Part shown: positions 1-64,000 of the stretch, piece by piece
Layout: each line of letters starts with the position of its first letter
Numbering within the stretch: position 1 is the first letter of the stretch
Assembly: GCA_017415165.1 (NCBI GenBank)
Contig: JAFQIY010000016.1
Location: 62,001 to 126,000, forward strand
Length of the DNA: 64,000 nt
From: Oscillospiraceae bacterium
Lineage (GTDB): Bacteria > Bacillota > Clostridia > Oscillospirales > Ruminococcaceae
Direction of reading: 5' to 3'
Made by a program: the position numbers and the translations under genes
Notes under the pieces: generated by a model
Told to the model about the DNA's origin: nothing
Seen by the model: the letters and a program-made list of their open reading frames with translations, nothing else
Databases searched by the model: none

Positions 1-150
1 GGTTATGTTACAATGGTTACCGTTGGCAATGAAATGTATAAACAGGTTATTTGGCCTGACTTTACAAAGTTTCCTATTGGTATGGCTGTTGCTATTGCGG
101 GAATGGCGATTGGTATTGCTGTAAAAAACAAGAACAGGGAAAATGTGTAA
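1..150 (+). CDS. C-terminal end of a membrane protein (partial)
   Basis: An open frame enters from the left edge and ends at a TAA at 148-150. The 49 visible residues contain one hydrophobic segment (FPIGMAVAIAGMAIGIAV) followed by a short basic tail ending KNKNRENV, which is typical of the last transmembrane helix and cytoplasmic tail of an inner-membrane protein. The family cannot be named from this fragment. A promoter for the next transcription unit starts nine bases after the stop, so the gene ends its own unit here. Confidence 0.6.
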   Translation, partial: GYVTMVTVGNEMYKQVIWPDFTKFPIGMAVAIAGMAIGIAVKNKNRENV

Positions 151-158
151 ATCTTATA

Positions 159-187
159 TTGACAAATATATGCAGATATGTTAAAAT
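159..187 (+). promoter_or_regulatory. Promoter of the GNAT leader transcript
   Basis: TTGACA at 159-164, a 17-base spacer and TAAAAT at 182-187 form a near-consensus sigma-A promoter. The expected start is near 194, so the transcript would carry about 170 untranslated bases before the acetyltransferase gene at 368. Confidence 0.75.
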
Positions 188-190
188 CAA

Positions 191-367
191 AGCGTGGATT
201 GAAATTCTTTCCACGCTTAAATTTATTAACAAGGAGATTTTTGTTTGAAAAATTACACCAATAAGGCGATAGTGCTGTAACCGGGAGGTTACTCACAAAG
301 CAACTTCCTGGAACTTCGGATATTTTATTATTTGAACTATTTTGAAATTTTCAGGAGGAAACTACTA
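191..367 (+). promoter_or_regulatory. Structured leader with a possible 11-codon leader ORF
   Basis: The leader opens with an 8-bp stem (191-198 with 210-217). A good ribosome binding site AAGGAGA at 231-237 precedes a TTG at 245 that begins an 11-residue frame ending at a TAA at 278-280. That stop lies inside a perfect hairpin GTAACC-GGGA-GGTTAC (277-292). The right part of this hairpin (281-290, CCGGGAGGTT) could instead pair with AACTTCCTGG downstream, ten pairs with two G-U wobbles. The two folds exclude each other. This layout resembles leader-peptide attenuation, but function is inferred only. It could also be the remnant of a decayed gene. Confidence 0.45.
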
Positions 368-1021
368 ATGAACAACAATTTTATTATCCGCAGCGAAACA
401 CCTGACGACTACCGTGCAGTTGAAAATCTTACCCGTGAAGCTTTCTGGAACGTTTACAAGGAGGGCGCTGACGAGCATTATTTCGTGCACGTTATGAGAA
501 GCCACGAGGACTTCATTCCTGAGCTTGCTTTCGTTATCGAAAAGGACGGGCAGATTATCGGAAATGTTATGTACACCAAAGCTAAGCTTATTGATGAAAA
601 GGGCGAGGAAAAGGTAATTCTTTCTTTTGGTCCTTTGTGTGTACACCCTGATTTTCAGCGTAATCACTACGGCAGGACGCTTCTTGAACACAGCTTTGAA
701 AAAGCCAAGGAATTGGGCTACGATGTTATCGCTATTTTCGGCAATCCTGCAAACTATGTGGGATGTGGCTTCAGAAGCTGCAGAAGATACAACGTGTGTC
801 TTGACGGGGATTACTTTCCAACTCCTTTGCTTGTGAATGAGCTTAAAGAGGGTGCGCTGGACGGCAGAAGATGGTACTACCACGAAAGCTCTGCAAGTGC
901 TCCTTGCGGTGATGCTGAGGCTGTTGAGAAATTTGACTCTGCCTTCCCGCCTAAGAAAAAGGAATGGAAGCCGAGTCAGGAAGAATTCTACATTTACAGT
1001 CATTCGTCGGTTAACAGCTAA
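368..1021 (+). CDS. GNAT family N-acetyltransferase (YhbS-like)
   Basis: Encodes 217 residues with the acyl-CoA N-acyltransferase fold. The core beta strands read VILSFGPLCVHPDFQ, followed by the acetyl-CoA binding turn RNHYGRTLLEHSF and then GYDVIAIFGNPANYVGCGF, the pattern of predicted acetyltransferases of the YhbS group. Substrate is unknown. An upstream in-frame ATG at 332 exists, but AGGAGGAA sits eight bases before the ATG at 368, so that start is chosen. The gene lies alone behind a long structured leader and ends at a strong terminator shared with the convergent araC-type gene. Confidence 0.8.
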   Translation: MNNNFIIRSETPDDYRAVENLTREAFWNVYKEGADEHYFVHVMRSHEDFIPELAFVIEKDGQIIGNVMYTKAKLIDEKGEEKVILSFGPLCVHPDFQRNHYGRTLLEHSFEKAKELGYDVIAIFGNPANYVGCGFRSCRRYNVCLDGDYFPTPLLVNELKEGALDGRRWYYHESSASAPCGDAEAVEKFDSAFPPKKKEWKPSQEEFYIYSHSSVNS

Positions 1022-1027
1022 AAACGA

Positions 1028-1057
1028 ACAGACCTTGGATTTTACTCCAAGGTCTGT
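1028..1057. terminator. Bidirectional terminator
   Basis: A 12-bp perfect stem (1028-1039 with 1046-1057), a 6-base loop and a T run lie between the convergent GNAT and AraC genes, and can serve both strands. Confidence 0.85.
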
Positions 1058-1066
1058 TTTTCGTTA

Positions 1067-1888
1067 TCACGCCTTTTCAACAGGCACCCATATTGCACCT
1101 TCAGTCGGTGAGATGTAAAACTCAAGATTGTAGTTGCCGCTGAGCTTGTATTCCTTGCAGTTGGGAATCCACTCGCTCCATATCTGAGTATTCACGTCCT
1201 GCAAAGCTTTCGGACATTCACCGTGGTACGGGAAAACTGCCCACGTTCCTGCGGGGATGACTCTTGTTGTGCAGCCCTCAGGAATATCGTTCCAAGGAAA
1301 ATACAGGTCTGCGATGAGGTAATCAAAGCTCTTTCCGTCGCTGTCAAGGCAGGCGCCGAACATTCCCTTTATGATTTCGCCTCCGCCTGTCTGATAATGC
1401 TCAGCCCAGAATTTCGGGATTTCTGTGTAAGAAGTTTCGGTATTGAACAGCTTTGATTTGCCCATAATTGTAAATGCTTCTTTTTCAACGATTTTGTATT
1501 CCATAGTAGTACCGCCCTCCAACGTAAGCTTTATTCGTAATGGTGCAAAAGCTTTCAGCTCCGCACCTTTTTCCTTTGCAGCCGAGGGAGAAATGCCGTG
1601 GAATTTTGTGAATGCACGGGTAAAGCTGTCGGGTGAGTCGTAACCGTATTTCAACGCAACGTCGATAACCTTTGCACCGTCTGCGGAAAGCTCCTGCGCC
1701 GCAAGGGTCAGTCTGCGGTTACGGATGTACTCTCCAACCGTGAAACCGCACAGACAACTGAAAATCTTCTGAAAATAGAATGCCGAAACGTACGCTTTCG
1801 ACGCTATATCCTCGATTTCCAGTTCTTCTGTAAGGTTATCCTCGATATACTGTATCGCACTCTGTATGCCTTCTGCCCAACCGTTCAT
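1067..1888 (-). CDS. AraC family regulator with GyrI-like effector domain
   Basis: A 273-residue transcription factor. Residues 1-110 are the paired helix-turn-helix AraC DNA-binding module (IEDIASKAYVSAFYFQKIF and the second motif IDVALKYGYDSPDSFTRAF followed by HGISPSAAK). From about residue 130 a GyrI-like/SOUL-type small-molecule binding domain begins (MEYKIVEKEAFTIMGKS) and runs to the C-terminus with PTEGAIWVPV. AraC-GyrI fusions commonly sense drugs or other small hydrophobic molecules, but the ligand here is unknown. GGAG-type ribosome binding sites precede the ATG. It could control the neighbouring acetyltransferase, which is only inferred from position. Confidence 0.88.
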   Translation of the reverse strand: MNGWAEGIQSAIQYIEDNLTEELEIEDIASKAYVSAFYFQKIFSCLCGFTVGEYIRNRRLTLAAQELSADGAKVIDVALKYGYDSPDSFTRAFTKFHGISPSAAKEKGAELKAFAPLRIKLTLEGGTTMEYKIVEKEAFTIMGKSKLFNTETSYTEIPKFWAEHYQTGGGEIIKGMFGACLDSDGKSFDYLIADLYFPWNDIPEGCTTRVIPAGTWAVFPYHGECPKALQDVNTQIWSEWIPNCKEYKLSGNYNLEFYISPTEGAIWVPVEKA

Positions 1889-1977
1889 TTCTCCTACTTC
1901 CTTTCTCCTTGACTGTATCTTTATTATACAGGCTTACACGGATTATTGCCCGACTTTTTGTGTTTCACTTTGCAGGG

Positions 1978-3042
1978 TTATGCAAACAAGCCTTTCAGCG
2001 TGTTGTCCTCAAATGCAGCTAAATCATAAGCGGCATCAAGCATAGCTTCGAGATTTTCCTCGCTGTACTCGATTTCCTTGGAATAATTCTTTGCAAGCTG
2101 TGCACAGTCCTCGTGGGTAAGCGTACCGCTTTCAATCCATTTGCAAAGGTACATATAGCCGATTACCGCAACGCTTGACGCCATAAGCTTTACACGGGAA
2201 ACTATTTCCCCGTCAAACGTGCCTTTCATAAAATACCGCCAGATAAAGTACACGGCGATGTTGCGGAGATATTGCTTCACAACTGGGTTGTTTTGCAGGA
2301 ATTGCTCTTTTTTATTGCAGGCTGTATCATACATTTCAGTTATTTTTTCAAGGTATGGAAGCCAGCTTTCGTCAATCGGTTCAAGTGTTGCCATAAAAGC
2401 AAGAATATCGGTGAAGCGGTGTCCGTCATATTCCGCAGAAGAAATAATTTCAGGGATATCGTATATACTATTGTCGATATTGTTCTGCACAAGTGTTGCA
2501 TAACTGATTATGTCCCTGATTTTTGTTTTCAGAGGCAAGCTGTCACACATCAGATATGCAAGAATTTTCTCACGCACTCCCAAAAGACAAGTATGCAAAG
2601 GTGTTTCCTCAAAGTCGTTTTCCTCATTGGGAATTTCCGTTTCGTATGCAGCAGACGGGTTATCTGCAGAAATGATTATTCTTGCCGCTTCCTCACAGCA
2701 CAGACCAATTCCGCCCTCTTTTATGCTTCCGAACCACTCATAATATCGCGGGTGTTCGGTGCAGATATTGCAAAGCTTATCCTCGCCGAGAGTAAGAATT
2801 ATTTCGCAGAGGTTGCGGTCGTTGAGAAACGGGCAACGCTCGTTTTCGCCTAAGATAAAGCTTTTCGGGTCAGTATCGGAAATGTTGTTGCGAAGCTTCG
2901 TGCCGAAATCATCGGTCACGCTATTGTAATAATCGGCGGTATCGCTGTCTATATCAATTTCCCAGCCGATACAGCAGTTGTCGCTGCACTTATCGGCGGT
3001 ACAGGTAAAATTCTTGTAATACTCGGGCATTCTCAGAATCAT
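1978..3042 (-). CDS. FliB-like lysine N-methylase family protein
   Basis: A 354-residue protein of the family annotated as flagellin lysine-N-methylase. The N-terminus MPEYYKNFTCTADKCSDNCC and the further cysteine groups CPFLNDRNLC, CNICTEHPRYYEWFG and LCCEE are the signature, and the clustered cysteines suggest a bound metal or iron-sulfur centre. The start at 3042 is chosen over 3102 because AGGAG lies just upstream and because a promoter (3071-3099) lies within the longer frame. No flagellin or flagellar gene is in the window. Homologues are common in Clostridia with or without flagella, so the substrate is open. Confidence 0.75.
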   Translation of the reverse strand: MILRMPEYYKNFTCTADKCSDNCCIGWEIDIDSDTADYYNSVTDDFGTKLRNNISDTDPKSFILGENERCPFLNDRNLCEIILTLGEDKLCNICTEHPRYYEWFGSIKEGGIGLCCEEAARIIISADNPSAAYETEIPNEENDFEETPLHTCLLGVREKILAYLMCDSLPLKTKIRDIISYATLVQNNIDNSIYDIPEIISSAEYDGHRFTDILAFMATLEPIDESWLPYLEKITEMYDTACNKKEQFLQNNPVVKQYLRNIAVYFIWRYFMKGTFDGEIVSRVKLMASSVAVIGYMYLCKWIESGTLTHEDCAQLAKNYSKEIEYSEENLEAMLDAAYDLAAFEDNTLKGLFA

Positions 3043-3070
3043 ATTTGTACTCCTGAAACATTTTTTTATC

Positions 3071-3099
3071 ATTATAGCACAATATTTTTCCTCTTTCAA
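3071..3099 (-). promoter_or_regulatory. Promoter of the FliB-like gene
   Basis: On the minus strand, TTGAAA (3094-3099), a 17-base spacer and TATAAT (3071-3076). Transcription would begin shortly before the ribosome binding site of the ATG at 3042, supporting that start. Confidence 0.7.
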
Positions 3100-3161
3100 C
3101 ATACGCTATATTATATGTAGTAAAAATTTTTGCTCCGTCACGAAATTTTCGGCATTTCATC

Positions 3162-3190
3162 TTGCATTTTGTACTGATTTGTGCTATTAT
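3162..3190 (+). promoter_or_regulatory. Promoter of carB
   Basis: TTGCAT (3162-3167), a 17-base spacer and TATTAT (3185-3190). The following leader of about 70 bases contains a small hairpin (3238-3253, 6-bp stem with one G-U, TTAT loop) immediately before the ribosome binding site. No pyrimidine (PyrR-type) binding site was recognised. Confidence 0.6.
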
Positions 3191-3267
3191 AGTAGTCGAG
3201 AAAAAATGCTGTTTTTTATAACAGTAAATTCAATTACGCATCTTATGGTGCGAGTAGGGAGAAAAGT

Positions 3268-6200
3268 ATGCCAAAGAAACAAGATATCAACAAGATTATG
3301 ATTATCGGCTCAGGTCCTATCATTATCGGTCAGGCCTGCGAATTCGACTATTCGGGCACTCAGGCGTGCAAGGCGCTCAGAAACCTCGGATACGAAATCG
3401 TGCTGGTAAATTCAAACCCTGCTACAATTATGACAGACCCTGATGTTGCTGACATCACTTACATTGAGCCACTCAATGTTGAACGTCTGACACAGATTAT
3501 CGAAAAAGAACGTCCTGACGCTCTTCTTCCTAACCTTGGCGGTCAGTCAGGTCTTAACCTTTGCTCCGAGCTTGCTGAGGCAGGCGTACTTGAAAAGTAC
3601 AACGTTCAGGTTATCGGCGTTCAGGTTGACGCTATCGAGCGTGGTGAGGACCGTATCGAATTCAAGAACACTATGGACAAGCTTGGCATTGAAATGGCAC
3701 GAAGCGAGGTTGCTTACTCCGTTGACGAGGCTGTTGCAATCGCTGAAAAGCTGAAATACCCTGTTGTACTCCGTCCTGCTTACACAATGGGCGGCGCAGG
3801 CGGCGGTATGGTTTACAACGTCGACGAGCTTAAAGTTGTTTGTGCAAGAGGTCTTCAGGCGAGCCTTGTCGGTCAGGTGCTTGTTGAGGAATGTATTGCA
3901 GGCTGGGAAGAGCTTGAACTCGAAGTTGTCCGTGACGCTGCAAACAACAAAATCACAGTTTGCTTCATTGAAAACATTGACCCTATCGGTGTTCACACAG
4001 GTGACTCCTTCTGTTCCGCACCTATGCTCACAATTTCTGAGGACGTTCAGAAGAAGCTTCAGGAGCAGTCCTACAAGATTATTGAAGCTATTGAGGTTAT
4101 CGGCGGCTGTAACTGTCAGTTCGCTCACGACCCTGTAAGCGGCAGAATTGTTGTTATCGAAATAAATCCACGTACTTCCCGTTCCTCTGCACTTGCTTCA
4201 AAGGCAACAGGCTTCCCTATCGCACTTGTTTCCGCTATGCTTGCCTGCGGTCTTACACTTGATGAAATTCCTTGCGGCAAGTACGGCACACTTGACAAGT
4301 ACGTTCCTGACGGAGATTACGTTGTTATCAAGTTTGCTCGCTGGGCATTCGAAAAGTTCAAGGGCGCTGAGGACAAGCTTGGCACACAGATGCGTGCTGT
4401 TGGTGAGGTAATGTCCATCGGCAAGACCTACAAGGAAGCTTTCCAGAAGGCTATCAGAAGCCTTGAAACAGGCCGCTACGGTCTTGGCTTTGCTAAGAAT
4501 TTCAACTCAATGTCTAAGGATGAGCTTCTCAAGCAGCTTCGCTTCCCATCCAGCGAAAGACAGTTTATTATATATGAGGCACTTCGCAAGGGTGCTACAG
4601 TTGAAGAAATTTACCAGCTTACCAAAATCAAGCACTGGTTCCTTGAACAGATGCTGGAAATCGTTCAGGAGGAAGAAGCTCTCATCGCACAGAAGGGTGC
4701 TGTTCCTGCTAAGGATGTTCTCAAGCAGGCTAAGCTTGACGGCTTCAGCGACAGATATCTCAGCCAGCTTCTTGCTGTTCCTGAGGATGATATCAGAAAC
4801 GCACGCTACGAATACGGTATTCGTGAAGCCTGGGAAGGCGTACACGTCAGCGGTACTGAAAATGCTGCATACTACTACTCCACATATCACCTTGACGAGG
4901 ACAAGAGCCCTGTAAACACAGACAAGCCTAAGATTATGATTTTGGGCGGCGGTCCTAACCGTATCGGTCAGGGTATCGAATTCGACTACTGCTGTGTTCA
5001 CGCTGCACTCGCTCTTAAAAAGCTTGGCTTTGAGTCCATTATTGTAAACTGCAACCCTGAAACAGTTTCCACTGACTACGATACATCCGACAAGCTTTAC
5101 TTTGAACCGCTTACACTTGAAGATGTTCTCAGTATCCACGACAAGGAAAAGCCAATCGGTGTAATTGCTCAGTTCGGCGGTCAGACTCCGCTTAACCTTG
5201 CGGCTGACCTCAAGAAGAACGGCGTAAACATTCTCGGTACAACACCTGAGACAATCGACCTTGCTGAGGATCGTGACCACTTCCGTGCTATGATGGACAA
5301 GCTTGGTATTCCGATGCCTGAGGCTGGTATGGCTGTAAATGTTGACGAGGCACTTGAAATTGCCAACCGTATCGGCTACCCAGTAATGGTTCGTCCTTCC
5401 TACGTTCTCGGCGGACGCGGTATGGAAATCGTACACGACGACGAGATGATGAAGGTTTATATGTCTGCGGCTGTTGGTGTTACACCTGACAGACCTATCC
5501 TTATCGACCGTTTCCTCAACCACGCTACAGAGTGTGAGGCTGACGCAATTTCTGACGGCACAAACTGCTTTGTTCCTGCTGTTATGGAGCACATCGAGCT
5601 TGCAGGTGTTCACTCAGGTGACTCCGCTTGTATTCTCCCATCTATGAACCTCTCCCCTAAGATGATTGAAACAATCAAGGATTACACAAGAAAGATTGCT
5701 ATTGAAATGAACGTTTGCGGTCTTATGAATATGCAGTACGCTATCGAAGGCGACACTGTTTACGTTCTTGAAGCAAATCCAAGAGCATCAAGAACTGTTC
5801 CGCTTGTTTCCAAGGTTTGCAGCATCAATATGGTTAAGATTGCTACTGAAATTATGGTTTCTCAGTTCACAGGCAATCCTTCTCCTGTTGCTGACCTCCG
5901 TGACCGTGAAATCAAGCACTATGGCGTAAAGGAAGCTGTATTCCCATTCAATATGTTCCAGGAGGTTGACCCTGTTCTCGGTCCTGAAATGCGTTCCACA
6001 GGTGAAGTTCTCGGTCTTTCCGAGTCCTTTGGTGAGGCTTACTACAAGGCTCAGGAGGCTACTCAGGTGCACCTTCCATTTGAGGGAACTGTTCTCCTCA
6101 GCGTATGTGACCGTGACAAGCCTGAGCTTATCGAGATTGCTAAGGCATTCAACGAGCTTGGCTTCAACATCATTGCAACAGGCAAGAGCTATCAGATGAT

Positions 6201-6489
6201 TGTTGATGCAGGTATTCCTGCTAAGCACATCTTCAAGATGTACGAGGGCAGACCTAATATTGCTGACGAAATCGCAAACGGCGAAATTCAGCTTATCATC
6301 AACACTCCTGCCGGTAAGGACAGCGTTACGGATGACAGCTACATCCGTAAGTCTGCTATCAAGCACAGAATTCCTTACATCACAACAATGGCTGCTGCAA
6401 AGGCAAGTGCAGAGGGTATCCGCTTTATGAAGGGCATCGAAAACAAGTTTGTCAAGTCCCTCCAGGCTTACCACGCTGATATTAAGTAA
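3268..6489 (+). CDS. carB: Carbamoyl-phosphate synthase large subunit
   Basis: 1073 residues, the full family length. CarB makes carbamoyl phosphate from ammonia, bicarbonate and two ATP for arginine and pyrimidine synthesis, with ammonia supplied by the small subunit CarA. The protein shows the internal duplication: the N-terminal half starts MIIGSGPIIIGQACEFDYSG and has an ATP-grasp domain with RPAYTMGGAGGG and EINPRTSRSSALASKATG. The C-terminal half repeats this as MILGGGPNRIGQGIEFDY, RPSYVLGGRGM and EANPRASRTVP. The last 140 residues form the MGS-like allosteric domain. GGGAG lies before the ATG. carA is not adjacent, so the gene is a single-cistron unit with its own promoter and terminator. 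Confidence 0.98.
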   Translation: MPKKQDINKIMIIGSGPIIIGQACEFDYSGTQACKALRNLGYEIVLVNSNPATIMTDPDVADITYIEPLNVERLTQIIEKERPDALLPNLGGQSGLNLCSELAEAGVLEKYNVQVIGVQVDAIERGEDRIEFKNTMDKLGIEMARSEVAYSVDEAVAIAEKLKYPVVLRPAYTMGGAGGGMVYNVDELKVVCARGLQASLVGQVLVEECIAGWEELELEVVRDAANNKITVCFIENIDPIGVHTGDSFCSAPMLTISEDVQKKLQEQSYKIIEAIEVIGGCNCQFAHDPVSGRIVVIEINPRTSRSSALASKATGFPIALVSAMLACGLTLDEIPCGKYGTLDKYVPDGDYVVIKFARWAFEKFKGAEDKLGTQMRAVGEVMSIGKTYKEAFQKAIRSLETGRYGLGFAKNFNSMSKDELLKQLRFPSSERQFIIYEALRKGATVEEIYQLTKIKHWFLEQMLEIVQEEEALIAQKGAVPAKDVLKQAKLDGFSDRYLSQLLAVPEDDIRNARYEYGIREAWEGVHVSGTENAAYYYSTYHLDEDKSPVNTDKPKIMILGGGPNRIGQGIEFDYCCVHAALALKKLGFESIIVNCNPETVSTDYDTSDKLYFEPLTLEDVLSIHDKEKPIGVIAQFGGQTPLNLAADLKKNGVNILGTTPETIDLAEDRDHFRAMMDKLGIPMPEAGMAVNVDEALEIANRIGYPVMVRPSYVLGGRGMEIVHDDEMMKVYMSAAVGVTPDRPILIDRFLNHATECEADAISDGTNCFVPAVMEHIELAGVHSGDSACILPSMNLSPKMIETIKDYTRKIAIEMNVCGLMNMQYAIEGDTVYVLEANPRASRTVPLVSKVCSINMVKIATEIMVSQFTGNPSPVADLRDREIKHYGVKEAVFPFNMFQEVDPVLGPEMRSTGEVLGLSESFGEAYYKAQEATQVHLPFEGTVLLSVCDRDKPELIEIAKAFNELGFNIIATGKSYQMIVDAGIPAKHIFKMYEGRPNIADEIANGEIQLIINTPAGKDSVTDDSYIRKSAIKHRIPYITTMAAAKASAEGIRFMKGIENKFVKSLQAYHADIK

Positions 6490-6492
6490 TGT

Positions 6493-6529
6493 AAAACAGG
6501 TTACCGTCAGATGATGGTAACCTGTTTTT
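6493..6529 (+). terminator. carB terminator
   Basis: A perfect stem of about 13 bp (6493-6505 with 6516-6528), a 10-base loop and a T tract directly after the carB stop codon. Confidence 0.9.
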
Positions 6530-6536
6530 ATACAGA

Positions 6537-6566
6537 AAAGCTGCTCTCCAAAAGGAAAGCAGCTTT
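6537..6566 (-). terminator. Terminator of the asparagine synthase-like gene
   Basis: A 13-bp stem with one mismatch (6537-6549 with 6554-6566) and a four-base loop. On the minus strand it is followed by TTTTCTG, just after the stop codon at 6570. Confidence 0.8.
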
Positions 6567-6569
6567 ATT

Positions 6570-8108
6570 TTATCTCTTTACAAAATACTCCTCATACCAT
6601 ACAAGGAATGTGTAGATAGTCCAGATTTTGCGCCAGTTGTCGGAGTTGCCGCCGATATAGTCCTGCCAGATTGCGTCAACCTCGTCAAGATTGAAGAACT
6701 TGCCAGCCATTTCGCTTGCCAGCTTCTTCTGCACGTCCTGATTGTAACGCTCATCTGCGAGCCACATTCTGATTGGCACGATGAAGCCAAGCTTCTTGCG
6801 GAATGCGATTTCATCGGGAATAACATTTGAAGCGGCTGTACGGAAAGCAACCTTGTTCTGCTCATCGTTTACCTTGAAGCGTGACGGCATTCTTGAAGCA
6901 ATATCAAAAATTCGTCTGTCTGTCAGCGGCATTCTCACCTCAAGACCTGCGGCGGTACTCATTTTGTCAACATTGAGATAGATGTCGCCTTCAAGCCACA
7001 CCTGAATGTCAATGTCGGACATTTTTGACAGCGGGTCAAGTCCCTCATTTTCCTCGTAGATATGCTTAACAAGGTTGATAGGGAGAATGTCCTCGTTGTA
7101 ATGCCTGAGAATACGCTTCTTTTCGTCCTCTTTCATAATGTTGGTGTTGCCCACATAGAAAGTCTTTAAGTTTTCGCCGTAACGTTCAGCGTTGCGGTAC
7201 ATATTGTAGCCGCCGAAAAATTCGTCAGCACCCTCGCCTGAGTAGCAAATCGGTGTATGCTCAGCTGTTGCCTTGCAGCCAAGAGCAAAGGCAATTGCAG
7301 AAGCGTCGCCAAGTGGCTGCTCCATATTGTACATTACATATGGCACGATATCGAAATAAGCTTCCGGAGTTACAAGACAGCGATTGAACTTCCTGCCGAG
7401 AATATCAGCGGTCTGCTTTGCAAGTCCCGACTCGTCAAAACGCTCGTCATCATAGCCGCAGGAGTTGCACGCTTCAACGTCTGTCATTGCCAGCACATAG
7501 GACGAGTCAACGCCGCCTGAGAGGAACGACTCGGCTGTTTCATCAGCTGTCTTGACTTCAGGTACAATCGCCTTGAATGTAGAGTGGATTTCCTCTGCCC
7601 AGTCTTCAAGGGACTTGCTTTCGTCAGGTTTGAATGTAGGCTTCCAATAGCGAGTTATCTCCATTTTACCGTTTTTCCACACAAGATAGTGACCCGGCAT
7701 AAGCTTCTTTACACCCTTGAAGAAGGTGTCCTCGCCTGCAACATAGGTAAGGCTCATATAAATCTGCAGAAGCTCCTCGTTAAGCTCCTTGACAAAGCCT
7801 TCCTGCTCCATAATACTGCGGATTGTTGTGCCGCAGAGAAGCTTGCCGTCAGCTGTTACATAGTAATAGAATGTCTTTGTACCAAAGTGGTCACGCAGAC
7901 AGAAAAGCTGCTGATTTTCCTCGTCCCAGAGTGCAAAAGCAAACATACCGTGCATATGCTCCGCCATATCGAAGCCCCACTTTTTGTATGCTTTTTTCAG
8001 AATTTCTGCTTCACGCTCCTGACGTGAGAGCTGCTCCGAAATTTCAAGCTCAGCGCAGAGCGCCTGCCAGTTTCTTATATGTCCTCTGTAATCTTTAATT
8101 TCAATCAT
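6570..8108 (-). CDS. Asparagine synthase family protein with truncated glutaminase domain
   Basis: 512 residues related to AsnB. The C-terminal ATP-dependent asparagine synthase domain is intact, with the PP-loop SGGVDSS (about 197-203) and YSGEGADEFFGGY. The N-terminal class II glutamine amidotransferase domain is incomplete: the protein begins MIEIKDYRGHIRNW, which aligns with the middle of the usual domain, and about 65-70 residues including the catalytic N-terminal cysteine are absent. An in-frame TGA lies a few codons upstream of the ATG, and a ribosome binding site (GAGGT) precedes it, so the short form seems real. It may use free ammonia or another amino donor. Nearby asnA and asnS give an asparagine context. 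Confidence 0.85.
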   Translation of the reverse strand: MIEIKDYRGHIRNWQALCAELEISEQLSRQEREAEILKKAYKKWGFDMAEHMHGMFAFALWDEENQQLFCLRDHFGTKTFYYYVTADGKLLCGTTIRSIMEQEGFVKELNEELLQIYMSLTYVAGEDTFFKGVKKLMPGHYLVWKNGKMEITRYWKPTFKPDESKSLEDWAEEIHSTFKAIVPEVKTADETAESFLSGGVDSSYVLAMTDVEACNSCGYDDERFDESGLAKQTADILGRKFNRCLVTPEAYFDIVPYVMYNMEQPLGDASAIAFALGCKATAEHTPICYSGEGADEFFGGYNMYRNAERYGENLKTFYVGNTNIMKEDEKKRILRHYNEDILPINLVKHIYEENEGLDPLSKMSDIDIQVWLEGDIYLNVDKMSTAAGLEVRMPLTDRRIFDIASRMPSRFKVNDEQNKVAFRTAASNVIPDEIAFRKKLGFIVPIRMWLADERYNQDVQKKLASEMAGKFFNLDEVDAIWQDYIGGNSDNWRKIWTIYTFLVWYEEYFVKR

Positions 8109-8143
8109 CAGGGTTACCTCATCTCAAAAAACTCTATAAAAAA

Positions 8144-8172
8144 ATAATACCACAAATTAGTATATTAGTCAA
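8144..8172 (-). promoter_or_regulatory. Promoter of the asparagine synthase-like gene
   Basis: Minus-strand TTGACT (8167-8172), a 17-base spacer and TATTAT (8144-8149), about 36 bases before the start codon. Its position rules out a longer upstream coding region for the truncated synthase. Confidence 0.7.
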
Positions 8173-8219
8173 TTGGAAAAATTATTCCCGTGAAATTTCA
8201 GTTTATTAAACTTGCAATA

Positions 8220-8248
8220 TTGACATATCCGTGCTAAAATTGTATAAG
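8220..8248 (+). promoter_or_regulatory. Promoter of the MaoC-like gene
   Basis: TTGACA (8220-8225), a 17-base spacer and TATAAG (8243-8248), followed by AAAGGAG and the ATG at 8277. Confidence 0.75.
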
Positions 8249-8276
8249 ATAAATAAAACGGCAAAGGAGAATAAAA

Positions 8277-8708
8277 ATGTATTTTGACGAACTTACACTT
8301 GGTCACGAGTTTGATATTCCGCCTGCTGTGATTGACAAACAGCAGATGATTGATTTTGCAAAACTTTATGACAACATCCCGCTTCACACCGATGAGGAGT
8401 ACGCTAAAACAACCCATTTCGGACAGCTTATCGCACCGGGAATGATGTCCTTTATGGCAGTTTGGGCGAAGTACCTTGAGGTTGACCTTTTCGGCGATGA
8501 CCTGCTGGCAGGCAAGTCCTCAAAAGTTGAATGGTTCAAGCCTGTTTTTGCAGGGGACGTGCTGACGGGTAAGGGTGTTATTTCAAAGCTTACCCCACGA
8601 AACGAGAAGAATGGAACAGCTGAAATTACCATTACTGTAACAAATCAGCACGGCGAAGTTGTGCTTTCTAATGTTACGGAAGCGGTTGTTAAGAGGAAAA
8701 TAGTGTAA
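8277..8708 (+). CDS. MaoC-like (R)-hydratase
   Basis: 143 residues with the single hot-dog fold of MaoC dehydratases, which add or remove water across enoyl-CoA-like thioesters. The active-site stretch YDNIPLHTDEEYA keeps the Asp and His in the usual five-residue spacing of the D-x-N-P-x-H motif, although the Asn is shifted by one place. It is followed by HFGQLIAPGMMSFM, the hydratase helix, and then VEWFKPVFAGDVL and ITVTNQHGEVVL. AAAGGAG precedes the ATG. It stands alone with its own promoter and terminator between two minus-strand genes. The physiological acyl substrate cannot be told from sequence. Confidence 0.85.
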   Translation: MYFDELTLGHEFDIPPAVIDKQQMIDFAKLYDNIPLHTDEEYAKTTHFGQLIAPGMMSFMAVWAKYLEVDLFGDDLLAGKSSKVEWFKPVFAGDVLTGKGVISKLTPRNEKNGTAEITITVTNQHGEVVLSNVTEAVVKRKIV

Positions 8709-8715
8709 AGCAATA

Positions 8716-8744
8716 AATCCAGAGAAATTAAGCTTCTCTGGATT
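8716..8744 (+). terminator. Terminator of the MaoC-like gene
   Basis: Perfect 11-bp stem (8716-8726 with 8734-8744), a 7-base loop, then TTGTTATTTTATT. It can also serve the convergent GNAT gene on the minus strand. Confidence 0.8.
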
Positions 8745-8770
8745 TTGTTATTTTATTGATGAATTAGGAT

Positions 8771-9214
8771 TTAGCGTTTCATTTTTACAACATATTCTGT
8801 TGTGCCTTCTTCATATTTTCTTTTTTCTGTAATCACAAAACCATGTCTTTGATAAAATTTTATTGCTTTTACATTCTTTTCAAGAACCCATAAATAATCG
8901 CAATCTTGCTTCTCAATGGCATATTTTATAAGTCTACTGCCAATGCCTTGATTTTCAAAAAATGTATCAACATATAATTCTACAATCTGTTTTCCTTCAA
9001 TATGTATCATGCCCTTAACAAATTCATCATCATAAACCCATATTCTATCTAATTCATCAGAATTATCAATATACCTCTTTGCTAATGGGTATACTTGCAT
9101 TTCGCCAAATGACACACTATCATTCTTAAAAATCTTTCTATAATTCATTCTCTTTGCAAAAATCAGTATTTCTGCTATTCTTGATGCATCTGCTATTACT
9201 GCATGTCGTATCAT
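8771..9214 (-). CDS. GNAT family N-acetyltransferase
   Basis: 147 residues from the ATG at 9214. A GTG start at 9230-9232 would add six residues, but GGTGGAG lies across that codon and better fits the ATG. The fold signature is IVELYVDTFFENQGIGSRLIKYA, which contains the acetyl-CoA binding Q-x-x-G-x-G/S loop, followed by LWVLEKNVKAIKFYQRHGF, the classic last strand and helix of the domain. The acceptor substrate is unknown. Codon usage is clearly more AT-rich than in asnA or carB next to it, which suggests recent acquisition. Confidence 0.8.
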   Translation of the reverse strand: MIRHAVIADASRIAEILIFAKRMNYRKIFKNDSVSFGEMQVYPLAKRYIDNSDELDRIWVYDDEFVKGMIHIEGKQIVELYVDTFFENQGIGSRLIKYAIEKQDCDYLWVLEKNVKAIKFYQRHGFVITEKRKYEEGTTEYVVKMKR

Positions 9215-9291
9215 AATATTACTACTCTCCACCGATTTCTATTTGTTACCTTAACAATTATAACATCCACAGCTAACGCTGTCAACAAAAA

Positions 9292-9317
9292 TGCCCGAAG
9301 CCATACAGCCTCGGGCA
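9292..9317 (-). terminator. Terminator of asnS-asnA
   Basis: A stem with one mismatch (9292-9301 with 9308-9317) lies just after the asnA stop and is followed on the minus strand by TTTTTGTT. Confidence 0.85.
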
Positions 9318-9323
9318 CGTTTT

Positions 9324-10334
9324 TTAGAGCAATTTAACTCCCTTTTCTTCACATTCCTTAATCATATCGCTTGGCCATACAGATACCTGCACCTCGCCGA
9401 TATGAGCCTTTTCAAGCAGGAGCATACAAAGTCTTGACTGACCGATACCGCCGCCGATTGTCAGCGGAAGTGTATCGTTTGCGATAAGCTGGTGGTACTC
9501 GTACTTTATTCTGTCCTGCTGACCGCTGATTTCAAGCTGTTTTTTCAGACTTTCAGCGTCAACACGGATACCCATTGAGGAAATCTCGATAGGTGTTTTC
9601 AGCACGTTGTTCCAGATAAGCAGGTCGCCGTTGAGTGCCCAGTCGTCATAGTCAGGCGCACGTCCGTCGTGACGCACGCCGCTTTTCAGCTTGCCGCCAA
9701 TCTGCATAATGAAAACTGTCTTGTACTTCTCGGTAATGAGCCACTCACGCTCCTTAGGAGTCTTGTCGGGGTACATATCCTCAAGCTCCTGAGAGGTAAT
9801 AAAGTAGGTCACGTCACAGATGGTTTCTTTAAGCTGTGGGTAACGGAGGTTAACCTTTCTCTTTGCGTTGGAAAGGGATTTTACAATATTTTCAACGGTA
9901 TTCTTCAGAAAATCAATGTTACGGTTTTCTCTTGTGATAACCTTTTCCCAGTCCCACTGGTCAACGAAAATCGAGTGCATATTGTCAACATCGTCATCAC
10001 GGCGGATAGCGTTCATATCTGTATAGATACCCTCGCCTGCGTTGTAGCCGTAACGGTGGAGAGCCATTCTCTTCCACTTTGCAAGTGACTGCACAACCTC
10101 TGCTTCGTTGTCCATTTCCTTGATGGAGAACTCAACCTTACGCTCAACGCCGCTAAGGTCGTCATTGATACCGCTGTCCTTGCGTACAAGGAGAGGTGCT
10201 GTAACTCTGTCAAGGGTAAGCGCAAAGGAAAGCGCCTGCTGGAATACGTCCTTGATATACTTGATGGCGTGCTGTGTTTCACGGAGTGTCAGCGCAGATT
10301 TATAGCCGTCAGGGATATAAAGCGACTTTGACAT
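9324..10334 (-). CDS. asnA: Aspartate-ammonia ligase
   Basis: 336 residues, close to the family norm of 330. AsnA makes asparagine from aspartate, ammonia and ATP through an aspartyl-adenylate, using a class II tRNA-synthetase-like fold. Recognisable stretches are LRETQHAIKYIKDVF near the N-terminus, DDLSGVERKVEF, HSIFVDQWDWEKVI, GGKLKSGVRHDGRAPDYDDW and, at the end, LTIGGGIGQSRLCMLLL, the ATP-binding motif 3. The frame runs open to 10379, but AAAGGA lies nine bases before the ATG at 10334. It follows asnS by 47 bases and so should share the asparagine-specific T-box. Confidence 0.96.
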   Translation of the reverse strand: MSKSLYIPDGYKSALTLRETQHAIKYIKDVFQQALSFALTLDRVTAPLLVRKDSGINDDLSGVERKVEFSIKEMDNEAEVVQSLAKWKRMALHRYGYNAGEGIYTDMNAIRRDDDVDNMHSIFVDQWDWEKVITRENRNIDFLKNTVENIVKSLSNAKRKVNLRYPQLKETICDVTYFITSQELEDMYPDKTPKEREWLITEKYKTVFIMQIGGKLKSGVRHDGRAPDYDDWALNGDLLIWNNVLKTPIEISSMGIRVDAESLKKQLEISGQQDRIKYEYHQLIANDTLPLTIGGGIGQSRLCMLLLEKAHIGEVQVSVWPSDMIKECEEKGVKLL

Positions 10335-10381
10335 ATCAATCATTCCTTTCTGAATTATCCGATAAAAGTATATGTGCAAAA

Positions 10382-11752
10382 TTAGCGAACATTACCTACT
10401 GTTCTTGGGTAGAGGATTACGTCTCTGATGTTGGAAACGCCTGTTACATACATAATAAGACGCTCAAATCCGAGACCGAAGCCGCCGTGCGGTACAGAAC
10501 CGAACTTACGGAGTTCGAGGTAGTCTGTGTAGAGGTCCAGGTTCATATTTCTCTCGTTCATTGCTGCAACAAGCTTATCGTAATCAGCCTCACGCTCACT
10601 GCCGCCGATGATTTCACCTACGCCGGGCACGAGAAGGTCAACAGCTGCAACTGTCTTTCCGTCAGGGTTCTGCTTCATATAGAAGGACTTGATTTCCTTA
10701 GGATAGTTTGTTACGAAAACAGCCTTGTTGAACACTTCCTCGGAGATATATCTTTCGTGCTCAGTCTGGAGGTCGCATCCCCATTCTACTGGGTAAACGA
10801 ATTCCTTGTCAGCCTTCTTGAGAAGCTCGATTGCTTCTGTGTAATCACAAACAGCAAAGTCGTTGGAGATAAGGTTCTGGAGCTTTTCGATGAGTCCGTT
10901 TTCGAAGTGTGTATCGAAGAACTTCATTTCGTCAGGGCACTTGTCAAGAACGGTCTTGACAACTGTCTTAATCATTTCCTCGGCAATTTCGATTACGTCA
11001 GGAAGCTCAGCAAATGCAATTTCAGGCTCAACGTGCCAGAACTCCGCAACGTGCTTTGGTGTGTTACTGTTTTCAGCACGGAAGCTTGGACCGAAGGTGT
11101 AAATCTTACCGAAAGCCATAGCTGCAACTTCGCCTTCAAGCTGACCCGAAACGCTCAGACCTGCCTTCTTGCCGAAAAAGTCGTTGCTGTAGTATTCTTC
11201 TTCATTCTTATATTCTGTATTATAGCCGATAGTTGTTACCTGGAACATTTCACCAGCACCCTCACAGTCGCTGCCTGTGATGAGTGGTGTATTTACATAA
11301 ACATAGTTCTTGCTCTGGAAGAAGCTGTGGATAGCCTCAGCCATTACGGAACGTACACGAAAAACAGCGTTGAATGTGTTTGTTCTGCCGCGGAGGTGTG
11401 GCATTGTACGGAGAAATTCGAGAGTGTGACGCTTTTTCTGGAGCGGATACTCAGGAGGACAAGTGCCGAGAACTTCAATTTCTGTAGCGTTGATTTCAAC
11501 AGCAGCCTGACGTGCTTCTACAACTGTACCTGTAACCTTGAGGGAAGTACCCAGCTTGAGAGCCTGGTCGAGAGCTATGTCGGAAGCCTTGTCGATAACA
11601 ATCTGGAGGTGCTTCAGGGAAGTACCGTCATTAAGCTCGATAAATGCAACGTTCTTGGAGTCTCTTGATGTTCTTACCCAGCCGCATACTGTTACAGTCT
11701 TGTTGATAAGAGCAGGATTGGTGAAAACTTCTTTGATATCAATGTGTTTCAT
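10382..11752 (-). CDS. asnS: Asparaginyl-tRNA synthetase
   Basis: 456 residues. It charges tRNA-Asn with asparagine in the cytoplasm. The N-terminal OB-fold anticodon-binding domain (TVTVCGWVRTSRDSKNVAFIELNDG) is followed by the class II catalytic core with FRAENSNTPKHVAEFWHVEPE (motif 2) and GGFGLGFERLIMYVTG (motif 3). Two ATGs lie close together. The second, at 11752, has AAGGA at eight to nine bases and is preferred over the ATG at 11758, which lies almost on the ribosome binding site. Expression is controlled by the T-box leader upstream. asnA follows in the same unit, so the cell makes the amino acid and the charging enzyme together. Confidence 0.97.
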   Translation of the reverse strand: MKHIDIKEVFTNPALINKTVTVCGWVRTSRDSKNVAFIELNDGTSLKHLQIVIDKASDIALDQALKLGTSLKVTGTVVEARQAAVEINATEIEVLGTCPPEYPLQKKRHTLEFLRTMPHLRGRTNTFNAVFRVRSVMAEAIHSFFQSKNYVYVNTPLITGSDCEGAGEMFQVTTIGYNTEYKNEEEYYSNDFFGKKAGLSVSGQLEGEVAAMAFGKIYTFGPSFRAENSNTPKHVAEFWHVEPEIAFAELPDVIEIAEEMIKTVVKTVLDKCPDEMKFFDTHFENGLIEKLQNLISNDFAVCDYTEAIELLKKADKEFVYPVEWGCDLQTEHERYISEEVFNKAVFVTNYPKEIKSFYMKQNPDGKTVAAVDLLVPGVGEIIGGSEREADYDKLVAAMNERNMNLDLYTDYLELRKFGSVPHGGFGLGFERLIMYVTGVSNIRDVILYPRTVGNVR

Positions 11753-11782
11753 AATCATTTTCCTTTCTGATAAAAAATAAAA

Positions 11783-12056
11783 ACTCCCGTCCTAACACTT
11801 AGGACGGGAGAAAAATTAACCCGTGGTACCACCTAAATTACCGCACAGCGGTCACTCAACAGCAGGAACGTCAAAGCGTTCTCCCTGCCTTCCGTTTAAC
11901 GCACAGAACACGGCGCCCCTACTTACCTTAATCGGCTTTCAGTTTGCTGCTCGGAAGTGTTATTCACAAGGACTCTGATATGCGGTTTCCACTATCCCGC
12001 ACTCACTGCAAACGAATTTCCCTGCTACTTCTCTTCGTCATAGCATTTCAAAAATC
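11783..12056 (-). ncRNA. T-box leader (Asn-responsive) of asnS-asnA
   Basis: On the minus strand the conserved antiterminator sequence TAGGTGGTACCACG (about 11822-11835) is followed by a strong terminator (stem 11785-11797 with 11801-11812 approximately, then T5). The 5' part carries the stem I elements with GACGAAGAGAAGTA. A candidate specifier triplet AAC, an asparagine codon followed by A, lies at 11961-11959 in GAATAACAC. Uncharged tRNA-Asn would bind the specifier and the TGGT bulge and prevent termination. Specifier and genes agree, which makes the assignment firm although the full fold was not computed. Confidence 0.93.
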
Positions 12057-12062
12057 TAATTT

Positions 12063-12091
12063 ATTTTAGCACATATTTATAATTATGTCAA
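12063..12091 (-). promoter_or_regulatory. Promoter of the asnS-asnA T-box transcript
   Basis: Minus-strand TTGACA (12086-12091), a 17-base spacer and TAAAAT (12063-12068), placed immediately upstream of the T-box stem I. Confidence 0.85.
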
Positions 12092-12201
12092 GGGGTTTGC
12101 TGAAAATTATTATACGGTAAGTCCGTTATCACATTTTGTAAATTGTGCACATTGTATTTCTCTTTATTATATGCAATTGTAACAAACTTATAATTACCCC
12201 A

Positions 12202-12230
12202 TTGACAACTATGTCGCACCGTGATATACT
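12202..12230 (+). promoter_or_regulatory. Promoter of the PadR operon
   Basis: TTGACA (12202-12207), a 17-base spacer and TATACT (12225-12230), near consensus. The spacer and -10 box are occupied by one copy of the repeated operator-like sequence (12214-12227), so a bound repressor would block RNA polymerase directly. Confidence 0.85.
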
Positions 12231-12268
12231 CAAGCTATGATATATATCGCACCGTGACATATCACGGT
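12214..12268 (+). promoter_or_regulatory. Duplicated operator for the PadR regulator
   Basis: TCGCACCGTGATAT (12214-12227) recurs as TCGCACCGTGACAT (12247-12260) exactly 33 bases later, about three helical turns. The second copy belongs to a perfect 7-bp palindrome ACCGTGA-CATA-TCACGGT (12251-12268). They flank the transcription start of an operon that encodes a PadR repressor, so autoregulation is likely. The link to PadR is inferred from position. Confidence 0.75.
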
Positions 12269-12334
12269 ACAACACATTGAACTGCGACAGAAGAATGTTA
12301 CATAAAAACTGTTACGAAAAGGAGGAAGGCAAGC

Positions 12335-12676
12335 TTGAACAACTGGTTTATATACTTTATAATAATTTACTTTTTTATAATTCTGCCGATGTTCCGCAGA
12401 AAAAGAAATGCTGCAGTTATTGCGACAAAGAAAATCAAAAACAAAAAGCTTAATAAAGAGGAGCGAATGAAGATGTACGAATTACTTAAAAGATTTATCG
12501 GAAAAAAATGCAACATTTCTATTATGAATTCAAGCTCAGGCATACTCGGTACAATTACAGAGGTGCAGGACAACTGGGTTATAGTTGACACAGACAGCAA
12601 CGGCACTGACGCTGTTAACATTGACTACATCACTCAGATAAGTGAATGGGAAACTAAAAAGAAAAAGAAGCAGTAA
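12335..12676 (+). CDS. Membrane-anchored small beta-barrel protein
   Basis: 113 residues from a TTG start preceded by AAAGGAGGAAGG. Residues 3-19 are one hydrophobic helix, followed by a basic stretch (RRKR), and then a compact domain of about 60 residues beginning YELLKRFIGKKCNIS and ending INYIT-like DAVNIDYITQISEW. This domain looks like a Sm/SH3-type small barrel and is clearly paralogous to the next gene. I believe it corresponds to a small domain of unknown function (possibly DUF6897), but this needs a profile search. An internal site (AAGAGGAG at 12456-12463, ATG at 12473) could give a soluble form starting MYELLKRF. First gene of the PadR operon. Confidence 0.7.
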   Translation: MNNWFIYFIIIYFFIILPMFRRKRNAAVIATKKIKNKKLNKEERMKMYELLKRFIGKKCNISIMNSSSGILGTITEVQDNWVIVDTDSNGTDAVNIDYITQISEWETKKKKKQ

Positions 12677-12693
12677 AATAAAGGAGAATTGCT

Positions 12694-12912
12694 ATGGAAA
12701 TGATGAAAAGATTTATCGACAAGGAAGTTATTATCACGACTCTGCACAATGAGTCAGCAATGCTGGAAGGCTTTGTCCGTGAGGTAAACGAAAACTGGCT
12801 GGTTATCGAAACAGCTAACAAGGGACTTGATATGGTCAACATTGAATACATCGTAAGAATTCGTGAGTATCCTAAAAAGCCTAACGGCAAGAAAAAGCAG
12901 ATTTTCGTTTAA
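12694..12912 (+). CDS. Small beta-barrel protein, paralogue of the preceding gene
   Basis: 72 residues: MEMMKRFIDKEVIITTL, then GFVREVNENWLVIE and DMVNIEYIVRIREY. Aligned with the preceding protein it shares the pattern KRFI-K-----------G-----V--NW--------D-VNI-YI--I-E and a lysine-rich tail, but has no membrane helix. AAGGAG lies before the ATG, 17 bases after the previous stop. The fold suggests an RNA- or protein-binding small barrel, but no function is known to me. Confidence 0.7.
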   Translation: MEMMKRFIDKEVIITTLHNESAMLEGFVREVNENWLVIETANKGLDMVNIEYIVRIREYPKKPNGKKKQIFV

Positions 12913-12924
12913 TGTGAGGTAACT

Positions 12925-13257
12925 ATGACTGACTTAGAAAAGCTTATTAAAAAGCACCTGCCGATGACGGAAACGGCGTTCTACATTCTGCTTGCGCTGA
13001 ATGAGCCCCGTCACGGCTACGGAATAACAAAGTTTGTTGCCGAGCTTACTGAGGACCGTATAAAGCTTGGCTCGGGCACGGTTTACGGCACGCTGACAAA
13101 GATGCAGAAGGACAAACTGATTGACATTTATGATGACAGCGACAAGAAAATCATCTATGAAATCACTGATATCGGCAGAGAGGTGCTGAAGGCGGAAATC
13201 GCCCGTATCAAGCTGGTTTACGGTAACATTCTTTCACAGGAGGCGAGCCTGAAATGA
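12925..13257 (+). CDS. PadR family transcriptional regulator
   Basis: 110 residues with the PadR winged helix: LPMTETAFYILLALNEPRHGYGI, then LGSGTVYGTLTKMQKDKLID and KIIYEITDIGREVLKAE. It has the short form typical of PadR proteins paired with DUF2812 partners. It overlaps the following DUF2812 gene by four bases (ATGA), so the two are translationally coupled. The repeated palindromic sequences at the operon promoter are the expected binding sites, so the protein probably represses its own operon until a signal, often a membrane-active or phenolic compound in this family, appears. Confidence 0.93.
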   Translation: MTDLEKLIKKHLPMTETAFYILLALNEPRHGYGITKFVAELTEDRIKLGSGTVYGTLTKMQKDKLIDIYDDSDKKIIYEITDIGREVLKAEIARIKLVYGNILSQEASLK

Positions 13258-14414
13258 CTGTAAAATTTATGCCGTTCTGGTTTGCTGATGTGGTCAAATC
13301 AGAGGAAAAGCTTTCACGTCTTGCATCCGAGGGACTTATGTTGACAGGCTTCAAGCCTTATGGTCTGTTCACCTTTGAACAGGGTGAGGCTGAGCAGGTG
13401 CGATACCGCATTGTCCGTGAGAAAAAGTGCGAGGGCAAAGTTCCTAAGCGTTTAATGGAAAACGGCTGGGTAAAATGTGCTGACAGCAAGCACTATTACA
13501 TTATAAAAAATGCTGACAAGAAAACCGAAGCTGAGCCGTCCTACAAAAGCTGGGTAAGCCTTTATCGCACCTTGCAGACGATACTTTTCTTTATTATCTG
13601 TTTCTTTGGCGGTATGTTAATCGGTGCGACAGCTGCGCTTATCGAAAATATTGCAGAGGGTAAGGAAACCAGAATTCTTTCCTTGATTATTCCGACTATA
13701 GCTACGATAATATTTATACTCATATATTGCGTTTTACATAACTCCAACAAAAAAGTTCTTGCTAAAAATCCCGATGCGGTAAGGTTTGATTTCACCATTC
13801 CCGAGGAGAATTTCATATACACCAAGGAACAGGAAAAGGCTATGCTGAAATCAAAGGAGATGATTAAGAAATCGCCGTTTTTCTGGATTGCCGCACCTGA
13901 CAAGGCAGAAGCTATGGTTGAAAAAATGGCGGCAGAGGGCTGGAAATTCTATCGTTTTGACAAGCTGGGTCAGGACTTCTATTTCATCAAGTCAGAGCCT
14001 TGCAAGCTGAGATTTGTAGTGGATTTTCAGAGTGAAATCTCCGAGGAATATATTGCGCTCACTAAAGAAGATGGCTGGAAGCTTGAATTTGCGTCTGTCA
14101 CCAAAAAGGACGGCTACTGCATATGGTCAAGGGAATACACTGACGATGAGGAAATCCCCGAACTTTACAGCGATAATGAGTCGGCACTCAACCACGCAAA
14201 GAATTATCTGAAAAAGATGATTATTCCGCTGGCTGTTGACGTAATACTTTCCGTACTGCTTATCATATGGTGCTTCACGGACGACCTCGGAATGACACCA
14301 TTCAAAATCGTATTTATAATTTTTATGGCGGTTATTGCTGTTGAATACGGCTTCTTTGCAGTCAAATCTATCGGTTATTATTCAAGGCTCAGGAAAAAGA
14401 GCGAAGAAATATAA
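13254..14414 (+). CDS. DUF2812 membrane protein (tandem domains)
   Basis: 386 residues. Two DUF2812-like modules are visible: residues 4-95 (MPFWFADVVKSEEKLSRLASEGLML ... GWVKCADSKHYYII) and about 205-300 (FFWIAAPDKAEAMVEKMAAEGW ... EDGWKLEFAS). Each has the pattern of a short hydrophobic start, a helix ending in an A-x-E-G turn and a W-containing strand. Two membrane helices (about 108-130 and 143-165) separate them and two more (about 323-341 and 347-370) end the protein. PadR-DUF2812 pairs are widespread in Clostridia, and the DUF2812 protein is thought to act as a sensor or anti-repressor. That role is inference from co-occurrence. Confidence 0.85.
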   Translation: MTVKFMPFWFADVVKSEEKLSRLASEGLMLTGFKPYGLFTFEQGEAEQVRYRIVREKKCEGKVPKRLMENGWVKCADSKHYYIIKNADKKTEAEPSYKSWVSLYRTLQTILFFIICFFGGMLIGATAALIENIAEGKETRILSLIIPTIATIIFILIYCVLHNSNKKVLAKNPDAVRFDFTIPEENFIYTKEQEKAMLKSKEMIKKSPFFWIAAPDKAEAMVEKMAAEGWKFYRFDKLGQDFYFIKSEPCKLRFVVDFQSEISEEYIALTKEDGWKLEFASVTKKDGYCIWSREYTDDEEIPELYSDNESALNHAKNYLKKMIIPLAVDVILSVLLIIWCFTDDLGMTPFKIVFIIFMAVIAVEYGFFAVKSIGYYSRLRKKSEEI

Positions 14415-14436
14415 AAACTATGAAAGGAACATTATT

Positions 14437-15513
14437 ATGGACACTAATATGAACTACACCACTCCCCCCGCATACGCAATCTCCTCAAAAGAACAGGTAA
14501 AGAAATGCTATAACCGTGCTTGTATGGCAATGCTTTTCCAGTTCCTTATCGCAAATGCAATTGTTATTATTTGCTCAACAGTTTACAGCGTTATTCTCAC
14601 AACGCAGGCGATGGCTGAGGGTATCACTGACCCAGCGGCACTTACAGCGCGTATTACTGAACTTATGAATCCTGCTGTCACAATCGCACTCAACGCAGTT
14701 GCTTTCCTTATCGCTAACCCTGTTGCTTATCTTATCGGCAACGTTATGACAAAGAAATATTACCGTGCAAAGGCATTCGGCGGAATTAAGCTTCCTGCCG
14801 CTGATTGTGTGCTGGCTGTTCTCGCAATTGTAGGACTTCAGGGCTTCTCACTTCTTGTTCAGTACGGAATTATGTCTGTAACAAAAATGAGCGGTATCAA
14901 CGAGTCAACAGCAGCAATGTTCAGCTTCTCCGACAACACCGTTCAGAACGTTATAATGGTTATCTACTTTGTATTTATTGCAGCAATTACCGAGGAGCTT
15001 CTCTGCCGTGGTCTTGTCCTCAAGCTTTTCTCCCCTGTAAGCAAAAAATTTGCGGTAATCGCTTCCGCAGTTCTTTTCGGTGTTATGCACGGCAACTTCA
15101 ATCAGATGTTCAACGGCTTCCTGCTTGGACTTGTTATCGGCTACGTTGCTGTAAAGAGCAAGTCCATATGGATTCCTATCATCTGCCATATGGCTGCAAA
15201 CACAAACGCTATGGTACTTAGCTACTTTGAATATAAAATCGGCGAGGATTTCTTTGTAACAGAGCTTATCTACTCCGCAATTCTCGTAGTTGTTGCAATT
15301 GTCGCAATTGTGCTTCTCCTCAAGAGAAACGGCAAAATCGACGAAGAAAAGGACGGTTTTCCCGTTGAAACAGCAATCGATGTCCCCGAAGAAGTAAAGC
15401 CAAACTGCAAGTGGAAGGCTCTCCTTTCAACACCTTGCTTCTGGATTTTCATTGTAATCTACGCATTCAACGCACTTCTTATGCTCTACACCGCTTGCTT
15501 AAGGAGTATTTAA
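14437..15513 (+). CDS. CPBP family intramembrane glutamic endopeptidase
   Basis: 358 residues with about eight membrane helices. The ABI/CPBP motifs are present: EELLCRGLVLKLF (motif 1, paired Glu and Arg), FGVMHGNFNQ (motif 2, His) and HMAANTNAM (motif 3, His and Asn). In bacteria these Rce1-like proteases cleave membrane proteins or confer bacteriocin self-immunity. The ATG at 14437 is preceded by GAAAGGA; an upstream in-frame ATG at 14335 lies inside the DUF2812 gene and has no binding site. A C-terminal tail after the last core helix has one further hydrophobic segment. Fifth gene of the PadR operon. Confidence 0.9.
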   Translation: MDTNMNYTTPPAYAISSKEQVKKCYNRACMAMLFQFLIANAIVIICSTVYSVILTTQAMAEGITDPAALTARITELMNPAVTIALNAVAFLIANPVAYLIGNVMTKKYYRAKAFGGIKLPAADCVLAVLAIVGLQGFSLLVQYGIMSVTKMSGINESTAAMFSFSDNTVQNVIMVIYFVFIAAITEELLCRGLVLKLFSPVSKKFAVIASAVLFGVMHGNFNQMFNGFLLGLVIGYVAVKSKSIWIPIICHMAANTNAMVLSYFEYKIGEDFFVTELIYSAILVVVAIVAIVLLLKRNGKIDEEKDGFPVETAIDVPEEVKPNCKWKALLSTPCFWIFIVIYAFNALLMLYTACLRSI

Positions 15514-15514
15514 A

Positions 15515-15676
15515 ATGAAAGAATATAAAGCTGTAAAAGTTAAGTGGGACGTATACCTTGAAAACCTTAACAAAGAACTGGACGAATTTACAAAGGAAGG
15601 CTGGGAGGTTGTCAATGTTACAACCGAACCGCCCAATACCTTGAATTTTGTGGTTATACTTTGCCGTGAGGTTTAA
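15515..15676 (+). CDS. DUF4177-like small protein
   Basis: 53 residues, starting two bases after the CPBP stop and preceded by AAGGAG inside the end of that gene. The sequence MKEYKAVKVKWDVYLENLNK, then EFTKEGWEVVNVT and LNFVVILCREV, shows the beta-helix-beta pattern with the E-G-W turn that marks DUF4177 domains. The same E-G-W turn occurs in the DUF2812 modules of this operon. No function is known. It is the last gene before a bidirectional terminator. Confidence 0.75.
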   Translation: MKEYKAVKVKWDVYLENLNKELDEFTKEGWEVVNVTTEPPNTLNFVVILCREV

Positions 15677-15685
15677 CAAAACGCA

Positions 15686-15719
15686 AAATGCCTGAGAGAA
15701 TTATTCCTCTCAGGCATTT
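15686..15719. terminator. Bidirectional terminator
   Basis: Perfect 13-bp stem (15686-15698 with 15707-15719) with A runs on one side and T-rich sequence on the other, between the PadR operon and the convergent pcrA. Confidence 0.88.
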
Positions 15720-15721
15720 CT

Positions 15722-18091
15722 TCATATCTTTGTAATCTTGGCAAAATTAGCCATAAGTTTCTTTGTACCAACGCTGTCGAATGCAATTTCAAGCATAGCG
15801 TCGTTGCTTATCTTCTTGACCGAGAGAACTGTTCCCTCGCCGAAAATATTATGCTTAACACGCTCGCCGACGGAGAAATCCGCTTCGGCTTTTTTCTTTG
15901 CCTGTTCAACCTTACGGTTTGCAAGCTCGCTCTGCAAGGTGTATTTCGGCACGCTCTGCACGATTACGTCATTGCTTTCGTCGGCAATCTTCATTGTGCT
16001 GTCAACACGCTCAACGTAATCCGAGTCAATTTCCTTAGCAAAACGGGAAATGAGGTTGCGGTTTGTTGAACCGAACAACATTCTCTGCTTAGCGTGGGAA
16101 ATATACAGCTTTTTCTTTGCACGGGTTATTGCAACATACGCAAGTCGGCGTTCTTCCTCCATATCCTCGAGGCTGTTCATACTTCTTACGCCTGGGAAAA
16201 TTCCTTCTTCCATACCGACAATGAAAACTGTCGGGAATTCAAGTCCCTTTGCGCTGTGCATAGTCATCATATAAACCACGTCGCTGTCTTCTTCAAGCTT
16301 GTCAACGTCGGTGTAGAGGCTGATTTCCTCCAAGAAGCCCGAAAGGCTTGCTTCGTCACCGTTTGCTTCAGTGTACTGCTCCATAGTTGTTTTAAGTTCG
16401 CTGATATTTTCGAGTCTGCCTGTACCCTCGTCGCCGAGTGCCTTCATCGCATTTGCGTAGCCTGTTTTGTCAAGCAGCTCGTCAAGCAATTCGCTGAGAG
16501 TATGTGTTTCCGCAAATTCAATCAGGTGGTCAAACATTGCCGCTGTTTTTGTAAGAAGCGCAGACTTCTTTGCAATAGGTGCATAGCTTTCGCTGTCACG
16601 CATTACATCAATCGGTGAAACATTCAGGTCAACGGAAATCTGCTCAATCATTGACAGGGTTGTATCGCCTATACCACGCTTTGGCTCATTGATGATACGC
16701 TTGAAACGAAGCATATCACGGTTGTTGTTAAGCACGGAAAGGTACGCTGTCATATCCTTGATTTCCTTGCGGTCGTAAAATCGCATACCGCCGATAACCT
16801 TGTAAGGAATACCGCTGTGTGTAAACGCACGTTCAATGCTGTTGGACTGTGCATTCATTCTGTAGAGGATTGCAAAATCCTTGTAGGAAGCACCGTCCTT
16901 GACCTGCTCAAGAATTGTTTCCGCAACAAATCTTGACTCGGCGGACTCGTCGTAAGCCTTGAAAACGGTAACCTTGTCGCCGTCGCCTGCGTCTGTCCAG
17001 AGCTTCTTTGCCTTACGGGAAAGATTGTTGGAAATAACGGAATTTGCGGCACTGAGGATATTCTGTGTTGAACGGTAATTCTGTTCAAGACGGATTACTG
17101 TTGCGTTGTCGAACTGCTCCTCAAAATTGAGGATATTTTCAATTGTTGCGCCACGGAATTTATAGATTGACTGGTCGTCGTCACCTACAACGCAGAGGTT
17201 GCCGTGACCGCCTGCAAGAAGGGACACCAGTCTGAACTGTGCTTCGTTTGTATCCTGATACTCGTCAACCATAACATATTTATAAAGGTTGCGGTAATGT
17301 GCAAGAACCTCAGGTTCCTGCTCAAAAAGCTCAACAGTAAGGCGGATAATATCATCAAAGTCAAGAGCATTTGCATCACGCAGACGCTGCTGATAAAGTT
17401 TGTAAAGCTTTGCAATTCCAAGCTTGCGGTAGTCGCCTGCCGCTTCCTTTTCGAATTCAGTGGGAGTAATAAGCTTGTCCTTTGCGGAAGAAATCACACC
17501 GAGAACCGTCTTGACAGGGAAAGTCTTGTCAGAAAGGTCAAGAGGGTCATAGCAGGATTTCAGCAGACGCTGACTATCGTCGCTGTCATAGATTGTAAAG
17601 CTTGAAGTATAGCCAAGCTTGTCAATTTCACGTCTTAAAATCCGAACGCAGGCAGAATGGAAGGTAGCCGCACAGATGTTGTCAGCCTGTCCGCCGAGCA
17701 TTGCACGCAGACGCTCTTTAAGCTCGCCTGCCGCCTTGTTTGTGAATGTAATTGCAAGGATATTCCAGGGGTTGATACGGTTTTCCGCAATAATTTCAGC
17801 AAGTCGGGAAACACTTTCTTCATCTGTACTTCCGTTGTAATTATCAAGAAAAGCAATATCGCTGTCATCAACGGACGCAGGAATACTTTCACTTGCATAG
17901 GCATTGCCGAAAGTAACCATATTTGCAATACGATTTACAAGGACGGAAGTTTTTCCGCTTCCTGCGCCTGCAAGGATAAGTACGGGACCATTGACTGTGA
18001 AAACCGCTTTCTTCTGCATATCGTTAAGCTTCCCGAAATAAGCATCGAGAGCTTTTCTTTTTACCCCAATAAAGTCAAGTTTGTTTGCCAT
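15722..18091 (-). CDS. pcrA: ATP-dependent DNA helicase PcrA/UvrD
   Basis: 789 residues. Superfamily 1A 3'-5' helicase acting in repair and replication. Visible motifs are the Q motif region LNDMQKKAVF, Walker A GAGSGKT (motif I), AITFTNKAAGELKERL (Ia), DEYQDTN (II), GDDDQSIYKFRGA (III), QNYRST (IV), TMHSAKGLEFPTVFI (V) and YVAITRAKK (VI). The last 60 residues form the Tudor-like C-terminal domain (VGERVKHNIFGEGTVLSV) that binds RNA polymerase or UvrB in PcrA proteins. The start at 18091 has GGAGG upstream; the frame itself extends four codons further to a TTG. Confidence 0.97.
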   Translation of the reverse strand: MANKLDFIGVKRKALDAYFGKLNDMQKKAVFTVNGPVLILAGAGSGKTSVLVNRIANMVTFGNAYASESIPASVDDSDIAFLDNYNGSTDEESVSRLAEIIAENRINPWNILAITFTNKAAGELKERLRAMLGGQADNICAATFHSACVRILRREIDKLGYTSSFTIYDSDDSQRLLKSCYDPLDLSDKTFPVKTVLGVISSAKDKLITPTEFEKEAAGDYRKLGIAKLYKLYQQRLRDANALDFDDIIRLTVELFEQEPEVLAHYRNLYKYVMVDEYQDTNEAQFRLVSLLAGGHGNLCVVGDDDQSIYKFRGATIENILNFEEQFDNATVIRLEQNYRSTQNILSAANSVISNNLSRKAKKLWTDAGDGDKVTVFKAYDESAESRFVAETILEQVKDGASYKDFAILYRMNAQSNSIERAFTHSGIPYKVIGGMRFYDRKEIKDMTAYLSVLNNNRDMLRFKRIINEPKRGIGDTTLSMIEQISVDLNVSPIDVMRDSESYAPIAKKSALLTKTAAMFDHLIEFAETHTLSELLDELLDKTGYANAMKALGDEGTGRLENISELKTTMEQYTEANGDEASLSGFLEEISLYTDVDKLEEDSDVVYMMTMHSAKGLEFPTVFIVGMEEGIFPGVRSMNSLEDMEEERRLAYVAITRAKKKLYISHAKQRMLFGSTNRNLISRFAKEIDSDYVERVDSTMKIADESNDVIVQSVPKYTLQSELANRKVEQAKKKAEADFSVGERVKHNIFGEGTVLSVKKISNDAMLEIAFDSVGTKKLMANFAKITKI

Positions 18092-18294
18092 AAGAACCTC
18101 CAATGTAGTAACGCAGACCTGAGCGGTCTATTGCTGAGTATAGTAAATATTATACCATATCCGCAGATGGAAAAAAAGTCCCCTTTTTCATTTTTAACAG
18201 TTTTATAATATTTGCCGCTGATTTTCAGTAAAGTGTATAAAAATTACCGTCACAGGGAATAATTCAACAGATAAATATTGAAAGGGCGCAGCAA

Positions 18295-19635
18295 ATGAAA
18301 GCAAATAAAGAACAATGGTCCTCAAAATTCGGTTTTATTATGGCAGCAGCAGGCTCCGCAATCGGTCTGGGCAACCTGTGGAAATTTCCTTATATCGCTG
18401 GCACAAGCGGCGGAGCGGTGTTTGTTGTGGTGTACATTATTTTCCTGCTGCTTCTTGGTATTCCTATTCTTCTTTCCGAGCTTGCAATCGGTCGCTTTGC
18501 AGGGTCAAACGCAATTGATTCCTGTGCAAAAATTCATCCTAAATGGGGCTTTGCAGGCGCTTTCGGAGTAATAGGTGCATTCGGGGTAATGTCCGGCTAC
18601 TGCGTTGTAGGCGGATGGGTAATAAAATACATTATAAACAGCTTTACCGATACAAATATGGGTGCGGATTATTTCACGGAATATTCCTCCAAAAGCTTTG
18701 AACCGATTTTATGGATGGCTGTATTCCTTATTATAACCTGCCTGATTGTAACAGGCGGTGTGTCAAACGGAATTGAAAAGGTAAGCTCCGTACTGCTTCC
18801 GACTCTTGTGGTTTTTCTTTTCGGAATAATGATTTACAGCCTTACTTTGCCCAATGCAATTGAGGGTGTAAAGTTTTTTCTTGTACCTGATTTTTCGGAA
18901 ATAACAAGCTTTTCCGATTTTATGACCATTCTTTTCAATGCAATGGGACAGGTTTTCTTCTCGCTTTCTCTCGGTATGGGCACGCTTATCACCTACGGAA
19001 GCTATCTCCCTGAGGATAACAACCTTGCTTCGAGCACCATTACTATTGTTACGCTTGACACGCTTATTGCCATTGTTTCGGGGCTTGCAATTCTTCCTGC
19101 TGTATTTTCCTTCGGTTTTGAGCCGACAGAAGGCTTCGGACTTATGTTCAGAACCTTGCCCGCAGTTTTCTCACAGATGAGCGGCGGCACGGTTATTGCT
19201 GCGTTATTCTTTATTCTTGTGCTTTTTGCGGCACTTACTTCCTCAATTTCATTGCTGGAAGTAATCGTATCGTGGGTTTGCACCAACACAAGGCTTACCC
19301 GTGCCTGGGCGGCGGCGATTATTTCCGCACTTATTTTTATTGCAGGCTGCTTTGCTTCACTTTCTGTAGGGGCAATTCCTGACATAAAGGTCGGAAGTAT
19401 CAGTCTGTTTGAGTTTTTCAGCTTTTTCACGGACAAGATTATTATGCCTCTCGGCGGATTTTTCATCTGTATTCTCACGGGTTATGTATGGGGAATTGAC
19501 AAGGCTGCCAAAGAAATTTCCAATAATGGCAGACTGAAATTTGCTATGAAAAAGCTTTTTTCCGTCACTGTAAGATATATTGCACCATTTCTTATTGCCG
19601 TGATTTTTGTGACGTCAATTGCAGACATTGCATAA
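18295..19635 (+). CDS. Sodium-dependent NSS family transporter
   Basis: 446 residues with about 11 membrane helices. The N-terminus carries the SNF/NSS signature FIMAAAGSAIGLGNLWKFPYI, containing the sodium and substrate site of TM1, and helix 6 region residues FFSLSLGMGTLITYGSY. Members import amino acids or related solutes with sodium. The substrate is not predictable here. GAAAGGG precedes the ATG. A weak hairpin (19642-19657) follows the stop. It is a single-gene unit between pcrA and the permease gene. Confidence 0.93.
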   Translation: MKANKEQWSSKFGFIMAAAGSAIGLGNLWKFPYIAGTSGGAVFVVVYIIFLLLLGIPILLSELAIGRFAGSNAIDSCAKIHPKWGFAGAFGVIGAFGVMSGYCVVGGWVIKYIINSFTDTNMGADYFTEYSSKSFEPILWMAVFLIITCLIVTGGVSNGIEKVSSVLLPTLVVFLFGIMIYSLTLPNAIEGVKFFLVPDFSEITSFSDFMTILFNAMGQVFFSLSLGMGTLITYGSYLPEDNNLASSTITIVTLDTLIAIVSGLAILPAVFSFGFEPTEGFGLMFRTLPAVFSQMSGGTVIAALFFILVLFAALTSSISLLEVIVSWVCTNTRLTRAWAAAIISALIFIAGCFASLSVGAIPDIKVGSISLFEFFSFFTDKIIMPLGGFFICILTGYVWGIDKAAKEISNNGRLKFAMKKLFSVTVRYIAPFLIAVIFVTSIADIA

Positions 19636-19690
19636 ATTCATCTCCCTCGGATAAGGGACGGTAAATTTTTAATATTTCTCACAAAAAAAC

Positions 19691-19719
19691 TTTACTTTTC
19701 AACTTGAAAGGTGTATAAT
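19691..19719 (+). promoter_or_regulatory. Promoter of the AI-2E family permease gene
   Basis: TTTACT (19691-19696), a 17-base spacer and TATAAT (19714-19719). An apparent ATG at 19711 lies within the promoter itself, supporting the downstream TTG start at 19756. Confidence 0.7.
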
Positions 19720-19755
19720 ATGCTTATAGGTTTTTCTTCGAAAGGACGTGACATA

Positions 19756-21075
19756 TTGAAAATAGATTTCAATAAGAAATACAATACCATTTCTGTATAC
19801 TGCATTTTCACTTTTGCAGTATGCCTTGCGCTTGTTATACTATACCTGAAATCCTCCGTTATCGGAGGGTACATAAGTGAATTTTTCAGGGTCGTTGCTC
19901 CTGTAACGTGGGGTGTGGTAATTGCTTATATCTGCAATCCTCTGATGAAATTTTTTGAAAGAGTTTTTGCAAAGCTTATTGAAAGAAAAAAACCGCATCC
20001 GAAAATCAATCGTTGTTTAAGTATTGCTGTCAGCCTTATTCTGCTTATTGCAATAATAGCGTCCCTGCTTACTGTCATAATCATTCAGGTGCGTGACAGT
20101 GTTATGGAAATTCTCAACAATATCCCTAACTATATCAATCAGCTTGAGGTACTTATTACAAAATGGCTGGGTGATTACCCCGAAATCGTTAATTACTTTG
20201 AATCGCAGCTTGAAACAATTCAGCCGAAGCTTATTGATTATGCTAACAATATGCTCAATTCGCTGGGTGACCTCTCTGTCAAGCTCAAAGACGGTGCAAT
20301 CGGATTTCTTGTTGCAATAAAGGACTTTGTAATCGGATTTATCGTGGCTATTTACCTGCTTTACAGCAAGGAAACCTTTGCGGCTCAGGCAAGAAAAATC
20401 GTTTATGCAATATTCCCGAGGGGAATGAGCAAAACCGTGCTCCGCATTTCATCAAAGGCAAATTACACACTTTCAGGATTTATTTCGGGTAAACTGCTTG
20501 ACTCGCTCATTATTGGTATCCTTTGCTTCATCTGTATGTCTATTATGAAGATGGAATTCGTTGCGCTCATCAGTGTAATTGTCGGCGTAACAAACATAAT
20601 TCCTTTCTTCGGTCCTTTCTTCGGAGCAATTCCGAGTGCGTTTCTCCTGCTCATCACTGCACCGAAGCAGGTTATCCCGTTTGTAATCTTCATCCTCATT
20701 CTCCAGCAGTTTGACGGAAATATTCTTGGCCCGAAAATCCTCGGTGACTCAACAGGTCTTACCCCGTTCTGGGTTATGTTCGCAATTTTCGTAGGCGGAG
20801 GACTTTTCGGATTTGCGGGAATGGTTCTCGGTGTACCTGTATTTGCTGTTATTTATGCGCTTATCAGCGAATCTGTTGCATATCTGCTCAAACGTAAAAG
20901 ACTTTCACACCGCACAAAGGATTACATTGAATTTGATATAAGCAATCCACCTGCGGCGGTAACAATCAATCAGGAAAAGGCAGAAGTAAATGCTGAGGAA
21001 GTGTCGGCTGCTGAAAATACTCAGGAAACCAAAGCTGATGAAAAACCAGAACAAAGCGAAAAAACAACTGAATAA
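19756..21075 (+). CDS. AI-2E family transporter (PerM-like)
   Basis: 439 residues with about eight membrane helices. The family pattern is visible: N-terminal helices, a central cytoplasmic or amphipathic region (SVMEILNNIPNYINQLE), FISGKLLDSLIIGILCF, VGVTNIIPFFGPFFGAIPSAFL and the C-terminal GLTPFWVMFAIFVGGGLFGFAGMVLGVPVFAVIY. Members export autoinducer-2 or act as sodium/proton antiporters; which applies is unknown. The C-terminal 60 residues are acidic and Glu/Ala-rich. The TTG at 19756 is preceded by GAAAGGA at suitable spacing. Confidence 0.9.
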   Translation: MKIDFNKKYNTISVYCIFTFAVCLALVILYLKSSVIGGYISEFFRVVAPVTWGVVIAYICNPLMKFFERVFAKLIERKKPHPKINRCLSIAVSLILLIAIIASLLTVIIIQVRDSVMEILNNIPNYINQLEVLITKWLGDYPEIVNYFESQLETIQPKLIDYANNMLNSLGDLSVKLKDGAIGFLVAIKDFVIGFIVAIYLLYSKETFAAQARKIVYAIFPRGMSKTVLRISSKANYTLSGFISGKLLDSLIIGILCFICMSIMKMEFVALISVIVGVTNIIPFFGPFFGAIPSAFLLLITAPKQVIPFVIFILILQQFDGNILGPKILGDSTGLTPFWVMFAIFVGGGLFGFAGMVLGVPVFAVIYALISESVAYLLKRKRLSHRTKDYIEFDISNPPAAVTINQEKAEVNAEEVSAAENTQETKADEKPEQSEKTTE

Positions 21076-21080
21076 AACGA

Positions 21081-21112
21081 AAACCTGAGAGATTTGAAAT
21101 TCTCTCAGGTTT
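21081..21112. terminator. Bidirectional terminator
   Basis: Perfect 12-bp stem (21081-21092 with 21101-21112), T-rich on both sides, between the permease gene and convergent copZ. Confidence 0.88.
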
Positions 21113-21117
21113 GTTTT

Positions 21118-21318
21118 TTATATAATATCTGTTACGTCGTAGCCCTCATCCTCGATAAGTGCTTTAAGCTCGTCGTTTGTTTTATCAGTATCGCATACTG
21201 CATATTTGCCATCAAGTGATACCTCGATATTTGCAGCACCGATACCCTCAAGCGCTTCCTTGACGTGTGCAACGCAATGCTCGCACATCATACCTTCAAT
21301 CATAATTTTCTTTGCCAT
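21118..21318 (-). CDS. copZ: Copper chaperone CopZ-like
   Basis: 66 residues forming a single heavy-metal-associated domain: MAKKIMIEGMMCEHCVAHV, with the copper-binding Cys pair at 12 and 15, then ANIEVSLDGKYAVCD and a C-terminal EDEGYDVTDI typical of the last strand. It carries Cu(I) in the cytoplasm to CopA. It starts 14 bases after the copA stop, with AAAGGA overlapping the short gap, so the order csoR-copA-copZ forms one operon. The longer frame starting at 21336 overlaps copA and lacks a binding site. Confidence 0.93.
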   Translation of the reverse strand: MAKKIMIEGMMCEHCVAHVKEALEGIGAANIEVSLDGKYAVCDTDKTNDELKALIEDEGYDVTDII

Positions 21319-21332
21319 TTTCAACATTCCTT

Positions 21333-23534
21333 TCACTTATTTATATTGACTTTTTTAAGTCTTAAAGCGTTTGAAACAACAGATACGGAGCTGAGACTCA
21401 TTGCCGCCGCACCAATCATCGGATTGAGAAGCGGTCCGCCGAAAATATGAAGCAGTCCCATTGCAATCGGAATACCAAGGGAATTGTAGCCGAATGCCCA
21501 GAACAAATTCTGCTTGATGTTGCGGATTGTTGCCTTTGAAAGGCGGATTGCCTTGCATACGTCACGCAAGTCGTCCCTGATAAGCACGATATCGGCGCAC
21601 TCGATTGCTACGTCCGTGCCCTGTCCCACAGCAATTCCCACATCAGCCTGTGTAAGCGCAACTGCGTCATTGATGCCGTCTCCTGCCATTGCAACAACCT
21701 CGCCTGCCTCCTGCAGATTTTTTATGTGCATTGCTTTTTCCTCGGGAAGCACCTCTGAAATGCAGGTATCAATTCCAAGCTCTGCCGCAACTGTTTTGGC
21801 AGTACGGCTGTTGTCGCCTGTAAGCATAACGGTTTTTATGCCCATTTCTTTAAGCTGTTCAATTGCTTCACGGCTTTCAGTCTTGATTGTATCAGCCGCC
21901 GCAATCATTCCTATGAACACACTATCGGCAGCTGCAAACATCGGTGTTTTTCCTGTGTCCGCCATTTTTTCCGACTCAACAACAAGCTTCATAGGGATAC
22001 CGATTTTGTTTTCGTCCATAAGCCTGCGATTGCCAATGAGAAGCTTTTTTCCGTCAACTGTTGCAGATATTCCACGTCCGTCAAGATTAACATAGTCAGA
22101 CGCCTCGGAAAGCTCAGCGCCGATTTTTTCGGCGTACTCCATAACTGCCTCGCTGAGAGGATGTCCCGAAGCAGCCTCGCCCGAAGCAATCAGGCGAATG
22201 AATTCGCTTTCCTCAATTTTATATGGGACAACATCTGTCAGTGACGGTTTGCCCGCAGTAAGCGTACCTGTCTTGTCAAAAACAACCGTTGTGATTTTGC
22301 ACGCCTGCTCCAAAGGCTGACCGCCCTTGATGAGAATTCCGTTTTCAGCACCCTTGCCCGTGCCGACCATAATTGCTGTAGGTGTTGCAAGTCCCAGTGC
22401 ACAGGGGCAAGCAATAACAAGCACGCTTATCAGAATTGTCACGCAGAATTCCACATCCTTGCCTGCGATTGCCCAGCCAATGCAGGCAATAACCGCAAGT
22501 GCAAGCACTGTCGGCACGAAGTAAGCAGCTATAACGTCCGCAAGACGTGCTATAGGTGCTTTTGTGCCCTGTGCTTCTTCAACGAATTTTATAATTCGTG
22601 CCAAAGCGGTGTCCTCGCCGACCTTTTCGGAGCGGTACTTGACAAAACCGTTCTTGTTAAGGGTTGCGCCGACAACCTTGTCCCCGACCTTTTTCTCAAT
22701 AGGTACGCTTTCGCCCGTCAGCATTGACTCGTCAACAACAGCCGTACCCTCAATGATTTCGCCGTCCACGGCAAAGCTTTCGCCCGAACGTGAAACAACG
22801 ATATCGCCTACCTTGACCTGACTTAATGCAACCTCAAGCTCCTTTTCGCCGCGCATTACAAACGCTGTTTTCGGTGCAAGGTTCATAAGCTTTTTGACCG
22901 ACTCGTCCGTCCTGCCCCTTGAACGTGCTTCAAGGTATTTGCCCATAGTAATCAGTGCAAGAATTGTTGCGCAGGACTCAAAATAGAGGTGTGCATCGGT
23001 CATACCCTGTGTAATCTTGTACATCATAAACATACTGTACACGAATGCCGCACTTGAGCCGAGAGCAATAAGGCTGTCCATATTCGGTGACAGGTGAAAC
23101 AGATTGCGGAAGCCGTCATAATAGAATTTCCAGCCGATAATCATAACAGGCACGGTCAGCGCCAGCTGTACCAGCGCATAATTCATAGCGTTGTGATGCG
23201 GGTCAATTACCGCAGGAAGCGGCATTCCAACCATATGTCCCATACATATCACAAGCAAAGGCAACGCAAAAATTGCTGACAGAATAAGCCTTATCAGCAT
23301 TACCTTTTCGTGGGACATTTTCTGCTTTGCGTTCTTATCAGCAAATGCGTAGCCAGCCTTTACAACAGCCGCTTCAATTTCCTTTGCACCGATTTTTTCG
23401 TACTCAACAGTAAGTGTTTCCGCCGCAAAATTCACGCTTGCATCGGATACTCCGTCAAGCTTTTTCACGAAGCGTTCAACTCTTGAAGCGCAGGCCGCAC
23501 AGGTCATACCTGAAATTTTAAAGCTTTTTTTCAT
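21333..23534 (-). CDS. copA: Copper-exporting P1B-type ATPase CopA
   Basis: 733 residues. One N-terminal metal-binding domain (GMTCAAC), membrane helices, the actuator motif TGES in [15 protein letters not shown], the copper-transport motif CPC in [16 protein letters not shown], the phosphorylation motif DKTGTLT, the nucleotide-domain HP in SGHPLSEAV and the hinge [10 protein letters not shown]. All catalytic motifs are intact, in contrast to the degenerate P-type-like protein at 45 kb. It pumps Cu(I) out of the cytoplasm. GAAAGGA precedes the ATG at 23534. It lies between csoR and copZ. Confidence 0.97.
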
Positions 23535-23549
23535 AGCTGTTCCTTTCAA

Positions 23550-23849
23550 TTATTTCATTAGCTTTTGCAATGTTGCAACAAGCTCATCTATAGTTTCATC
23601 CTTGCCGTTTCTGATATCTTCGGCAACACAGGTGTGTATATGATTGGCAAGAAGCTCACGGTTGAACGCATTCAGCGCCGCATTTATTGCGCTCACCTGC
23701 ACAAGAATATCCGTGCAGTAAGTATCCGTTTCAACCATTTTCTTTACGCCCCTGACCTGCCCCTCGATACGGTTCAGACGGTTTATCAGCGCCTTGTATT
23801 CTTCCTCCGAGCGCTGTTTCTTTTTGCATTTACAACATTCTTTTTCCAT
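23550..23849 (-). CDS. csoR: Copper-sensing repressor CsoR
   Basis: 99 residues of the CsoR/RcnR all-helical family. The copper ligands are conserved with the usual spacing: Cys45 (TDTYC), His70 and Cys74 (ANHIHTC). The N-terminus is unusual in having a short run CCKCKKK. GGAGG precedes the ATG at 23849. Cu(I) binding should release it from the two operator palindromes just upstream, inducing csoR-copA-copZ. Confidence 0.95.
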   Translation of the reverse strand: MEKECCKCKKKQRSEEEYKALINRLNRIEGQVRGVKKMVETDTYCTDILVQVSAINAALNAFNRELLANHIHTCVAEDIRNGKDETIDELVATLQKLMK

Positions 23850-23860
23850 ATTAACCTCCA

Positions 23861-23905
23861 ATACCCCCGTGGGGTATACTTACATTATATACTCCACGGG
23901 GGTAT
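23861..23905 (-). promoter_or_regulatory. Two CsoR operators
   Basis: ATACCCCCGTGGGGTAT (23861-23877) and ATACTCCACGGGGGTAT (23889-23905) are near-identical G/C-core palindromes of the known CsoR type (TACCCC-GGGGTA). One fills the promoter spacer; the other covers the start of the transcript just upstream of the csoR ribosome binding site. Confidence 0.92.
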
Positions 23906-23912
23906 TTGTCAA
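23884..23912 (-). promoter_or_regulatory. Promoter of csoR-copA-copZ
   Basis: Perfect consensus on the minus strand: TTGACA (23907-23912), a 17-base spacer and TATAAT (23884-23889). The spacer consists almost wholly of a CsoR palindrome. Confidence 0.92.
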
Positions 23913-23923
23913 CAGTTATTTTA

Positions 23924-25663
23924 TTATTCCTCATTGGGATTTAATGGGGTAACGTACAACGTGCGGTTATTGGTGAAGATAACCATTCCCGGCTTTGAGC
24001 CTGAGGGCTTCTTTACAAATTTTACGGGAACATAATCCACGGGCACTTGTGATGAATTCTTCGCCTTGCTGTGGAAAGCCGCAAGACGTGCCGCATAGAT
24101 AATGGTATCGTCAGGAACTTCCTGCCCGTTTGCACGGATTATAACGTGTGAGCCTGTGATATTCTTGGTATGAAGCCATATATCAGTTTTTTCTGCAAGC
24201 TTCGTGGTGAGCATATCGTTCTGCTTGTTGTTCCTTCCCACGAGAATTGTAAAGCCCTCAGGGGATTTGAATTCAAGGGGCGGATGTGACTTAGGCGGCT
24301 TGCCTTTCAGCTTTGCGGCACGGATGTATCCCTGCTCGGCAAGCTCCATACGAAGCTCGTTGACCTCGTCCTCGCCGTTTGTACGGGTCAGTGCATCGAA
24401 AACGCTGTCGATGTAGGCAAGCTCCTCCTCGCCCTTTGCAATCTGCTCGGTAAGAATTTTCTCCGCCGTATCAGCCTTGCGGTACTCTGCATAATAGTGC
24501 TGCATATTCTGTGACGGGGTGAGTCTTGGGTCAAGCTTTATCTCAATTTCGGGGCAATTTTCATCATAGAAATTCTCAACCTTAACGCTTGACATACCCT
24601 TTTCAACACGGTACAGATTAGCGGAAATCAAATCACCCATAAGCTTGAATTCCTCACGGTTTTCCGACTCTTTAAGCTCAATACGCTGATTTGCCAGTCG
24701 GCGTGAAATTCGGTCGGTAGCGTTAAGCAGAAGCTTGTACAAATCCTGTGAACGCTGTTTCATTCGGGAAATGCTGTCACGCTCGCTGTAGAAATAGTCC
24801 AGCAAATCACACGCAGAGTCAAGCTCCTTCGTGTCCATAAGACCCACATACTGATTTATCGGAATAAAGGAAAAATCTTTGAGCAGACCTTCCTTGTCCT
24901 TGACAACTGTGAAAGTGCAGCGGTTTTCGTCGCACTCTCTCGCCGTCTGATTTATAACAAAAGCAAGTCTTTCCAGAAGTTCGCCGTGCAGGTCGCTTTT
25001 AACAGCGTCGTTGCCCTGTGCAGCATAGTAAACCCACTCTCTTGCAACAATCGGAGAAAGTCCCTCGAAAATTTTGATAAGTGCCTTTGACAAATCGCAG
25101 TCTGGCAGCTGCTCTGCCGCATTTGCAATGTCATCAGCGGTACAGCTGCGGAAATCAAGACGGTTATCACGAGGCGGATATGTGTAGGTCATTCCCGGGA
25201 GCACCATTCTCTCACGGGACATTTCCGCGTCAACACGCTTGATGCTGTCGATAATCTTGCCGTCAGCGTTGATAATGACAAGGTTTGAACAGCGTCCCAT
25301 AATTTCAACCGCAAGAGTAACCTTAACCATATCGCCCAGCTCGTTCATTGCCTCAAAATCAAAATAGAGGATACGTTCAAGACCGTCCTGACGGATATCA
25401 AGAAGCCTGCCGTTGCCGAGATGCTTACGCAGAAGCATACAGAACATCGGCGGCACCTTCGGGTTTTCAATTGATTTTTTTGTGATGTGCACCCTCGCTG
25501 ACCCTGCCGAAGCAGAAATCAGAAGCTTGCAGTTGCCGCCGTGAGTACGGAAAGCGATAACCACTTCCTCACGGGAAGGCTGACTTATTTTATCAACTCT
25601 GCCGCCGATAAGGTGACCGAGTTCTTTTTTTACAATGTGGAGAAATGCTCCGTCAAGTGCCAT
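23924..25663 (-). CDS. rqcH: NFACT family ribosome quality control protein RqcH
   Basis: 579 residues. RqcH binds the obstructed 50S subunit with peptidyl-tRNA and recruits tRNA-Ala to add C-terminal alanine tails that mark stalled chains for degradation. Older names for relatives are fibronectin-binding protein FbpA/YloA. NFACT-N starts MALDGAFLHIVKKELGHLIGGRVDKISQP and continues with RVHITKKSIENPKVPPMFCMLLRKHL. A central coiled-coil (about 270-430) follows, and NFACT-R at the end has DIWLHTKNITGSHVIIR and YAARLAAFHSKAKNSSQVPVDY. GGAGGT precedes the ATG. It ends a co-directional run of genes with rlmA and trmK-nif3. Confidence 0.93.
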   Translation of the reverse strand: MALDGAFLHIVKKELGHLIGGRVDKISQPSREEVVIAFRTHGGNCKLLISASAGSARVHITKKSIENPKVPPMFCMLLRKHLGNGRLLDIRQDGLERILYFDFEAMNELGDMVKVTLAVEIMGRCSNLVIINADGKIIDSIKRVDAEMSRERMVLPGMTYTYPPRDNRLDFRSCTADDIANAAEQLPDCDLSKALIKIFEGLSPIVAREWVYYAAQGNDAVKSDLHGELLERLAFVINQTARECDENRCTFTVVKDKEGLLKDFSFIPINQYVGLMDTKELDSACDLLDYFYSERDSISRMKQRSQDLYKLLLNATDRISRRLANQRIELKESENREEFKLMGDLISANLYRVEKGMSSVKVENFYDENCPEIEIKLDPRLTPSQNMQHYYAEYRKADTAEKILTEQIAKGEEELAYIDSVFDALTRTNGEDEVNELRMELAEQGYIRAAKLKGKPPKSHPPLEFKSPEGFTILVGRNNKQNDMLTTKLAEKTDIWLHTKNITGSHVIIRANGQEVPDDTIIYAARLAAFHSKAKNSSQVPVDYVPVKFVKKPSGSKPGMVIFTNNRTLYVTPLNPNEE

Positions 25664-25679
25664 AGTGACCTCCGATTAA

Positions 25680-26312
25680 TTACCAGCCATTTATCATAGG
25701 CTCCATCTGCGAAAAAACTGTATGCAGAGCATAAAATAAATTTTCGGTATGTTTTTCTTTTGAAGTTAAATATGCGTTACCGTAATCTCGTATAAATACA
25801 AACTCCTCTGAATTATTTTCATTTTTTCTTATACCATACATACTTGACCAACCGCGTTCCGTATTGTCATAGAATGAACACGAAATCATTTTTTTATTTA
25901 TATTTACCTGCAAAAGTTCAACATAATATTGCTTAAGCACATCTGCATCAATTGTTTTATTTTCTGTGTTATTCGTAATGTCTTTATACTGTTCAACAAC
26001 AAGGTCGTGTACTTTTTTTATATTTCTAACGTCTGCATACTGATTTATTTTTTTTACTGTTGAAAACTTTGGGTAGCTATTATCTAATTCAGAATAAAGT
26101 TCCATATCGCAAAACTCAAAGCTTCTGATACAACCATATTTGTCAATATACTCACCTGTAATTATATCATTATAGTCCCAATAAAATTTGACAAAAACAA
26201 TATCAGGCATTTCCGCATAAAGTTTTTCCGAGTCCTTTTCAGCAGAAACAAAGCAGGTCAGAAGCATTAATGCTCCGAGAAATACGGTAACAAATATTCT
26301 TTTGATATTCAT
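25680..26312 (-). CDS. Secreted or membrane-attached protein of unknown function
   Basis: 210 residues. Residues 1-24 form a signal peptide (basic NIKR, hydrophobic core VTVFLGALMLLTCFVSA); a Cys lies near the predicted cleavage region but no clear lipobox is evident. The remainder is hydrophilic, with one aromatic stretch FVKFYWDYNDIITGEYIDKYG. The start codon overlaps the stop of the upstream membrane protein (TAATG), so the two are coupled and probably act together at the membrane. I recognise no domain. The coding sequence is more AT-rich than its neighbours. Confidence 0.6.
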   Translation of the reverse strand: MNIKRIFVTVFLGALMLLTCFVSAEKDSEKLYAEMPDIVFVKFYWDYNDIITGEYIDKYGCIRSFEFCDMELYSELDNSYPKFSTVKKINQYADVRNIKKVHDLVVEQYKDITNNTENKTIDADVLKQYYVELLQVNINKKMISCSFYDNTERGWSSMYGIRKNENNSEEFVFIRDYGNAYLTSKEKHTENLFYALHTVFSQMEPMINGW

Positions 26313-27115
26313 TATGTCACCTCATCTTCAAAAACGCTGTGGGCAAAGGTAATCCCTATCCACATAGTCAGCGTGTCAAAAATGAATCCGCATTTCCCTA
26401 TCAGACTGAAATGCAAAGCAAGCTTCATAATCCAGCCTGACAGAAGATTGTTTATAAAAGCAAGCAGAAGAATTACTGCCACAATTTTCAGCCAGTTCTT
26501 TTTTGCAGCTTTTACTGCATAAAACACCGCACTCTGTACGCCTTCTTCGCTGTGTGCGGCATACCTGTATTCCGAAAGGAAAAAGAAAAACAACACAGCC
26601 ATTGATGCAAGCCATATCACAATTTTTGAAAAAGCGTTAAGCGACGGAAAGATGCCTGCACTTGTATCGGATGCTGAATTGCCAAAAATCAGAGTCATTA
26701 CAACAAACATCAACGCTACCGTTATGCACATTAAAACAGAAGTGAAGTTCTTTACAATAACTGAACTGAAAATTTTCTTTGGTCCCTTGTAAAAGTCAAA
26801 TATAGCGCCAACCGAAGTATACTCATCATTGAGACGTTCAAAGCAATATCCGTACAAACCGATTTGAATAGGAGAGGTAATTACCGCCACAAGCAATGCA
26901 TAAAACAACCCCAGATAGTCAGCATACATAAAATATATATTGCGGTAATTATCGGTATCCATAAGCAAGGTTGAAACATCACTGTTGTTGATGTACCAAT
27001 AAAGCAAAAAGGATGTGTTTTCCATATTAAATATTATAGTCAGCAGGAAGATACCAAAATGATAGATAAGTATCGGCAGAAACGTCCTCTTAAATGATTG
27101 CTTTATATAACTCAT
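26312..27115 (-). CDS. Polytopic membrane protein of unknown function
   Basis: 267 residues with about five to six membrane helices (near 13-30, 68-90, 118-145, 165-180, 205-230, 235-255). It loosely resembles DUF975/YIP1-type integral membrane proteins (a region with KGPKKIFSSVIVKNF and AVKAAKKNWLKIVAVILLLAF), but I cannot assign it securely. GGAGG precedes the ATG. It overlaps the next gene by one base, forming a two-gene membrane module within the rqcH-trmK run. AT-rich. Confidence 0.6.
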   Translation of the reverse strand: MSYIKQSFKRTFLPILIYHFGIFLLTIIFNMENTSFLLYWYINNSDVSTLLMDTDNYRNIYFMYADYLGLFYALLVAVITSPIQIGLYGYCFERLNDEYTSVGAIFDFYKGPKKIFSSVIVKNFTSVLMCITVALMFVVMTLIFGNSASDTSAGIFPSLNAFSKIVIWLASMAVLFFFFLSEYRYAAHSEEGVQSAVFYAVKAAKKNWLKIVAVILLLAFINNLLSGWIMKLALHFSLIGKCGFIFDTLTMWIGITFAHSVFEDEVT

Positions 27116-27145
27116 ATATGTCCCTCCAAATGTCAGCGGAAATAC

Positions 27146-27568
27146 TTACTCCGCAAACTCGCTGATTGCAACAACTACCACAAACGGGTCACGGTCGGAC
27201 GCACGGGAAATCTTAACGTAGATTTCCATTTCCACGTCGTCAACCTCCTCGTAATCGTAGCCCTCGATTTCACGTCCGCCCTCGTAGGTTTCGAAATCGC
27301 TCATTTCGTCAACGACGCCAAGGAAAAGCTTCTTCAGCTTTCTTCTGAGCACGAAGTCGTTCTTCAAATCAAGGAACAAATTCATCTTATCAAGAATTTC
27401 CAACGGGTCAAGGTCGTGAATTTTACTTGTGCGGATAACAGTCTTATCCTTCAGGCGGCGGTCAGCCTCGGCATAAAAGTCGGTTGCTCTTGCCTTGAGA
27501 AGCTCCTCCTCAGCAGCTTCCTTTTCCTCATCTCTGAACATATTCTTGAAAAAATCTAAAATTGACAT
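27146..27568 (-). CDS. Conserved hypothetical protein, acidic
   Basis: 140 residues from the ATG at 27568, which follows GGGGG at suitable spacing; the longer frame to 27586 overlaps rlmA. The protein is hydrophilic and strongly charged. It starts with an amphipathic helix (MSILDFFKNMFRDEEKE), has a helical middle (PLEILDKMNLFLDLKNDFVLRRKLKKLFLG) and ends with alternating strands (VEMEIYVKISRASDRDPFVVVVAISEF). No domain was recognised. It lies 14 bases after rlmA and is likely co-transcribed. Confidence 0.65.
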   Translation of the reverse strand: MSILDFFKNMFRDEEKEAAEEELLKARATDFYAEADRRLKDKTVIRTSKIHDLDPLEILDKMNLFLDLKNDFVLRRKLKKLFLGVVDEMSDFETYEGGREIEGYDYEEVDDVEMEIYVKISRASDRDPFVVVVAISEFAE

Positions 27569-27582
27569 AATAGTTTCCCCCA

Positions 27583-28386
27583 TCAAAGTTTTTTATATAC
27601 CAACACCTCAAACCCAATTTCCGTTGTCAAGGTGTCCAGTTCCGATAATCTCTGCTGTCCTTCGGCGCTTGTCTTATAATAGTACGGCGTCATTGAGAAC
27701 AGCGCTGTTATATCCTCGTTACAGGGCAAATCAATCTTCCCCGTAACAGTTTCTCGTTTCAGCAATTCAAATCCGTCAAGTGCGAAATCCTTTACCTCAT
27801 TGAGATAAGGCTCATCATAGACCGCACATTTCAATTGCCACAGATGTCTTTCGGCAGGGATAACCATAACCATTATACCGTTATCCTTCAGCACACGCTG
27901 AAATTCCTCTCCGCAGTACGGCGCAAACAGCGTTGTCAGCACGTCACAGCTTCCGTCCGCAACAGGCAGGTGAAACACACTTCCCACCGCAAACTTGACA
28001 GCTTTTGTACGTCTTGCGGCATAGTCAGCCGCATTCTTGGAAATGTCAATTCCCACAATTTCCGCATCGGGACAAGCTACGGCAATTTTCTCAGTGTAGT
28101 AACCCTCTCCGCAGCCTGCGTCAAGGATTTTACATCCCTTTGAAGCGTACTCCGAAACCGTCCTGCACAGCGCCTCAGCAAGGGGTGCATAGTAACCCTT
28201 GTCGAGGAAAGCCTTTCTTGCCTGTACCATAAGCTTGTTATCGCCCGGCAGTGCCGAGTTCATCTGATTGGCAAGAAGCAGGTTGACGTAACCGCTTTTC
28301 GCCGTATCGTAGCAATAACGGTTCACACAGGTATATGTACGCCCCTCTATATTAAGTTTTTCCTTGCATTTAGGGCAGATAAGCAT
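27583..28386 (-). CDS. rlmA: 23S rRNA (guanine-N1)-methyltransferase RlmA-like
   Basis: 267 residues. An N-terminal zinc finger (Cys4, Cys7, Cys20 and Cys25) is followed by GYVNLLLANQ, then a class I SAM-binding domain with ILDAGCGEGYYTEKI and LTTLFAPYCGEEFQRVLKDNG. The arrangement matches RlmA, which methylates N1 of a guanine in helix 35 of 23S rRNA (G745 or G748). In Gram-positives the G748 enzyme can influence tylosin susceptibility. Which guanine is modified here is not decided by sequence. AAGGAG precedes the ATG. It starts 11 bases after the trmK-nif3 stop. Confidence 0.87.
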   Translation of the reverse strand: MLICPKCKEKLNIEGRTYTCVNRYCYDTAKSGYVNLLLANQMNSALPGDNKLMVQARKAFLDKGYYAPLAEALCRTVSEYASKGCKILDAGCGEGYYTEKIAVACPDAEIVGIDISKNAADYAARRTKAVKFAVGSVFHLPVADGSCDVLTTLFAPYCGEEFQRVLKDNGIMVMVIPAERHLWQLKCAVYDEPYLNEVKDFALDGFELLKRETVTGKIDLPCNEDITALFSMTPYYYKTSAEGQQRLSELDTLTTEIGFEVLVYKKL

Positions 28387-28397
28387 TTTGTTTCTCC

Positions 28398-29852
28398 TTA
28401 AAGAATATAATCCACAGGGTCAGTATCAGCCTTTGCCTGAACAAGCTTAAGACCTGCAAAAGCCGCCTTGAAACGGCTGATAAGATACGGAATTGCAATA
28501 TCCTCGGTGTGGAAATGTCCGCAGTCGTAAAGTGCAATTCCGTTGTTCCTTGCGGTAATCCACTGGTCGTGCTTCACGTCGCCTGTGATGTAAGCGTCAG
28601 CGCCCTGTGCAATTGCAAGTGGAAGATTGCCCCCTGCACCGCCTGAACAGAACGCAAGCTTTGAGATTTTCTTTCCGCTGTTTGTATAACGCACAACCGT
28701 ACAGCCAAAAATATCCTTGAGAAGCTTGCCCAAATCCTCGGGAAGAATTTCCTCGCCCACTGAGCAGGTAAAGCCGTAGCCCCTGCCATCAGAGTGAATT
28801 GGTTCAAGTGTTTCAAGCTTTTTCAGCTTCAATGTCGGGTTAAGCAGATCAAAAATAATATCGTTTATGCCGCCGTCTGCCATATCAAGAGGTGAATGGA
28901 AACAGATACAAGCTATGTTATTCTTGAACGCAAGACAAGCAGGATTGCTGTCATCAAGCGCGTACAAAGGGTGGAAAATTACCGGGTGGTGCGCAACAAT
29001 AACATTCGCACCGATTTCAATTGCCTCACGGACAACGTCACAGGTGATATCCAGTGCAAACAGCACCTTCTTTACCTCTGCATCGGGGCTGCCCACAAGA
29101 ATTCCCGAATTGTCTCCCTTGTGAAGATTTTTCATAGGCGCAATTTCGTCCATCATTGCAAAAATATCTTTAACAGTATACATTGGTTTACCTCCGCTTG
29201 CTGCAATAATTTCTGCCGCAAGACCTATATTTTTCACGGCTTCGACTGAACGTCCCGAGTCACGCAGGGAACGTCCCGAAGCGTAAAGTCTTTCAGCCTG
29301 CTTTTCTGCATACGCAACAGCCGCTTCGTCAGCAAAATCAAGCTTGCCGACCTGCTCAAAAAGCGGTGTAACACTTGTCGGTGCGGCATTGTTTTTCACG
29401 GCATTTACAACTGTGTAGCAGAAACGTCCATCCTCAACGGCACGCTGCTTGGCTATTTCAAAGCCGTTGCCGTAAAGCCACTTAACAAGGTATGGCGCTT
29501 GTGTCATAGGCTGTAGAATGAGATTTTTCCCGTCCAGCCAGTCACAGGCTTCAAGAATACGGGAAATCAGTTCGCCGCCCATTCCTGCAATTACAATATC
29601 GGTTATGCCATTTTCGGGCACGTTTTTCAGTCCGTCCGAAAGAATAACGTCCGTCTTGTCAAGCACGCCCGCCTTTTCGAGGGTTGCCCTTGCCGCCGCA
29701 AGAGGACCCTCGTTTATATCAGCGGCAACCGCCGTACTGCATTTACCCTGTGAAAGCAGTTCAGCAACAAGGTAAGCGTGGTCGGTGCCTATATCGCAAA
29801 TGCGGTCGCCTTTGACGAATTCCGCACATAAATTCAATCTTTTATCCAGCAT
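28398..29852 (-). CDS. trmK: TrmK-Nif3 fusion protein
   Basis: 484 residues joining two proteins that are usually separate neighbours. Residues 1 to about 222 are TrmK, the tRNA adenine-22 N1-methyltransferase (RICDIGTDHAYLV, IAGMGGELISRIL, LQPMTQAPYLVKWL). Residues 224-484 are a Nif3-like dinuclear-metal protein of the YqfO/DUF34 type (MYTVKDIFAMMDEIAP, IVAHHPVIFHPL, ITGDVKHDQW, CGHFHTE). At the junction an intact GGAGGT (29190-29195) stands seven bases before the ATG of residue 224 (29183), so a free Nif3 protein of 261 residues may also be made. AAAGGA precedes the first ATG. Confidence 0.93.
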   Translation of the reverse strand: MLDKRLNLCAEFVKGDRICDIGTDHAYLVAELLSQGKCSTAVAADINEGPLAAARATLEKAGVLDKTDVILSDGLKNVPENGITDIVIAGMGGELISRILEACDWLDGKNLILQPMTQAPYLVKWLYGNGFEIAKQRAVEDGRFCYTVVNAVKNNAAPTSVTPLFEQVGKLDFADEAAVAYAEKQAERLYASGRSLRDSGRSVEAVKNIGLAAEIIAASGGKPMYTVKDIFAMMDEIAPMKNLHKGDNSGILVGSPDAEVKKVLFALDITCDVVREAIEIGANVIVAHHPVIFHPLYALDDSNPACLAFKNNIACICFHSPLDMADGGINDIIFDLLNPTLKLKKLETLEPIHSDGRGYGFTCSVGEEILPEDLGKLLKDIFGCTVVRYTNSGKKISKLAFCSGGAGGNLPLAIAQGADAYITGDVKHDQWITARNNGIALYDCGHFHTEDIAIPYLISRFKAAFAGLKLVQAKADTDPVDYIL

Positions 29853-29887
29853 AGTAAGCCGTCCTTTTCAGGTATGTAAAATTTTAA

Positions 29888-29925
29888 GCGCCGAGTATGA
29901 AAGGATAACCTGACATATTCGGCGC
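29888..29925 (-). terminator. Terminator after the DUF1858 gene
   Basis: A 12-bp stem with one wobble (29888-29899 with 29914-29925) follows the DUF1858 stop and is followed on the minus strand by TTAAAATTTTAC. It separates that gene from trmK-nif3, so trmK must depend on read-through or on a promoter not seen here. Confidence 0.75.
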
Positions 29926-29931
29926 ACGCTC

Positions 29932-30132
29932 TTACTTGTTGTCGAAATGCTTATTGAGCTTTGCAACCATTTCAGCTGCGCTTACGCCGTGAACAGCACA
30001 AGCGTCTGCAAGGCTTTCGCCTCTTGCGGAAGGACAGCCGAGGCAGTGCATACCCATTTCAAGGAAGTAAGGTGCAGTATCGGGATCAAGGTCGAGGATA
30101 TCGCCGATGATCATATCTTCTGTAATTCTCAT
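29932..30132 (-). CDS. DUF1858 redox-disulfide domain protein
   Basis: 66 residues consisting of one DUF1858 domain: MRITEDMIIGDILDLDPDTA, then FLEMGMHCLGCPSARGESLADAC. The CLGC pair (Cys30 and Cys33) is the redox disulfide typical of these small proteins, some of which accompany hybrid-cluster proteins. GGAGG lies before the ATG at 30132; the ORF extends five residues further without a better site. No hybrid-cluster gene is nearby. It forms its own short unit. Confidence 0.85.
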   Translation of the reverse strand: MRITEDMIIGDILDLDPDTAPYFLEMGMHCLGCPSARGESLADACAVHGVSAAEMVAKLNKHFDNK

Positions 30133-30202
30133 TTGTTTTTCCTCCACAAAAAAATTATACTTATTTATTATACCCTATTTTTTTATTATTTGCAATAGCA
30201 TA

Positions 30203-30231
30203 TTGTTTTTTTTATTTTTTGGTGATATAAT
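30203..30231 (+). promoter_or_regulatory. Promoter of the rhomboid-like gene
   Basis: TTGTTT (30203-30208), a 17-base spacer and TATAAT (30226-30231), upstream of AAGGAGA and the TTG start at 30275. Confidence 0.7.
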
Positions 30232-30274
30232 ACTTATTATATTAATTTTCCCAACCTTGAAAGGAGATAATTTC

Positions 30275-30946
30275 TTGAACGTATTAAACAAGCTTGAACG
30301 CAAATTCGGTAAATTCGGAATATCCAACCTTATGCTGTATATTGTTATAGGTACGGCTATAGTTTTTGCATTCTGGTATATTTTCCCGACGCTTCCCCTG
30401 CTTCAGCATTTTATCTTCGACCGCAATGCAATTTTCAGCGGACAGGTGTGGCGAATTGTTTCCTTTGTATTTCTGCCTGAAGCATATGACCCGATAAATA
30501 TGTTGTTCTGGCTGTTCCTTTACTGGCACATCGGCTCAAATCTTGAAAGCTACTGGGGTACGTTCAGATTCAACGTATTCTACTTCTCAGGAGTAATTTT
30601 CTCAATAATCGGCGGTTTTTTCACGGGCTTTGCAACAGCGCAGTTCATCAACCTTTCGCTGTTCCTTGCAATGGCAATTGTTGCACCGAATATGGAACTG
30701 CGTCTGTTCTACATCCTTCCTATAAAAATGAAATGGCTGGGACTGGTTTATGCAGCAATGATTATCCGCAGCTTTATACTTGTGGGCTGGTCGGGTAAAA
30801 TTGCTATCGCAATTTCTCTGCTTAATGTAATACTTTTCTTCGGCGGAGATTTCTTCCGCAAAATCCGTGACAAGTTCAAGTACAGAAAGGTACGCAGGAA
30901 CTTTAAGAAGAATATCAAAATGACACGATATGATGAGGAAGATTAA
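30275..30946 (+). CDS. Rhomboid-like membrane protein lacking catalytic residues
   Basis: 223 residues from a TTG preceded by AAGGAGA; the longer open frame runs through the promoter. About six membrane helices resemble rhomboid proteases: WRIVSFVFLP, then NMLFWLFLYWHIGSNLESYWGTFRFNVFYF, which matches the L1 loop and helix 2 region. The GxSG serine motif is absent (the matching place reads INLSLFLAMA, about residues 125-134), and no histidine occurs in the final helices. It is probably a pseudoprotease that binds membrane proteins. The next gene follows after one base. Confidence 0.75.
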   Translation: MNVLNKLERKFGKFGISNLMLYIVIGTAIVFAFWYIFPTLPLLQHFIFDRNAIFSGQVWRIVSFVFLPEAYDPINMLFWLFLYWHIGSNLESYWGTFRFNVFYFSGVIFSIIGGFFTGFATAQFINLSLFLAMAIVAPNMELRLFYILPIKMKWLGLVYAAMIIRSFILVGWSGKIAIAISLLNVILFFGGDFFRKIRDKFKYRKVRRNFKKNIKMTRYDEED

Positions 30947-30947
30947 A

Positions 30948-31430
30948 ATGAACATATTGAAAAAACGTGTTCTGATTATTGCAGTCATAATTATTGCTGT
31001 TGCTATTCCATTGATAACGTTAATTTACAATAACAAATACACCGAAAAAATTGAAATAGATTTACGGTTTAACTATGGTGCTTGTAATACCCGTCAGACC
31101 GATATGTCAAATTATGTAATTGAGCATTATGATGATATCAGAAATTACTGTAATGAAGTAATTCTTGGATTTGAAGATTTGACTCATACAGATATACACG
31201 GAAGAATTGTAATGGAACAAAACACATACGAAAATTTGCTGAACAAATATGGTTTAAGTCATTTTTGTGACTTGGGTTATGTGAATTTCTATGATAATCA
31301 AATCCTGTTCGTATTTGACATCTTGGAATTTGATAATGGCTGCTATGCCGGTTTCAGCTTTGTCTTTGAAGGAAATGAGGTTTATATTGAGCCATATGTA
31401 TATGATTTGCTGCACAAAGACGGTTATTGA
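30948..31430 (+). CDS. Membrane-anchored protein of unknown function
   Basis: 160 residues. The ATG at 30948 is preferred over that at 30930 because GAGGAAGA lies before it and it follows the rhomboid-like stop by one base. Residues 5-27 form a hydrophobic helix after a basic start (MNILKKR), so the rest is likely outside the membrane. The soluble part is acidic and aromatic-rich with GFEDLTHTD and YVNFYDNQILFVFDILEFDNG. No domain was recognised. AT-rich, unlike rplJ downstream. Confidence 0.65.
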   Translation: MNILKKRVLIIAVIIIAVAIPLITLIYNNKYTEKIEIDLRFNYGACNTRQTDMSNYVIEHYDDIRNYCNEVILGFEDLTHTDIHGRIVMEQNTYENLLNKYGLSHFCDLGYVNFYDNQILFVFDILEFDNGCYAGFSFVFEGNEVYIEPYVYDLLHKDGY

Positions 31431-31450
31431 TAAAAAATTTCAAAAAACAC

Positions 31451-31479
31451 TTGACAAGCCATATTTTGTGTGATATAAT
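31451..31479 (+). promoter_or_regulatory. Promoter of rplJ-rplL
   Basis: Exact consensus TTGACA (31451-31456), a 17-base spacer and TATAAT (31474-31479), as expected for ribosomal protein genes. Confidence 0.93.
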
Positions 31480-31511
31480 ACAGAAGTTGTGTTACAACAA
31501 GCTATCGTATT

Positions 31512-31618
31512 CTAAAGACAGCAGGTGATTGAAAAATCGTAAGTCCTGCCGAGGAAAAGATGGTAAGTATTATATGTATACTTCCGACCTTTTCCTATTT
31601 GGAGAAGGTTTTCTTTTT
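31512..31618 (+). ncRNA. Ribosomal protein L10 leader
   Basis: The transcript leader contains the L10-leader core AAGACAGCAGGTG ... TCCTGCCGAGG (about 31515-31554) with the stem GCAGG/CCTGC, the binding region for the L10-L12 complex. Further down is an intrinsic terminator: ACCTTTTCC (31587-31595), a TATTT loop, GGAGAAGGT (31601-31609), then T-rich sequence. AGGAAAAG at 31552-31559 can pair with CTTTTCCT at 31589-31596, which would disrupt the terminator. L10 in excess would favour termination. The match to the known L10 leader family is by eye. Confidence 0.87.
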
Positions 31619-31682
31619 GAATCCGTTAGCAAAAAGCAAAATGAATAGTTTTGTTTATTGAATTATCGGAGGTGAAATTTTA

Positions 31683-32195
31683 ATGCCAAGCGCAAAGATT
31701 CTCGAATCCAAGCAGGCAAGAGTTGACGCTCTTACCGAAATGCTCAAGAATGCAACAGCAGGTGTTATCGTTGACTACAAGGGTATCACTGTTGAAGAAG
31801 ACACTAAGCTCCGTAAGGAACTCCGTGAAGCAGGCGTAAACTACTTCGTAGAGAAGAACTCTATGCTCCGTTTCGCTGCTAAGAATGCAGGTCTTGAAGG
31901 TCTTACAGAGGTTCTCAAGGGTACTTCCGCTATCGCTCTCACAGACGGTGACGAAACTGCTCCTGCTCGTATCCTCGGTAAGTTTGCTGAAGAAGCTAAG
32001 GACAAGTTCAACCTTAAGGCTGGCTTCATCGGTGAAGAAATCTACGACGAAAAGGGTGTTACTGCTCTTTCCAAGATTCCTTCCAGAGAAACTCTTCTCG
32101 CACAGCTCCTCGGTTCTCTCCAGGCTCCTATGCAGAACCTCGCTGCTACACTTCAGGCTCTCGTGGACAAGAAGAACGAAGAAGAAGCTGCATAA
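31683..32195 (+). CDS. rplJ: 50S ribosomal protein L10
   Basis: 170 residues. L10 anchors the L7/L12 dimers to the ribosomal stalk base. Typical sequence includes AGVIVDYKGITVEEDTKLRKELREAGV, FVEKNSMLRFAA and ILAQLLGSLQAPMQNLAATLQALVDKK, where the C-terminal helix binds L7/L12. CGGAGGTG precedes the ATG. rplK and rplA, which often precede rplJ, are not adjacent; the upstream genes are the rhomboid-like pair. Codon use is strongly biased, as expected for high expression. Confidence 0.98.
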   Translation: MPSAKILESKQARVDALTEMLKNATAGVIVDYKGITVEEDTKLRKELREAGVNYFVEKNSMLRFAAKNAGLEGLTEVLKGTSAIALTDGDETAPARILGKFAEEAKDKFNLKAGFIGEEIYDEKGVTALSKIPSRETLLAQLLGSLQAPMQNLAATLQALVDKKNEEEAA

Positions 32196-32260
32196 TTGCA
32201 ATTTCGCAATCAAAAACGGCATAGCCATTATGCCACAGAAACTAAACTGCGCATAGCGCA
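32195..32260 (+). promoter_or_regulatory. Three small hairpins between rplJ and rplL
   Basis: Short stems follow each other: ATTGC/GCAAT (32195-32210), GGCATA/TATGCC (32218-32234) and TGCGC/GCGCA (32248-32260). None has a T tract, so they do not look like terminators. They may mark a processing or stabilising element that helps give more L7/L12 than L10. This is inference. Confidence 0.4.
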
Positions 32261-32288
32261 AAATAAAATTTAAAAGGAGATTATTATC

Positions 32289-32660
32289 ATGGCATCTGAG
32301 AAAATTACTAATATTCTTGATTTAATTGACGCTCTTTCCATCCTCGAACTTTCCGAACTCGTTGAAGGTATCCAGGAAAAGTACGGTGTATCCGCTGTTG
32401 TTGCTGCTGCAGCTCCTGCTGCTGGCGCTGCTGCTGGTGCAGCTGAAAAGACAGAATTTGACGTTGTTCTTGCTTCCTTCGGTGACAAGAAGATGGACGT
32501 TATCAAGGCTGTTAAGGACGTTTGCGGTCTTTCCCTTAAGGAAGCTAAGGAGCTCGTTGAAGCTGCTCCTAAGACAATTAAGGAAGGCGCTTCCAAGGCT
32601 GACGCTGATGACCTCAAGGCTAAGCTTGAAGCTGCTGGCGCTACAATCGAACTCAAGTAA
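32289..32660 (+). CDS. rplL: 50S ribosomal protein L7/L12
   Basis: 123 residues. The N-terminal dimerisation helices ([29 protein letters not shown]), an Ala/Gly-rich hinge, and the C-terminal factor-binding domain ([39 protein letters not shown]) are all typical. The domain recruits elongation factors to the ribosome. AAAGGAG precedes the ATG. The gene is followed by a strong terminator. Confidence 0.98.
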
Positions 32661-32682
32661 GTTTGATTTACATTGCAAAATC

Positions 32683-32706
32683 AAGCCGTACCATTTGGTA
32701 CGGCTT
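32683..32706 (+). terminator. rplJ-rplL terminator
   Basis: Perfect 10-bp stem (32683-32692 with 32697-32706), loop ATTT, then a T tract. Confidence 0.93.
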
Positions 32707-32724
32707 TTTTGTTTGTATACAAGG

Positions 32725-32756
32725 ACAGGACATATGAACTCAATCATATGTCCTGT
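32725..32756. repeat. 13-bp inverted repeat between convergent genes
   Basis: ACAGGACATATGA (32725-32737) and its exact complement (32744-32756) flank a 6-base spacer just after the rplL terminator and before the convergent nucleotidyltransferase stop. T tracts are weak on both sides. It may be a poor terminator for the minus strand. Confidence 0.6.
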
Positions 32757-32766
32757 TTCAGCTTTC

Positions 32767-33678
32767 TCAAAGGTCGGAATACAAATCGTTTTTATATACA
32801 CCTTTATCAATAAGCTCAGTTATGTTTTTCGAAATAATCGGAACGTCCTCTTTATATGTAGTCCCGAACCATTTTTCGTCCGTCGGCAGAACCTTTATGC
32901 TGATTTTCTTCTCGCTGAGAAGCTTTGCGATAAATACAGGTATCAGAAATTCTGCTTTAATAGGGTTTTTCGGTACGTCCTTTCTGAAAAACTCAGCAAA
33001 GCCTTCTTCAAGCCGTTCGATAAAATCTTCTGCAAAGCCCCATATATTCATTGAGACAACTGAATTAGAATTTACAATTGTCTCCCCCGCTCTTATCTCT
33101 GAGCCAACCAGCGTAACGTTTGTTGTTTCGGAAATACTCAGAAGATTATTTTCTTCATCAATATTGCAAATTCCTCTTGTTACTCCGCCGTTTTCTGAAA
33201 GGGTATTGCCGAGTTCAAAGCCAGCCATACAATATTTTCCTGCTGAGACCTCCGTGCACAGATAATTATGCAGTTTCTCAAAGGTTGCCCTGCCGTAAAA
33301 ATCATCTGCATTTATCACGGCAAACGGCTCATTTATTTCGCTCTTTGCCGCAAGCACAGCCTGTCCTGTTCCCCAGGGCTTCTTCCTGCCTTCAGGAACT
33401 TCACCCGGTACATTATTCTGCTCCTGAAAAACATATTTCAGTTCAACACCCTTACGGGAGCAGACCTGCTCGATACGCTTGCCTATTACCTCTCTGAAAT
33501 CAGATTCTATATCCTTTCGCAGGACTATTATAATCTTGTCAAATCCGCTTGCAATTGCATCGTGTATTGAATAATCCATTATTATTTCACCGCAGGGCCC
33601 TACAGGAAAAAGCTGTTTTATTCCTCCTGCGAAACGGCTTCCGAGGCCTGCAGCCATTATAATCAGACTTGTTTTCAT
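32767..33678 (-). CDS. Sugar nucleotidyltransferase family protein
   Basis: 303 residues with the nucleotidyl transferase fold: LIIMAAGLGSRFAGGIKQLFPVG is the nucleotide-binding loop, followed by IIIVLRKDIESDF, QNNVPGEVPEGRKKPWGTGQAVLAA and FAVINADDFYG, where the Asp pair binds metal. The sequence resembles glucose-1-phosphate thymidylyl- or uridylyltransferases, but the sugar and nucleotide cannot be fixed. There are no polysaccharide genes around. GAGGA precedes the ATG. A separate promoter lies upstream on the minus strand. Confidence 0.88.
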   Translation of the reverse strand: MKTSLIIMAAGLGSRFAGGIKQLFPVGPCGEIIMDYSIHDAIASGFDKIIIVLRKDIESDFREVIGKRIEQVCSRKGVELKYVFQEQNNVPGEVPEGRKKPWGTGQAVLAAKSEINEPFAVINADDFYGRATFEKLHNYLCTEVSAGKYCMAGFELGNTLSENGGVTRGICNIDEENNLLSISETTNVTLVGSEIRAGETIVNSNSVVSMNIWGFAEDFIERLEEGFAEFFRKDVPKNPIKAEFLIPVFIAKLLSEKKISIKVLPTDEKWFGTTYKEDVPIISKNITELIDKGVYKNDLYSDL

Positions 33679-33724
33679 ATCATTATCCTCATCTTATATG
33701 TAAAAACAACATTCCTACAAGTAA

Positions 33725-33754
33725 ATTATACAACACAAACCGAGGCGTTGTCAA
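33725..33754 (-). promoter_or_regulatory. Promoter of the nucleotidyltransferase gene
   Basis: Minus-strand TTGACA (33749-33754), an 18-base spacer and TATAAT (33725-33730). Confidence 0.8.
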
Positions 33755-33802
33755 CTGCTGCTGAAAAAGGGTTTAAATTTGGTTAAGAAAACACTTTTCT
33801 TA

Positions 33803-33831
33803 TTGCATTGAAAATATGTATCACTTATAAT
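33803..33831 (+). promoter_or_regulatory. Promoter of the Na/Pi cotransporter gene
   Basis: TTGCAT (33803-33808), a 17-base spacer and TATAAT (33826-33831). A hairpin (33869-33887, 8-bp stem with a 3-base loop) lies in the leader just before the GGAGG of the gene. Confidence 0.7.
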
Positions 33832-33904
33832 TATTTACGGACAAAATAGATGGGTTTTTAAGAAAAAAGCAGGTAAGGTTTACCTGCAATTATGGAGGAA
33901 AAAT

Positions 33905-35545
33905 ATGGGTATTACTGAAATTCTCGGACTGCTTGGCGGTCTGGCACTGTTTCTTTACGGTATGCAGATGATGAGCGAAGGTCTCGAAGACGCTGCAGGA
34001 AACAAAATGAAAAGCATCCTTGAAAAGCTTACTTCAAACCGCTTTCTCGGGGTTGCGGTGGGTGCAGGAATTACTGCGGTAATTCAGTCCTCATCGGCAA
34101 CAACGGTAATGGTTGTTGGCTTTGTTAACTCAGGTATGATGACACTCAAGCAGGCTGTATGGATTATTATGGGTGCAAATATCGGTACCACTATCACGGG
34201 TCAGCTTATTGCGCTTGACGTAGGTATGCTTGCACCGCTGTTTGCTTTTATCGGTGTAGCAACGGTTGTATTTATCAAGGCTGCCAAGGTTCAGCACATA
34301 GGCAAAATTTTTGCGGGACTCGGCGTACTGTTCATCGGTATGAATATGATGGGTGACTCTATGGTGCCGCTCAGAGAATCGGAAGCATTTGTTGAAATTA
34401 TGACAAAATTCTCAAATCCTTTCCTTGGTATTCTCGCAGGTGCTGTTTTCACAGCTGTCATTCAGTCGTCCTCTGCTTCTGTAGGTATTCTTCAGACGCT
34501 TGCAACAGCAGGTCTTATCGGATTTCCTAACGCTGTTTTTGTACTGTTTGGTCAGAATATCGGTACTTGTATCACAGCTGTACTTGCTTCAATCGGAACA
34601 AACCGCAGCGCAAAGAGAACAACTATTATTCACCTGATGTTCAATATCATCGGTACGATTGTTTTCACCACACTTTGTCTGCTTCTTCCTGTTACCGACT
34701 GGGTTGGCGGAATTACACCTGATGACCCTTCAAAGCAGATTGCAAATATGCACACTATTTTTAACATTGTTACAACATCTCTCCTTATTCCTTTCGGAAC
34801 ATACCTTGCTAAATTCGCAGAAAAAATTCTTCCTGACACAGGTGAGGAAACTGACGGTGTCACTCCTCTTTCCAAGCTCAATGCGGAATTCCGCAGAGGC
34901 AGAATGCACCTCGGCTCTACAGCTGTTCACACTGACCTTCTTTCCCAGGAAATTCACCGTATGGTTGCTCTTTCCGGCGAAAATACATACAGGGCGTATA
35001 ATGTTATCCTTAACGGAAGCACATCGGTATTCGACGAAGTTGTCAAGCACGAGGAAACTATTGACGCTCTCAACAAGGAGGTTTCTCAGTACATTTCCAA
35101 AATTCTCGTTGACAACAACTGCGGTGACAATGTTGCTGATGTAGAACAGTACTTCCTGATTACAGGCAACGCTGAACGTATCGGTGACCACGCGCTTAAC
35201 ATTGCAGGATACATTGATGTTATCCGAAACAAGAAAATCGCTTTTTCAGATGAAGCACGGGCAGAGCTTTCCGAAATGCAGACAATTACTAAGGAAGCAC
35301 TTGACAAGGTTCTGAATATGAAAACGGCTACTCCTGAATGGCTGTCGGATATTGCTGCTTTTGAACAGAGAATTGATGATATGACAGAAACCTATCGTGA
35401 ACAGCACCTTGAACGTATGCGTCAGGGCAAGTGCACGGAAGAAGCTTGTATCCTTTACTCTGAACTGCTCACTGACTTTGAACGTATCGGTGACCACATT
35501 CTCAACATTGCACAGGCTTACTCAAAAATTGAAATTACTGCATAA
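33905..35545 (+). CDS. Na/Pi cotransporter with C-terminal PhoU domain
   Basis: 546 residues. The first 320 form the duplicated Na/Pi cotransporter II module, with the two signature repeats GITAVIQSSSATTVMVVGFVNSG and GAVFTAVIQSSSASVGILQ, and ANIGTTITGQ with its counterpart QNIGTCITAVL. The last 200 residues are a PhoU-like helical bundle, with ITGNAERIGDHALNIAGYI and DFERIGDHILNIAQAY as the two PhoU repeats. It imports phosphate with sodium, and the PhoU part probably controls transport. GGAGG precedes the ATG. A KdpDE-like sensor and regulator follow on the same strand. Confidence 0.93.
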   Translation: MGITEILGLLGGLALFLYGMQMMSEGLEDAAGNKMKSILEKLTSNRFLGVAVGAGITAVIQSSSATTVMVVGFVNSGMMTLKQAVWIIMGANIGTTITGQLIALDVGMLAPLFAFIGVATVVFIKAAKVQHIGKIFAGLGVLFIGMNMMGDSMVPLRESEAFVEIMTKFSNPFLGILAGAVFTAVIQSSSASVGILQTLATAGLIGFPNAVFVLFGQNIGTCITAVLASIGTNRSAKRTTIIHLMFNIIGTIVFTTLCLLLPVTDWVGGITPDDPSKQIANMHTIFNIVTTSLLIPFGTYLAKFAEKILPDTGEETDGVTPLSKLNAEFRRGRMHLGSTAVHTDLLSQEIHRMVALSGENTYRAYNVILNGSTSVFDEVVKHEETIDALNKEVSQYISKILVDNNCGDNVADVEQYFLITGNAERIGDHALNIAGYIDVIRNKKIAFSDEARAELSEMQTITKEALDKVLNMKTATPEWLSDIAAFEQRIDDMTETYREQHLERMRQGKCTEEACILYSELLTDFERIGDHILNIAQAYSKIEITA

Positions 35546-35551
35546 AATATA

Positions 35552-35580
35552 TTCCAAATTCGTCTCCGATATGGTATAAT
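35552..35580 (+). promoter_or_regulatory. Possible promoter of the two-component genes
   Basis: TATAAT (35575-35580) with a weak TTCCAA (35552-35557) 17 bases upstream. It suggests the sensor and regulator can be transcribed apart from the phosphate transporter. Confidence 0.5.
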
Positions 35581-35609
35581 GTTCTTATCATTTTTATGGA
35601 GAAATACTT

Positions 35610-36659
35610 ATGTTAGATACTAAAACAATTGTCAGGGATGCTGTTTTTACAGTAATTATCCCGATAGCTGCATTCCTGCTGATTATGCTTTTACAGCACT
35701 TTTTCGACGCGCACTCGCTTATACCTATGATTTTTGTACTCGGTGTGTTTTTTGTTTCGCTTAAAACTCACGGTTTCTTATGGGGAATAATTGCGTCCCT
35801 TGTAGGCGTACTGCTTGTAAACTATGCGTTCACTTATCCTTATTATGCGTTTGACCTTATTTCCCCTGAATGTGTTTCGTCAGCAGTAGTTATGCTGCTT
35901 GTTGCGGTAATGACAGGCGTACTTACAACGCGTGTGAGAACACAGGAAAAACTCAGGGCTGAAAATGAAAAGGAACGAATGCGTGCAAATCTTCTGCGTG
36001 CCGTTTCACACGACCTGCGTACTCCCCTTACGACAATTTATGGTTCGTGTACGGCCATTCTGGAAAATTACGAACAGCTCAATGAAAATCAGAAACAGAT
36101 GCTTCTCGGTGAAATCAAAGAGGACTCCGAATGGCTGATAAGAATGGTTGAAAATCTGCTGTCCGTAACACGAATTGACAGCAAGATGGTACGTGTAAAC
36201 AAGACTCCTACTGCGCTGGAAGAACTCATTGACACTGTGCTGATTAAATTCCGAAAACGCCGTCCCGATCAGGAGGTCACGGTTAAAATTCCCGATGAAT
36301 TTGTAAGTATTCCGATGGACGCTATGCTTATAGAGCAGGTGCTTACGAATATTCTGGAAAATGCTGCTGACCACGCAAAGGGTATGACAGAGCTCAGACT
36401 TGAGGTTGATTTGAAAGGCAATAAGGCGGTGTTTACCGTCAAGGATAACGGCTGCGGAATTGACCCTGAGAGACTGCGTGATTTATTTACGGGATACCTT
36501 GACCGCGGCAACACTGTTACTGACGGAACTCGCAACAATATGGGTATCGGACTTTCAGTATGCTCAGCTATAATCAAGGCGCACGGCAGTGAAATTTCTG
36601 CACAGAACCTCAAGGAAGGCGGCGCTGCTTTTACATTCTCACTTGAAATGGAGGATTAA
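35610..36659 (+). CDS. KdpD-like sensor histidine kinase (short form)
   Basis: 349 residues. Residues 10-105 hold four membrane helices of the DUF4118 type (PIAAFLLIMLLQHFF, LIPMIFVLGVFFVSL, GIIASLVGVLLVNYAFTYPYYAF). The kinase part follows: H-box AVSHDLRTPLTT with His134, N-box NILENAADHA, G1 VKDNGCGI and the G2-like MGIGLSVCSAI. It matches the C-terminal half of KdpD; the N-terminal KdpD and Usp domains that sense potassium and c-di-AMP are missing. No kdpFABC genes are present. GGAG precedes the ATG. Confidence 0.88.
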   Translation: MLDTKTIVRDAVFTVIIPIAAFLLIMLLQHFFDAHSLIPMIFVLGVFFVSLKTHGFLWGIIASLVGVLLVNYAFTYPYYAFDLISPECVSSAVVMLLVAVMTGVLTTRVRTQEKLRAENEKERMRANLLRAVSHDLRTPLTTIYGSCTAILENYEQLNENQKQMLLGEIKEDSEWLIRMVENLLSVTRIDSKMVRVNKTPTALEELIDTVLIKFRKRRPDQEVTVKIPDEFVSIPMDAMLIEQVLTNILENAADHAKGMTELRLEVDLKGNKAVFTVKDNGCGIDPERLRDLFTGYLDRGNTVTDGTRNNMGIGLSVCSAIIKAHGSEISAQNLKEGGAAFTFSLEMED

Positions 36660-36662
36660 TCT

Positions 36663-37364
36663 GTGGCTAACAAATACAAGATACTTATTGTCGAAGACGA
36701 AAGCAGTATTCTCAGCTTTATAAAGGCAACTCTTGAAGCTAACGAATATCAGGCAATAACTGCTGACACCTGCAAAAACGGTCTTATGATGTATGCTTCT
36801 CACAGACCTGACCTTGTTATTCTTGACCTCGGGCTTCCCGATATGGACGGCACGGAATTCATCAAAGAGGTTCGTCGTAACAGCATTACTCCAATACTTG
36901 TGCTTTCAGCAAGAACTGAGGAAAACGACAAGGTTTCCGCACTTGATTTGGGTGCAAATGATTATATCACCAAGCCATTCGGCACGGCTGAATTGCTGGC
37001 AAGGGTTCGTGCGGCACTGAGAAGCAAACGCAATTCTGAGTCCTCAGGAACAACAGGCGGAGAATTCACCCTCAATGATATGATTATCAATTACGACAAG
37101 CGCTCGGTTTTTGTAGGAAATCAGGAAATCAAGCTTACTCAGACGGAATATAATATCCTTGCGCTTCTGTCGTTTCACTCAGGAAAGGTGCTGACCTACG
37201 CTTTTATCATTAATCAGATATGGGGATATGTTGACGGCACAAGCACGAAAAAACTACAGGTAAATATGTCAAACCTGCGTAAAAAGCTTGGCTCAAAGCC
37301 CGGCGAAAACAAGTATATTATCAATGAGCTTGGCGTCGGTTACCGTATGCAGGACGAGTTCTGA
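36663..37364 (+). CDS. OmpR family response regulator, KdpE-like
   Basis: 233 residues from a GTG preceded by GGAGG, three bases after the sensor kinase stop. The receiver domain has the acidic pair ED, phosphoacceptor Asp55 (LVILDLGLPDMDG) and Lys in YITKPFG. The winged-helix domain ends with KVLTYAFIINQIWGY, LQVNMSNLRKKLG and NELGVGYRM. It closely follows the KdpE pattern. The target is unknown because the classical kdp operon is absent; the preceding phosphate transporter or the following ABC exporter are candidates by position only. Confidence 0.92.
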   Translation: MANKYKILIVEDESSILSFIKATLEANEYQAITADTCKNGLMMYASHRPDLVILDLGLPDMDGTEFIKEVRRNSITPILVLSARTEENDKVSALDLGANDYITKPFGTAELLARVRAALRSKRNSESSGTTGGEFTLNDMIINYDKRSVFVGNQEIKLTQTEYNILALLSFHSGKVLTYAFIINQIWGYVDGTSTKKLQVNMSNLRKKLGSKPGENKYIINELGVGYRMQDEF

Positions 37365-37371
37365 AAACACC

Positions 37372-37402
37372 GCTCCGCTTGCAGATATACTGCGTGCGGA
37401 GC
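37372..37402 (+). terminator. Terminator of the two-component genes
   Basis: Outer stem GCTCCGC/GCGGAGC (37372-37378 with 37396-37402) with an inner GCAG/CTGC pairing, followed by TTTTT. Confidence 0.85.
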
Positions 37403-37431
37403 TTTTTGGCACGATTAATATAATTAAATTG

Positions 37432-37461
37432 TTGACAAAAGCTTTTTAAAAGTAGTATAAT
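37432..37461 (+). promoter_or_regulatory. Promoter of the ABC exporter genes
   Basis: TTGACA (37432-37437), an 18-base spacer and TATAAT (37456-37461), ahead of the leader hairpin at 37473-37503. Confidence 0.88.
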
Positions 37462-37472
37462 TAATATGGTTA

Positions 37473-37503
37473 ATAAGGTATCAGCTTCGGCTTGATACCT
37501 TAT
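37473..37503 (+). promoter_or_regulatory. Attenuator-like leader hairpin of the ABC exporter
   Basis: ATAAGGTATCA-GC with a TTCG tetraloop and GC-T-TGATACCTTAT (37473-37503) form a 13-bp stem with a single bulged T, followed by ACTATTTTTG. It begins a few bases after the expected transcription start and lies between the promoter and the first ribosome binding site. It could end or delay transcription unless antagonised, or could simply stabilise the 5' end. Confidence 0.6.
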
Positions 37504-37531
37504 ACTATTTTTGAAATCGGAGGCTATGGCG

Positions 37532-39250
37532 ATGAAAAAATATTTGCCGTACATAAAAAAATACTGGTACAGCTTTCTGCTTGGCCCGCTGTTTATGACA
37601 CTGGAGGCGGCAGGTGAATTTATTCTGCCTTACGTCAGTGCTGACGTCATCAACAATGGTGCGGCAAAGGGTGATGTGGACTACATTATCCGTAAGGGGA
37701 TTGTTATGCTCATAATTGCGGTGCTGATGATGATTACGGGGGTGTTGGGTGCGAATTTTGCGGTAAGAGGTTCGGTACGTCTTGCGGCAGGTGTGCGTGA
37801 GGACGTGTTCAGGAAAATTCAGAAATTTTCTTTCTCAAACATTGACACCTTCACTACAGGCTCGCTGATTACGAGAATTACAAACGATATTACGCAAGTA
37901 CAGAACTTTACTCAGACGCTTCTGCGCGGCACATTCCGCTCGCCGATTATGCTTATCGGTGCTATGGTTATGTCGTTTATGCTCAATCCTGACCTTGCGT
38001 GGATAATTCTGATTGTTATTCCTATTCTTGCAATTCTTATTGCGGCGATTATTGTGACGGCTTCGCCCCGTTACACGAAAATGCAGGTGCAGATTGACAA
38101 GCTGAACATAAACGTGCGTGAAACGGTTACAAATCAGCGTGTTATCAAGTCCTTTGTGCGTGAGGATTTTGAGAAGGAAAAGTTCGGTTTTGTCAATGAT
38201 GAGCTTGTTGAAAAGAGCACGTCTGCGCTGAAGATGATGCTTCTTATGCAGCCGATTTCCGCCCTTGCGGTAAACGTTACAACTCTTGCGGTTGTATGGG
38301 TTTCGGGCAAGCAGGTTATGGTCGGCGATATGGAGCTTGGCACGCTGACTGCATTCATTACATATCTTTCGCAGATTTTGACAGCACTCAACTTTATGGC
38401 TAATATTGTGCTGCAAGGCACTCGTGCGGCGGCTTCGGACAGAAGAATTTCCGAGGTGCTTGACGCTGAAATTACTCTTAATGATGACAATGTGCAGGAC
38501 AGAAACCGCACTATCAACAGCGGCAGAATTGAGTTCAGAAACGTAAGCTTCCGTTACTTCAAGAACAATAGTGAAAAGGTGCTTGACGGCATTAATCTTG
38601 AAATAAATTCGGGTGAGCTGGTTGGAATTATAGGCTCGACGGGAAGTGGTAAGACAACGCTTGTTTCTCTTATTCCGAGGCTTTATGACACTGACGAGGG
38701 TACGGTTTTCGTTGACGGTACTGACGTGCGTGAATTACCGCTGTTCAATCTGCGTGAAAGCGTGGCGATGGTGTTGCAGAAGAACACGCTTTTCTCTGGC
38801 ACGGCGGCGGAAAATCTCCGTTGGGGCAACGAAAATGCTACTGACGAGGAAATTATTGAGGCGGCAAAAATTGCACAGGCTGACTCCTTTATCAGCGGCT
38901 TTACGGACGGTTACGAAACGGAGCTTGACCAGGGCGGTGCAAACCTTTCGGGCGGTCAGAAGCAGAGAATGTGCATTGCCCGTGCATTGCTGAAAAAGCC
39001 AAAGATTATTATTCTCGACGACTCTACAAGTGCAGTTGACACGGCTACTGACGCTTCAATCAGAAAGGCATTGCGTGAACGTCTGCCTGAGGTTACGAAG
39101 CTTATTATTGCACAGCGTATCAACTCGGTTATTGACGCTGACAAGATTGTGGTGCTTGATGACGGCAAAATTGTTGGCTGCGGAAGTCACGATGAACTGA
39201 TGGAAAGCTGCACAGCTTATCAGGAAATTTACCGTTCGCAGAAAGACTGA
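37532..39250 (+). CDS. ABC exporter subunit, degenerate-site half
   Basis: 572 residues: six-helix type I exporter domain (MKKYLPYIKKYWYSFLLGPLFMTLEAAGEFILP onward) then the nucleotide-binding domain with Walker A GSTGSGKTT, Q-loop VLQKNT, signature LSGGQKQRM and Walker B IIILDDSTSAVD. The catalytic Glu after Walker B is replaced by Asp, as in the degenerate half of heterodimeric exporters such as TM287/288. GGAGG fits the ATG at 37532; the ATG at 37526 is too close. Together with the next gene it would form one exporter in the cytoplasmic membrane, often for drugs or peptides. Confidence 0.93.
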   Translation: MKKYLPYIKKYWYSFLLGPLFMTLEAAGEFILPYVSADVINNGAAKGDVDYIIRKGIVMLIIAVLMMITGVLGANFAVRGSVRLAAGVREDVFRKIQKFSFSNIDTFTTGSLITRITNDITQVQNFTQTLLRGTFRSPIMLIGAMVMSFMLNPDLAWIILIVIPILAILIAAIIVTASPRYTKMQVQIDKLNINVRETVTNQRVIKSFVREDFEKEKFGFVNDELVEKSTSALKMMLLMQPISALAVNVTTLAVVWVSGKQVMVGDMELGTLTAFITYLSQILTALNFMANIVLQGTRAAASDRRISEVLDAEITLNDDNVQDRNRTINSGRIEFRNVSFRYFKNNSEKVLDGINLEINSGELVGIIGSTGSGKTTLVSLIPRLYDTDEGTVFVDGTDVRELPLFNLRESVAMVLQKNTLFSGTAAENLRWGNENATDEEIIEAAKIAQADSFISGFTDGYETELDQGGANLSGGQKQRMCIARALLKKPKIIILDDSTSAVDTATDASIRKALRERLPEVTKLIIAQRINSVIDADKIVVLDDGKIVGCGSHDELMESCTAYQEIYRSQKD

Positions 39251-39264
39251 TTGGAGGTGAAGCT

Positions 39265-41154
39265 ATGGAAAATACATCCAGACAGGAACGCTTGCTGAAA
39301 AAGTACAGCAGCGTGAAAAAGGACGGCACTGCCAAGAAAAATATGGACGTTATGGGGCGAGGAAACCGTGATGCGGCTTTCAGTGCAAAGGGCAAGCCTA
39401 AGGATATGAAGGCTTCCATACTTCGCCTGCTTCGCTATCTTGCGAAGGAACGTGCTTTGCTTGTTATTGCGATGATTTGTGCGGTAGTACAGACGGTTTC
39501 AACCCTTGCGGCAAGCTATATGCTTCGTCCGATTATGAACAAGTTTATCTATTTTGATGAGGCAAATCCCGACATTACTGACCGTGTCAAGGGACTTGCA
39601 GGCGGACTTGTTATTCTTGCGGTTGTGTACGGAATTTCCGTGCTGACCCAATGGTTACAGCAGCGAATTATGCTGTCTGTTTCACAGCGCACACTTTCCC
39701 ATATGAGAAGTGAGCTTTATGACAAGCTGCAGGATTTGCCTATAAGCTACTTTGACCGCAATCCTGCGGGCGATATTATGAGCCGTTTCACAAATGACGT
39801 TGACACGGTGGGCGAAATGCTGAACACGACGCTTATTCAGATTATTTCGGGTGCGATTACGATTGTGGGCACGGTTTTCCTGATGCTTTACACCAACATA
39901 ATTCTGGGCGGTATCACGATTATTATGACTCCCCTGCTTGTATGGGTGAGCAAGCTGATTATCAGCAAGAGCCGTGGCGCTTACTCGGAACAGCAGAAAA
40001 ATCTCGGTATGCTCAACGGTTTTGCGGAGGAAACAATTTCGGGGCAGAAGGTTGTGAAAATCTTCAATCACGAGGAAATTGCCGAGGAAGAATTTGCTTT
40101 TCTCAACGGCAGACTTTGTGAGTCGCAGATTAAGGCACAGTTCCGTGCGGGCATTATGGGTCCTGTTACGCATCAGCTTTGCAACGTGGTTTACGGCATT
40201 ACTGCTTGCGTGGGTGCAATTCTTGTTGCGGTGCGTGGCTTCGACATCGGCGGTCTGACGATTTCTCTCAATTTCACACGTCAGTTCAACCGTCCGATTA
40301 ACGAAATATCTATGCAGATGAACACAGTTTTCTCGGCGCTTGCAGGTGCTGAACGTGTATTTCAGGTTATGGACACTGAGCCTGAAAAGCAGGACACAGA
40401 AGTTGTTCCTATGGATAAAATTGAGGGACATATAGTTCTTGACGGTGTGAACTTCGGATATGTTCCGGGGGTAACTGTGCTTCACGACATCACTCTTTAC
40501 GCAAAGCCGGGACAAAAAATTGCTTTTGTCGGTTCGACGGGTGCGGGAAAGACTACGGTTACAAATCTGCTTTCGAGGTTTTACGAAATTGAGGAGGGCA
40601 CGATTACCATTGACGGCGTACCTATTGAAAAGATTGACAGGGATTTTCTCCGCTCGAACATTGCTATGGTTTTACAGGACACTCACCTTTTCACGGGTAC
40701 GGTTATGGAGAATATCCGCTACGGACGGCTTGAAGCTACTGACGAGGAAGTCATTGAGGCGGCAAAGGTCGCTTCGGCGCACACCTTCATTATGCAGCTT
40801 GAAAACGGTTATGATACGCTGCTGGAAAATGACGGTGCAAATCTTTCTCAGGGTCAGCGTCAACTGCTGAACATTGCTCGTGCTGCAATAAGCCGTGCGC
40901 CTATTCTTATTCTTGATGAGGCAACAAGCTCCGTTGACACACGTACTGAGCGCCACATTGAGGAAGGTATGGACGCACTTATGGAAAACCGCACGACATT
41001 TGTTATTGCGCACCGTCTTTCAACGGTACGAAAATCCAATGCAATTATGGTGCTTGAAAAGGGACGGGTTGTTGAACGTGGTACGCACGATGAATTGCTT
41101 GAACTTGGCGGCAGGTATGCTGACCTTTACCACGAAATTGCAGAGCTTTCCTGA
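39265..41154 (+). CDS. ABC exporter subunit, catalytic half
   Basis: 629 residues. A charged N-terminal extension of about 50 residues precedes the membrane domain (RYLAKERALLVIAMICAVVQTVSTLAASYMLRPIM). The nucleotide-binding domain has Walker A GSTGAGKTT, signature LSQGQRQLLNIARA, Walker B ILILDEATSSVD with the normal Glu, and H-loop VIAHRLSTVRKS. With the Asp-bearing partner just upstream this makes a typical heterodimer with one active ATP site. GGAGGTG lies before the ATG, 14 bases after the partner's stop. No terminator was seen between it and the chemoreceptor gene. Confidence 0.94.
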   Translation: MENTSRQERLLKKYSSVKKDGTAKKNMDVMGRGNRDAAFSAKGKPKDMKASILRLLRYLAKERALLVIAMICAVVQTVSTLAASYMLRPIMNKFIYFDEANPDITDRVKGLAGGLVILAVVYGISVLTQWLQQRIMLSVSQRTLSHMRSELYDKLQDLPISYFDRNPAGDIMSRFTNDVDTVGEMLNTTLIQIISGAITIVGTVFLMLYTNIILGGITIIMTPLLVWVSKLIISKSRGAYSEQQKNLGMLNGFAEETISGQKVVKIFNHEEIAEEEFAFLNGRLCESQIKAQFRAGIMGPVTHQLCNVVYGITACVGAILVAVRGFDIGGLTISLNFTRQFNRPINEISMQMNTVFSALAGAERVFQVMDTEPEKQDTEVVPMDKIEGHIVLDGVNFGYVPGVTVLHDITLYAKPGQKIAFVGSTGAGKTTVTNLLSRFYEIEEGTITIDGVPIEKIDRDFLRSNIAMVLQDTHLFTGTVMENIRYGRLEATDEEVIEAAKVASAHTFIMQLENGYDTLLENDGANLSQGQRQLLNIARAAISRAPILILDEATSSVDTRTERHIEEGMDALMENRTTFVIAHRLSTVRKSNAIMVLEKGRVVERGTHDELLELGGRYADLYHEIAELS

Positions 41155-41273
41155 TATGAATGACAATGCGTTCATAAAATGTTTACATATACAAATTAAC
41201 AAAAAACATTCCATTGTGATGTAAAATGTTGTATAATAATTTTATATGTAAAAGAAAGGAGGGGGAAGCTGCA

Positions 41274-43067
41274 TTGAAATATTCAGTCAGAACAAAACTG
41301 ATTGCTGTAACCTTTACAATTTTTGTGGCTGCGGCAGTGCTTTTCTCCCTTATATCATACTCGGCAGCAAAGCGCTCCGCCGAAGCTGTGGTAAAATCGC
41401 TCATCGACCAGAGCGTTATTACTGCGGCGGATGCTCTTTCGGGCAAAATTGACGCTGTTACCGCTGTTGCAGAGGACGTTTCAAATGACCTTGCAATCAG
41501 CCGTGCTGTTGACGATTACCGACTGCGTTTACTTGAACAACGTAATGAAGTTTACGCAAACAGCGGAATGGTGTTTGATGTAGTAAATTCTGCTGACCTG
41601 AAATCAATTGACGGTAAAACGGATTACTCTGCTAATGAAGCTGTTAAAAATGCTGTTTCAGGCACTCAATGGCTCACTGCACCGTATGAGCTTGACGGAA
41701 GAAGCGTTTGTACATACTCCGCTCCCCTTGACTATCTGAATGAAGAACGTGCAGGTGTGCTTGTGTGTACGCTTGGAAGCGAATTCTTCAGTGAAACCTT
41801 TGACAAGATTTCTCTTGGGAAGTCCTGCGCTGTTTATGTTAAGGACGAAAACGGAATTATTGCGGGACAAGCTTCTGAAAGTCCTGACATTTATACTTCT
41901 TCCTACGCAATAGAAAGCCGTGATGGCTGGACGATGTATGTTGAAGCTGTACCAGCGGAGCTTATGCCGCCGCTGACGGTTGAAATTCTTTCATCTGTCG
42001 CTCTTTCTGTAATTCTTGCGGCATTGCTGAGCACTATCATTGTGGTAATTCTCAGCAAGACGCTTACTCCTATCAAGGCAATGGCAAAGCGAATTTCCGC
42101 ACTTGCTGAGGGCGATTTCACATCCCCTGTTCCAAAGGCTTACTACAACGACGAATCAATGGCAATTGCCGAGGCACTTAACAAGACAATTGGTGCACTT
42201 AACGGCTGTATCCGTGAGATAACTGTTTCAATCAGCCACGTTGCTGACGGAGACATTTCCGAGGACAAAGCTGTTTATGCAGGCGATTTTGCAATGATTC
42301 ACGATGCGCTTTCCGATGTAAAGAAAACCCTGCGCAAGGCGCTTTCCCGTATCCGAACGGCTTCGGAAAAGGTTATTGACAATGCAGAAAAAATCACAGA
42401 GAAATCTGCTGCAATACCTGAGCCTGTGAAAAAAGATGTTGCGGTTTACAACGCTTTTGAAAATTGTCCCGACATTGTTGCGCAGGCAAACAAGGCGGCT
42501 GAAAAGCTTGAAGAAGCACGGAAAAAGCTTGCTGACGAGCAGAAAAAGCTTGACAATCTTACAGAGGCGATTTACTCAATCAACGACAACACTGACGGAA
42601 TTGTTGACGTTGTTGAACAGATTGAGGACATTGCTTTCCAGACAAATATTCTTGCACTCAATGCCGCTATCGAGGCTTCGGGTGCAGGCGAATTTGGCAA
42701 GGGCTTTGCGGTTGTTGCCGAGGAGGTACGCTCCCTTGCACAGATGAGCTCCGACTCTGCCAAGTCCACGACAGAACTTATCGAGGGCACGGTCTCCTCC
42801 ATTTCCAAGGGCTCAAATCTTGCGAAGCAGACCGCCGCACTTCTTGAAGAAGCACTTGCTTCTGCTGATGAGGCACTTGCACAGATGAATGTACTTACCA
42901 ATGCGGCAAAGGAATACGCAGATGCCGCAAAATCCGCAGAGGACTTGATTCTCCAGCTTTCACTTACTCCTGCATACGAGCCTGTGAAGCCTGACACGGC
43001 GGACGCTAAGGCAATTGTTACCGAGGCTAACCGAATGAAGAAGATTGCGGAGTCGTTTAAGACGTAA
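41274..43067 (+). CDS. Methyl-accepting chemotaxis protein
   Basis: 597 residues from a TTG preceded by AAAGGAGGGGG. A membrane helix (about 8-30), an extracellular sensor domain of about 205 residues with dCache-like features (SGKIDAVTAVAEDVS, GTQWLTAPYELDGRSVCTYSAPL), a second helix (238-262), a HAMP domain (SKTLTPIKAMAKRISALAEGDF) and the cytoplasmic helical hairpin with the conserved tip QIEDIAFQTNILALNAAIEASGAGEFGKGFAVVAEEVR. The tip reads EASGAGE where EAARAGE is usual. A TATAAT lies at 41232 without a clear -35. No other chemotaxis gene is in the window; the ligand is unknown. Confidence 0.93.
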   Translation: MKYSVRTKLIAVTFTIFVAAAVLFSLISYSAAKRSAEAVVKSLIDQSVITAADALSGKIDAVTAVAEDVSNDLAISRAVDDYRLRLLEQRNEVYANSGMVFDVVNSADLKSIDGKTDYSANEAVKNAVSGTQWLTAPYELDGRSVCTYSAPLDYLNEERAGVLVCTLGSEFFSETFDKISLGKSCAVYVKDENGIIAGQASESPDIYTSSYAIESRDGWTMYVEAVPAELMPPLTVEILSSVALSVILAALLSTIIVVILSKTLTPIKAMAKRISALAEGDFTSPVPKAYYNDESMAIAEALNKTIGALNGCIREITVSISHVADGDISEDKAVYAGDFAMIHDALSDVKKTLRKALSRIRTASEKVIDNAEKITEKSAAIPEPVKKDVAVYNAFENCPDIVAQANKAAEKLEEARKKLADEQKKLDNLTEAIYSINDNTDGIVDVVEQIEDIAFQTNILALNAAIEASGAGEFGKGFAVVAEEVRSLAQMSSDSAKSTTELIEGTVSSISKGSNLAKQTAALLEEALASADEALAQMNVLTNAAKEYADAAKSAEDLILQLSLTPAYEPVKPDTADAKAIVTEANRMKKIAESFKT

Positions 43068-43074
43068 TAAAAAT

Positions 43075-43100
43075 GGGTATCGAGAAATTACTCGATACCC
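43075..43100. terminator. Bidirectional terminator
   Basis: Perfect 10-bp stem (43075-43084 with 43091-43100), 6-base loop, T-rich on the plus side and A-rich before it, between the chemoreceptor gene and the convergent Ter operon. Confidence 0.87.
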
Positions 43101-43105
43101 TTATT

Positions 43106-43732
43106 TTATATAATCTCAAAAACTTCACTCATCGGCTTCATCTGCTTTTCACGAGGCACATAAGCTGGCTTACCTACGGGAATTACGCTCATAAGGCGGT
43201 GTCCCTCAGGTGCACCGATGAACTCGTTTATTTCCTCTGCGGAAACAATAGGGTCGTTCATCCAGCAAGCACCAAGTCCCAACTCCTCAGCTTTGAGAAG
43301 CAGATTTTCAACTGCTGCACCAACACTCAGCACGTCGGGATTGCCCAATGCGGAAAGCATTTCGCTGTGTCCGTAACCCTTTGCGGAGTAGTACTCCTCA
43401 ACACGAGGGTCGTGGTACTTCATTTCGGTAAGGTACACCAGAATTACCACAGGTGCGTTCTTGAAAAAGGTTGTCTGCTTCACTCTTGATGCAACGAAAT
43501 TTTCGTCCTCGGCATCGCTGTAAAAGCGGCGTACTCCCCTTTCAACGGCTTCTGCAAGTGCGGAAATCTTTTCGGGAGTCCTGATTGCCACAAACCGCCA
43601 GCACTGGCTGTTGCAGCCGCTTGGTGCGGTTACTGCTGCTGAAACAAGCTGTTCAATCATACTGTCGTCAACGCTGTCAGCAAGGAATTTTCTTATGCTG
43701 CGGCGTTTTTTTATAAGTTCACTGAATTCCAT
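43106..43732 (-). CDS. Nitroreductase family protein
   Basis: 208 residues of the FMN-dependent nitroreductase fold: MEFSELIKKRRSIRKF, with the Arg-Arg-Ser-Ile-Arg FMN motif, then APSGCNSQCWRFVAIRTPEKI, GAAVENLLLKAEELGLGACWM and VIPVGKPAYVP. Enzymes of this family reduce nitro compounds, quinones or flavins with NAD(P)H. The physiological substrate is not clear. AAGGAAG precedes the ATG, which lies 12 bases after the TerD-fusion stop, so it is the last gene of the Ter-type operon and ends at its terminator. Confidence 0.9.
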   Translation of the reverse strand: MEFSELIKKRRSIRKFLADSVDDSMIEQLVSAAVTAPSGCNSQCWRFVAIRTPEKISALAEAVERGVRRFYSDAEDENFVASRVKQTTFFKNAPVVILVYLTEMKYHDPRVEEYYSAKGYGHSEMLSALGNPDVLSVGAAVENLLLKAEELGLGACWMNDPIVSAEEINEFIGAPEGHRLMSVIPVGKPAYVPREKQMKPMSEVFEII

Positions 43733-43744
43733 ATTTTTCTTCCT

Positions 43745-45034
43745 TTATACAACTGTTACGCCGTATCCACGGCAGATTTCTTCAAGAGGAAGTCCGATTC
43801 CCTTGCCTGACGGTATCATTTCCCATATTCCGTCGGTACGCTCAAATGCTACTGCAAGTAGCGTTCTTTGGCGGATATTTTCCGAGACAGGAAGGTGCAT
43901 ATGTACTCCGTTTTCGCAAAGTATGCTGATATCACCCTCTCTTAGTTTGTCGAAAAGGTGGTCAGGGTTGTTGCCGTAAATTGAAAACAACAGCACCATC
44001 ATACTCACATCAGCAGGTACACGTCGGAAATCCACATACATCACACGCTTATCGGGTGCATTGAGATAGGTTACGCTACCGCAGTCGGAATGGTCATTGC
44101 CAAAGAAAATCATACGCTTGTCATCACTGACTCTGCCGCTGATATTAAGCATAAACAGATACGCATCAATATCCATTTTAAGCTCGGATTTTCCCGTCAA
44201 CTCAATCTTATACTGCTTTGGTGCAATCGGAAGCCGCTTGCCAGGTGCGATGAGAACGTCTTCCTCATTATTCTCAACAAGCACTTCATCAATTTCTTCA
44301 AGCACAGGCTCAATAGTTTCAAGCTCAGGCTCTAGCATTGTTGCAAGCTGAACAAAATCAAGATTTTTCAGCATTTCCGAATAAGCCATCGGTGCTTCTC
44401 TGTCAACCGTGTGAAGCATTGCTCCATCGGTAAGTGTATTTTCTGTTCCTGCCGTGCCGCAAAGGATAATCCGTCTTTCAACAGCTGATTTTATGACGAT
44501 ATTTCCGTACAGCATCGAACCGTTTCGGATTTTACCAATATTAACGGTAATGGTGTTGTACCCCTGCGTAAGAGTCTGCACGGAAAGAGAAACTCCGTGG
44601 AAATTACAGCTTATTTCCGCTTCAACGGGCGAATAAATTTCCAATATATATGCGTGCTCCCTCTCAGCTTCAAAGGTACCGATATCAATTATCTTCGGCA
44701 ATCCCCAGAATTGTTCCTCGTCCTGTATACCGAGAATAGCTCCGTTTACTTCTATGTTTGTAAACTTCGTATCGTCATTGCGGCAGAAAACCGATATACA
44801 CTGCTCAGGAGGCAGATTGTTGTTTGTCAGCTCAATTTTAAGATTATCAAGCTGAACACCCTCAGCGTCAACAACAAGTACAGGACCGGAATTGCCCCAC
44901 AGGAGAGAACCATTGCCGTTTACTTTACAGCTCTTGCGCACGATGAACTTTCCTTCAAAATCACCTTTAGGAAGTTCAACTCTGCCTAAGCTGTCAGGAT
45001 TATCAAGCAGCTGCTGAATATCCTTGCTGTCCAA
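43745..45034 (-). CDS. TerD domain protein with N-terminal beta-helix-like region
   Basis: 429 residues from a TTG at 45034, seven bases after GGAGGGTG at the end of the ATPase-like gene; the frame extends to another TTG at 45049 that overlaps that gene. The C-terminal 165 residues match TerD: DIDAYLFMLNISGRVSDDKRMIFFGN, then FRRVPADVSMMVLLFSIYG and IWEMIPSGKGIGL. TerD domains bind calcium in stress-response complexes. Residues about 15-200 look like a right-handed beta-helix (LPKGDFEGKFIVRKSCKVNGNGSLLWGN, then LDNLKIELTNNN). An acidic linker rich in Glu joins them. The fusion is noteworthy. Confidence 0.85.
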   Translation of the reverse strand: MDSKDIQQLLDNPDSLGRVELPKGDFEGKFIVRKSCKVNGNGSLLWGNSGPVLVVDAEGVQLDNLKIELTNNNLPPEQCISVFCRNDDTKFTNIEVNGAILGIQDEEQFWGLPKIIDIGTFEAEREHAYILEIYSPVEAEISCNFHGVSLSVQTLTQGYNTITVNIGKIRNGSMLYGNIVIKSAVERRIILCGTAGTENTLTDGAMLHTVDREAPMAYSEMLKNLDFVQLATMLEPELETIEPVLEEIDEVLVENNEEDVLIAPGKRLPIAPKQYKIELTGKSELKMDIDAYLFMLNISGRVSDDKRMIFFGNDHSDCGSVTYLNAPDKRVMYVDFRRVPADVSMMVLLFSIYGNNPDHLFDKLREGDISILCENGVHMHLPVSENIRQRTLLAVAFERTDGIWEMIPSGKGIGLPLEEICRGYGVTVV

Positions 45035-45038
45035 AAAA

Positions 45039-47066
45039 TCACCCTCCAATAATTGAAATAACCGTTATCGCTGCAAGAAGAACAGCGCACAGTATTCTTA
45101 CAGAAGCAAACATTCTGCAAATATTCGCAAACTTAACTGCACCCGTGCAAAGGTCAGCTGCTGCGCTCAGACCGCATTTATTGGCAGAAGCATCTGAAAT
45201 ACTGCGGATTGATGATGCACACACAAAAGAAGCTATTGCCACATCGGTTTCGTCAAGCATATGAGAGTCGCAGTATTCCGAGCCGATTACACAAGTTTTC
45301 AGTCCTTGGTCTGATGCGGCTCTTACAATACGCATTTTATCCGCTGTGTCTGCATTTACAACTGCTCTTATTTCTGAGAAACGTTTTCTCAACTCGTTAT
45401 CATCCATTTTAGCAAGCTGCTCGGAATTTAAAATTACGCCCTTGCTTTTTTTGCCTGTTTTTTTCAAGGTATATATTACAGTCTCACGACTTGCAGAGGT
45501 GAGCAGAATAGTCCTTACTCCGCTTTTTTCAAGGCTTTCAAGTGCCTCTCCGGTTTCGCTGCACACCTTGCTGTGAACAGTAAGCATTCCGATAAGAGTA
45601 TATGTGCCTGACGGAAGCTTTTCATTCTTGATTACGCGGTCACACACTGCCAGAGCAACTACATCATTTCCTGTCAGTGAAATGGTTGCCGCAAGCTTTA
45701 TTAGTGCGTCCTTGTTTGTGATTTTGCATTTCTTTCCGTCAGCGGAAAAGCTTTCGGAACATTTATTGATTATAAGCTCGGCGCTTCCGCTGATAAATGT
45801 CACAAGCTTACTGTCAAGATTTACGGTAGCTCCGCTTATTCCGCCTTTTTCAGCGCTTGCCTGCTTTTTCACCCTGATTCTTACCGGCACTCTTTTTACG
45901 AAATTGAGAATTGCTCTGTCCGCAGGTGTACCGCCGTGGACAGCATTGTCATTTTCAAGCTGTGCCGTTGAGGTATTGATTACCGCTGTTTTTATAAGGC
46001 TGATGATTTTTTCGTCAACCTCCTCAATTCTGTCAATCTGATTTCCAACGCCGTCAACAAAGCCGTTGACAACACAGCTTTCCTCGGTAAACGCACCTGA
46101 TTTGTCTGCAAAAAGGATTTTCACATCCCTCATATCCGTGAGCACATCAGGTTTGGAAATGTTGATTTTTTTCATTGCAAGGGATTTCATCACACCTGAC
46201 GCAACGGCTTCCGTAATCAGATTTTTTCCGCAAAGACACCCTACTGCCAACACCGCAGCCGCAGCAACCGCTCCTTCAAGCAGACCCTCTGCAAGCTGTC
46301 CTGCAAATGCACCGTAAACCGTACAGAAAATCAGCACTGCCGCCGCACATACTGCACTGACTATGCCGCCTGCACGAATAATTGTGTCAGACTCCTGACT
46401 GTGAATTCTGATGTTGCTCTGTGTTTTTTCTGCCAAAAGGGTATTATCGCCTGTTGCAGTAATTTTCATTGCACCGCTCCCAGCAGTAATAACATAGCCT
46501 TTGTAAAGGCTGTAGGCACTTTTCAATCCCATTGCCCTGTTACCGATAAAAGATGACGGGGGTGTAGTTTTTTCTGCTTTTTCAAGCATACCGAATTCTG
46601 ACTGGTCAACAACAAACTGACCGTCTGCAATAATTCCGTCAGCAGGCACGGCATCTCCTGCGGAAAGATAAACAACATCTCCCACAGCGAGCATTTTTTC
46701 CTCTATGCACTCGGGTTTTGTGCCACGGAGCACAGTATAGCTGCTATGCTTTGCATCGGCGGATATTTCAGAAATTCTTTTTTCTGAAACATAGCTTATA
46801 ACTGCCTCAAGCAATGCACAGAGCACAGCCAAACCCGCAAGCACAAATATCCCCGACACATCGGAAACAGGTGCTGTTACTTCAAGCAGACCGAGAAGCA
46901 GTGCCACAATTTTCAGCATTGCACCTATTGTAAAAAGCTTACAGCTGAGGGAGGTTATTCCTGCCACAATATTTTCAGCAAAATTTATATCAATTGTTCG
47001 CTCATTCAAGCCGTATTTCTGTCTTGAAGCTTCCGCCTCACGTTCAGAAAGACCGGATAAAGACAT
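45039..47066 (-). CDS. Degenerate P-type ATPase-like membrane protein
   Basis: 675 residues with P-type ATPase architecture: cation-ATPase N-terminus (LSGLSEREAEASRQKYGLNE), membrane helices, an actuator domain (VVYLSAGDAVPADGIIADG), a nucleotide/phosphorylation region and two C-terminal helices. Key motifs are eroded. DKTGT reads DKSGA (Asp321 kept), TGES reads GMLE near 159-162, the TM4 motif reads AVGCLCGKN, and GDGxND reads GSEYCD. Transport activity is therefore doubtful; it may be a sensor or scaffold. The reading frame is intact. AGAGGA precedes the ATG. It sits between the kinase and TerD genes of the Ter operon. Confidence 0.87.
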   Translation of the reverse strand: MSLSGLSEREAEASRQKYGLNERTIDINFAENIVAGITSLSCKLFTIGAMLKIVALLLGLLEVTAPVSDVSGIFVLAGLAVLCALLEAVISYVSEKRISEISADAKHSSYTVLRGTKPECIEEKMLAVGDVVYLSAGDAVPADGIIADGQFVVDQSEFGMLEKAEKTTPPSSFIGNRAMGLKSAYSLYKGYVITAGSGAMKITATGDNTLLAEKTQSNIRIHSQESDTIIRAGGIVSAVCAAAVLIFCTVYGAFAGQLAEGLLEGAVAAAAVLAVGCLCGKNLITEAVASGVMKSLAMKKINISKPDVLTDMRDVKILFADKSGAFTEESCVVNGFVDGVGNQIDRIEEVDEKIISLIKTAVINTSTAQLENDNAVHGGTPADRAILNFVKRVPVRIRVKKQASAEKGGISGATVNLDSKLVTFISGSAELIINKCSESFSADGKKCKITNKDALIKLAATISLTGNDVVALAVCDRVIKNEKLPSGTYTLIGMLTVHSKVCSETGEALESLEKSGVRTILLTSASRETVIYTLKKTGKKSKGVILNSEQLAKMDDNELRKRFSEIRAVVNADTADKMRIVRAASDQGLKTCVIGSEYCDSHMLDETDVAIASFVCASSIRSISDASANKCGLSAAADLCTGAVKFANICRMFASVRILCAVLLAAITVISIIGG

Positions 47067-47092
47067 AGACCATATTCCTCTCTTTTGGGAAA

Positions 47093-48562
47093 TTAAATAA
47101 TTCTGACCTTAATCAACATTCCACGCTCATAACGTGAACCGCGGAAAATTGTTCCATCGGTAAGTCTGATTGCCTGACCGGCAGGCACGGGATTACCCTG
47201 AGGTGAAAGCAGACCCTCGGCATTACGGTTAATCAGAAACCACTCGCCGTTGTGACAGCATACATATGCCTGCAGGGATTTATCCGCCTTTTCATCGGCA
47301 AACACATTGCTGTAAAGATGCCATTTGAAAAGGGGCGTATTATTTACAACATCAAGCTCGGAGTAGCTTCTCCACTCGCCGTCGTGACCACGCACCTCAG
47401 AACTGAGTTCAAAGCGCACGATATTTCTGTCAGTAATGTGTGTTCCGCAGAACGGACAGACAGGATTATTTACATCGTGCAGTACAAACCATTTCTTGTC
47501 ACAGGACGGATTTGAACACTTATGCAGTAAATCCCAGGTCTTTACCAGACCACGCTCCCATTCCATTGCAGAAGGGCGCAGGGCAGGGTTATGCAGACCG
47601 TCCACAAAGGCACGCAGGAAAAGATTTTCCATTACAGGACCCAAATCCTTGATTGTGGTTTTCATCGCAGACGGACGATTGGAAGTATCGTCAGGATTTT
47701 CGATAAAGGTTGCCATCGGACCGAGTCCCAGGTAGTCGTCACGTTCTGCGGACTCGGATGAATAAATCTTCGGTCCCATAAGAGGATGACGGAAGAAAAG
47801 ATACTCGTAAATAAGCACAGCAAGGGCGTGCAAATCCGTTACTGAACTCGGAATTTTTCTTCGTGGGTCATTACGGTCAAGCTCCATTGTTGAGAGCACC
47901 TCAGGAGCGATGTAGCCTCGTGTTCCTGCAACCTCAGGCGGAAAAAGTCCAGGTACGACAAGCGTGTCGATATCAATAACAACGCAGTTTCCCGTTTTGG
48001 GGTCGATAAGCACGTTGTTGTTGGACAGGTCGGAATGTGCAAGACCAGCCTGATGCAGTCTGCGTATTGAACGTGCCAGCAGAAGCGACATCTGTATCAT
48101 AGAACGGAAATCGCCAAGCTCATTCTTATTGAGAAAGCGGCGGTTGCTGGACGTAAACCAGTTGCTTTTCTTGTCCTTGCCTTTAAGGTCAAGAAACTGC
48201 GATGCACCCTCCTCAAAGAAAAAGCTTTTGGGGTACGCAGGCGAAACTATGCCGAATTCAGGCAGGACAACAAGGTCGGTAGGCCAACAGAAGCGTCCTG
48301 CAAAATAGCTTGCAAGGCGCTCGTCGTTACCGATTGCACCGCCCTTTGATTCGGGAATAGTCGGGTTGTAACGCCCGATAATAGCTTCAAGACGTGCGGT
48401 CATATTACGGTCGATTTTGTTCGGCTCGTTGAAAAACTGCACAACGTAGGATTTATCAGGTGCAAAATATGTGTATTTCATTCCTCCTCGGGGAGGATTA
48501 TCAGTTATTACATACGGAATTTTTCTTCCGTCAGCAAGGGTTGCTTCACCCATTCTGCTCAT
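47093..48562 (-). CDS. TerY-P type protein kinase with zinc ribbon
   Basis: 489 residues. The kinase domain spans about 25-345: catalytic loop AHSDLSNNNVLID (Asp178), a metal-binding motif reading DID at 197-199 in place of DFG, and GTRGYIAPEVL. A zinc ribbon follows (Cys349, Cys354, Cys369 and Cys372), and the C-terminal 90 residues (GEWFLINRNAEGLLSPQGNPVPAGQAIRLTDGTIF region) look like a divergent FHA domain. Kinase, PP2C phosphatase and vWA protein together make the TerY-P triad described in Ter stress systems. It would phosphorylate Ser/Thr of TerD or other partners. It follows the PP2C gene by 17 bases. Confidence 0.9.
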   Translation of the reverse strand: MSRMGEATLADGRKIPYVITDNPPRGGMKYTYFAPDKSYVVQFFNEPNKIDRNMTARLEAIIGRYNPTIPESKGGAIGNDERLASYFAGRFCWPTDLVVLPEFGIVSPAYPKSFFFEEGASQFLDLKGKDKKSNWFTSSNRRFLNKNELGDFRSMIQMSLLLARSIRRLHQAGLAHSDLSNNNVLIDPKTGNCVVIDIDTLVVPGLFPPEVAGTRGYIAPEVLSTMELDRNDPRRKIPSSVTDLHALAVLIYEYLFFRHPLMGPKIYSSESAERDDYLGLGPMATFIENPDDTSNRPSAMKTTIKDLGPVMENLFLRAFVDGLHNPALRPSAMEWERGLVKTWDLLHKCSNPSCDKKWFVLHDVNNPVCPFCGTHITDRNIVRFELSSEVRGHDGEWRSYSELDVVNNTPLFKWHLYSNVFADEKADKSLQAYVCCHNGEWFLINRNAEGLLSPQGNPVPAGQAIRLTDGTIFRGSRYERGMLIKVRII

Positions 48563-48579
48563 AAGAAACCTCCGGAAAT

Positions 48580-49779
48580 TTATGTGTTGATATTGACAAT
48601 CAGAAGCGTTCTGTCGTCGAAAGAGCCACGCTCAACGTAGTTGTCCAGCCAGATTTTCAGCATTTCGTCCTTGTCCTTGTCGTGCACGATATCAAAGGCT
48701 GCAAGGGACGCTTTCTTCTGTGCGTACTTGTCCGCCCACAACTGTTCAAGTGACATATTTGTTTCTGCAAGGACATTCTTGGTGTACTGCAAAGCATACT
48801 TCACGTCACCGTCATTTACCCAAGGGTACTCAACAGGCTGTGGAGCTGTTACGTCAGTAATAAGCTCAGGCTCTGCAATTTCAAGGATATTATTCAGCTT
48901 CAAATCAAGCACAAGGCGAAGAAGCTGTGTGTTGTTAGGGTAATAGTCGTCAGCAACGCCGTCCGTCATAAGCATAAGCGTTGTCAGCTTTCCCCTGCGG
49001 ATTTTTGTACGGCTCATAAGGCTTTCGGGATTTCTGAACTGTTCCGAAGTAAGGAACTCAGTTTCGCCCGAAAAGCTGCCGCCGTCCGCTGTGCCGAGAA
49101 GAACAAGCGGATTTGCGTTATTTTCGTCAACTGCCGCAATCATACCGTCGCCAAGCTGAATAGAAGCAGTAAGATATTCCTTGCCGTTAGCAGTTTCCAC
49201 GGGAATAACCACGGAAGCGAGGAGCGTGCAGGAAAAGTCCTTCAATTCAGGCTTTCTGCCTGCTGCTTCTTCAAATTCGGGATAGTCCTTTCTCTTTTCA
49301 AATGCCGCTTCAACTGCTGCAAAAGCCTCCGCATAGCTGTCACGAAGCATTGCTGCAATCTGACCGCACATTACACCGAAATCAGCGTTGTCAAGGGGCA
49401 GACTCAATATTTCAAGATAGTTCGGATTATCACGCTTTATAGCGGAAAGCCGTGCCTTGACGTACTTGATAACCGCCTCGCAAGCTGCCTTTGCACCAAT
49501 TCGTGAGAACAGCTTTGAGCCTGCACCGTCAGCGGCGGCAGCGATAACCGTACCCTCGAAAATTTCAAAAGCATAGAAGTCGTCGCAGTTTGTGCCGTCG
49601 TGCTTATGCTTTTTGCCGCGGACTGTTGCACCGAAAACCTCAAAGCCGCTTTCATTTGCAGATGAACAGCTTGCTTCGGGGTAAGGCTCAGGACTTTCAG
49701 GCACGGGGTTGTACTTCCACATTGCCGCTGTGTGAGCGGTTACGTCATTATCCGAAAGCTTGTTAATGTTATTTTCCAT
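48580..49779 (-). CDS. PP2C family Ser/Thr phosphatase
   Basis: 399 residues. The PP2C metal-binding residues are visible: NCDDFY (Asp66 and Asp67), AAADGAGS (Asp84), LMTDGVADDYY and GSFDDRTLLIVNI near the end. An N-terminal extension of about 45 residues rich in Pro/Ser precedes the domain. It should reverse phosphorylation by the adjacent kinase, forming with the vWA protein the TerY-P triad. An insertion of about 80 residues between the last two metal motifs includes EYPWVNDGDVKYALQYTKNVL. GGAGGTAACG precedes the ATG; it starts 12 bases after the vWA gene. Confidence 0.92.
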   Translation of the reverse strand: MENNINKLSDNDVTAHTAAMWKYNPVPESPEPYPEASCSSANESGFEVFGATVRGKKHKHDGTNCDDFYAFEIFEGTVIAAAADGAGSKLFSRIGAKAACEAVIKYVKARLSAIKRDNPNYLEILSLPLDNADFGVMCGQIAAMLRDSYAEAFAAVEAAFEKRKDYPEFEEAAGRKPELKDFSCTLLASVVIPVETANGKEYLTASIQLGDGMIAAVDENNANPLVLLGTADGGSFSGETEFLTSEQFRNPESLMSRTKIRRGKLTTLMLMTDGVADDYYPNNTQLLRLVLDLKLNNILEIAEPELITDVTAPQPVEYPWVNDGDVKYALQYTKNVLAETNMSLEQLWADKYAQKKASLAAFDIVHDKDKDEMLKIWLDNYVERGSFDDRTLLIVNINT

Positions 49780-49791
49780 CGTTACCTCCGA

Positions 49792-50433
49792 TTACGGAAC
49801 AATTACGAAGCCCTGTGGCGGTGGTGGGAGTTCGATATTTGCACCGGGCTTGGAGTCAAGGCTCTTGGAGGACATTTTTACGGAGCTGGAAACCCACGCA
49901 AAGAACTGTGCAAGGTCGCCTGCGGAAAGGGTGTTCATCATAAGCACGCAGTCGGTGATTTCCTTGAGCACCTTTGTATCAGCGTAAGCACCAGCAGCAC
50001 AAGCGATGATGTTTGCAGGCTTTGTGCTCTTGAGCATTGCAGCAGCCTGACGCCAATCGTCAGTTGGTGCGCCGTCTGTAAGAATGAACACGAGAGGACG
50101 CCAGTCACCCTTCTGAGTTTCGGTAGACTTTCTTACCTCAGAGCGGATGCACTCGTTGAGAAGCTGCAAAGCCGCACCGAGAGCTGTTGCACCGCCTGCT
50201 GCAAGAGTTGGTTCTTTGAAGAGCATAAGCTCAGTCAGCGGAGTAACCTGTCTTGCGCTGGAGTTGAATGTGATAACGGAGAGGTACGCTGTTTCGAGAG
50301 CCTGAGGGTCGCCTCTGAGCTCAGAAATAAGCGCACGGACGCCGTGCTTTACTGCTTCGATAGGGTCGCCTGCCATTGAACCTGAAACGTCAAGGAGGAG
50401 ATAAACGGGAAGTCGTCTTGAAAATTCTGACAT
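49792..50433 (-). CDS. TerY-like von Willebrand factor A protein
   Basis: 213 residues of a vWA domain with a complete MIDAS metal site: DVSGS at 15-19, Thr83 in GGATALG and Asp120 in LTDGAPTDD. The compact size and the opening RRLPVYLLLDVSGSM match TerY proteins of tellurium-resistance-type stress systems. The C-terminus is proline-rich (ELPPPPQG). It is the first gene of the operon, with AAAGGCAGGG before the ATG and a near-perfect promoter 60 bases upstream. Such proteins are thought to recruit metal-bound or phosphorylated partners. Confidence 0.94.
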   Translation of the reverse strand: MSEFSRRLPVYLLLDVSGSMAGDPIEAVKHGVRALISELRGDPQALETAYLSVITFNSSARQVTPLTELMLFKEPTLAAGGATALGAALQLLNECIRSEVRKSTETQKGDWRPLVFILTDGAPTDDWRQAAAMLKSTKPANIIACAAGAYADTKVLKEITDCVLMMNTLSAGDLAQFFAWVSSSVKMSSKSLDSKPGANIELPPPPQGFVIVP

Positions 50434-50491
50434 AATATTGCCCTGCCTTTCTATTTAAAAAGATATAATTTGCTCATTTTAACATAATAAA

Positions 50492-50520
50492 ATTATACCT
50501 CTTTTTGTGAGAAATGTCAA
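50492..50520 (-). promoter_or_regulatory. Promoter of the Ter-type operon
   Basis: Exact consensus on the minus strand: TTGACA (50515-50520), a 17-base spacer and TATAAT (50492-50497). It should drive the six co-directional genes from 50433 down to 43106. Confidence 0.92.
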
Positions 50521-50925
50521 TTAAAATTTAGTTACAGCAACCGTTGGTTGCAGCTTCTTCTTTTCATTATTTAACAAAATTCGGATAGTTCTTGATACTT
50601 GATAAATATTGACACATCTGACACCATTGTTACACACCTTTTGAACGGTGTATGCTGATTTCCCTGTCATTCTTGGAAAACAACATATACACATTTCGCA
50701 TTCATTCAAGTTAAGTTTATCTTTAGGGAAAATATGTATTTGTGGATAAATTATTTTCAACTCGGCAAGTAGTCTTAAACATAATTTATCCCATTGATTT
50801 TCATTTCCAACATAAAATTTTTCCATACCTTCTTTTGCAATGCTTTCCAATTCTAATTTCAACACATCTGACAACAGCTGAGTTTCTTTAACTGCATTGT
50901 GACCTATTAATAATACACTTTTCAT
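50521..50925 (-). CDS. SLOG/DUF1273-like protein
   Basis: 134 residues, AT-rich. It begins with a Rossmann-like strand and loop (MKSVLLIGHNAV), then SIAKEGMEKFYVGNENQWDKLCLRLLAELKIIYPQIHIF and later CFPRMTGKSAYTVQKVCNNGVRCVNIYQ. This is the pattern of SLOG/YpsA-like domains (G-H-R/N, E-G---F--G----D, L---YP-I, S/T-G---A------G--V-N), which bind nucleotide-derived ligands and often occur in bacterial defence or stress operons. Assignment is by pattern only. It is divergent from the Xre gene and ends just before the Ter promoter. Confidence 0.6.
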   Translation of the reverse strand: MKSVLLIGHNAVKETQLLSDVLKLELESIAKEGMEKFYVGNENQWDKLCLRLLAELKIIYPQIHIFPKDKLNLNECEMCICCFPRMTGKSAYTVQKVCNNGVRCVNIYQVSRTIRILLNNEKKKLQPTVAVTKF

Positions 50926-50955
50926 AATAAAATCCTCCTATATATTACTATATAA

Positions 50956-50984
50956 ATAGTAACTCTTTATATGTATATTGTCAA
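50956..50984 (-). promoter_or_regulatory. Promoter of the SLOG-like gene with nearby palindrome
   Basis: Minus-strand TTGACA (50979-50984), a 17-base spacer and TACTAT (50956-50961). TTACTA and TAGTAA form a palindrome (about 50945-50962) over the -10 box, a plausible binding site for the divergent Xre regulator. Confidence 0.65.
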
Positions 50985-51027
50985 TATGTATCTTTAATAA
51001 TAAACTATAAAATAGGAAGTGATATAA

Positions 51028-51270
51028 ATGAACAAATGCAATTCTTTAATTACCATTAAGGAATACGGAAAAATAAATATATGTCTCAAAGAATTAATGG
51101 AAAAACGGAACATAAACCGCAATAATCTTGCAAATGCTTCAAATACAAGATTTGAAGTTATCAACAAATGGTACAACAACGAAGTTGAAAAGCTTGACTT
51201 GGACGTATTGGCAAGAATTTGCTACGTTCTTGAATGTTCACCGTCTGATATCTTAAAACACGAAAAATAA
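51028..51270 (+). CDS. Xre family (Cro/CI-type) regulator
   Basis: 80 residues. A Cro/CI helix-turn-helix of the small HTH_26-like type: INICLKELMEKRNINRNNLANASNTRFEVINKWYNNE, followed by LDLDVLARICYVLECSPSDIL, the typical fifth helix. AGGAAG precedes the ATG at usable spacing. AT-rich. It is divergent from the SLOG-like gene and may regulate that gene and itself. A strong bidirectional terminator follows. Confidence 0.87.
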   Translation: MNKCNSLITIKEYGKINICLKELMEKRNINRNNLANASNTRFEVINKWYNNEVEKLDLDVLARICYVLECSPSDILKHEK

Positions 51271-51301
51271 CCATCTCTGAAAACGCTCAGAGATGGTTAT
51301 T
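51266..51301. terminator. Bidirectional terminator
   Basis: Perfect 15-bp stem (51266-51280 with 51287-51301), 6-base loop and T runs, between the Xre gene and the convergent small-protein gene. Confidence 0.92.
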
Positions 51302-51303
51302 TT

Positions 51304-51516
51304 TCATTCATCGATTTTCTTTTCTTCTGATTGTTCAACCGTTTCCCCGTTCATATACTTCGCCTTGAGAAGCTTTTTCAGCGTGTCCTTGCCTGTGATT
51401 TCCTCAAATGCGGCAATGACACCATTCTTAACCGCGCCCTTGATTACCCAGTATGATACGATAAGAAGAATTATTGCCGTGCCGCCGCTTATGCCAAGTT
51501 CTTTAAGCAATTCCAT
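51304..51516 (-). CDS. Small single-helix membrane protein
   Basis: 70 residues from the ATG at 51516, with AAAGGAG lying in the last codons of the S41 protease gene and only two bases between stop and start. Residues 9-24 form one membrane helix (SGGTAIILLIVSYWVIKGAV), followed by AFEEITGKDTLKKLLKAKYMNG and a charged tail. I think similar short proteins in Clostridia belong to a DUF (possibly DUF6019), but I am not sure. The coupling to the protease suggests a joint role at the membrane. Confidence 0.65.
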   Translation of the reverse strand: MELLKELGISGGTAIILLIVSYWVIKGAVKNGVIAAFEEITGKDTLKKLLKAKYMNGETVEQSEEKKIDE

Positions 51517-51518
51517 AG

Positions 51519-52436
51519 CTATTCTCCTTTCAGAAGTTTGATAGCTTTTGTCATACATTCGTCACCCTCAGCTTCAATGTCTGGGGTAATTCCGTTTCCG
51601 TCAAAGGTTTCGCCCTTGCTGTTGCCCATAAGCGAGGAAACCATTGCAAAGGAGTAGCCGTCAGAAAAATCGTCATAAACAAAAGAATAATATTTACCAT
51701 AGGTTTGTTTTCCCACAACGCTCACCCTGTCGGGAAAATCACTTTTCATATTGAAAATCATTACCTCGGCGGAGCTTGCTGTTTTTTCGTCACAAAGGAA
51801 AACAAGCTTGTCAAAGTCAATTATCTTGTCACCGATACACTTTTTCTCAGTGATTTCGCTTGCAATATCCGTGTAAACCACAGTACCGTCATCGTGGAAA
51901 AGTCCGAGGACTTCCACAAGCTCATCTGTGTGTCCGCCCGAATTGCCACGCAGGTCAATGATGAACTTTCGGTTTGTTTCAAGAGTTGACTTATATTTAA
52001 TCAAGTCTTTCCAAGTCTTGCCGATTACAAAATCATTGATTTTCACGGTGCAGATACCGTCCTCGACTGTAACTGCTGCGGGACGGTATTCGCTGAGCTG
52101 CTCCGTAACCTCTTTTGTTCTGTCTTTGCCGAAAATGGTGTTATACTTTGCAATTTCCTCAGGCTCGTGCTCGTTGATGTCGTCAAGAATAAGCTTGTAG
52201 ACATAGTTGTCAAAGTTAGCCTCGGCATTGTCGCCGTAAATGTCACCGAGGGTGTCCTGCATTGCAAGTTCCAAGTGCTCCTGTGAGTAGTAATATTCAC
52301 CGAGGTAATTCTTAAATTTTGCAACACGGTCATTTGATGTGACAATGTGCTTGATACAGATTGCAAGTGCAGCGGCGAGGGTGAATATTATTATCAGACT
52401 TGCGGTACTGACTTTCGGCTTTTCTTTTTTCGGCAT
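51519..52436 (-). CDS. S41 family peptidase, membrane-anchored
   Basis: 305 residues from the ATG at 52436 (AGAGGA upstream). Residues 12-31 form an N-terminal membrane anchor, so the enzyme faces outward. The tail-specific protease core has FIIDLRGNSGG (about 158-168), CDEKTASSAEV with the likely nucleophile Ser221, and VVGKQTYGK with the likely base Lys248. No PDZ domain is evident. The C-terminal NGITPDIEAEGDECM is also typical. Substrate unknown. It is followed by a two-base-spaced small membrane protein. Confidence 0.88.
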   Translation of the reverse strand: MPKKEKPKVSTASLIIIFTLAAALAICIKHIVTSNDRVAKFKNYLGEYYYSQEHLELAMQDTLGDIYGDNAEANFDNYVYKLILDDINEHEPEEIAKYNTIFGKDRTKEVTEQLSEYRPAAVTVEDGICTVKINDFVIGKTWKDLIKYKSTLETNRKFIIDLRGNSGGHTDELVEVLGLFHDDGTVVYTDIASEITEKKCIGDKIIDFDKLVFLCDEKTASSAEVMIFNMKSDFPDRVSVVGKQTYGKYYSFVYDDFSDGYSFAMVSSLMGNSKGETFDGNGITPDIEAEGDECMTKAIKLLKGE

Positions 52437-52452
52437 TTTAATCACTATCCTC

Positions 52453-52947
52453 TTACTTACTGTTTATCTTTTTTTCGTAAGCTTCATTCATAAGCCTGAA
52501 CATTTCATCAACCGAAGAACAAACATAATATGGGATTTCCATACCGTTTTCATCTTCATCTGCATTAAATGATATATACACCTTACCGTCATTTGTATCC
52601 CAGTAGTATATATCTCCTCCCTCGTTAATTGCCAAGGGAATTAGATATGATGCGACTCTATTCCACGGTTCGTTAAGTTCATTTTCTTTTATACATTCAA
52701 CGCTGAATTCGCTTTTAATGCCATGAATAATTTCATTAGTTATTATTGGTATTATATCGTGTACTCCTGTAATTTCCCCATCACATTCAGGTATATACAA
52801 TGTGTGTATGCGTTTTCCATTATGTTCAAGATAGTATTTTCTTAAAACATCAGGAAATACAATACCCAATTTCTTTTCAACCCGATTTATATCATCTTCT
52901 GATACGGGAATGTACTTATCACAGTCTTCACGAAAAAAATTATACAT
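52453..52947 (-). CDS. SMI1/KNR4 (SUKH) family protein
   Basis: 164 residues, AT-rich. The SUKH pattern is clear: VSEDDINRVEKKLGIVFPDVLRKYYLEHNG at the N-terminus, HDIIPI, then LIPLAINEGGDIYYWDTNDGKVYISF and a C-terminal SVDEMFRLMNE. Many SUKH proteins are immunity proteins against polymorphic toxins, often encoded next to the toxin. No toxin gene is adjacent here, so it may be an orphan immunity gene. It lies between the ABC permease gene and the S41 protease, with gaps of about 17 bases on each side. Confidence 0.85.
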   Translation of the reverse strand: MYNFFREDCDKYIPVSEDDINRVEKKLGIVFPDVLRKYYLEHNGKRIHTLYIPECDGEITGVHDIIPIITNEIIHGIKSEFSVECIKENELNEPWNRVASYLIPLAINEGGDIYYWDTNDGKVYISFNADEDENGMEIPYYVCSSVDEMFRLMNEAYEKKINSK

Positions 52948-52964
52948 TTATCTTTCTCCTTTTA

Positions 52965-54224
52965 TTATTCATACCTCAACGCCTCAATCGGGTCAAGCTT
53001 TGCTGCACGGTTTGCAGGATAGAAGCCGAAGAACACACCGATTGCCATTGAGAAGGTTACCGCAAGAAGAATTGCACCGACAGAAGGTGTTGCTGTTGCA
53101 TCCATAAGCAGACCAACGAGGTTGCCGAGGAGGATACCTGACACGATACCGATTGCACCGCCGATAAGGCAGATGATTACAGACTCGATGATGAACTGTG
53201 TACGAATTGCGGAGTTAGGTGCGCCAAGTGCCTTTCTTACGCCGATTTCACGGGTACGCTCTGTTACGGAAACGAGCATAATGTTCATTACGCCGATACC
53301 GCCAACCACGAGGGAAATACCTGCGATTACGGAAATTACCATAGAAACAAGACCGAGGATTTCGCCCATCATTTCCATCTGCTGTTCAGCAGTTGCGTAG
53401 TAAACCTCGATACTGTCATTGTTACGGTAGAAGCGATTGTTCATATAGTCCTTTACGTCTTCGGCAAACTCTGTTGCATTTACGCCGTCCTTGATATTTA
53501 CATAGAAGTAGAAGAACAACGGGTCGCTGTCACCCTGAATTTCAGCCATTGTTGTGTAAGGAATATATACTTCGTTATTCCAGTCCTCACCCATCATATT
53601 TACCATTGCGCTCATCATACCTGTGAGCTGATATTCGTAGATACCTACAACGGTAAAGTCATAGCTCTGATTAAACATATCTATACTTAATGTCTGACCC
53701 ATTGCATTATCAAGGCTGCCGTAAAGCTTGATAGCCTGCTTGTCACTGATTACACAGACTTTACCGTGCTTTGTGACGTCCTTGTCGGAAATATATCTTC
53801 CCTTGATTACTCCTGTCATACTCTGTTTAAGGTAACCGGGGCTGATAGAATAAACTACAAGGTCAAGATTTTCACGCTTGAATCTTGTTGTTGCGCTGTC
53901 TGTGCCGTAAACAAGTGACAATGCGTCAACATCATCAGAAAAACGTTCGGCAACGTTGTAAATCATATCTTCTGTCATAAGGTCGCTTTGTGTATAGTAA
54001 TCTCTTACAGGGTCAGGCTTGAGCGTAATCTGAAAACCTACAAGGCTCGCACCGCCCTGTGAGTCGAAGATGTCGTTTACACTGTTTTCCATAATGCTGC
54101 CCATTGTGTTAATCATAATTACGGAGCTGATACCGATGATGATACCGAGCATTGTCAGCAGGGCACGCATTTTATTTGCTTTAAGTGAAGCAAAAGCCAG
54201 CTTTACATTTTCAAAGAAATTCAT
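52965..54224 (-). CDS. MacB-like ABC transporter permease
   Basis: 419 residues. An N-terminal membrane helix (MRALLTMLGIIIGISSVIMINTM), a large extracytoplasmic MacB_PCD domain of about 230 residues, and three C-terminal helices with the FtsX-like pattern GGIGVMNIMLVSVTERTREIGVRKALGAPNSAIRTQF and FYPANRAAKLDPIEALRYE. It couples ATP hydrolysis by the adjacent ATPase to movement of substrate outside the membrane. It overlaps the ATPase gene by four bases (ATGA), so the two are translated together. Typical substrates are macrolides or antimicrobial peptides; here unknown. Confidence 0.95.
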   Translation of the reverse strand: MNFFENVKLAFASLKANKMRALLTMLGIIIGISSVIMINTMGSIMENSVNDIFDSQGGASLVGFQITLKPDPVRDYYTQSDLMTEDMIYNVAERFSDDVDALSLVYGTDSATTRFKRENLDLVVYSISPGYLKQSMTGVIKGRYISDKDVTKHGKVCVISDKQAIKLYGSLDNAMGQTLSIDMFNQSYDFTVVGIYEYQLTGMMSAMVNMMGEDWNNEVYIPYTTMAEIQGDSDPLFFYFYVNIKDGVNATEFAEDVKDYMNNRFYRNNDSIEVYYATAEQQMEMMGEILGLVSMVISVIAGISLVVGGIGVMNIMLVSVTERTREIGVRKALGAPNSAIRTQFIIESVIICLIGGAIGIVSGILLGNLVGLLMDATATPSVGAILLAVTFSMAIGVFFGFYPANRAAKLDPIEALRYE

Positions 54225-54946
54225 TCTGCTGCCTCCTTTGCCTCATCGGGTTTGTTTTTCAGCACGTCGCTCACGATGTTGCCGTCGGAAAGTGTAATAA
54301 TTCGGTCGGTTTCTTCCGCAAGCTCAGGGTTATGTGTGATAAGCACGATTGTCTTGCCCTGCTCCTTGTGAAGCTTGTGAAAGATATCCATTACGAGTCG
54401 TCCTGTCTTGGAGTCGAGAGCACCTGTCGGCTCATCGGCAAGGATTATTGCGGGGTCGTTTGCCATAGCACGGGCAATGGCAATTCTCTGCTTCTGACCG
54501 CCCGAAAGCTCGTTAGGCATATGCTTTTCACGGTCGGACATTTCGACTATTTCAAGAAGCTCCCTTGCACGCTTTGTACGTTCCTTTGCAGATACGCCTG
54601 CGTAGAGCATAGGAAGCTCAACATTTTTCAGCGCAGATGTTCTTGCTATAAGATTGAAGGTCTGGAATACAAATCCGATTTTCTTGTTTCTGATGCCCGA
54701 AAGGTCAGCGTCCTCAAGCTTGGAAACGTCAATTCCGTCAAGGATATACTGTCCGCTTGTCTGTCTGTCAAGAGCGCCGACAATGTTCATAAGTGTGGAC
54801 TTACCCGAACCTGACGCACCGACAATTGAAACAAACTGTCCCTCGTGGACAACTATATCAAGTCCGTGAAGAATTTCAAGCTCGTTGGGAGTTCCGACAT
54901 AGAAGCTCTTGACAATTCCTCTCATATCAATTATTGGTCTGCTCAT
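54221..54946 (-). CDS. MacB-like ABC transporter ATP-binding protein
   Basis: 241 residues of the LolD/MacB class: Walker A GASGSGKST, Q-loop FVFQTFNLI, signature LSGGQKQRI, Walker B ILADEPTGALD and His in LITHNPE. It overlaps the adaptor gene upstream and the permease gene downstream by four bases each, giving a tightly coupled three-gene unit. Residues 1-15 (MSRPIIDMRGIVKSF) form the usual first strand. Confidence 0.96.
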   Translation of the reverse strand: MSRPIIDMRGIVKSFYVGTPNELEILHGLDIVVHEGQFVSIVGASGSGKSTLMNIVGALDRQTSGQYILDGIDVSKLEDADLSGIRNKKIGFVFQTFNLIARTSALKNVELPMLYAGVSAKERTKRARELLEIVEMSDREKHMPNELSGGQKQRIAIARAMANDPAIILADEPTGALDSKTGRLVMDIFHKLHKEQGKTIVLITHNPELAEETDRIITLSDGNIVSDVLKNKPDEAKEAAE

Positions 54947-56802
54947 TCTGCCACCTGCTCTGTTTCAGCTGTTTCTTCCGATTCGCCTTCCTCAATCATA
55001 ACCATATCGCCATCGGAAAGCATTGTTGTATTTGTGAGGACGTACATTCCCTCGGAAATTTCCTTGGAAATAATTTCGATTTCGTAGTCTGTTTCAAGAC
55101 CTATTTCAACATTCACAAGCTTAGCGTGGTATACACCGTTTTCGTCTTTTTCGGCAACAAAAATTGCATCATTTCCGTTTTCATCTGTTGTAAGAGCGTC
55201 ATATGTAACAGTAAGTGCATTTTCGCGTTTATCGCTTATAATAGCAAGCTTCGCACTCATACCTACGAGGATTTTGCCGTCCTCACTGTCAATATCAGCT
55301 TCAATTGCATAGCTTGTTCCGCTGTTGCCCGGCACACCTGTAGGAGCAACACTTGAAACCTTGCCGTCATATTCAACACCTGCAACAGCATCACACTTTA
55401 CCGTTGCTGTCATACCCTCAGCAACATATGGAATATCATATTCGCCGACATTTGCGGAAACCACAAGGTCAGAAAGGTCTTCAATAACAAACATTGCACC
55501 GTTTGCCATTACGCCCTCCTCTGCATTTACCGCTGTTATGATGCCATCGCAAGGTGCAACAATAACTGCATATTCAAGCTTTGACTTGAGATTTTCGAGA
55601 ATGATAACCTGTGGGTCATTAAGACCTGAAAGCGTTCTCTGCTGTTCAGCAGCCTTTTTAAGCGCCGCAAGGTCAGTCTCAACCTGCTGGACAGCAAGCT
55701 CATAGCTCCTCTTTGCATCTTCAAGTGCATCTTCAGCATTCTTTACCGCAATACTGTAATTTTCCTCTGTAGTTACATTGTTTTTTTCTGTCTTTCCGTA
55801 TGCCTTTACAGCATTATCATAAGCTGTCTTTGCGCTTTCCATTGCAGCTTCTGCACTGTCACGGGCTTTTTCGAGCCCCTCTATAGCGTTATCATACTGA
55901 ACCTGTGCCGCATCAATCTGTTCCTTAACGCTTTCTCTGTCGTATTTTGCCTCAAGCTTTGCAAGCTCAGCCTGTGCATCGGCTAATTCCTCAGCAATTT
56001 CATCGGACTTACTTGCCGCATAATCGGCAGGATATATTGAAAGCGTGGATTTTTCAACCTTTGCATTATCATATCTTTTTCTTGCGTTTTCAAGCTCAAG
56101 TATATGCTCAGTTGTTCTGATAACCTCATAGCGTTCCTTCAATTCTTCAAGATTATCATAAAGCTGCTTTATTGTCGCAGGATGATTTTTCGGTTCAAGC
56201 TCTGCAACAGCCTTGTTGTATGCTTCAACACTCTTGTCGTAAGCATCCTTTGCACTTTTGACCTGAGTATCTGCGCTGTCAAGCGCATTCGGAATTGTTG
56301 AATCAAGTCCGAGAGATTCATCTCTTTTAGCGTTTTCAAGAGCCTTTTCAGCCTGTGTAATTGCCTTTTTCGCAGATATCAATGAAGGATTCTCACCCTT
56401 TTCATAAGTTTCAAGAGCTTCGAGATATTTCTCCTCAGCAGAAGAAACATTATACTCCTCGCTTATTCCGCTGTTGTCAACAGTGGTCTGCTGCTGAAGA
56501 ATCTGCTGCTGGAGGTCCTCAGTACTGATAGTACAAAGAATGTCACCCTTCTTTACAGCGTCACCGACAGAAACATTGATTTTCTCCACAGGATAGCTGA
56601 GCTTGGAGTAAACCTTCTGCACGTCAGCACTCTTTACAGTGCCGCTTACAGAAATCTTATTCTCAATGGTTTTCTCCTGAATTTTTACAGTATCTGCATA
56701 TGTAACCGTTGAAGCGGCACTTCCGAGAGCAGCAATTGCTGCGCCTATTGCCGCAATTCCTGCGATTATTGAAACGGGAATGATTATCTTTCTTGCTTTC
56801 AT
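54943..56802 (-). CDS. HlyD/MacA-like adaptor with long coiled coil
   Basis: 619 residues. An N-terminal membrane helix (IIIPVSIIAGIAAIGAAIAAL), a split lipoyl/beta-barrel region (KISVSGTVKSADVQKVYSK, GDAVKKGDILCTI) and a long alpha-helical hairpin (about 95-400) rich in A, E and K with heptad-like repeats, then a second lipoyl half (APCDGIITAVNAEEGVMANG) and barrel (LVVSANVGEYDIPYVAEGMTATV). It joins the MacB-like permease to form a Gram-positive MacAB-type pump. The hairpin is longer than in many MacA proteins. AAAGGA precedes the ATG. Confidence 0.93.
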   Translation of the reverse strand: MKARKIIIPVSIIAGIAAIGAAIAALGSAASTVTYADTVKIQEKTIENKISVSGTVKSADVQKVYSKLSYPVEKINVSVGDAVKKGDILCTISTEDLQQQILQQQTTVDNSGISEEYNVSSAEEKYLEALETYEKGENPSLISAKKAITQAEKALENAKRDESLGLDSTIPNALDSADTQVKSAKDAYDKSVEAYNKAVAELEPKNHPATIKQLYDNLEELKERYEVIRTTEHILELENARKRYDNAKVEKSTLSIYPADYAASKSDEIAEELADAQAELAKLEAKYDRESVKEQIDAAQVQYDNAIEGLEKARDSAEAAMESAKTAYDNAVKAYGKTEKNNVTTEENYSIAVKNAEDALEDAKRSYELAVQQVETDLAALKKAAEQQRTLSGLNDPQVIILENLKSKLEYAVIVAPCDGIITAVNAEEGVMANGAMFVIEDLSDLVVSANVGEYDIPYVAEGMTATVKCDAVAGVEYDGKVSSVAPTGVPGNSGTSYAIEADIDSEDGKILVGMSAKLAIISDKRENALTVTYDALTTDENGNDAIFVAEKDENGVYHAKLVNVEIGLETDYEIEIISKEISEGMYVLTNTTMLSDGDMVMIEEGESEETAETEQVAE

Positions 56803-56843
56803 AAGTGTATTCCTTTCTGCTCTTGTTTAATAATATATAACAT

Positions 56844-56872
56844 ATAATATCATATATTTTCCACTATGTCAA
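56844..56872 (-). promoter_or_regulatory. Proximal promoter of the MacAB-type operon
   Basis: Minus-strand TTGACA (56867-56872), a 17-base spacer and TATTAT (56844-56849), about 40 bases before the adaptor ATG. Confidence 0.75.
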
Positions 56873-56883
56873 GTGTTTTACTA

Positions 56884-56923
56884 TTGTATTAAGTAGCTAA
56901 TACAAGTATACAACTATTGTATA
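56884..56923. promoter_or_regulatory. Two palindromic operators of the MacAB-type operon
   Basis: TTGTATTA-AGTAGC-TAATACAA (56884-56905, 8-bp arms) and TATACAA-CTA-TTGTATA (56907-56923, 7-bp arms) are perfect inverted repeats sharing the TTGTAT/ATACAA half. The second fills the spacer of the distal promoter and the first overlaps its -10 and start. A GntR- or MarR-type repressor would fit, but no regulator gene is adjacent. Confidence 0.75.
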
Positions 56924-56933
56924 GAAATGTCAA
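56905..56933 (-). promoter_or_regulatory. Distal promoter of the MacAB-type operon
   Basis: Minus-strand TTGACA (56928-56933), a 17-base spacer and TATACT (56905-56910), covered by the palindromic operators. Confidence 0.8.
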
Positions 56934-57000
56934 TCGTTACATTCGCACAAATACGCTATAATATTCAATTTTCATTTATCAATACTGCACAAAAGCCAAA

Positions 57001-57227
57001 GCGGCACAGATTTCTCTGTACCGCCTCAATTTGTCAAAAAAATCTTTTCGACAATGAATAGTGAATAGTGAATATTGAATAATGAATAATTAAGGAATTG
57101 CCTTCGGCAATAAAATTAAAAATGTCCGCAAAGCGGACACCTTAACTATTCACTATTCATTATTCATTTTTCATTAGCCTGTCGAGTATATCGACAGGCT
57201 AATGCGGCACAGATTTCTCTGTACCGC
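57001..57227. repeat. Palindromic miniature repeat element flanked by identical hairpins
   Basis: No gene lies in this stretch. It has nested inverted repeats. An identical 24-base hairpin (GCGGCACAGA-TTTC-TCTGTACCGC) is at 57001-57024 and 57204-57227. Inside, imperfect TGAATAN heptamers run at 57053-57095 and recur inverted at 57140-57175. Between them are ATTGCC-TTC-GGCAAT (57097-57111) and TGTCCGC-AAA-GCGGACA (57123-57139). A 13-bp palindrome (57173-57203) follows. The layout resembles a miniature non-coding mobile or REP-like element inserted by the terminator of ahcY. Confidence 0.7.
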
Positions 57228-57234
57228 ATTATTT

Positions 57235-58482
57235 TTATGCTTCCCAGCTATTGAGATAAGCTTCCTGAACATCGGTAAGCTTATCAATTTCCATACCCCA
57301 GAAACGGATTTTTCTTTCAGCAACCTCGTTGTCAATATACTTAGGCACATCAATAACCTTTTCGGTAAATGTACCCTTGTTCTTTACAAGGTGAAGTGCG
57401 GAAAGCGCCTGTATTGCAAAGGACATATCCATAATTTCAGCAGGGTGACCGTCACCTGCCGCAAGGTTTACAAGTCTGCCCTCGGCAATGACGTAAATCC
57501 ATTTGCCGTTTTCAAGCTTGTAGCCCTGAATATTGTTTCGTGCTGTCTTTGTTTCAACAGCAATTTTCTTGAGAGTTGCAACGTCAACCTCAACATCGAA
57601 GTGACCTGCGTTACAGCAGATTGCGCCGTCCTTCATAACCCTGAAGCTTTCCTCGGTGATTACATCGCGGCAGCCTGTTACTGTTACAAAGAAATCGCCC
57701 ACCTTTGCAGCTTCTGTCATTTTCATAACCTTGAAGCCGTCCATAACAGCTTCCATAGCCTTGATAGGGTCAATTTCGGTTACGATAACCTCTGCACCGA
57801 GTCCCTTTGCACGCATTGCAACACCCTTACCGCACCAGCCATATCCAGCAACAACAACATTCTTGCCTGCAACGATAAGGTTTGTTGTACGGTTGATACC
57901 GTCCCAAACGGACTGACCTGTACCGTAACGGTTGTCAAAAAGATGCTTGCAGTCAGCGTTGTTAACCAGCACCATAGGGAATTTCAGCTTGTCCTCCTTA
58001 GCCATTGCAATAAGGCGGATAATACCTGTTGTTGTTTCCTCACAGCCGCCGATTACGTCAGCAATCTTTTCAGGATACTCATTATGAATAAGGTTAACAA
58101 GGTCGCCGCCGTCGTCGATAATGATGTTAGGTCCTGCCTCGATTACTTTTGATGTATGTCTGTGGTAATCCTCCTCAGTTGCGTCATACCACGCAAAAAC
58201 GTTGAGACCGCCGTGTACAAGTGCAGCTGCAACGTCGTCCTGAGTGGAAAGAGGGTTACTGCCAGTGATGTACATTTCAGCGCCGCCTGCCGCAAGCACA
58301 CGGCAAAGGTAGGCTGTCTTTGCTTCAAGGTGCACGGAAAGAGCAACCTTTATTCCTGCAAAAGGCTTTGTTGCCGAAAATTCTTCTTCAATACTGCGGA
58401 GGAGTGGCATATTTGCCTTTACCCACTGAATTTTGGTTTCGCCGCTTTCCCAAAGGTTCACATCTCTGATTTCGCTCATCAT
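57235..58482 (-). CDS. ahcY: Adenosylhomocysteinase
   Basis: 415 residues. AhcY reversibly splits S-adenosylhomocysteine into adenosine and homocysteine, using NAD, and keeps methylation reactions going. Visible features are ALSVHLEAKTAYL, ITGSNPLSTQDDVAAAL, DDGGDLVNL, EETTTGIIRL, NNADCKHLFDNRYGTGQS with the catalytic Lys region, and GYGWCGKGVAMRAKGLGA, the NAD-binding loop. The length fits the short bacterial or archaeal type. AAAGGA lies eight bases before the first ATG of an ATG-ATG pair, overlapping the end of ybaK. Confidence 0.97.
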   Translation of the reverse strand: MMSEIRDVNLWESGETKIQWVKANMPLLRSIEEEFSATKPFAGIKVALSVHLEAKTAYLCRVLAAGGAEMYITGSNPLSTQDDVAAALVHGGLNVFAWYDATEEDYHRHTSKVIEAGPNIIIDDGGDLVNLIHNEYPEKIADVIGGCEETTTGIIRLIAMAKEDKLKFPMVLVNNADCKHLFDNRYGTGQSVWDGINRTTNLIVAGKNVVVAGYGWCGKGVAMRAKGLGAEVIVTEIDPIKAMEAVMDGFKVMKMTEAAKVGDFFVTVTGCRDVITEESFRVMKDGAICCNAGHFDVEVDVATLKKIAVETKTARNNIQGYKLENGKWIYVIAEGRLVNLAAGDGHPAEIMDMSFAIQALSALHLVKNKGTFTEKVIDVPKYIDNEVAERKIRFWGMEIDKLTDVQEAYLNSWEA

Positions 58483-58483
58483 A

Positions 58484-58966
58484 TCAATATTCCTTTCTGA
58501 CCGTCAGGTCAAGTAATTTTGCTTCAACATATCCGCAAAGCGCCATAGGCTCGGCAATTATCTGTGCACCGCGCACGCCTGCGCTTACCGCAATTTCATC
58601 AAAAAGCTCAGCTGTTTCGTCAAAGAATGTGGGGAATTTCTTTTTCATTCCCACAGGTGAACAGCCGCCTCTTATATAGCCCGTCACACCAAGCAAATCC
58701 TTGACATGAAGCATTTCGCACTTTTTGTCCCCAGCCGCTTTTGCAGCTTTTTTCAGGTCAAGTTCCTCATTTACGGGGATACAGCATACGAAATAGCCTG
58801 TCCTCTCCCCTTTAAGCACCAATGTCTTGAAAACCTGCTCAGGAGGCTGTCCAAGCTGATTTGCGACGTGCATACCCGATAAATCATTTTCGTCCACTTC
58901 GTATTCAGCAGTACGGAACGGTATTTTCGCCGCTTCAAGCAGACGCATAGCATTAGTCTTGTTCAT
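58484..58966 (-). CDS. ybaK: Cys-tRNA(Pro) deacylase YbaK/EbsC-like
   Basis: 160 residues of the YbaK/ProRS editing fold. These enzymes hydrolyse mischarged Cys-tRNA(Pro) or other aminoacyl-tRNAs. The signature residues are VFKTLVLKGERTGYFVCCIPVNEELDLKKAA (with the catalytic Lys) and GYIRGGCSPVGMKKKFPTFFDE. It overlaps the preceding gene by one base (TAATG) and ahcY follows one base after its stop, so the genes are coupled. Confidence 0.92.
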   Translation of the reverse strand: MNKTNAMRLLEAAKIPFRTAEYEVDENDLSGMHVANQLGQPPEQVFKTLVLKGERTGYFVCCIPVNEELDLKKAAKAAGDKKCEMLHVKDLLGVTGYIRGGCSPVGMKKKFPTFFDETAELFDEIAVSAGVRGAQIIAEPMALCGYVEAKLLDLTVRKEY

Positions 58967-59904
58967 TATTCCTTTTCCTCTTCAATGCCGTAATGTTCAT
59001 AATAAGCGTGACCCTTCTTTGCTGATTCCTGAATTGCCACAAGAGTCATTTCATCACCGCGCTTTGAAACAATATACTCCATATACTTATCTGAAACAGG
59101 CTCGTCGTTTTCGTCAAGAGTAAGCCACGCAGGTGTCGGAGAAACATAGCCTACAAGCAAAGTGTACCTTTCGCCTACACGGGTAATTTCCTCGACATAC
59201 GGTGAATAGGTAAAGAATTTCGGATTTGAAGGGATGCGGTAGGACTTGATTGTTTCGTCGTAATAAAACTGGATATCAGCACCGAGAACAGACTGATGTT
59301 CCACGCTTAAGCCCGTGCCGAAAAGCCTTGTGCAGTGCTGTTCAACATCAACCTCAGGCACTACAATCATATCAAACTCAGTCTCATACTTGGACTTATC
59401 CTCGTAAAGAATGATGTCCCACAGTGCAGCGGTAATCATAGTATCGCTGCGGAGCTTGATAGTCTGATTGAATGGTGCAGGGTCACAGATTACAATCGGG
59501 TACACGAACTTTGCAAATTCGTTTTTCTGCTGAGTGTTGTCGGCAAAAGCCTTTACCTTGTCAACCGCAAAATTGACTGTTGCCACAAGTCCCACAATCG
59601 CAAGCAATGTAACCACAACACCGAAAAACAGATACAGCTTTCTGCGGAAGCCCTCAGGATTGCTCGCAGGCATTTCAGGCTCAACGGGTGCTTCTGTAAG
59701 CTCGGAAAGCTCCTCACGGTTTTCATCCAGCGCTTCATCAAACATTCGCTTGATATTGTCGATGGACTCTCTGTCCTGTTTTTTCTTTGGTTTGTCAGCA
59801 GCATCTTCCGTCTGTTTCTTCTTTCCGGAAGTCTTTTTCTTTTTGTCCCTGTTATTCTTCACATAGTTGTCGTAATCAAAAAAGTCCTTTTTTTCTTCAC
59901 TCAT
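58966..59904 (-). CDS. Bitopic protein of unknown function
   Basis: 312 residues. Residues 1-85 are very hydrophilic and lysine/glutamate-rich (YVKNNRDKKKKTSGKKKQ), and so probably cytoplasmic. One membrane helix follows (about 90-112, LYLFFGVVVTLLAIVGLVATVNF). The rest, about 195 residues, should be outside and includes VYPIVICDPAPFNQTIKLRSDTMITAALWDIIL and PAWLTLDENDEPVSDKYMEYIV. I do not recognise the domain. It lies between proA and ybaK, overlapping ybaK by one base, so it is probably made with them. Confidence 0.65.
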   Translation of the reverse strand: MSEEKKDFFDYDNYVKNNRDKKKKTSGKKKQTEDAADKPKKKQDRESIDNIKRMFDEALDENREELSELTEAPVEPEMPASNPEGFRRKLYLFFGVVVTLLAIVGLVATVNFAVDKVKAFADNTQQKNEFAKFVYPIVICDPAPFNQTIKLRSDTMITAALWDIILYEDKSKYETEFDMIVVPEVDVEQHCTRLFGTGLSVEHQSVLGADIQFYYDETIKSYRIPSNPKFFTYSPYVEEITRVGERYTLLVGYVSPTPAWLTLDENDEPVSDKYMEYIVSKRGDEMTLVAIQESAKKGHAYYEHYGIEEEKE

Positions 59905-59921
59905 AATTATTTCCTCATTAA

Positions 59922-61169
59922 TCAGCGGATTTGTCCGTTACCGTCGATAAGATACTTCATTGAAGTCAGCTCACGCAGTCCCATAGGACCTCTTGCGTGA
60001 AGCTTCTGTGTGGAGATGCCGATTTCAGCGCCGAAGCCGAACATACCGCCGTCTGTAAAGCGTGTAGAAACATTAACGTAAACAGCCGCCGCGTCAATCT
60101 CATTTCTGAAGCGGTCAGCGTTGGAAAGGCTGTTTGTAACGATACATTCGCTGTGACCTGTTGTGTACTTGTTGATGTGGTCGATTGCTTCATCAATATC
60201 GGAAACAACCTTCACGGAAATTATGTAGTTAAGGAACTCGGTGGCGTAGTCCTCCTCAGTTGCAGGAACAACACACTCGCCGAGAATTGCCGCTGTCTTT
60301 TCACAGCCTCGGATTTCAACATTGTGACCGTCAAGGCGTGCCTTGATTGCAGGGAGAGCCTTCTCAGCGATATTCTCGTGAACAAGCAATGACTCGACAG
60401 CGTTGCACACGGAAGGACGCTGAGTTTTGCCGTTGTCAACAATATTCACAGCCATTTCGATGTCAGCTGTTTCGTCAACAAAAACGTGACAGTTGCCAAC
60501 ACCTGTTTCGATTACAGGTACGGTTGCGTTTTCCTTTACCGCACGGATAAGTCCTCCGCCGCCTCGTGGAATAAGCACGTCAAGGTAGTTACTGCACTTC
60601 ATCATCTGAGTTGTAACCTCTCTTGTTGTGTCGTCCACAAACTGAACAGCGTCCTCAGGCAGACCTGTCTCAGCAATTGCACCTCGCATAATTTCGCAAA
60701 GGCACTTGTTGGAATTGTAAGCCTCCTTGCCGCCGCGGAGGATAACCACGTTGCCTGTTTTAAGGCAAAGCACAGCGGCGTCAACCGTAACATTAGGACG
60801 TGACTCATAGATAATTCCGATTACACCGAGCGGTACACGGATTTTTGTAATTCTCATACCGTTAGGACGTACTGAACCGCTGTCAGTTGTGCCGACAGGG
60901 TCGTCAAGCTTGATAACATTTCCAATATCGTCAGCGATAGCCTTAACACGTTCCTCTGTAAGGCGGAGTCTGTCCTGCATTACAACGGAAACGCCGTTTT
61001 CGTCAGCCTTTTCGATATCAATTGCGTTAGCCGCAAGGATTTTGTCTGTGTTGTCGCAAAGCGCCTTTGCAATTGCCGCAAGCGCCTTGTTTTTCAGTTC
61101 TGTAGAAGCACAACGCAGAGCCTTTTCGGAAGCCTTTGCCTTTGCACCGAGAGTTTCAATATAGTTCAT
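59922..61169 (-). CDS. proA: Gamma-glutamyl phosphate reductase
   Basis: 415 residues. ProA reduces gamma-glutamyl phosphate to glutamate-5-semialdehyde with NADPH, the second step of proline synthesis. The family sequences PLGVIGIIYESRPNVTVDAAVLCLKTGN, GGKEAYNSN, PRGGGGLIRAV and the catalytic Cys in RPSVCNAVESLLVH are present, and FGFGAEIGISTQKLHARGPMGL ends the protein. GGAGGTGCG precedes the ATG. It follows proB by 12 bases. Confidence 0.97.
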   Translation of the reverse strand: MNYIETLGAKAKASEKALRCASTELKNKALAAIAKALCDNTDKILAANAIDIEKADENGVSVVMQDRLRLTEERVKAIADDIGNVIKLDDPVGTTDSGSVRPNGMRITKIRVPLGVIGIIYESRPNVTVDAAVLCLKTGNVVILRGGKEAYNSNKCLCEIMRGAIAETGLPEDAVQFVDDTTREVTTQMMKCSNYLDVLIPRGGGGLIRAVKENATVPVIETGVGNCHVFVDETADIEMAVNIVDNGKTQRPSVCNAVESLLVHENIAEKALPAIKARLDGHNVEIRGCEKTAAILGECVVPATEEDYATEFLNYIISVKVVSDIDEAIDHINKYTTGHSECIVTNSLSNADRFRNEIDAAAVYVNVSTRFTDGGMFGFGAEIGISTQKLHARGPMGLRELTSMKYLIDGNGQIR

Positions 61170-61181
61170 AACGCACCTCCG

Positions 61182-61970
61182 TCACTTACTTGTAAAAATC
61201 GTACCAACATCTTTTCCGTCAAAAAGGTCATAAAGAACCGACGGATTTCTGCCGTTGAGAATAGCCATATCAATTCCTGCACCCATTGCAATTTCAGCGG
61301 CGTGGATTTTAGTAATCATACCGCCTGTGCCAAGACCTGAGCCTGCACCGCCTGCAAGACCACGGATTTCATCGGTAATCTCGTTGACAACGGGGATAAG
61401 CTTTGCATCAGGGTTATCCTTAGGGTTGCCGTCGAAAAGTCCGTCGATATCGGAAAGGATAACAAGCATATCCGAATGGCTCATAATTGCAACAAGAGCC
61501 GCAAGGCTGTCGTTTTCGCCAAGCTCAAGCTCCAGCTCATCAATTGCAACTGTGTCGTTTTCGTTTACGACAGGAATAACGTTGTGGCTGATAAGCTTTT
61601 CAAAAGTGTTCTCAACGTTGTTCTTACGTGGTGTATCAATTATGTACTTTGTAAGAAGAATTTGTGCAACGTTGAGGTTATACTCGCCGAAAAGCTTGTC
61701 GTAAATGTACATCAGCTCACACTGACCAACAGCCGCACAAGCCTGCTTCATCGGCGTATCCTTAGGACGCTCGGAAAGTCCCATTTTTGACATCCCCAGA
61801 CCGATAGCACCCGAAGATACGAGGACAATTTCCTTGCCGCTGTTCTGCAGGTCGGCAAGTACCTTCACAAAGCGCTCCATACGGCGGATATTGAGTCTGC
61901 CTGTTTTATGGGTAAGGGTGGAAGTACCAACCTTGATTACAATTCTTTTTTTATCGTCGATATTGAACAT
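61182..61970 (-). CDS. proB: Glutamate 5-kinase, short form without PUA domain
   Basis: 262 residues. ProB phosphorylates glutamate at the gamma position, the feedback-controlled first step of proline synthesis. The amino-acid kinase domain is complete (RIVIKVGTSTLTHKTGRL, LVSSGAIGLGMSKM, PVVNENDTVAIDELELELGENDSLAALVA, GTGGMITKIHAAEIAMGAG). The C-terminal PUA domain of the longer (about 367-residue) form is missing, as in several other Gram-positives. It lies between the dehydrogenase and proA genes. Confidence 0.96.
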   Translation of the reverse strand: MFNIDDKKRIVIKVGTSTLTHKTGRLNIRRMERFVKVLADLQNSGKEIVLVSSGAIGLGMSKMGLSERPKDTPMKQACAAVGQCELMYIYDKLFGEYNLNVAQILLTKYIIDTPRKNNVENTFEKLISHNVIPVVNENDTVAIDELELELGENDSLAALVAIMSHSDMLVILSDIDGLFDGNPKDNPDAKLIPVVNEITDEIRGLAGGAGSGLGTGGMITKIHAAEIAMGAGIDMAILNGRNPSVLYDLFDGKDVGTIFTSK

Positions 61971-61982
61971 AATAGTACCTTC

Positions 61983-62930
61983 TTAATTTACTGTATTTAT
62001 AGGGTAACCCTCAATAAATGCCTTCACGTTTTCGGCAACCACCTTAACAAGTCTTTCTCTTGTTTCAAGAGGAGCCCAGGCAATATGCGGAGTGATTATG
62101 CAGTTCTTTGCACCGATAAGCGGACAATCCTCAGACATAGGCTCCTGACAGAGAACGTCCAGCGCCGCACCTGCAATTTTACCGCTGTTGAGTGCGTCGG
62201 CGAGGTCCTGCTCATTTACAACGGGACCGCGGCTTGTGTTGATTATCACACAAGATGGCTTGCAATAGCTGAGCGTTTCCCTGTTGATAAGTCCCATAGT
62301 TTCCTCTGTAAGAGGACAATGTGCGGTAATCACATCAGCCTCGCTGAAAAGCTCTTTAAGTCCCACAAACTTTACGGAGCCGTCCTGCTTTGCGGTACGG
62401 GTATTTACGATAACATTCATATTGAATGCCTGTGCAATGTGAGCAACCTTGCGTCCGATTGAGCCATAACCGATAATGCCGATAGTCTTGCCGGCAAGCT
62501 CCTGAATAGGGTACAGGAAATCAGAAAAGGTTTCCGACTTAATCCAGCCGCCGCTTTGCACGAACTTGTTGTATGCTGATGTACGGCTTGCAAAGTGCAG
62601 AATGAACGAGAAAACAAGCTGAGCAACCGCCGCTGTTGAATAAGCGGGAACGTTGCACACGGTAATTCCGAGTTCATTGCAGGTTTTGATGTCAACGTTG
62701 TTGTAGCCTGTTGCACACAAACCTATGTATTTCAGATTAGGACACGCACGAAGCACATCAGCTGTGAAAGGTGTCTTGTTGCAGAGCACAATTTCAGCGT
62801 CGCCCACGTTTTCCACGATTTTGTCAACGGGAGTAAGCGGAAATTCCCTTACTTCGCCCAGTTTATAAATTTCATCAAAGGAAACATCGCCCCTTGATAC
62901 GGTTTTTGCTTCAAGAATAGCAATTTTCAT
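61983..62930 (-). CDS. D-isomer 2-hydroxyacid dehydrogenase (glycerate dehydrogenase-like)
   Basis: 315 residues with the NAD-binding Rossmann motif GKTIGIIGYGSIGRKVA and the catalytic triad residues Arg in INTSRGPVV, Glu in LCQEP and His in TPHIAWAP. The sequence is closest in style to HprA-like hydroxypyruvate/glycerate dehydrogenases, but the substrate cannot be stated with certainty. No ACT domain is present, so it is not a full-length SerA. It overlaps mscL by one base (TAATG) and precedes proB by 12 bases. Confidence 0.9.
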   Translation of the reverse strand: MKIAILEAKTVSRGDVSFDEIYKLGEVREFPLTPVDKIVENVGDAEIVLCNKTPFTADVLRACPNLKYIGLCATGYNNVDIKTCNELGITVCNVPAYSTAAVAQLVFSFILHFASRTSAYNKFVQSGGWIKSETFSDFLYPIQELAGKTIGIIGYGSIGRKVAHIAQAFNMNVIVNTRTAKQDGSVKFVGLKELFSEADVITAHCPLTEETMGLINRETLSYCKPSCVIINTSRGPVVNEQDLADALNSGKIAGAALDVLCQEPMSEDCPLIGAKNCIITPHIAWAPLETRERLVKVVAENVKAFIEGYPINTVN

Positions 62931-63394
62931 TATGCCTTGACCTCTTCCTTTTCTTCAACTTCAAGTTCAGAGGTACAGTGTGGGCAGCGTGTTGCTTCGA
63001 TAGCAATTTCCGAAGTACAGTAAGGGCACTTCTTTGTTGTAGGTGCAGCAGGTGCTTCCGGCTTCTTGACAATCTTGCTTGCTGTGTTTGCTGTCTTTAC
63101 AATAATGAAAAGAACAAAAGCAACGATGAGGAAGTTAATTACAGCTGTAATAAATGCACCGTACTTGATAGCAACGCTTTCAACTGTGCCGTCTTCAAGA
63201 GTTTTCTTGCCGATTTCGATAGCAAGCTGGCTGAAATCCTTCTTGAAGATGATACCGATAATCGGGGAAATAAGGTCGTTTACCACAGAGTCGATGATAG
63301 CCTTGAATGCAGCACCGATGATAACACCGACAGCCATATCGAGGACGTTGCCTCTCATTGCAAATTCCTTGAATTCATTAAAAAACTTTTTCAT
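62930..63394 (-). CDS. mscL: Large-conductance mechanosensitive channel with C-terminal zinc ribbon
   Basis: 154 residues. The MscL core is typical: FFNEFKEFAMRGNVLDMAVGVIIGAAFKAIIDSVVNDLISP with the first helix and FITAVINFLIVAFVLFIIVK as the second. It opens under membrane tension to release solutes after osmotic downshock. The tail carries a zinc-ribbon-like unit with Cys123, Cys126, Cys137 and Cys140 (CPYC ... CPHC), an addition to the short helix bundle of E. coli MscL. AGGGAG precedes the ATG. It is the first gene of the run to ahcY. Confidence 0.95.
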   Translation of the reverse strand: MKKFFNEFKEFAMRGNVLDMAVGVIIGAAFKAIIDSVVNDLISPIIGIIFKKDFSQLAIEIGKKTLEDGTVESVAIKYGAFITAVINFLIVAFVLFIIVKTANTASKIVKKPEAPAAPTTKKCPYCTSEIAIEATRCPHCTSELEVEEKEEVKA

Positions 63395-63454
63395 TATAAT
63401 ATTCTCCCTTTAATTTTACTTTCTGCGGAAACACTTATCCACATTAACCTGTAT

Positions 63455-63483
63455 ATTATAGCACATTTCTCAATCCTTTTCAA
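63455..63483 (-). promoter_or_regulatory. Promoter of mscL and following genes
   Basis: Minus-strand TTGAAA (63478-63483), a 17-base spacer and TATAAT (63455-63460), about 55 bases before the mscL ATG. Confidence 0.85.
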
Positions 63484-63501
63484 TAGTTTTCGGGAACAAA
63501 G

Positions 63502-63530
63502 TTGATTTAAGAATACTTGTGTGATATAAT
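63502..63530 (+). promoter_or_regulatory. Promoter of the last GNAT gene
   Basis: TTGATT (63502-63507), a 17-base spacer and TATAAT (63525-63530), close to the ribosome binding site GAGGAGA. It is divergent from the mscL promoter. Confidence 0.8.
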
Positions 63531-63550
63531 TTACCCGAGGAGATGATACT

Positions 63551-64000
63551 ATGCCGATTGAAATAAGACCTGTTACTACGAATGACTCTGCTGAACTGCT
63601 GGGAATATATGCTCCCTATGTAACAGAAACGGCTATTACATTTGAGTATGACGTCCCGACAGCTGACGAATTTACAGAACGTATCAGAAGCACGCTTGAA
63701 AAATATCCCTACATTGCCGCTGTTGAGAATGGTGAAATTATAGGCTACGCTTACGCAGGGGTGTTCAAAAGCCGTGCCGCTTATGATTACGATGTTGAGG
63801 TTACGATATACATAAAAAAAGAACACCGCAGAAGCGGTGTAGGAAAGCTGCTTTACAGCGAACTTGAACAACTGCTGAAAAAGCAAGGCATAACCAACCT
63901 TTATGCGTGCATAGCCTGCACGGAAAACGAGGACGAATTTCTCACAAATGACAGCGTGGAATTCCACCAGCGTATGGGTTACCGCCTTGTCGGCACGTTT
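63551..64000 (+). CDS. GNAT acetyltransferase, phosphinothricin-acetyltransferase-like (partial)
   Basis: The first 150 residues; the frame is open at the right edge. The opening IEIRPVTTNDSAELLGIYAPYVTETAITFEY and AAVENGEIIGYAYAGVFKSRAAYDYDVEVTIYI are characteristic of the PAT/Bar-like subgroup, and KKEHRRSGVGKLLYSELEQLL holds the acetyl-CoA loop. SVEFHQRMGYRLVGTF is the final strand and helix region. Members acetylate phosphinothricin, methionine derivatives or other amines; the substrate here is unknown. The ATG at 63551 has GAGGAGA upstream. Confidence 0.9.
   Translation, partial: MPIEIRPVTTNDSAELLGIYAPYVTETAITFEYDVPTADEFTERIRSTLEKYPYIAAVENGEIIGYAYAGVFKSRAAYDYDVEVTIYIKKEHRRSGVGKLLYSELEQLLKKQGITNLYACIACTENEDEFLTNDSVEFHQRMGYRLVGTF

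Follow-up and report, generated by a model that had tools for sequence, protein, structure and literature searches.

The DNA analysed here, a stretch of 64,000 nucleotides called the window, carries what looks like a TerY-P-type operon, and at a probability of roughly 0.55 its ATPase would be a selected pseudoenzyme that serves the neighbouring phospho-switch as a scaffold or receptor in the membrane. In related loci, the operon usually has a live-looking pump of the Ca2+ type, from which the dead ATPase is derived. A natural separation is found here: pump chemistry and the free TerD genes of the operon are gone, and the phospho-switch is kept. Should signalling still depend on the dead pump, a non-transport role can be tested without confusion by ion flux; if the reading is true, a bacterial P-type ATPase has been retained as a pseudoenzyme.

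To our knowledge, there is no account of how the TerY-P triad of Ter systems couples to the membrane. In the open-licence literature, outside of which most subscription papers lie, no paper combines the terms 'P-type ATPase' and 'pseudoenzyme' (a looser match, as far as its available text goes, is PMC10654040), and none combines two of four pseudo-ATPase phrases. Open-licence papers on Ter genes with kinases or ATPases contain, in their available parts, nothing recognised as the same operon.

Organization of the operon

All six open reading frames are on the minus strand, with intergenic gaps of 12, 17, 26, -11, and 12 bases. They encode, in order, a vWA protein of 213 aa (49792–50433; PF00092 (VWA), 1.7e-13; MIDAS residues intact), a PP2C-type phosphatase of 399 aa (48580–49779; PF13672 (PP2C_2), 3.1e-35), a Ser/Thr kinase of 489 aa with a C-terminal four-Cys zinc ribbon (47093–48562; PF00069 (Pkinase), 4.7e-11), a pseudo-P-type ATPase of 675 aa (45039–47066; PF00122 (E1-E2_ATPase), 1.9e-16, together with an alignment and residue table), a beta-helix-TerD fusion (43745–45049; TerD, 1.1e-16 at residues 288–429; NosD-like N-terminus, 9.5e-5), and an accessory nitroreductase-family protein (43106–43732; PF00881 (Nitroreductase), 1e-35). 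A sequence-only reading of the window had placed six closely spaced genes here behind a consensus promoter. ORF coordinates and Pfam matches confirm the positions and the short gaps, and a sigma-70-type promoter, TTGACA-17-TATAAT, lies ahead of the genes (50492–50520, minus strand; 12/12 consensus match). At the other end of the operon is a terminator-like hairpin with a 10-pair stem and a T-rich tail (43075–43100, minus strand, scored on the plus strand too). Because promoter-like sites (26 vs 11.6 expected) and terminator-like sites (21 vs 8.2 expected) both exceed expectation, weaker matches of either type are uninformative. The six genes are likely to form one predicted transcript.

Conservation of gene order

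Related loci were taken from a kinase profile search as the best 80 of 120 relatives, plus the window. Loci with a short ATPase are termed reduced (n = 23 including the window; 17 g1-type and 6 g3-type), and those with a full-length ATPase are termed full (n = 40). In this mostly clostridial sample of the best 80 relatives and the window the order vWA-PP2C-kinase-ATPase is conserved: the ATPase gene is immediately 3' of the kinase gene in 23/23 reduced and 37/40 full loci, and the beta-helix-TerD gene immediately follows the ATPase gene in all 23 reduced loci. The kinase of the reduced loci is preceded by vWA in 21/23 and by PP2C in 22/23 cases; those without them, L049 and L051, both end at contig ends. 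The sequence-only reading had proposed such a co-occurrence survey, and gene order conserved in no relative was part of what it said would refute it. The order is conserved, and the positions of the ATPase and the beta-helix-TerD are kept. Of 11 relatives judged by eye, 6 (L046, L047, L048, L053, L056, L077) have a promoter-like element ahead of vWA, with 17-base spacing and at most two changed bases; L065 has 45 bases only in that region.

In the same sample, a free TerD gene lies downstream of the kinase in 0/23 reduced versus 39/40 full loci. The nitroreductase, earlier counted as a component of the operon, does not hold that place: it occurs in 4/23 reduced loci (L049 and L050 end at the end of the operon) and 0/40 full loci, and by its distribution it is an accessory. 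Seven of the best 80 of 120 relatives, each with at least 8.5 kb available downstream of the kinase start, have neither ATPase nor TerD in that stretch, although PP2C and kinase are present in all seven and vWA in three. Therefore, the phospho-switch may work without the pseudo-ATPase as an anchor. At another locus, L088, PP2C is divided between two frames, and the locus has a short beta-helix-TerD.

The phosphorylation triad

The TerY-P triad was reportedly described by Anantharaman et al. 2012. According to the available text of PMC11090510, it is defined as vWA, PP2C, and a Ser/Thr kinase with a C-terminal zinc ribbon, a definition that does not demand a TerY-C domain, and a metal-sensing phosphorylation switch is hypothesised for it. 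The first three genes of the operon had been assigned to this type, and the assignment stands on their adjacency, on the four Cys of the ribbon, and on the 41–42% identity, along its length, of the window kinase to plasmid-borne kinases. Two plasmid homologues inspected sit in canonical ter loci (Azospirillum, Conchiformibius).

The active sites of the triad are intact in reduced as well as full loci. The catalytic His, Asp, Asn, and DID are present, and the four Cys of the zinc ribbon invariant, in 81/81 kinases (best 80 of 120 relatives and the window). The PP2C motif Asp residues are kept in 20/20 reduced and 37/37 full proteins long enough to align, and an alignment of related loci has the vWA MIDAS residues conserved. 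Pfam gives VWA-type families only for the 213-aa vWA protein and does not match TerY_C in it; a TerY_C scan of the window genome was silent, as was its positive control. An FHA domain at the kinase C-terminus was suspected by eye, and the domain search gave no match. In two kinases, the C-terminal 130 residues gave no Pfam match to an OB-fold; the zinc ribbon is present.

The pseudo-ATPase

The full-length ATPase is a Ca2+-type pump, and all 20 checked residues are kept in 40 loci among the best 80 of 120 relatives. The window ATPase and those of 22 further loci in that set are short, with 675–715 residues. Several positions are kept in 0/17 g1-type, 0/6 g3-type, and 40/40 full-length proteins of the sample: the TGES Glu, the PEGL Pro, the last Thr of DKTGT, the N-domain Phe, the first Asp of GDGxND, and each of the M5 Asn and M6 Asp. 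The phosphorylatable Asp of DKTGT is kept in 4/17, 6/6, and 40/40, respectively, and the window ATPase reads DKSGA where active pumps have DKTGT. Among the same short proteins, the PEGL Glu of M4 is kept in 3/23 (3/6 of g3 type), the DKxR Lys in 20/23, and the second GDGxND Asp in 17/23. Since the Asp is found in all g3-type proteins and other positions survive, some residual chemistry may be possible. In the alignment, M6–M10 are missing from g1-type and M7–M10 from g3-type proteins; the window ATPase ends after M5, with catalytic and ion-site residues lost. The claim of a P-type-like membrane protein without catalytic motifs was thus borne out residue by residue. The P-type fold, with its A, N, and P domains, is nonetheless recognisable in the short proteins at the level of profiles: the g1 profile (17 proteins) matches Listeria lmo0841 at 1.1e-47 (positions 7–633 of 680), and the g3 profile at 8.4e-19 (positions 3–633 of 681).

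The operon might still control ion flux if the protein had a transport-like or channel-like function outside the standard cycle. Hydropathy predicts that the window protein has membrane helices in its M1–M4 and M5 regions, and the Asp kept in g3-type proteins would also fit, but few of the ion-site residues of M4, M5, and M6 survive, the C-terminal helices are missing, and conservation is among the lowest in the membrane regions; we regard such a function as quite unlikely. The loss of parts needed for pumping suggests that the former pump now anchors the switch in the membrane or serves it as a sensor.

Selection on the pseudo-ATPase

The pseudo-ATPase gene is without stops in 20/21 genomes of the genus (in 3 of these 20 the match is broken up by contig ends) and in 10/10 at completeness of at least 90%. 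ATPase dN/dS is 0.09–0.22 in 10 reduced pairs versus 0.02–0.07 in 8 full pairs, and kinase dN/dS is 0.02–0.08 and 0.02–0.05, respectively; the values are rough because several dS exceed 1 and pairs share members. The window ATPase is 62% identical to that of L046, its nearest relative among the best 80 of 120, and both frames are open; therefore, the pseudo-ATPase state is old. In short ATPases, the N-terminal segment and N domain are conserved to the same degree as in full pumps, and the helices and phosphorylation region are less conserved. The ATPase and beta-helix-TerD genes remain adjacent and open in reduced loci, and distance correlation, a weak test, gives a partial r of 0.59 for this pair and 0.25–0.39 for the ATPase with triad genes.

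A decaying relic, open merely because the process is recent, would account for evolution several times faster than in full-length pumps and for the absence of the ATPase from some related loci. It is made very improbable by the stop-free frames, the dN/dS range, the age implied by L046, and the N domain conserved as in full pumps. Because the frame is open and the dN/dS is in that range, the pseudo-ATPase is, as far as such comparisons tell, not simply decaying; the triad active sites are intact.

The presence of the ATPase in 20/21 genomes, unlike a patchy defence island, also bears on whether the operon is an antiphage module of the TerY-P kind with the dead pump as membrane sensor or effector. 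Stand-alone TerY-P-like systems with an OB-fold kinase are reported (available text of PMC11090510, citing Gao 2020). However, PADLOC has no match for 5/6 proteins, its matches of the kinase to 15 families (best MkoA, 1.9e-8) are taken for kinase parts of other systems, and a partial kinase match occurs in only one phage record, so that a defence role seems improbable.

The beta-helix-TerD fusion and Ter genes elsewhere

In canonical TerD, the GDNxxGxGDGDDE loop binds Ca2+. This loop is missing in 54/54 aligned beta-helix-TerD proteins, with two canonical TerD proteins of L028, both having the loop, as the reference. The family profile matches solved TerD (2kxt) at 2.1e-26. The beta-helix region is weakly supported, by the NosD match given above and a profile match to solved NosD at 1.2e-4. 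The TTG start at 45049 was assigned mechanically, and the true start may be downstream. The metal binding earlier attributed to the operon is retained for the zinc ribbon and finds no support elsewhere, most ATPase ion-site residues and the TerD loop being missing.

TerB and TerC were found neither in the operon nor in the 93%-complete genome by family scans whose positive controls were detected, in agreement with the earlier statement that the operon lacks both. Beyond the window, the contig also has three canonical TerD genes and a Ter-linked ATPase that is intact, and a canonical ter locus lies ~50 kb from the operon. The bacterium is related to animal-gut species. The genomes of 24 reduced loci were searched (the 22 loci with short ATPases, together with L057 and L075, in which a contig end truncates the ATPase); 23 have a single TerD match. 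The idea of a self-contained device holds for these 23, which have no other TerD, and fails for the window genome with its nearby ter locus. The L028-type Ter pump was not found in 23/24 reduced genomes and was found in all 24 full-locus genomes searched, out of 40. A live Ter pump acting in trans is, therefore, ruled out as a general rule. One of the pump-less genomes, G216, has a 33%-identical pump taken for a different Ca-ATPase.

The same survey weakens the proposal that the pseudo-ATPase is a kinase-controlled regulatory subunit pairing with another, live P-type ATPase of that cell, the Ter pump type alone having been surveyed. Further P-type ATPases are encoded in the window genome, and MgtA is reported as a dimeric P-type ATPase in the available text of PMC10925321; we consider such pairing unlikely.

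Origin of the short ATPases

The short ATPases arose once or twice, and the trees conflict. In a vWA+PP2C+kinase+beta-helix-TerD tree (25 loci), full-length L065 joins the g3 type (98/94), and a single clade of short types has a p-AU of 0.025; a vWA+kinase tree (38 loci) gives 95/89 for the same grouping and 0.105 for one clade. Both trees and the differing C-terminal ends of the two types favour two origins. One origin is favoured by the ATPase tree, for which the program warns of long branches meeting and in which the short proteins all fall together (100/100) and g3+L065 is rejected at p-AU 7.8e-6, and by some N-domain letters common to both types. When either short type is taken alone, the test does not reject its grouping with L065 (p-AU 0.11, 0.09).

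A proposed model for the membrane switch

Under the scaffold or receptor reading, the pseudo-ATPase would no longer transport and would stay in the membrane. Its cytoplasmic N-terminal segment and N domain would hold both the kinase/PP2C/vWA switch and the beta-helix-TerD at the envelope, and a membrane stress signal would shift the complex and tip the kinase/phosphatase balance. The predicted contact of ATPase and triad rests on gene order and a weak distance correlation. At somewhat less than even odds, these proteins represent a class of bacterial P-type-ATPase pseudoenzymes: former ion pumps that came to serve a Ser/Thr kinase-PP2C switch as transmembrane receptors or scaffolds when the Ter operon lost its calcium-handling half, perhaps in two independent events.

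Comparison with known systems

As in the TerY-P triad, the vWA, PP2C, and zinc-ribbon kinase genes of the window adjoin a TerD-family gene. In contrast, the Azospirillum and Conchiformibius loci are annotated with a TerY-C metal-binding domain that the window vWA lacks, and the membrane slot of the window operon is filled by a P-type-ATPase-like protein, not TerC. The fusion protein shares the TerD domain with canonical TerD, but in the fusion this domain follows a beta-helix-like region and lacks the Ca2+ loop. The short proteins match the Ca2+-type P-type ATPase lmo0841 (LMCA1) along the A, N, and P domains, but lack its key catalytic and ion-site residues and its M6–M10 (g1) or M7–M10 (g3). 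Human TMEM94/ERMA, a disputed P-type-ATPase-like protein, resembles the window ATPase in its reported inactivity and missing TGES motif: in the available text of one study (PMC12134183) it has no ATPase activity and binds a nucleotide analogue, and in that of another paper (PMC13322241) it is called a true Mg2+ ATPase. It differs from the window ATPase in being eukaryotic, in its context, and in the reported nucleotide-analogue binding.

Organization of the operon

The six genes lie on the minus strand at 43106–50520, and both their order (vWA, PP2C, zinc-ribbon kinase, P-type-like ATPase, beta-helix-TerD, and nitroreductase) and their Pfam families agree with the sequence-only reading. They are separated by gaps of 12, 17, 26, −11, and 12 bases, and are bordered upstream by a perfectly matching sigma-70-type promoter (50520–50492, minus strand) and downstream by a hairpin with a T-rich tail (43100–43075, minus strand). 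Among 11 relatives inspected by eye, six have a similar promoter 5' of vWA, one of the 11 being short of upstream DNA. The six genes are likely to form one transcription unit. Just upstream of the promoter there is an ORF of 134 aa (50521–50925, minus strand), whose YpsA/SLOG-like match is weak (E 0.097) and below the cut-off.

Related loci

A search of genome contigs with the kinase alignment gave 120 relatives, and the best 80 of these 120 plus the window make up the 81 loci compared here. Judged by record titles, most belong to MAGs of Oscillospiraceae, Ruminococcus, or Clostridia, and some to Peptococcaceae, Selenomonadaceae, and Anaerobacterium. Of 396 genomes sampled from the host family, 40 carry the kinase, and these represent 13 of 126 genera (E 1e-100).

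The loci were classed by ATPase length alone, 600–720 aa (short) versus at least 850 aa (full), with L118 (717 aa, cut by the contig end) left out of the short class. There are 23 short (reduced loci), 40 full, and 18 other loci. In seven of the 18 the ATPase is cut by the contig end; three are without it, but their contigs stop no more than about 4.2 kb from the kinase start; another seven offer at least 8.5 kb, in which no ATPase or TerD was found; and one (L115) has beta-helix-TerD and no ATPase. It should be cautioned that the switch formed by the first three genes may not always need an ATPase, because some loci with PP2C and kinase have none nearby.

Near the PP2C-kinase pairs of L103, L110, L122, and L107, no vWA, ATPase, or TerD was found (the L107 contig begins close upstream); a 281-aa protein is encoded ahead of PP2C in the first three. 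L070, which is without an ATPase, carries a short gene, PIN-like by eye, between PP2C and kinase (9546–9929).

Loss of pump residues and free TerD genes

Twenty aligned positions were examined after classing by length; their roles in live pumps are described in part in a review (PMC10654040). All 20 are kept in 40/40 full ATPases. None of the 23 short ATPases has the TGES Glu, PEGL Pro, last Thr of DKTGT, N-domain Phe, first Asp of GDGxND, M5 Asn, or M6 Asp. Other positions are partly kept: DKTGT Lys (13/23) and Gly (18/23), MITGD Thr (17/23), DKxR Lys (20/23), second Asp of GDGxND (17/23), KGA Lys (4/23), M4 Glu, and M6 Asn (3/23 each). The DKTGT Asp is still present in 4 of 17 proteins of the g1 type, to which the window protein belongs, and in all six of the g3 type. 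The chain ends after M5 in g1 and after M6 in g3. Profiles made from short proteins alone match the Listeria Ca-ATPase lmo0841 from the N-terminus through the P domain.

Free TerD genes occur 3' of the kinase in 39/40 full loci and 0/23 reduced loci. When whole genomes were searched, a single TerD match, in a frame as long as beta-helix-TerD, was obtained in 23 of 24 reduced genomes, and three to eight matches in 23 of 24 full-locus genomes. As far as contigs extend, beta-helix-TerD is present in 23/23 reduced and 29/40 full loci; the GDNxxGxGDGDDE loop is absent from all 54 aligned proteins of both classes. L065, with an intact ATPase and a single TerD, is intermediate between full and reduced loci.

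Conservation and selection

Kinase catalytic residues and zinc-ribbon Cys are conserved in 81/81 loci. PP2C motif Asp residues are conserved alike in 20 reduced and 37 full proteins, as are vWA MIDAS residues in 21 reduced and 38 full proteins, the Thr being missing in one full protein. An exception in gene integrity is L088, where PP2C is split over two frames. The kinase (47093–48562) has Gln at the possible beta-3 Lys site (VVQFF) and an invariant Lys in RGGMK, both 81/81; this arrangement may resemble that of kinases that draw Lys from the glycine loop.

The short ATPase is stop-free in 20/21 genomes of the genus and in 10/10 good genomes; the single genome without a match is 78% complete. 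Its dN/dS is 0.09–0.22 (10 pairs) versus 0.02–0.07 for full ATPases (8 pairs), with some dS above 1 and some pairs sharing members; for vWA, kinase, PP2C, and beta-helix-TerD the ranges are similar between classes. At the sequence level, the short ATPase is under purifying selection.

Mean identity of the N-terminal segment is 51–53% in short ATPases (14 g1, 6 g3) versus 53% in 40 full pumps, and that of the N domain 48–56% versus 46% in the same sets, so both parts match full pumps in their level of conservation; since the full set is phylogenetically deeper, equal identity does not mean equal rate. The phosphorylation region (32–44% versus 92%), M5 plus tail (32–37% versus 84%), and the remaining helices are less conserved in short ATPases. 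Between the window and its nearest relative, L046, dS is 1.28 for the ATPase and 1.38 for beta-helix-TerD (vWA 0.24, kinase 0.63, PP2C 0.72), as if the former two had a history differing from the triad genes.

Origins of the short ATPases

Trees of neighbouring genes favour two origins of the short ATPase. The ATPase tree, which carries a long-branch warning, favours a single origin and rejects a grouping of g3 and L065; trees with a single short type each favour neither.

The window genome (2.6 Mb, 93% complete) also holds a canonical ter locus, L028 (G000:C11:42500–62000), outside the window and about 50 kb from the operon. It encodes TelA, YceG, StiP-PELOTA, PRTase-TRSP, a C-C bond lyase, a P-type ATPase (895 aa, motifs intact), and three TerD proteins carrying the GDGDDE loop; no TerC or TerB was found in the genome at that completeness. 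Could the short ATPases be copies of this second pump? The single-type trees disfavour it: the short proteins do not look like L028 copies because they are placed with the triad-linked pumps and separately from the pump of L028. The L028 locus may itself be a late gain, as only one of 24 reduced-type genomes searched, that of L046, has such a pump (98% identity). Another P-type ATPase inside the window (21333–23549, minus strand, 738 aa), with DKTGT intact and a CPC motif, is of the heavy-metal type as judged by motif.

Proposed role and relation to known systems

Taken together, the sequence comparisons show that reduced operons have lost pump residues and the operon's free TerDs and have retained the switch and a membrane protein. 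In the proposed role, the short ATPase would serve as a scaffold or receptor in the membrane, where the cytoplasmic parts that stayed conserved would contact the switch or beta-helix-TerD. In a Conchiformibius plasmid locus TerC is the gene immediately 3' of the kinase; therefore, the slot after the kinase may be for a membrane protein of varying kind.

The window operon's ATPase fails the motif tests of an active P-type ATPase. The operon is a variant of the TerY-P triads, as these are defined in PMC11090510.
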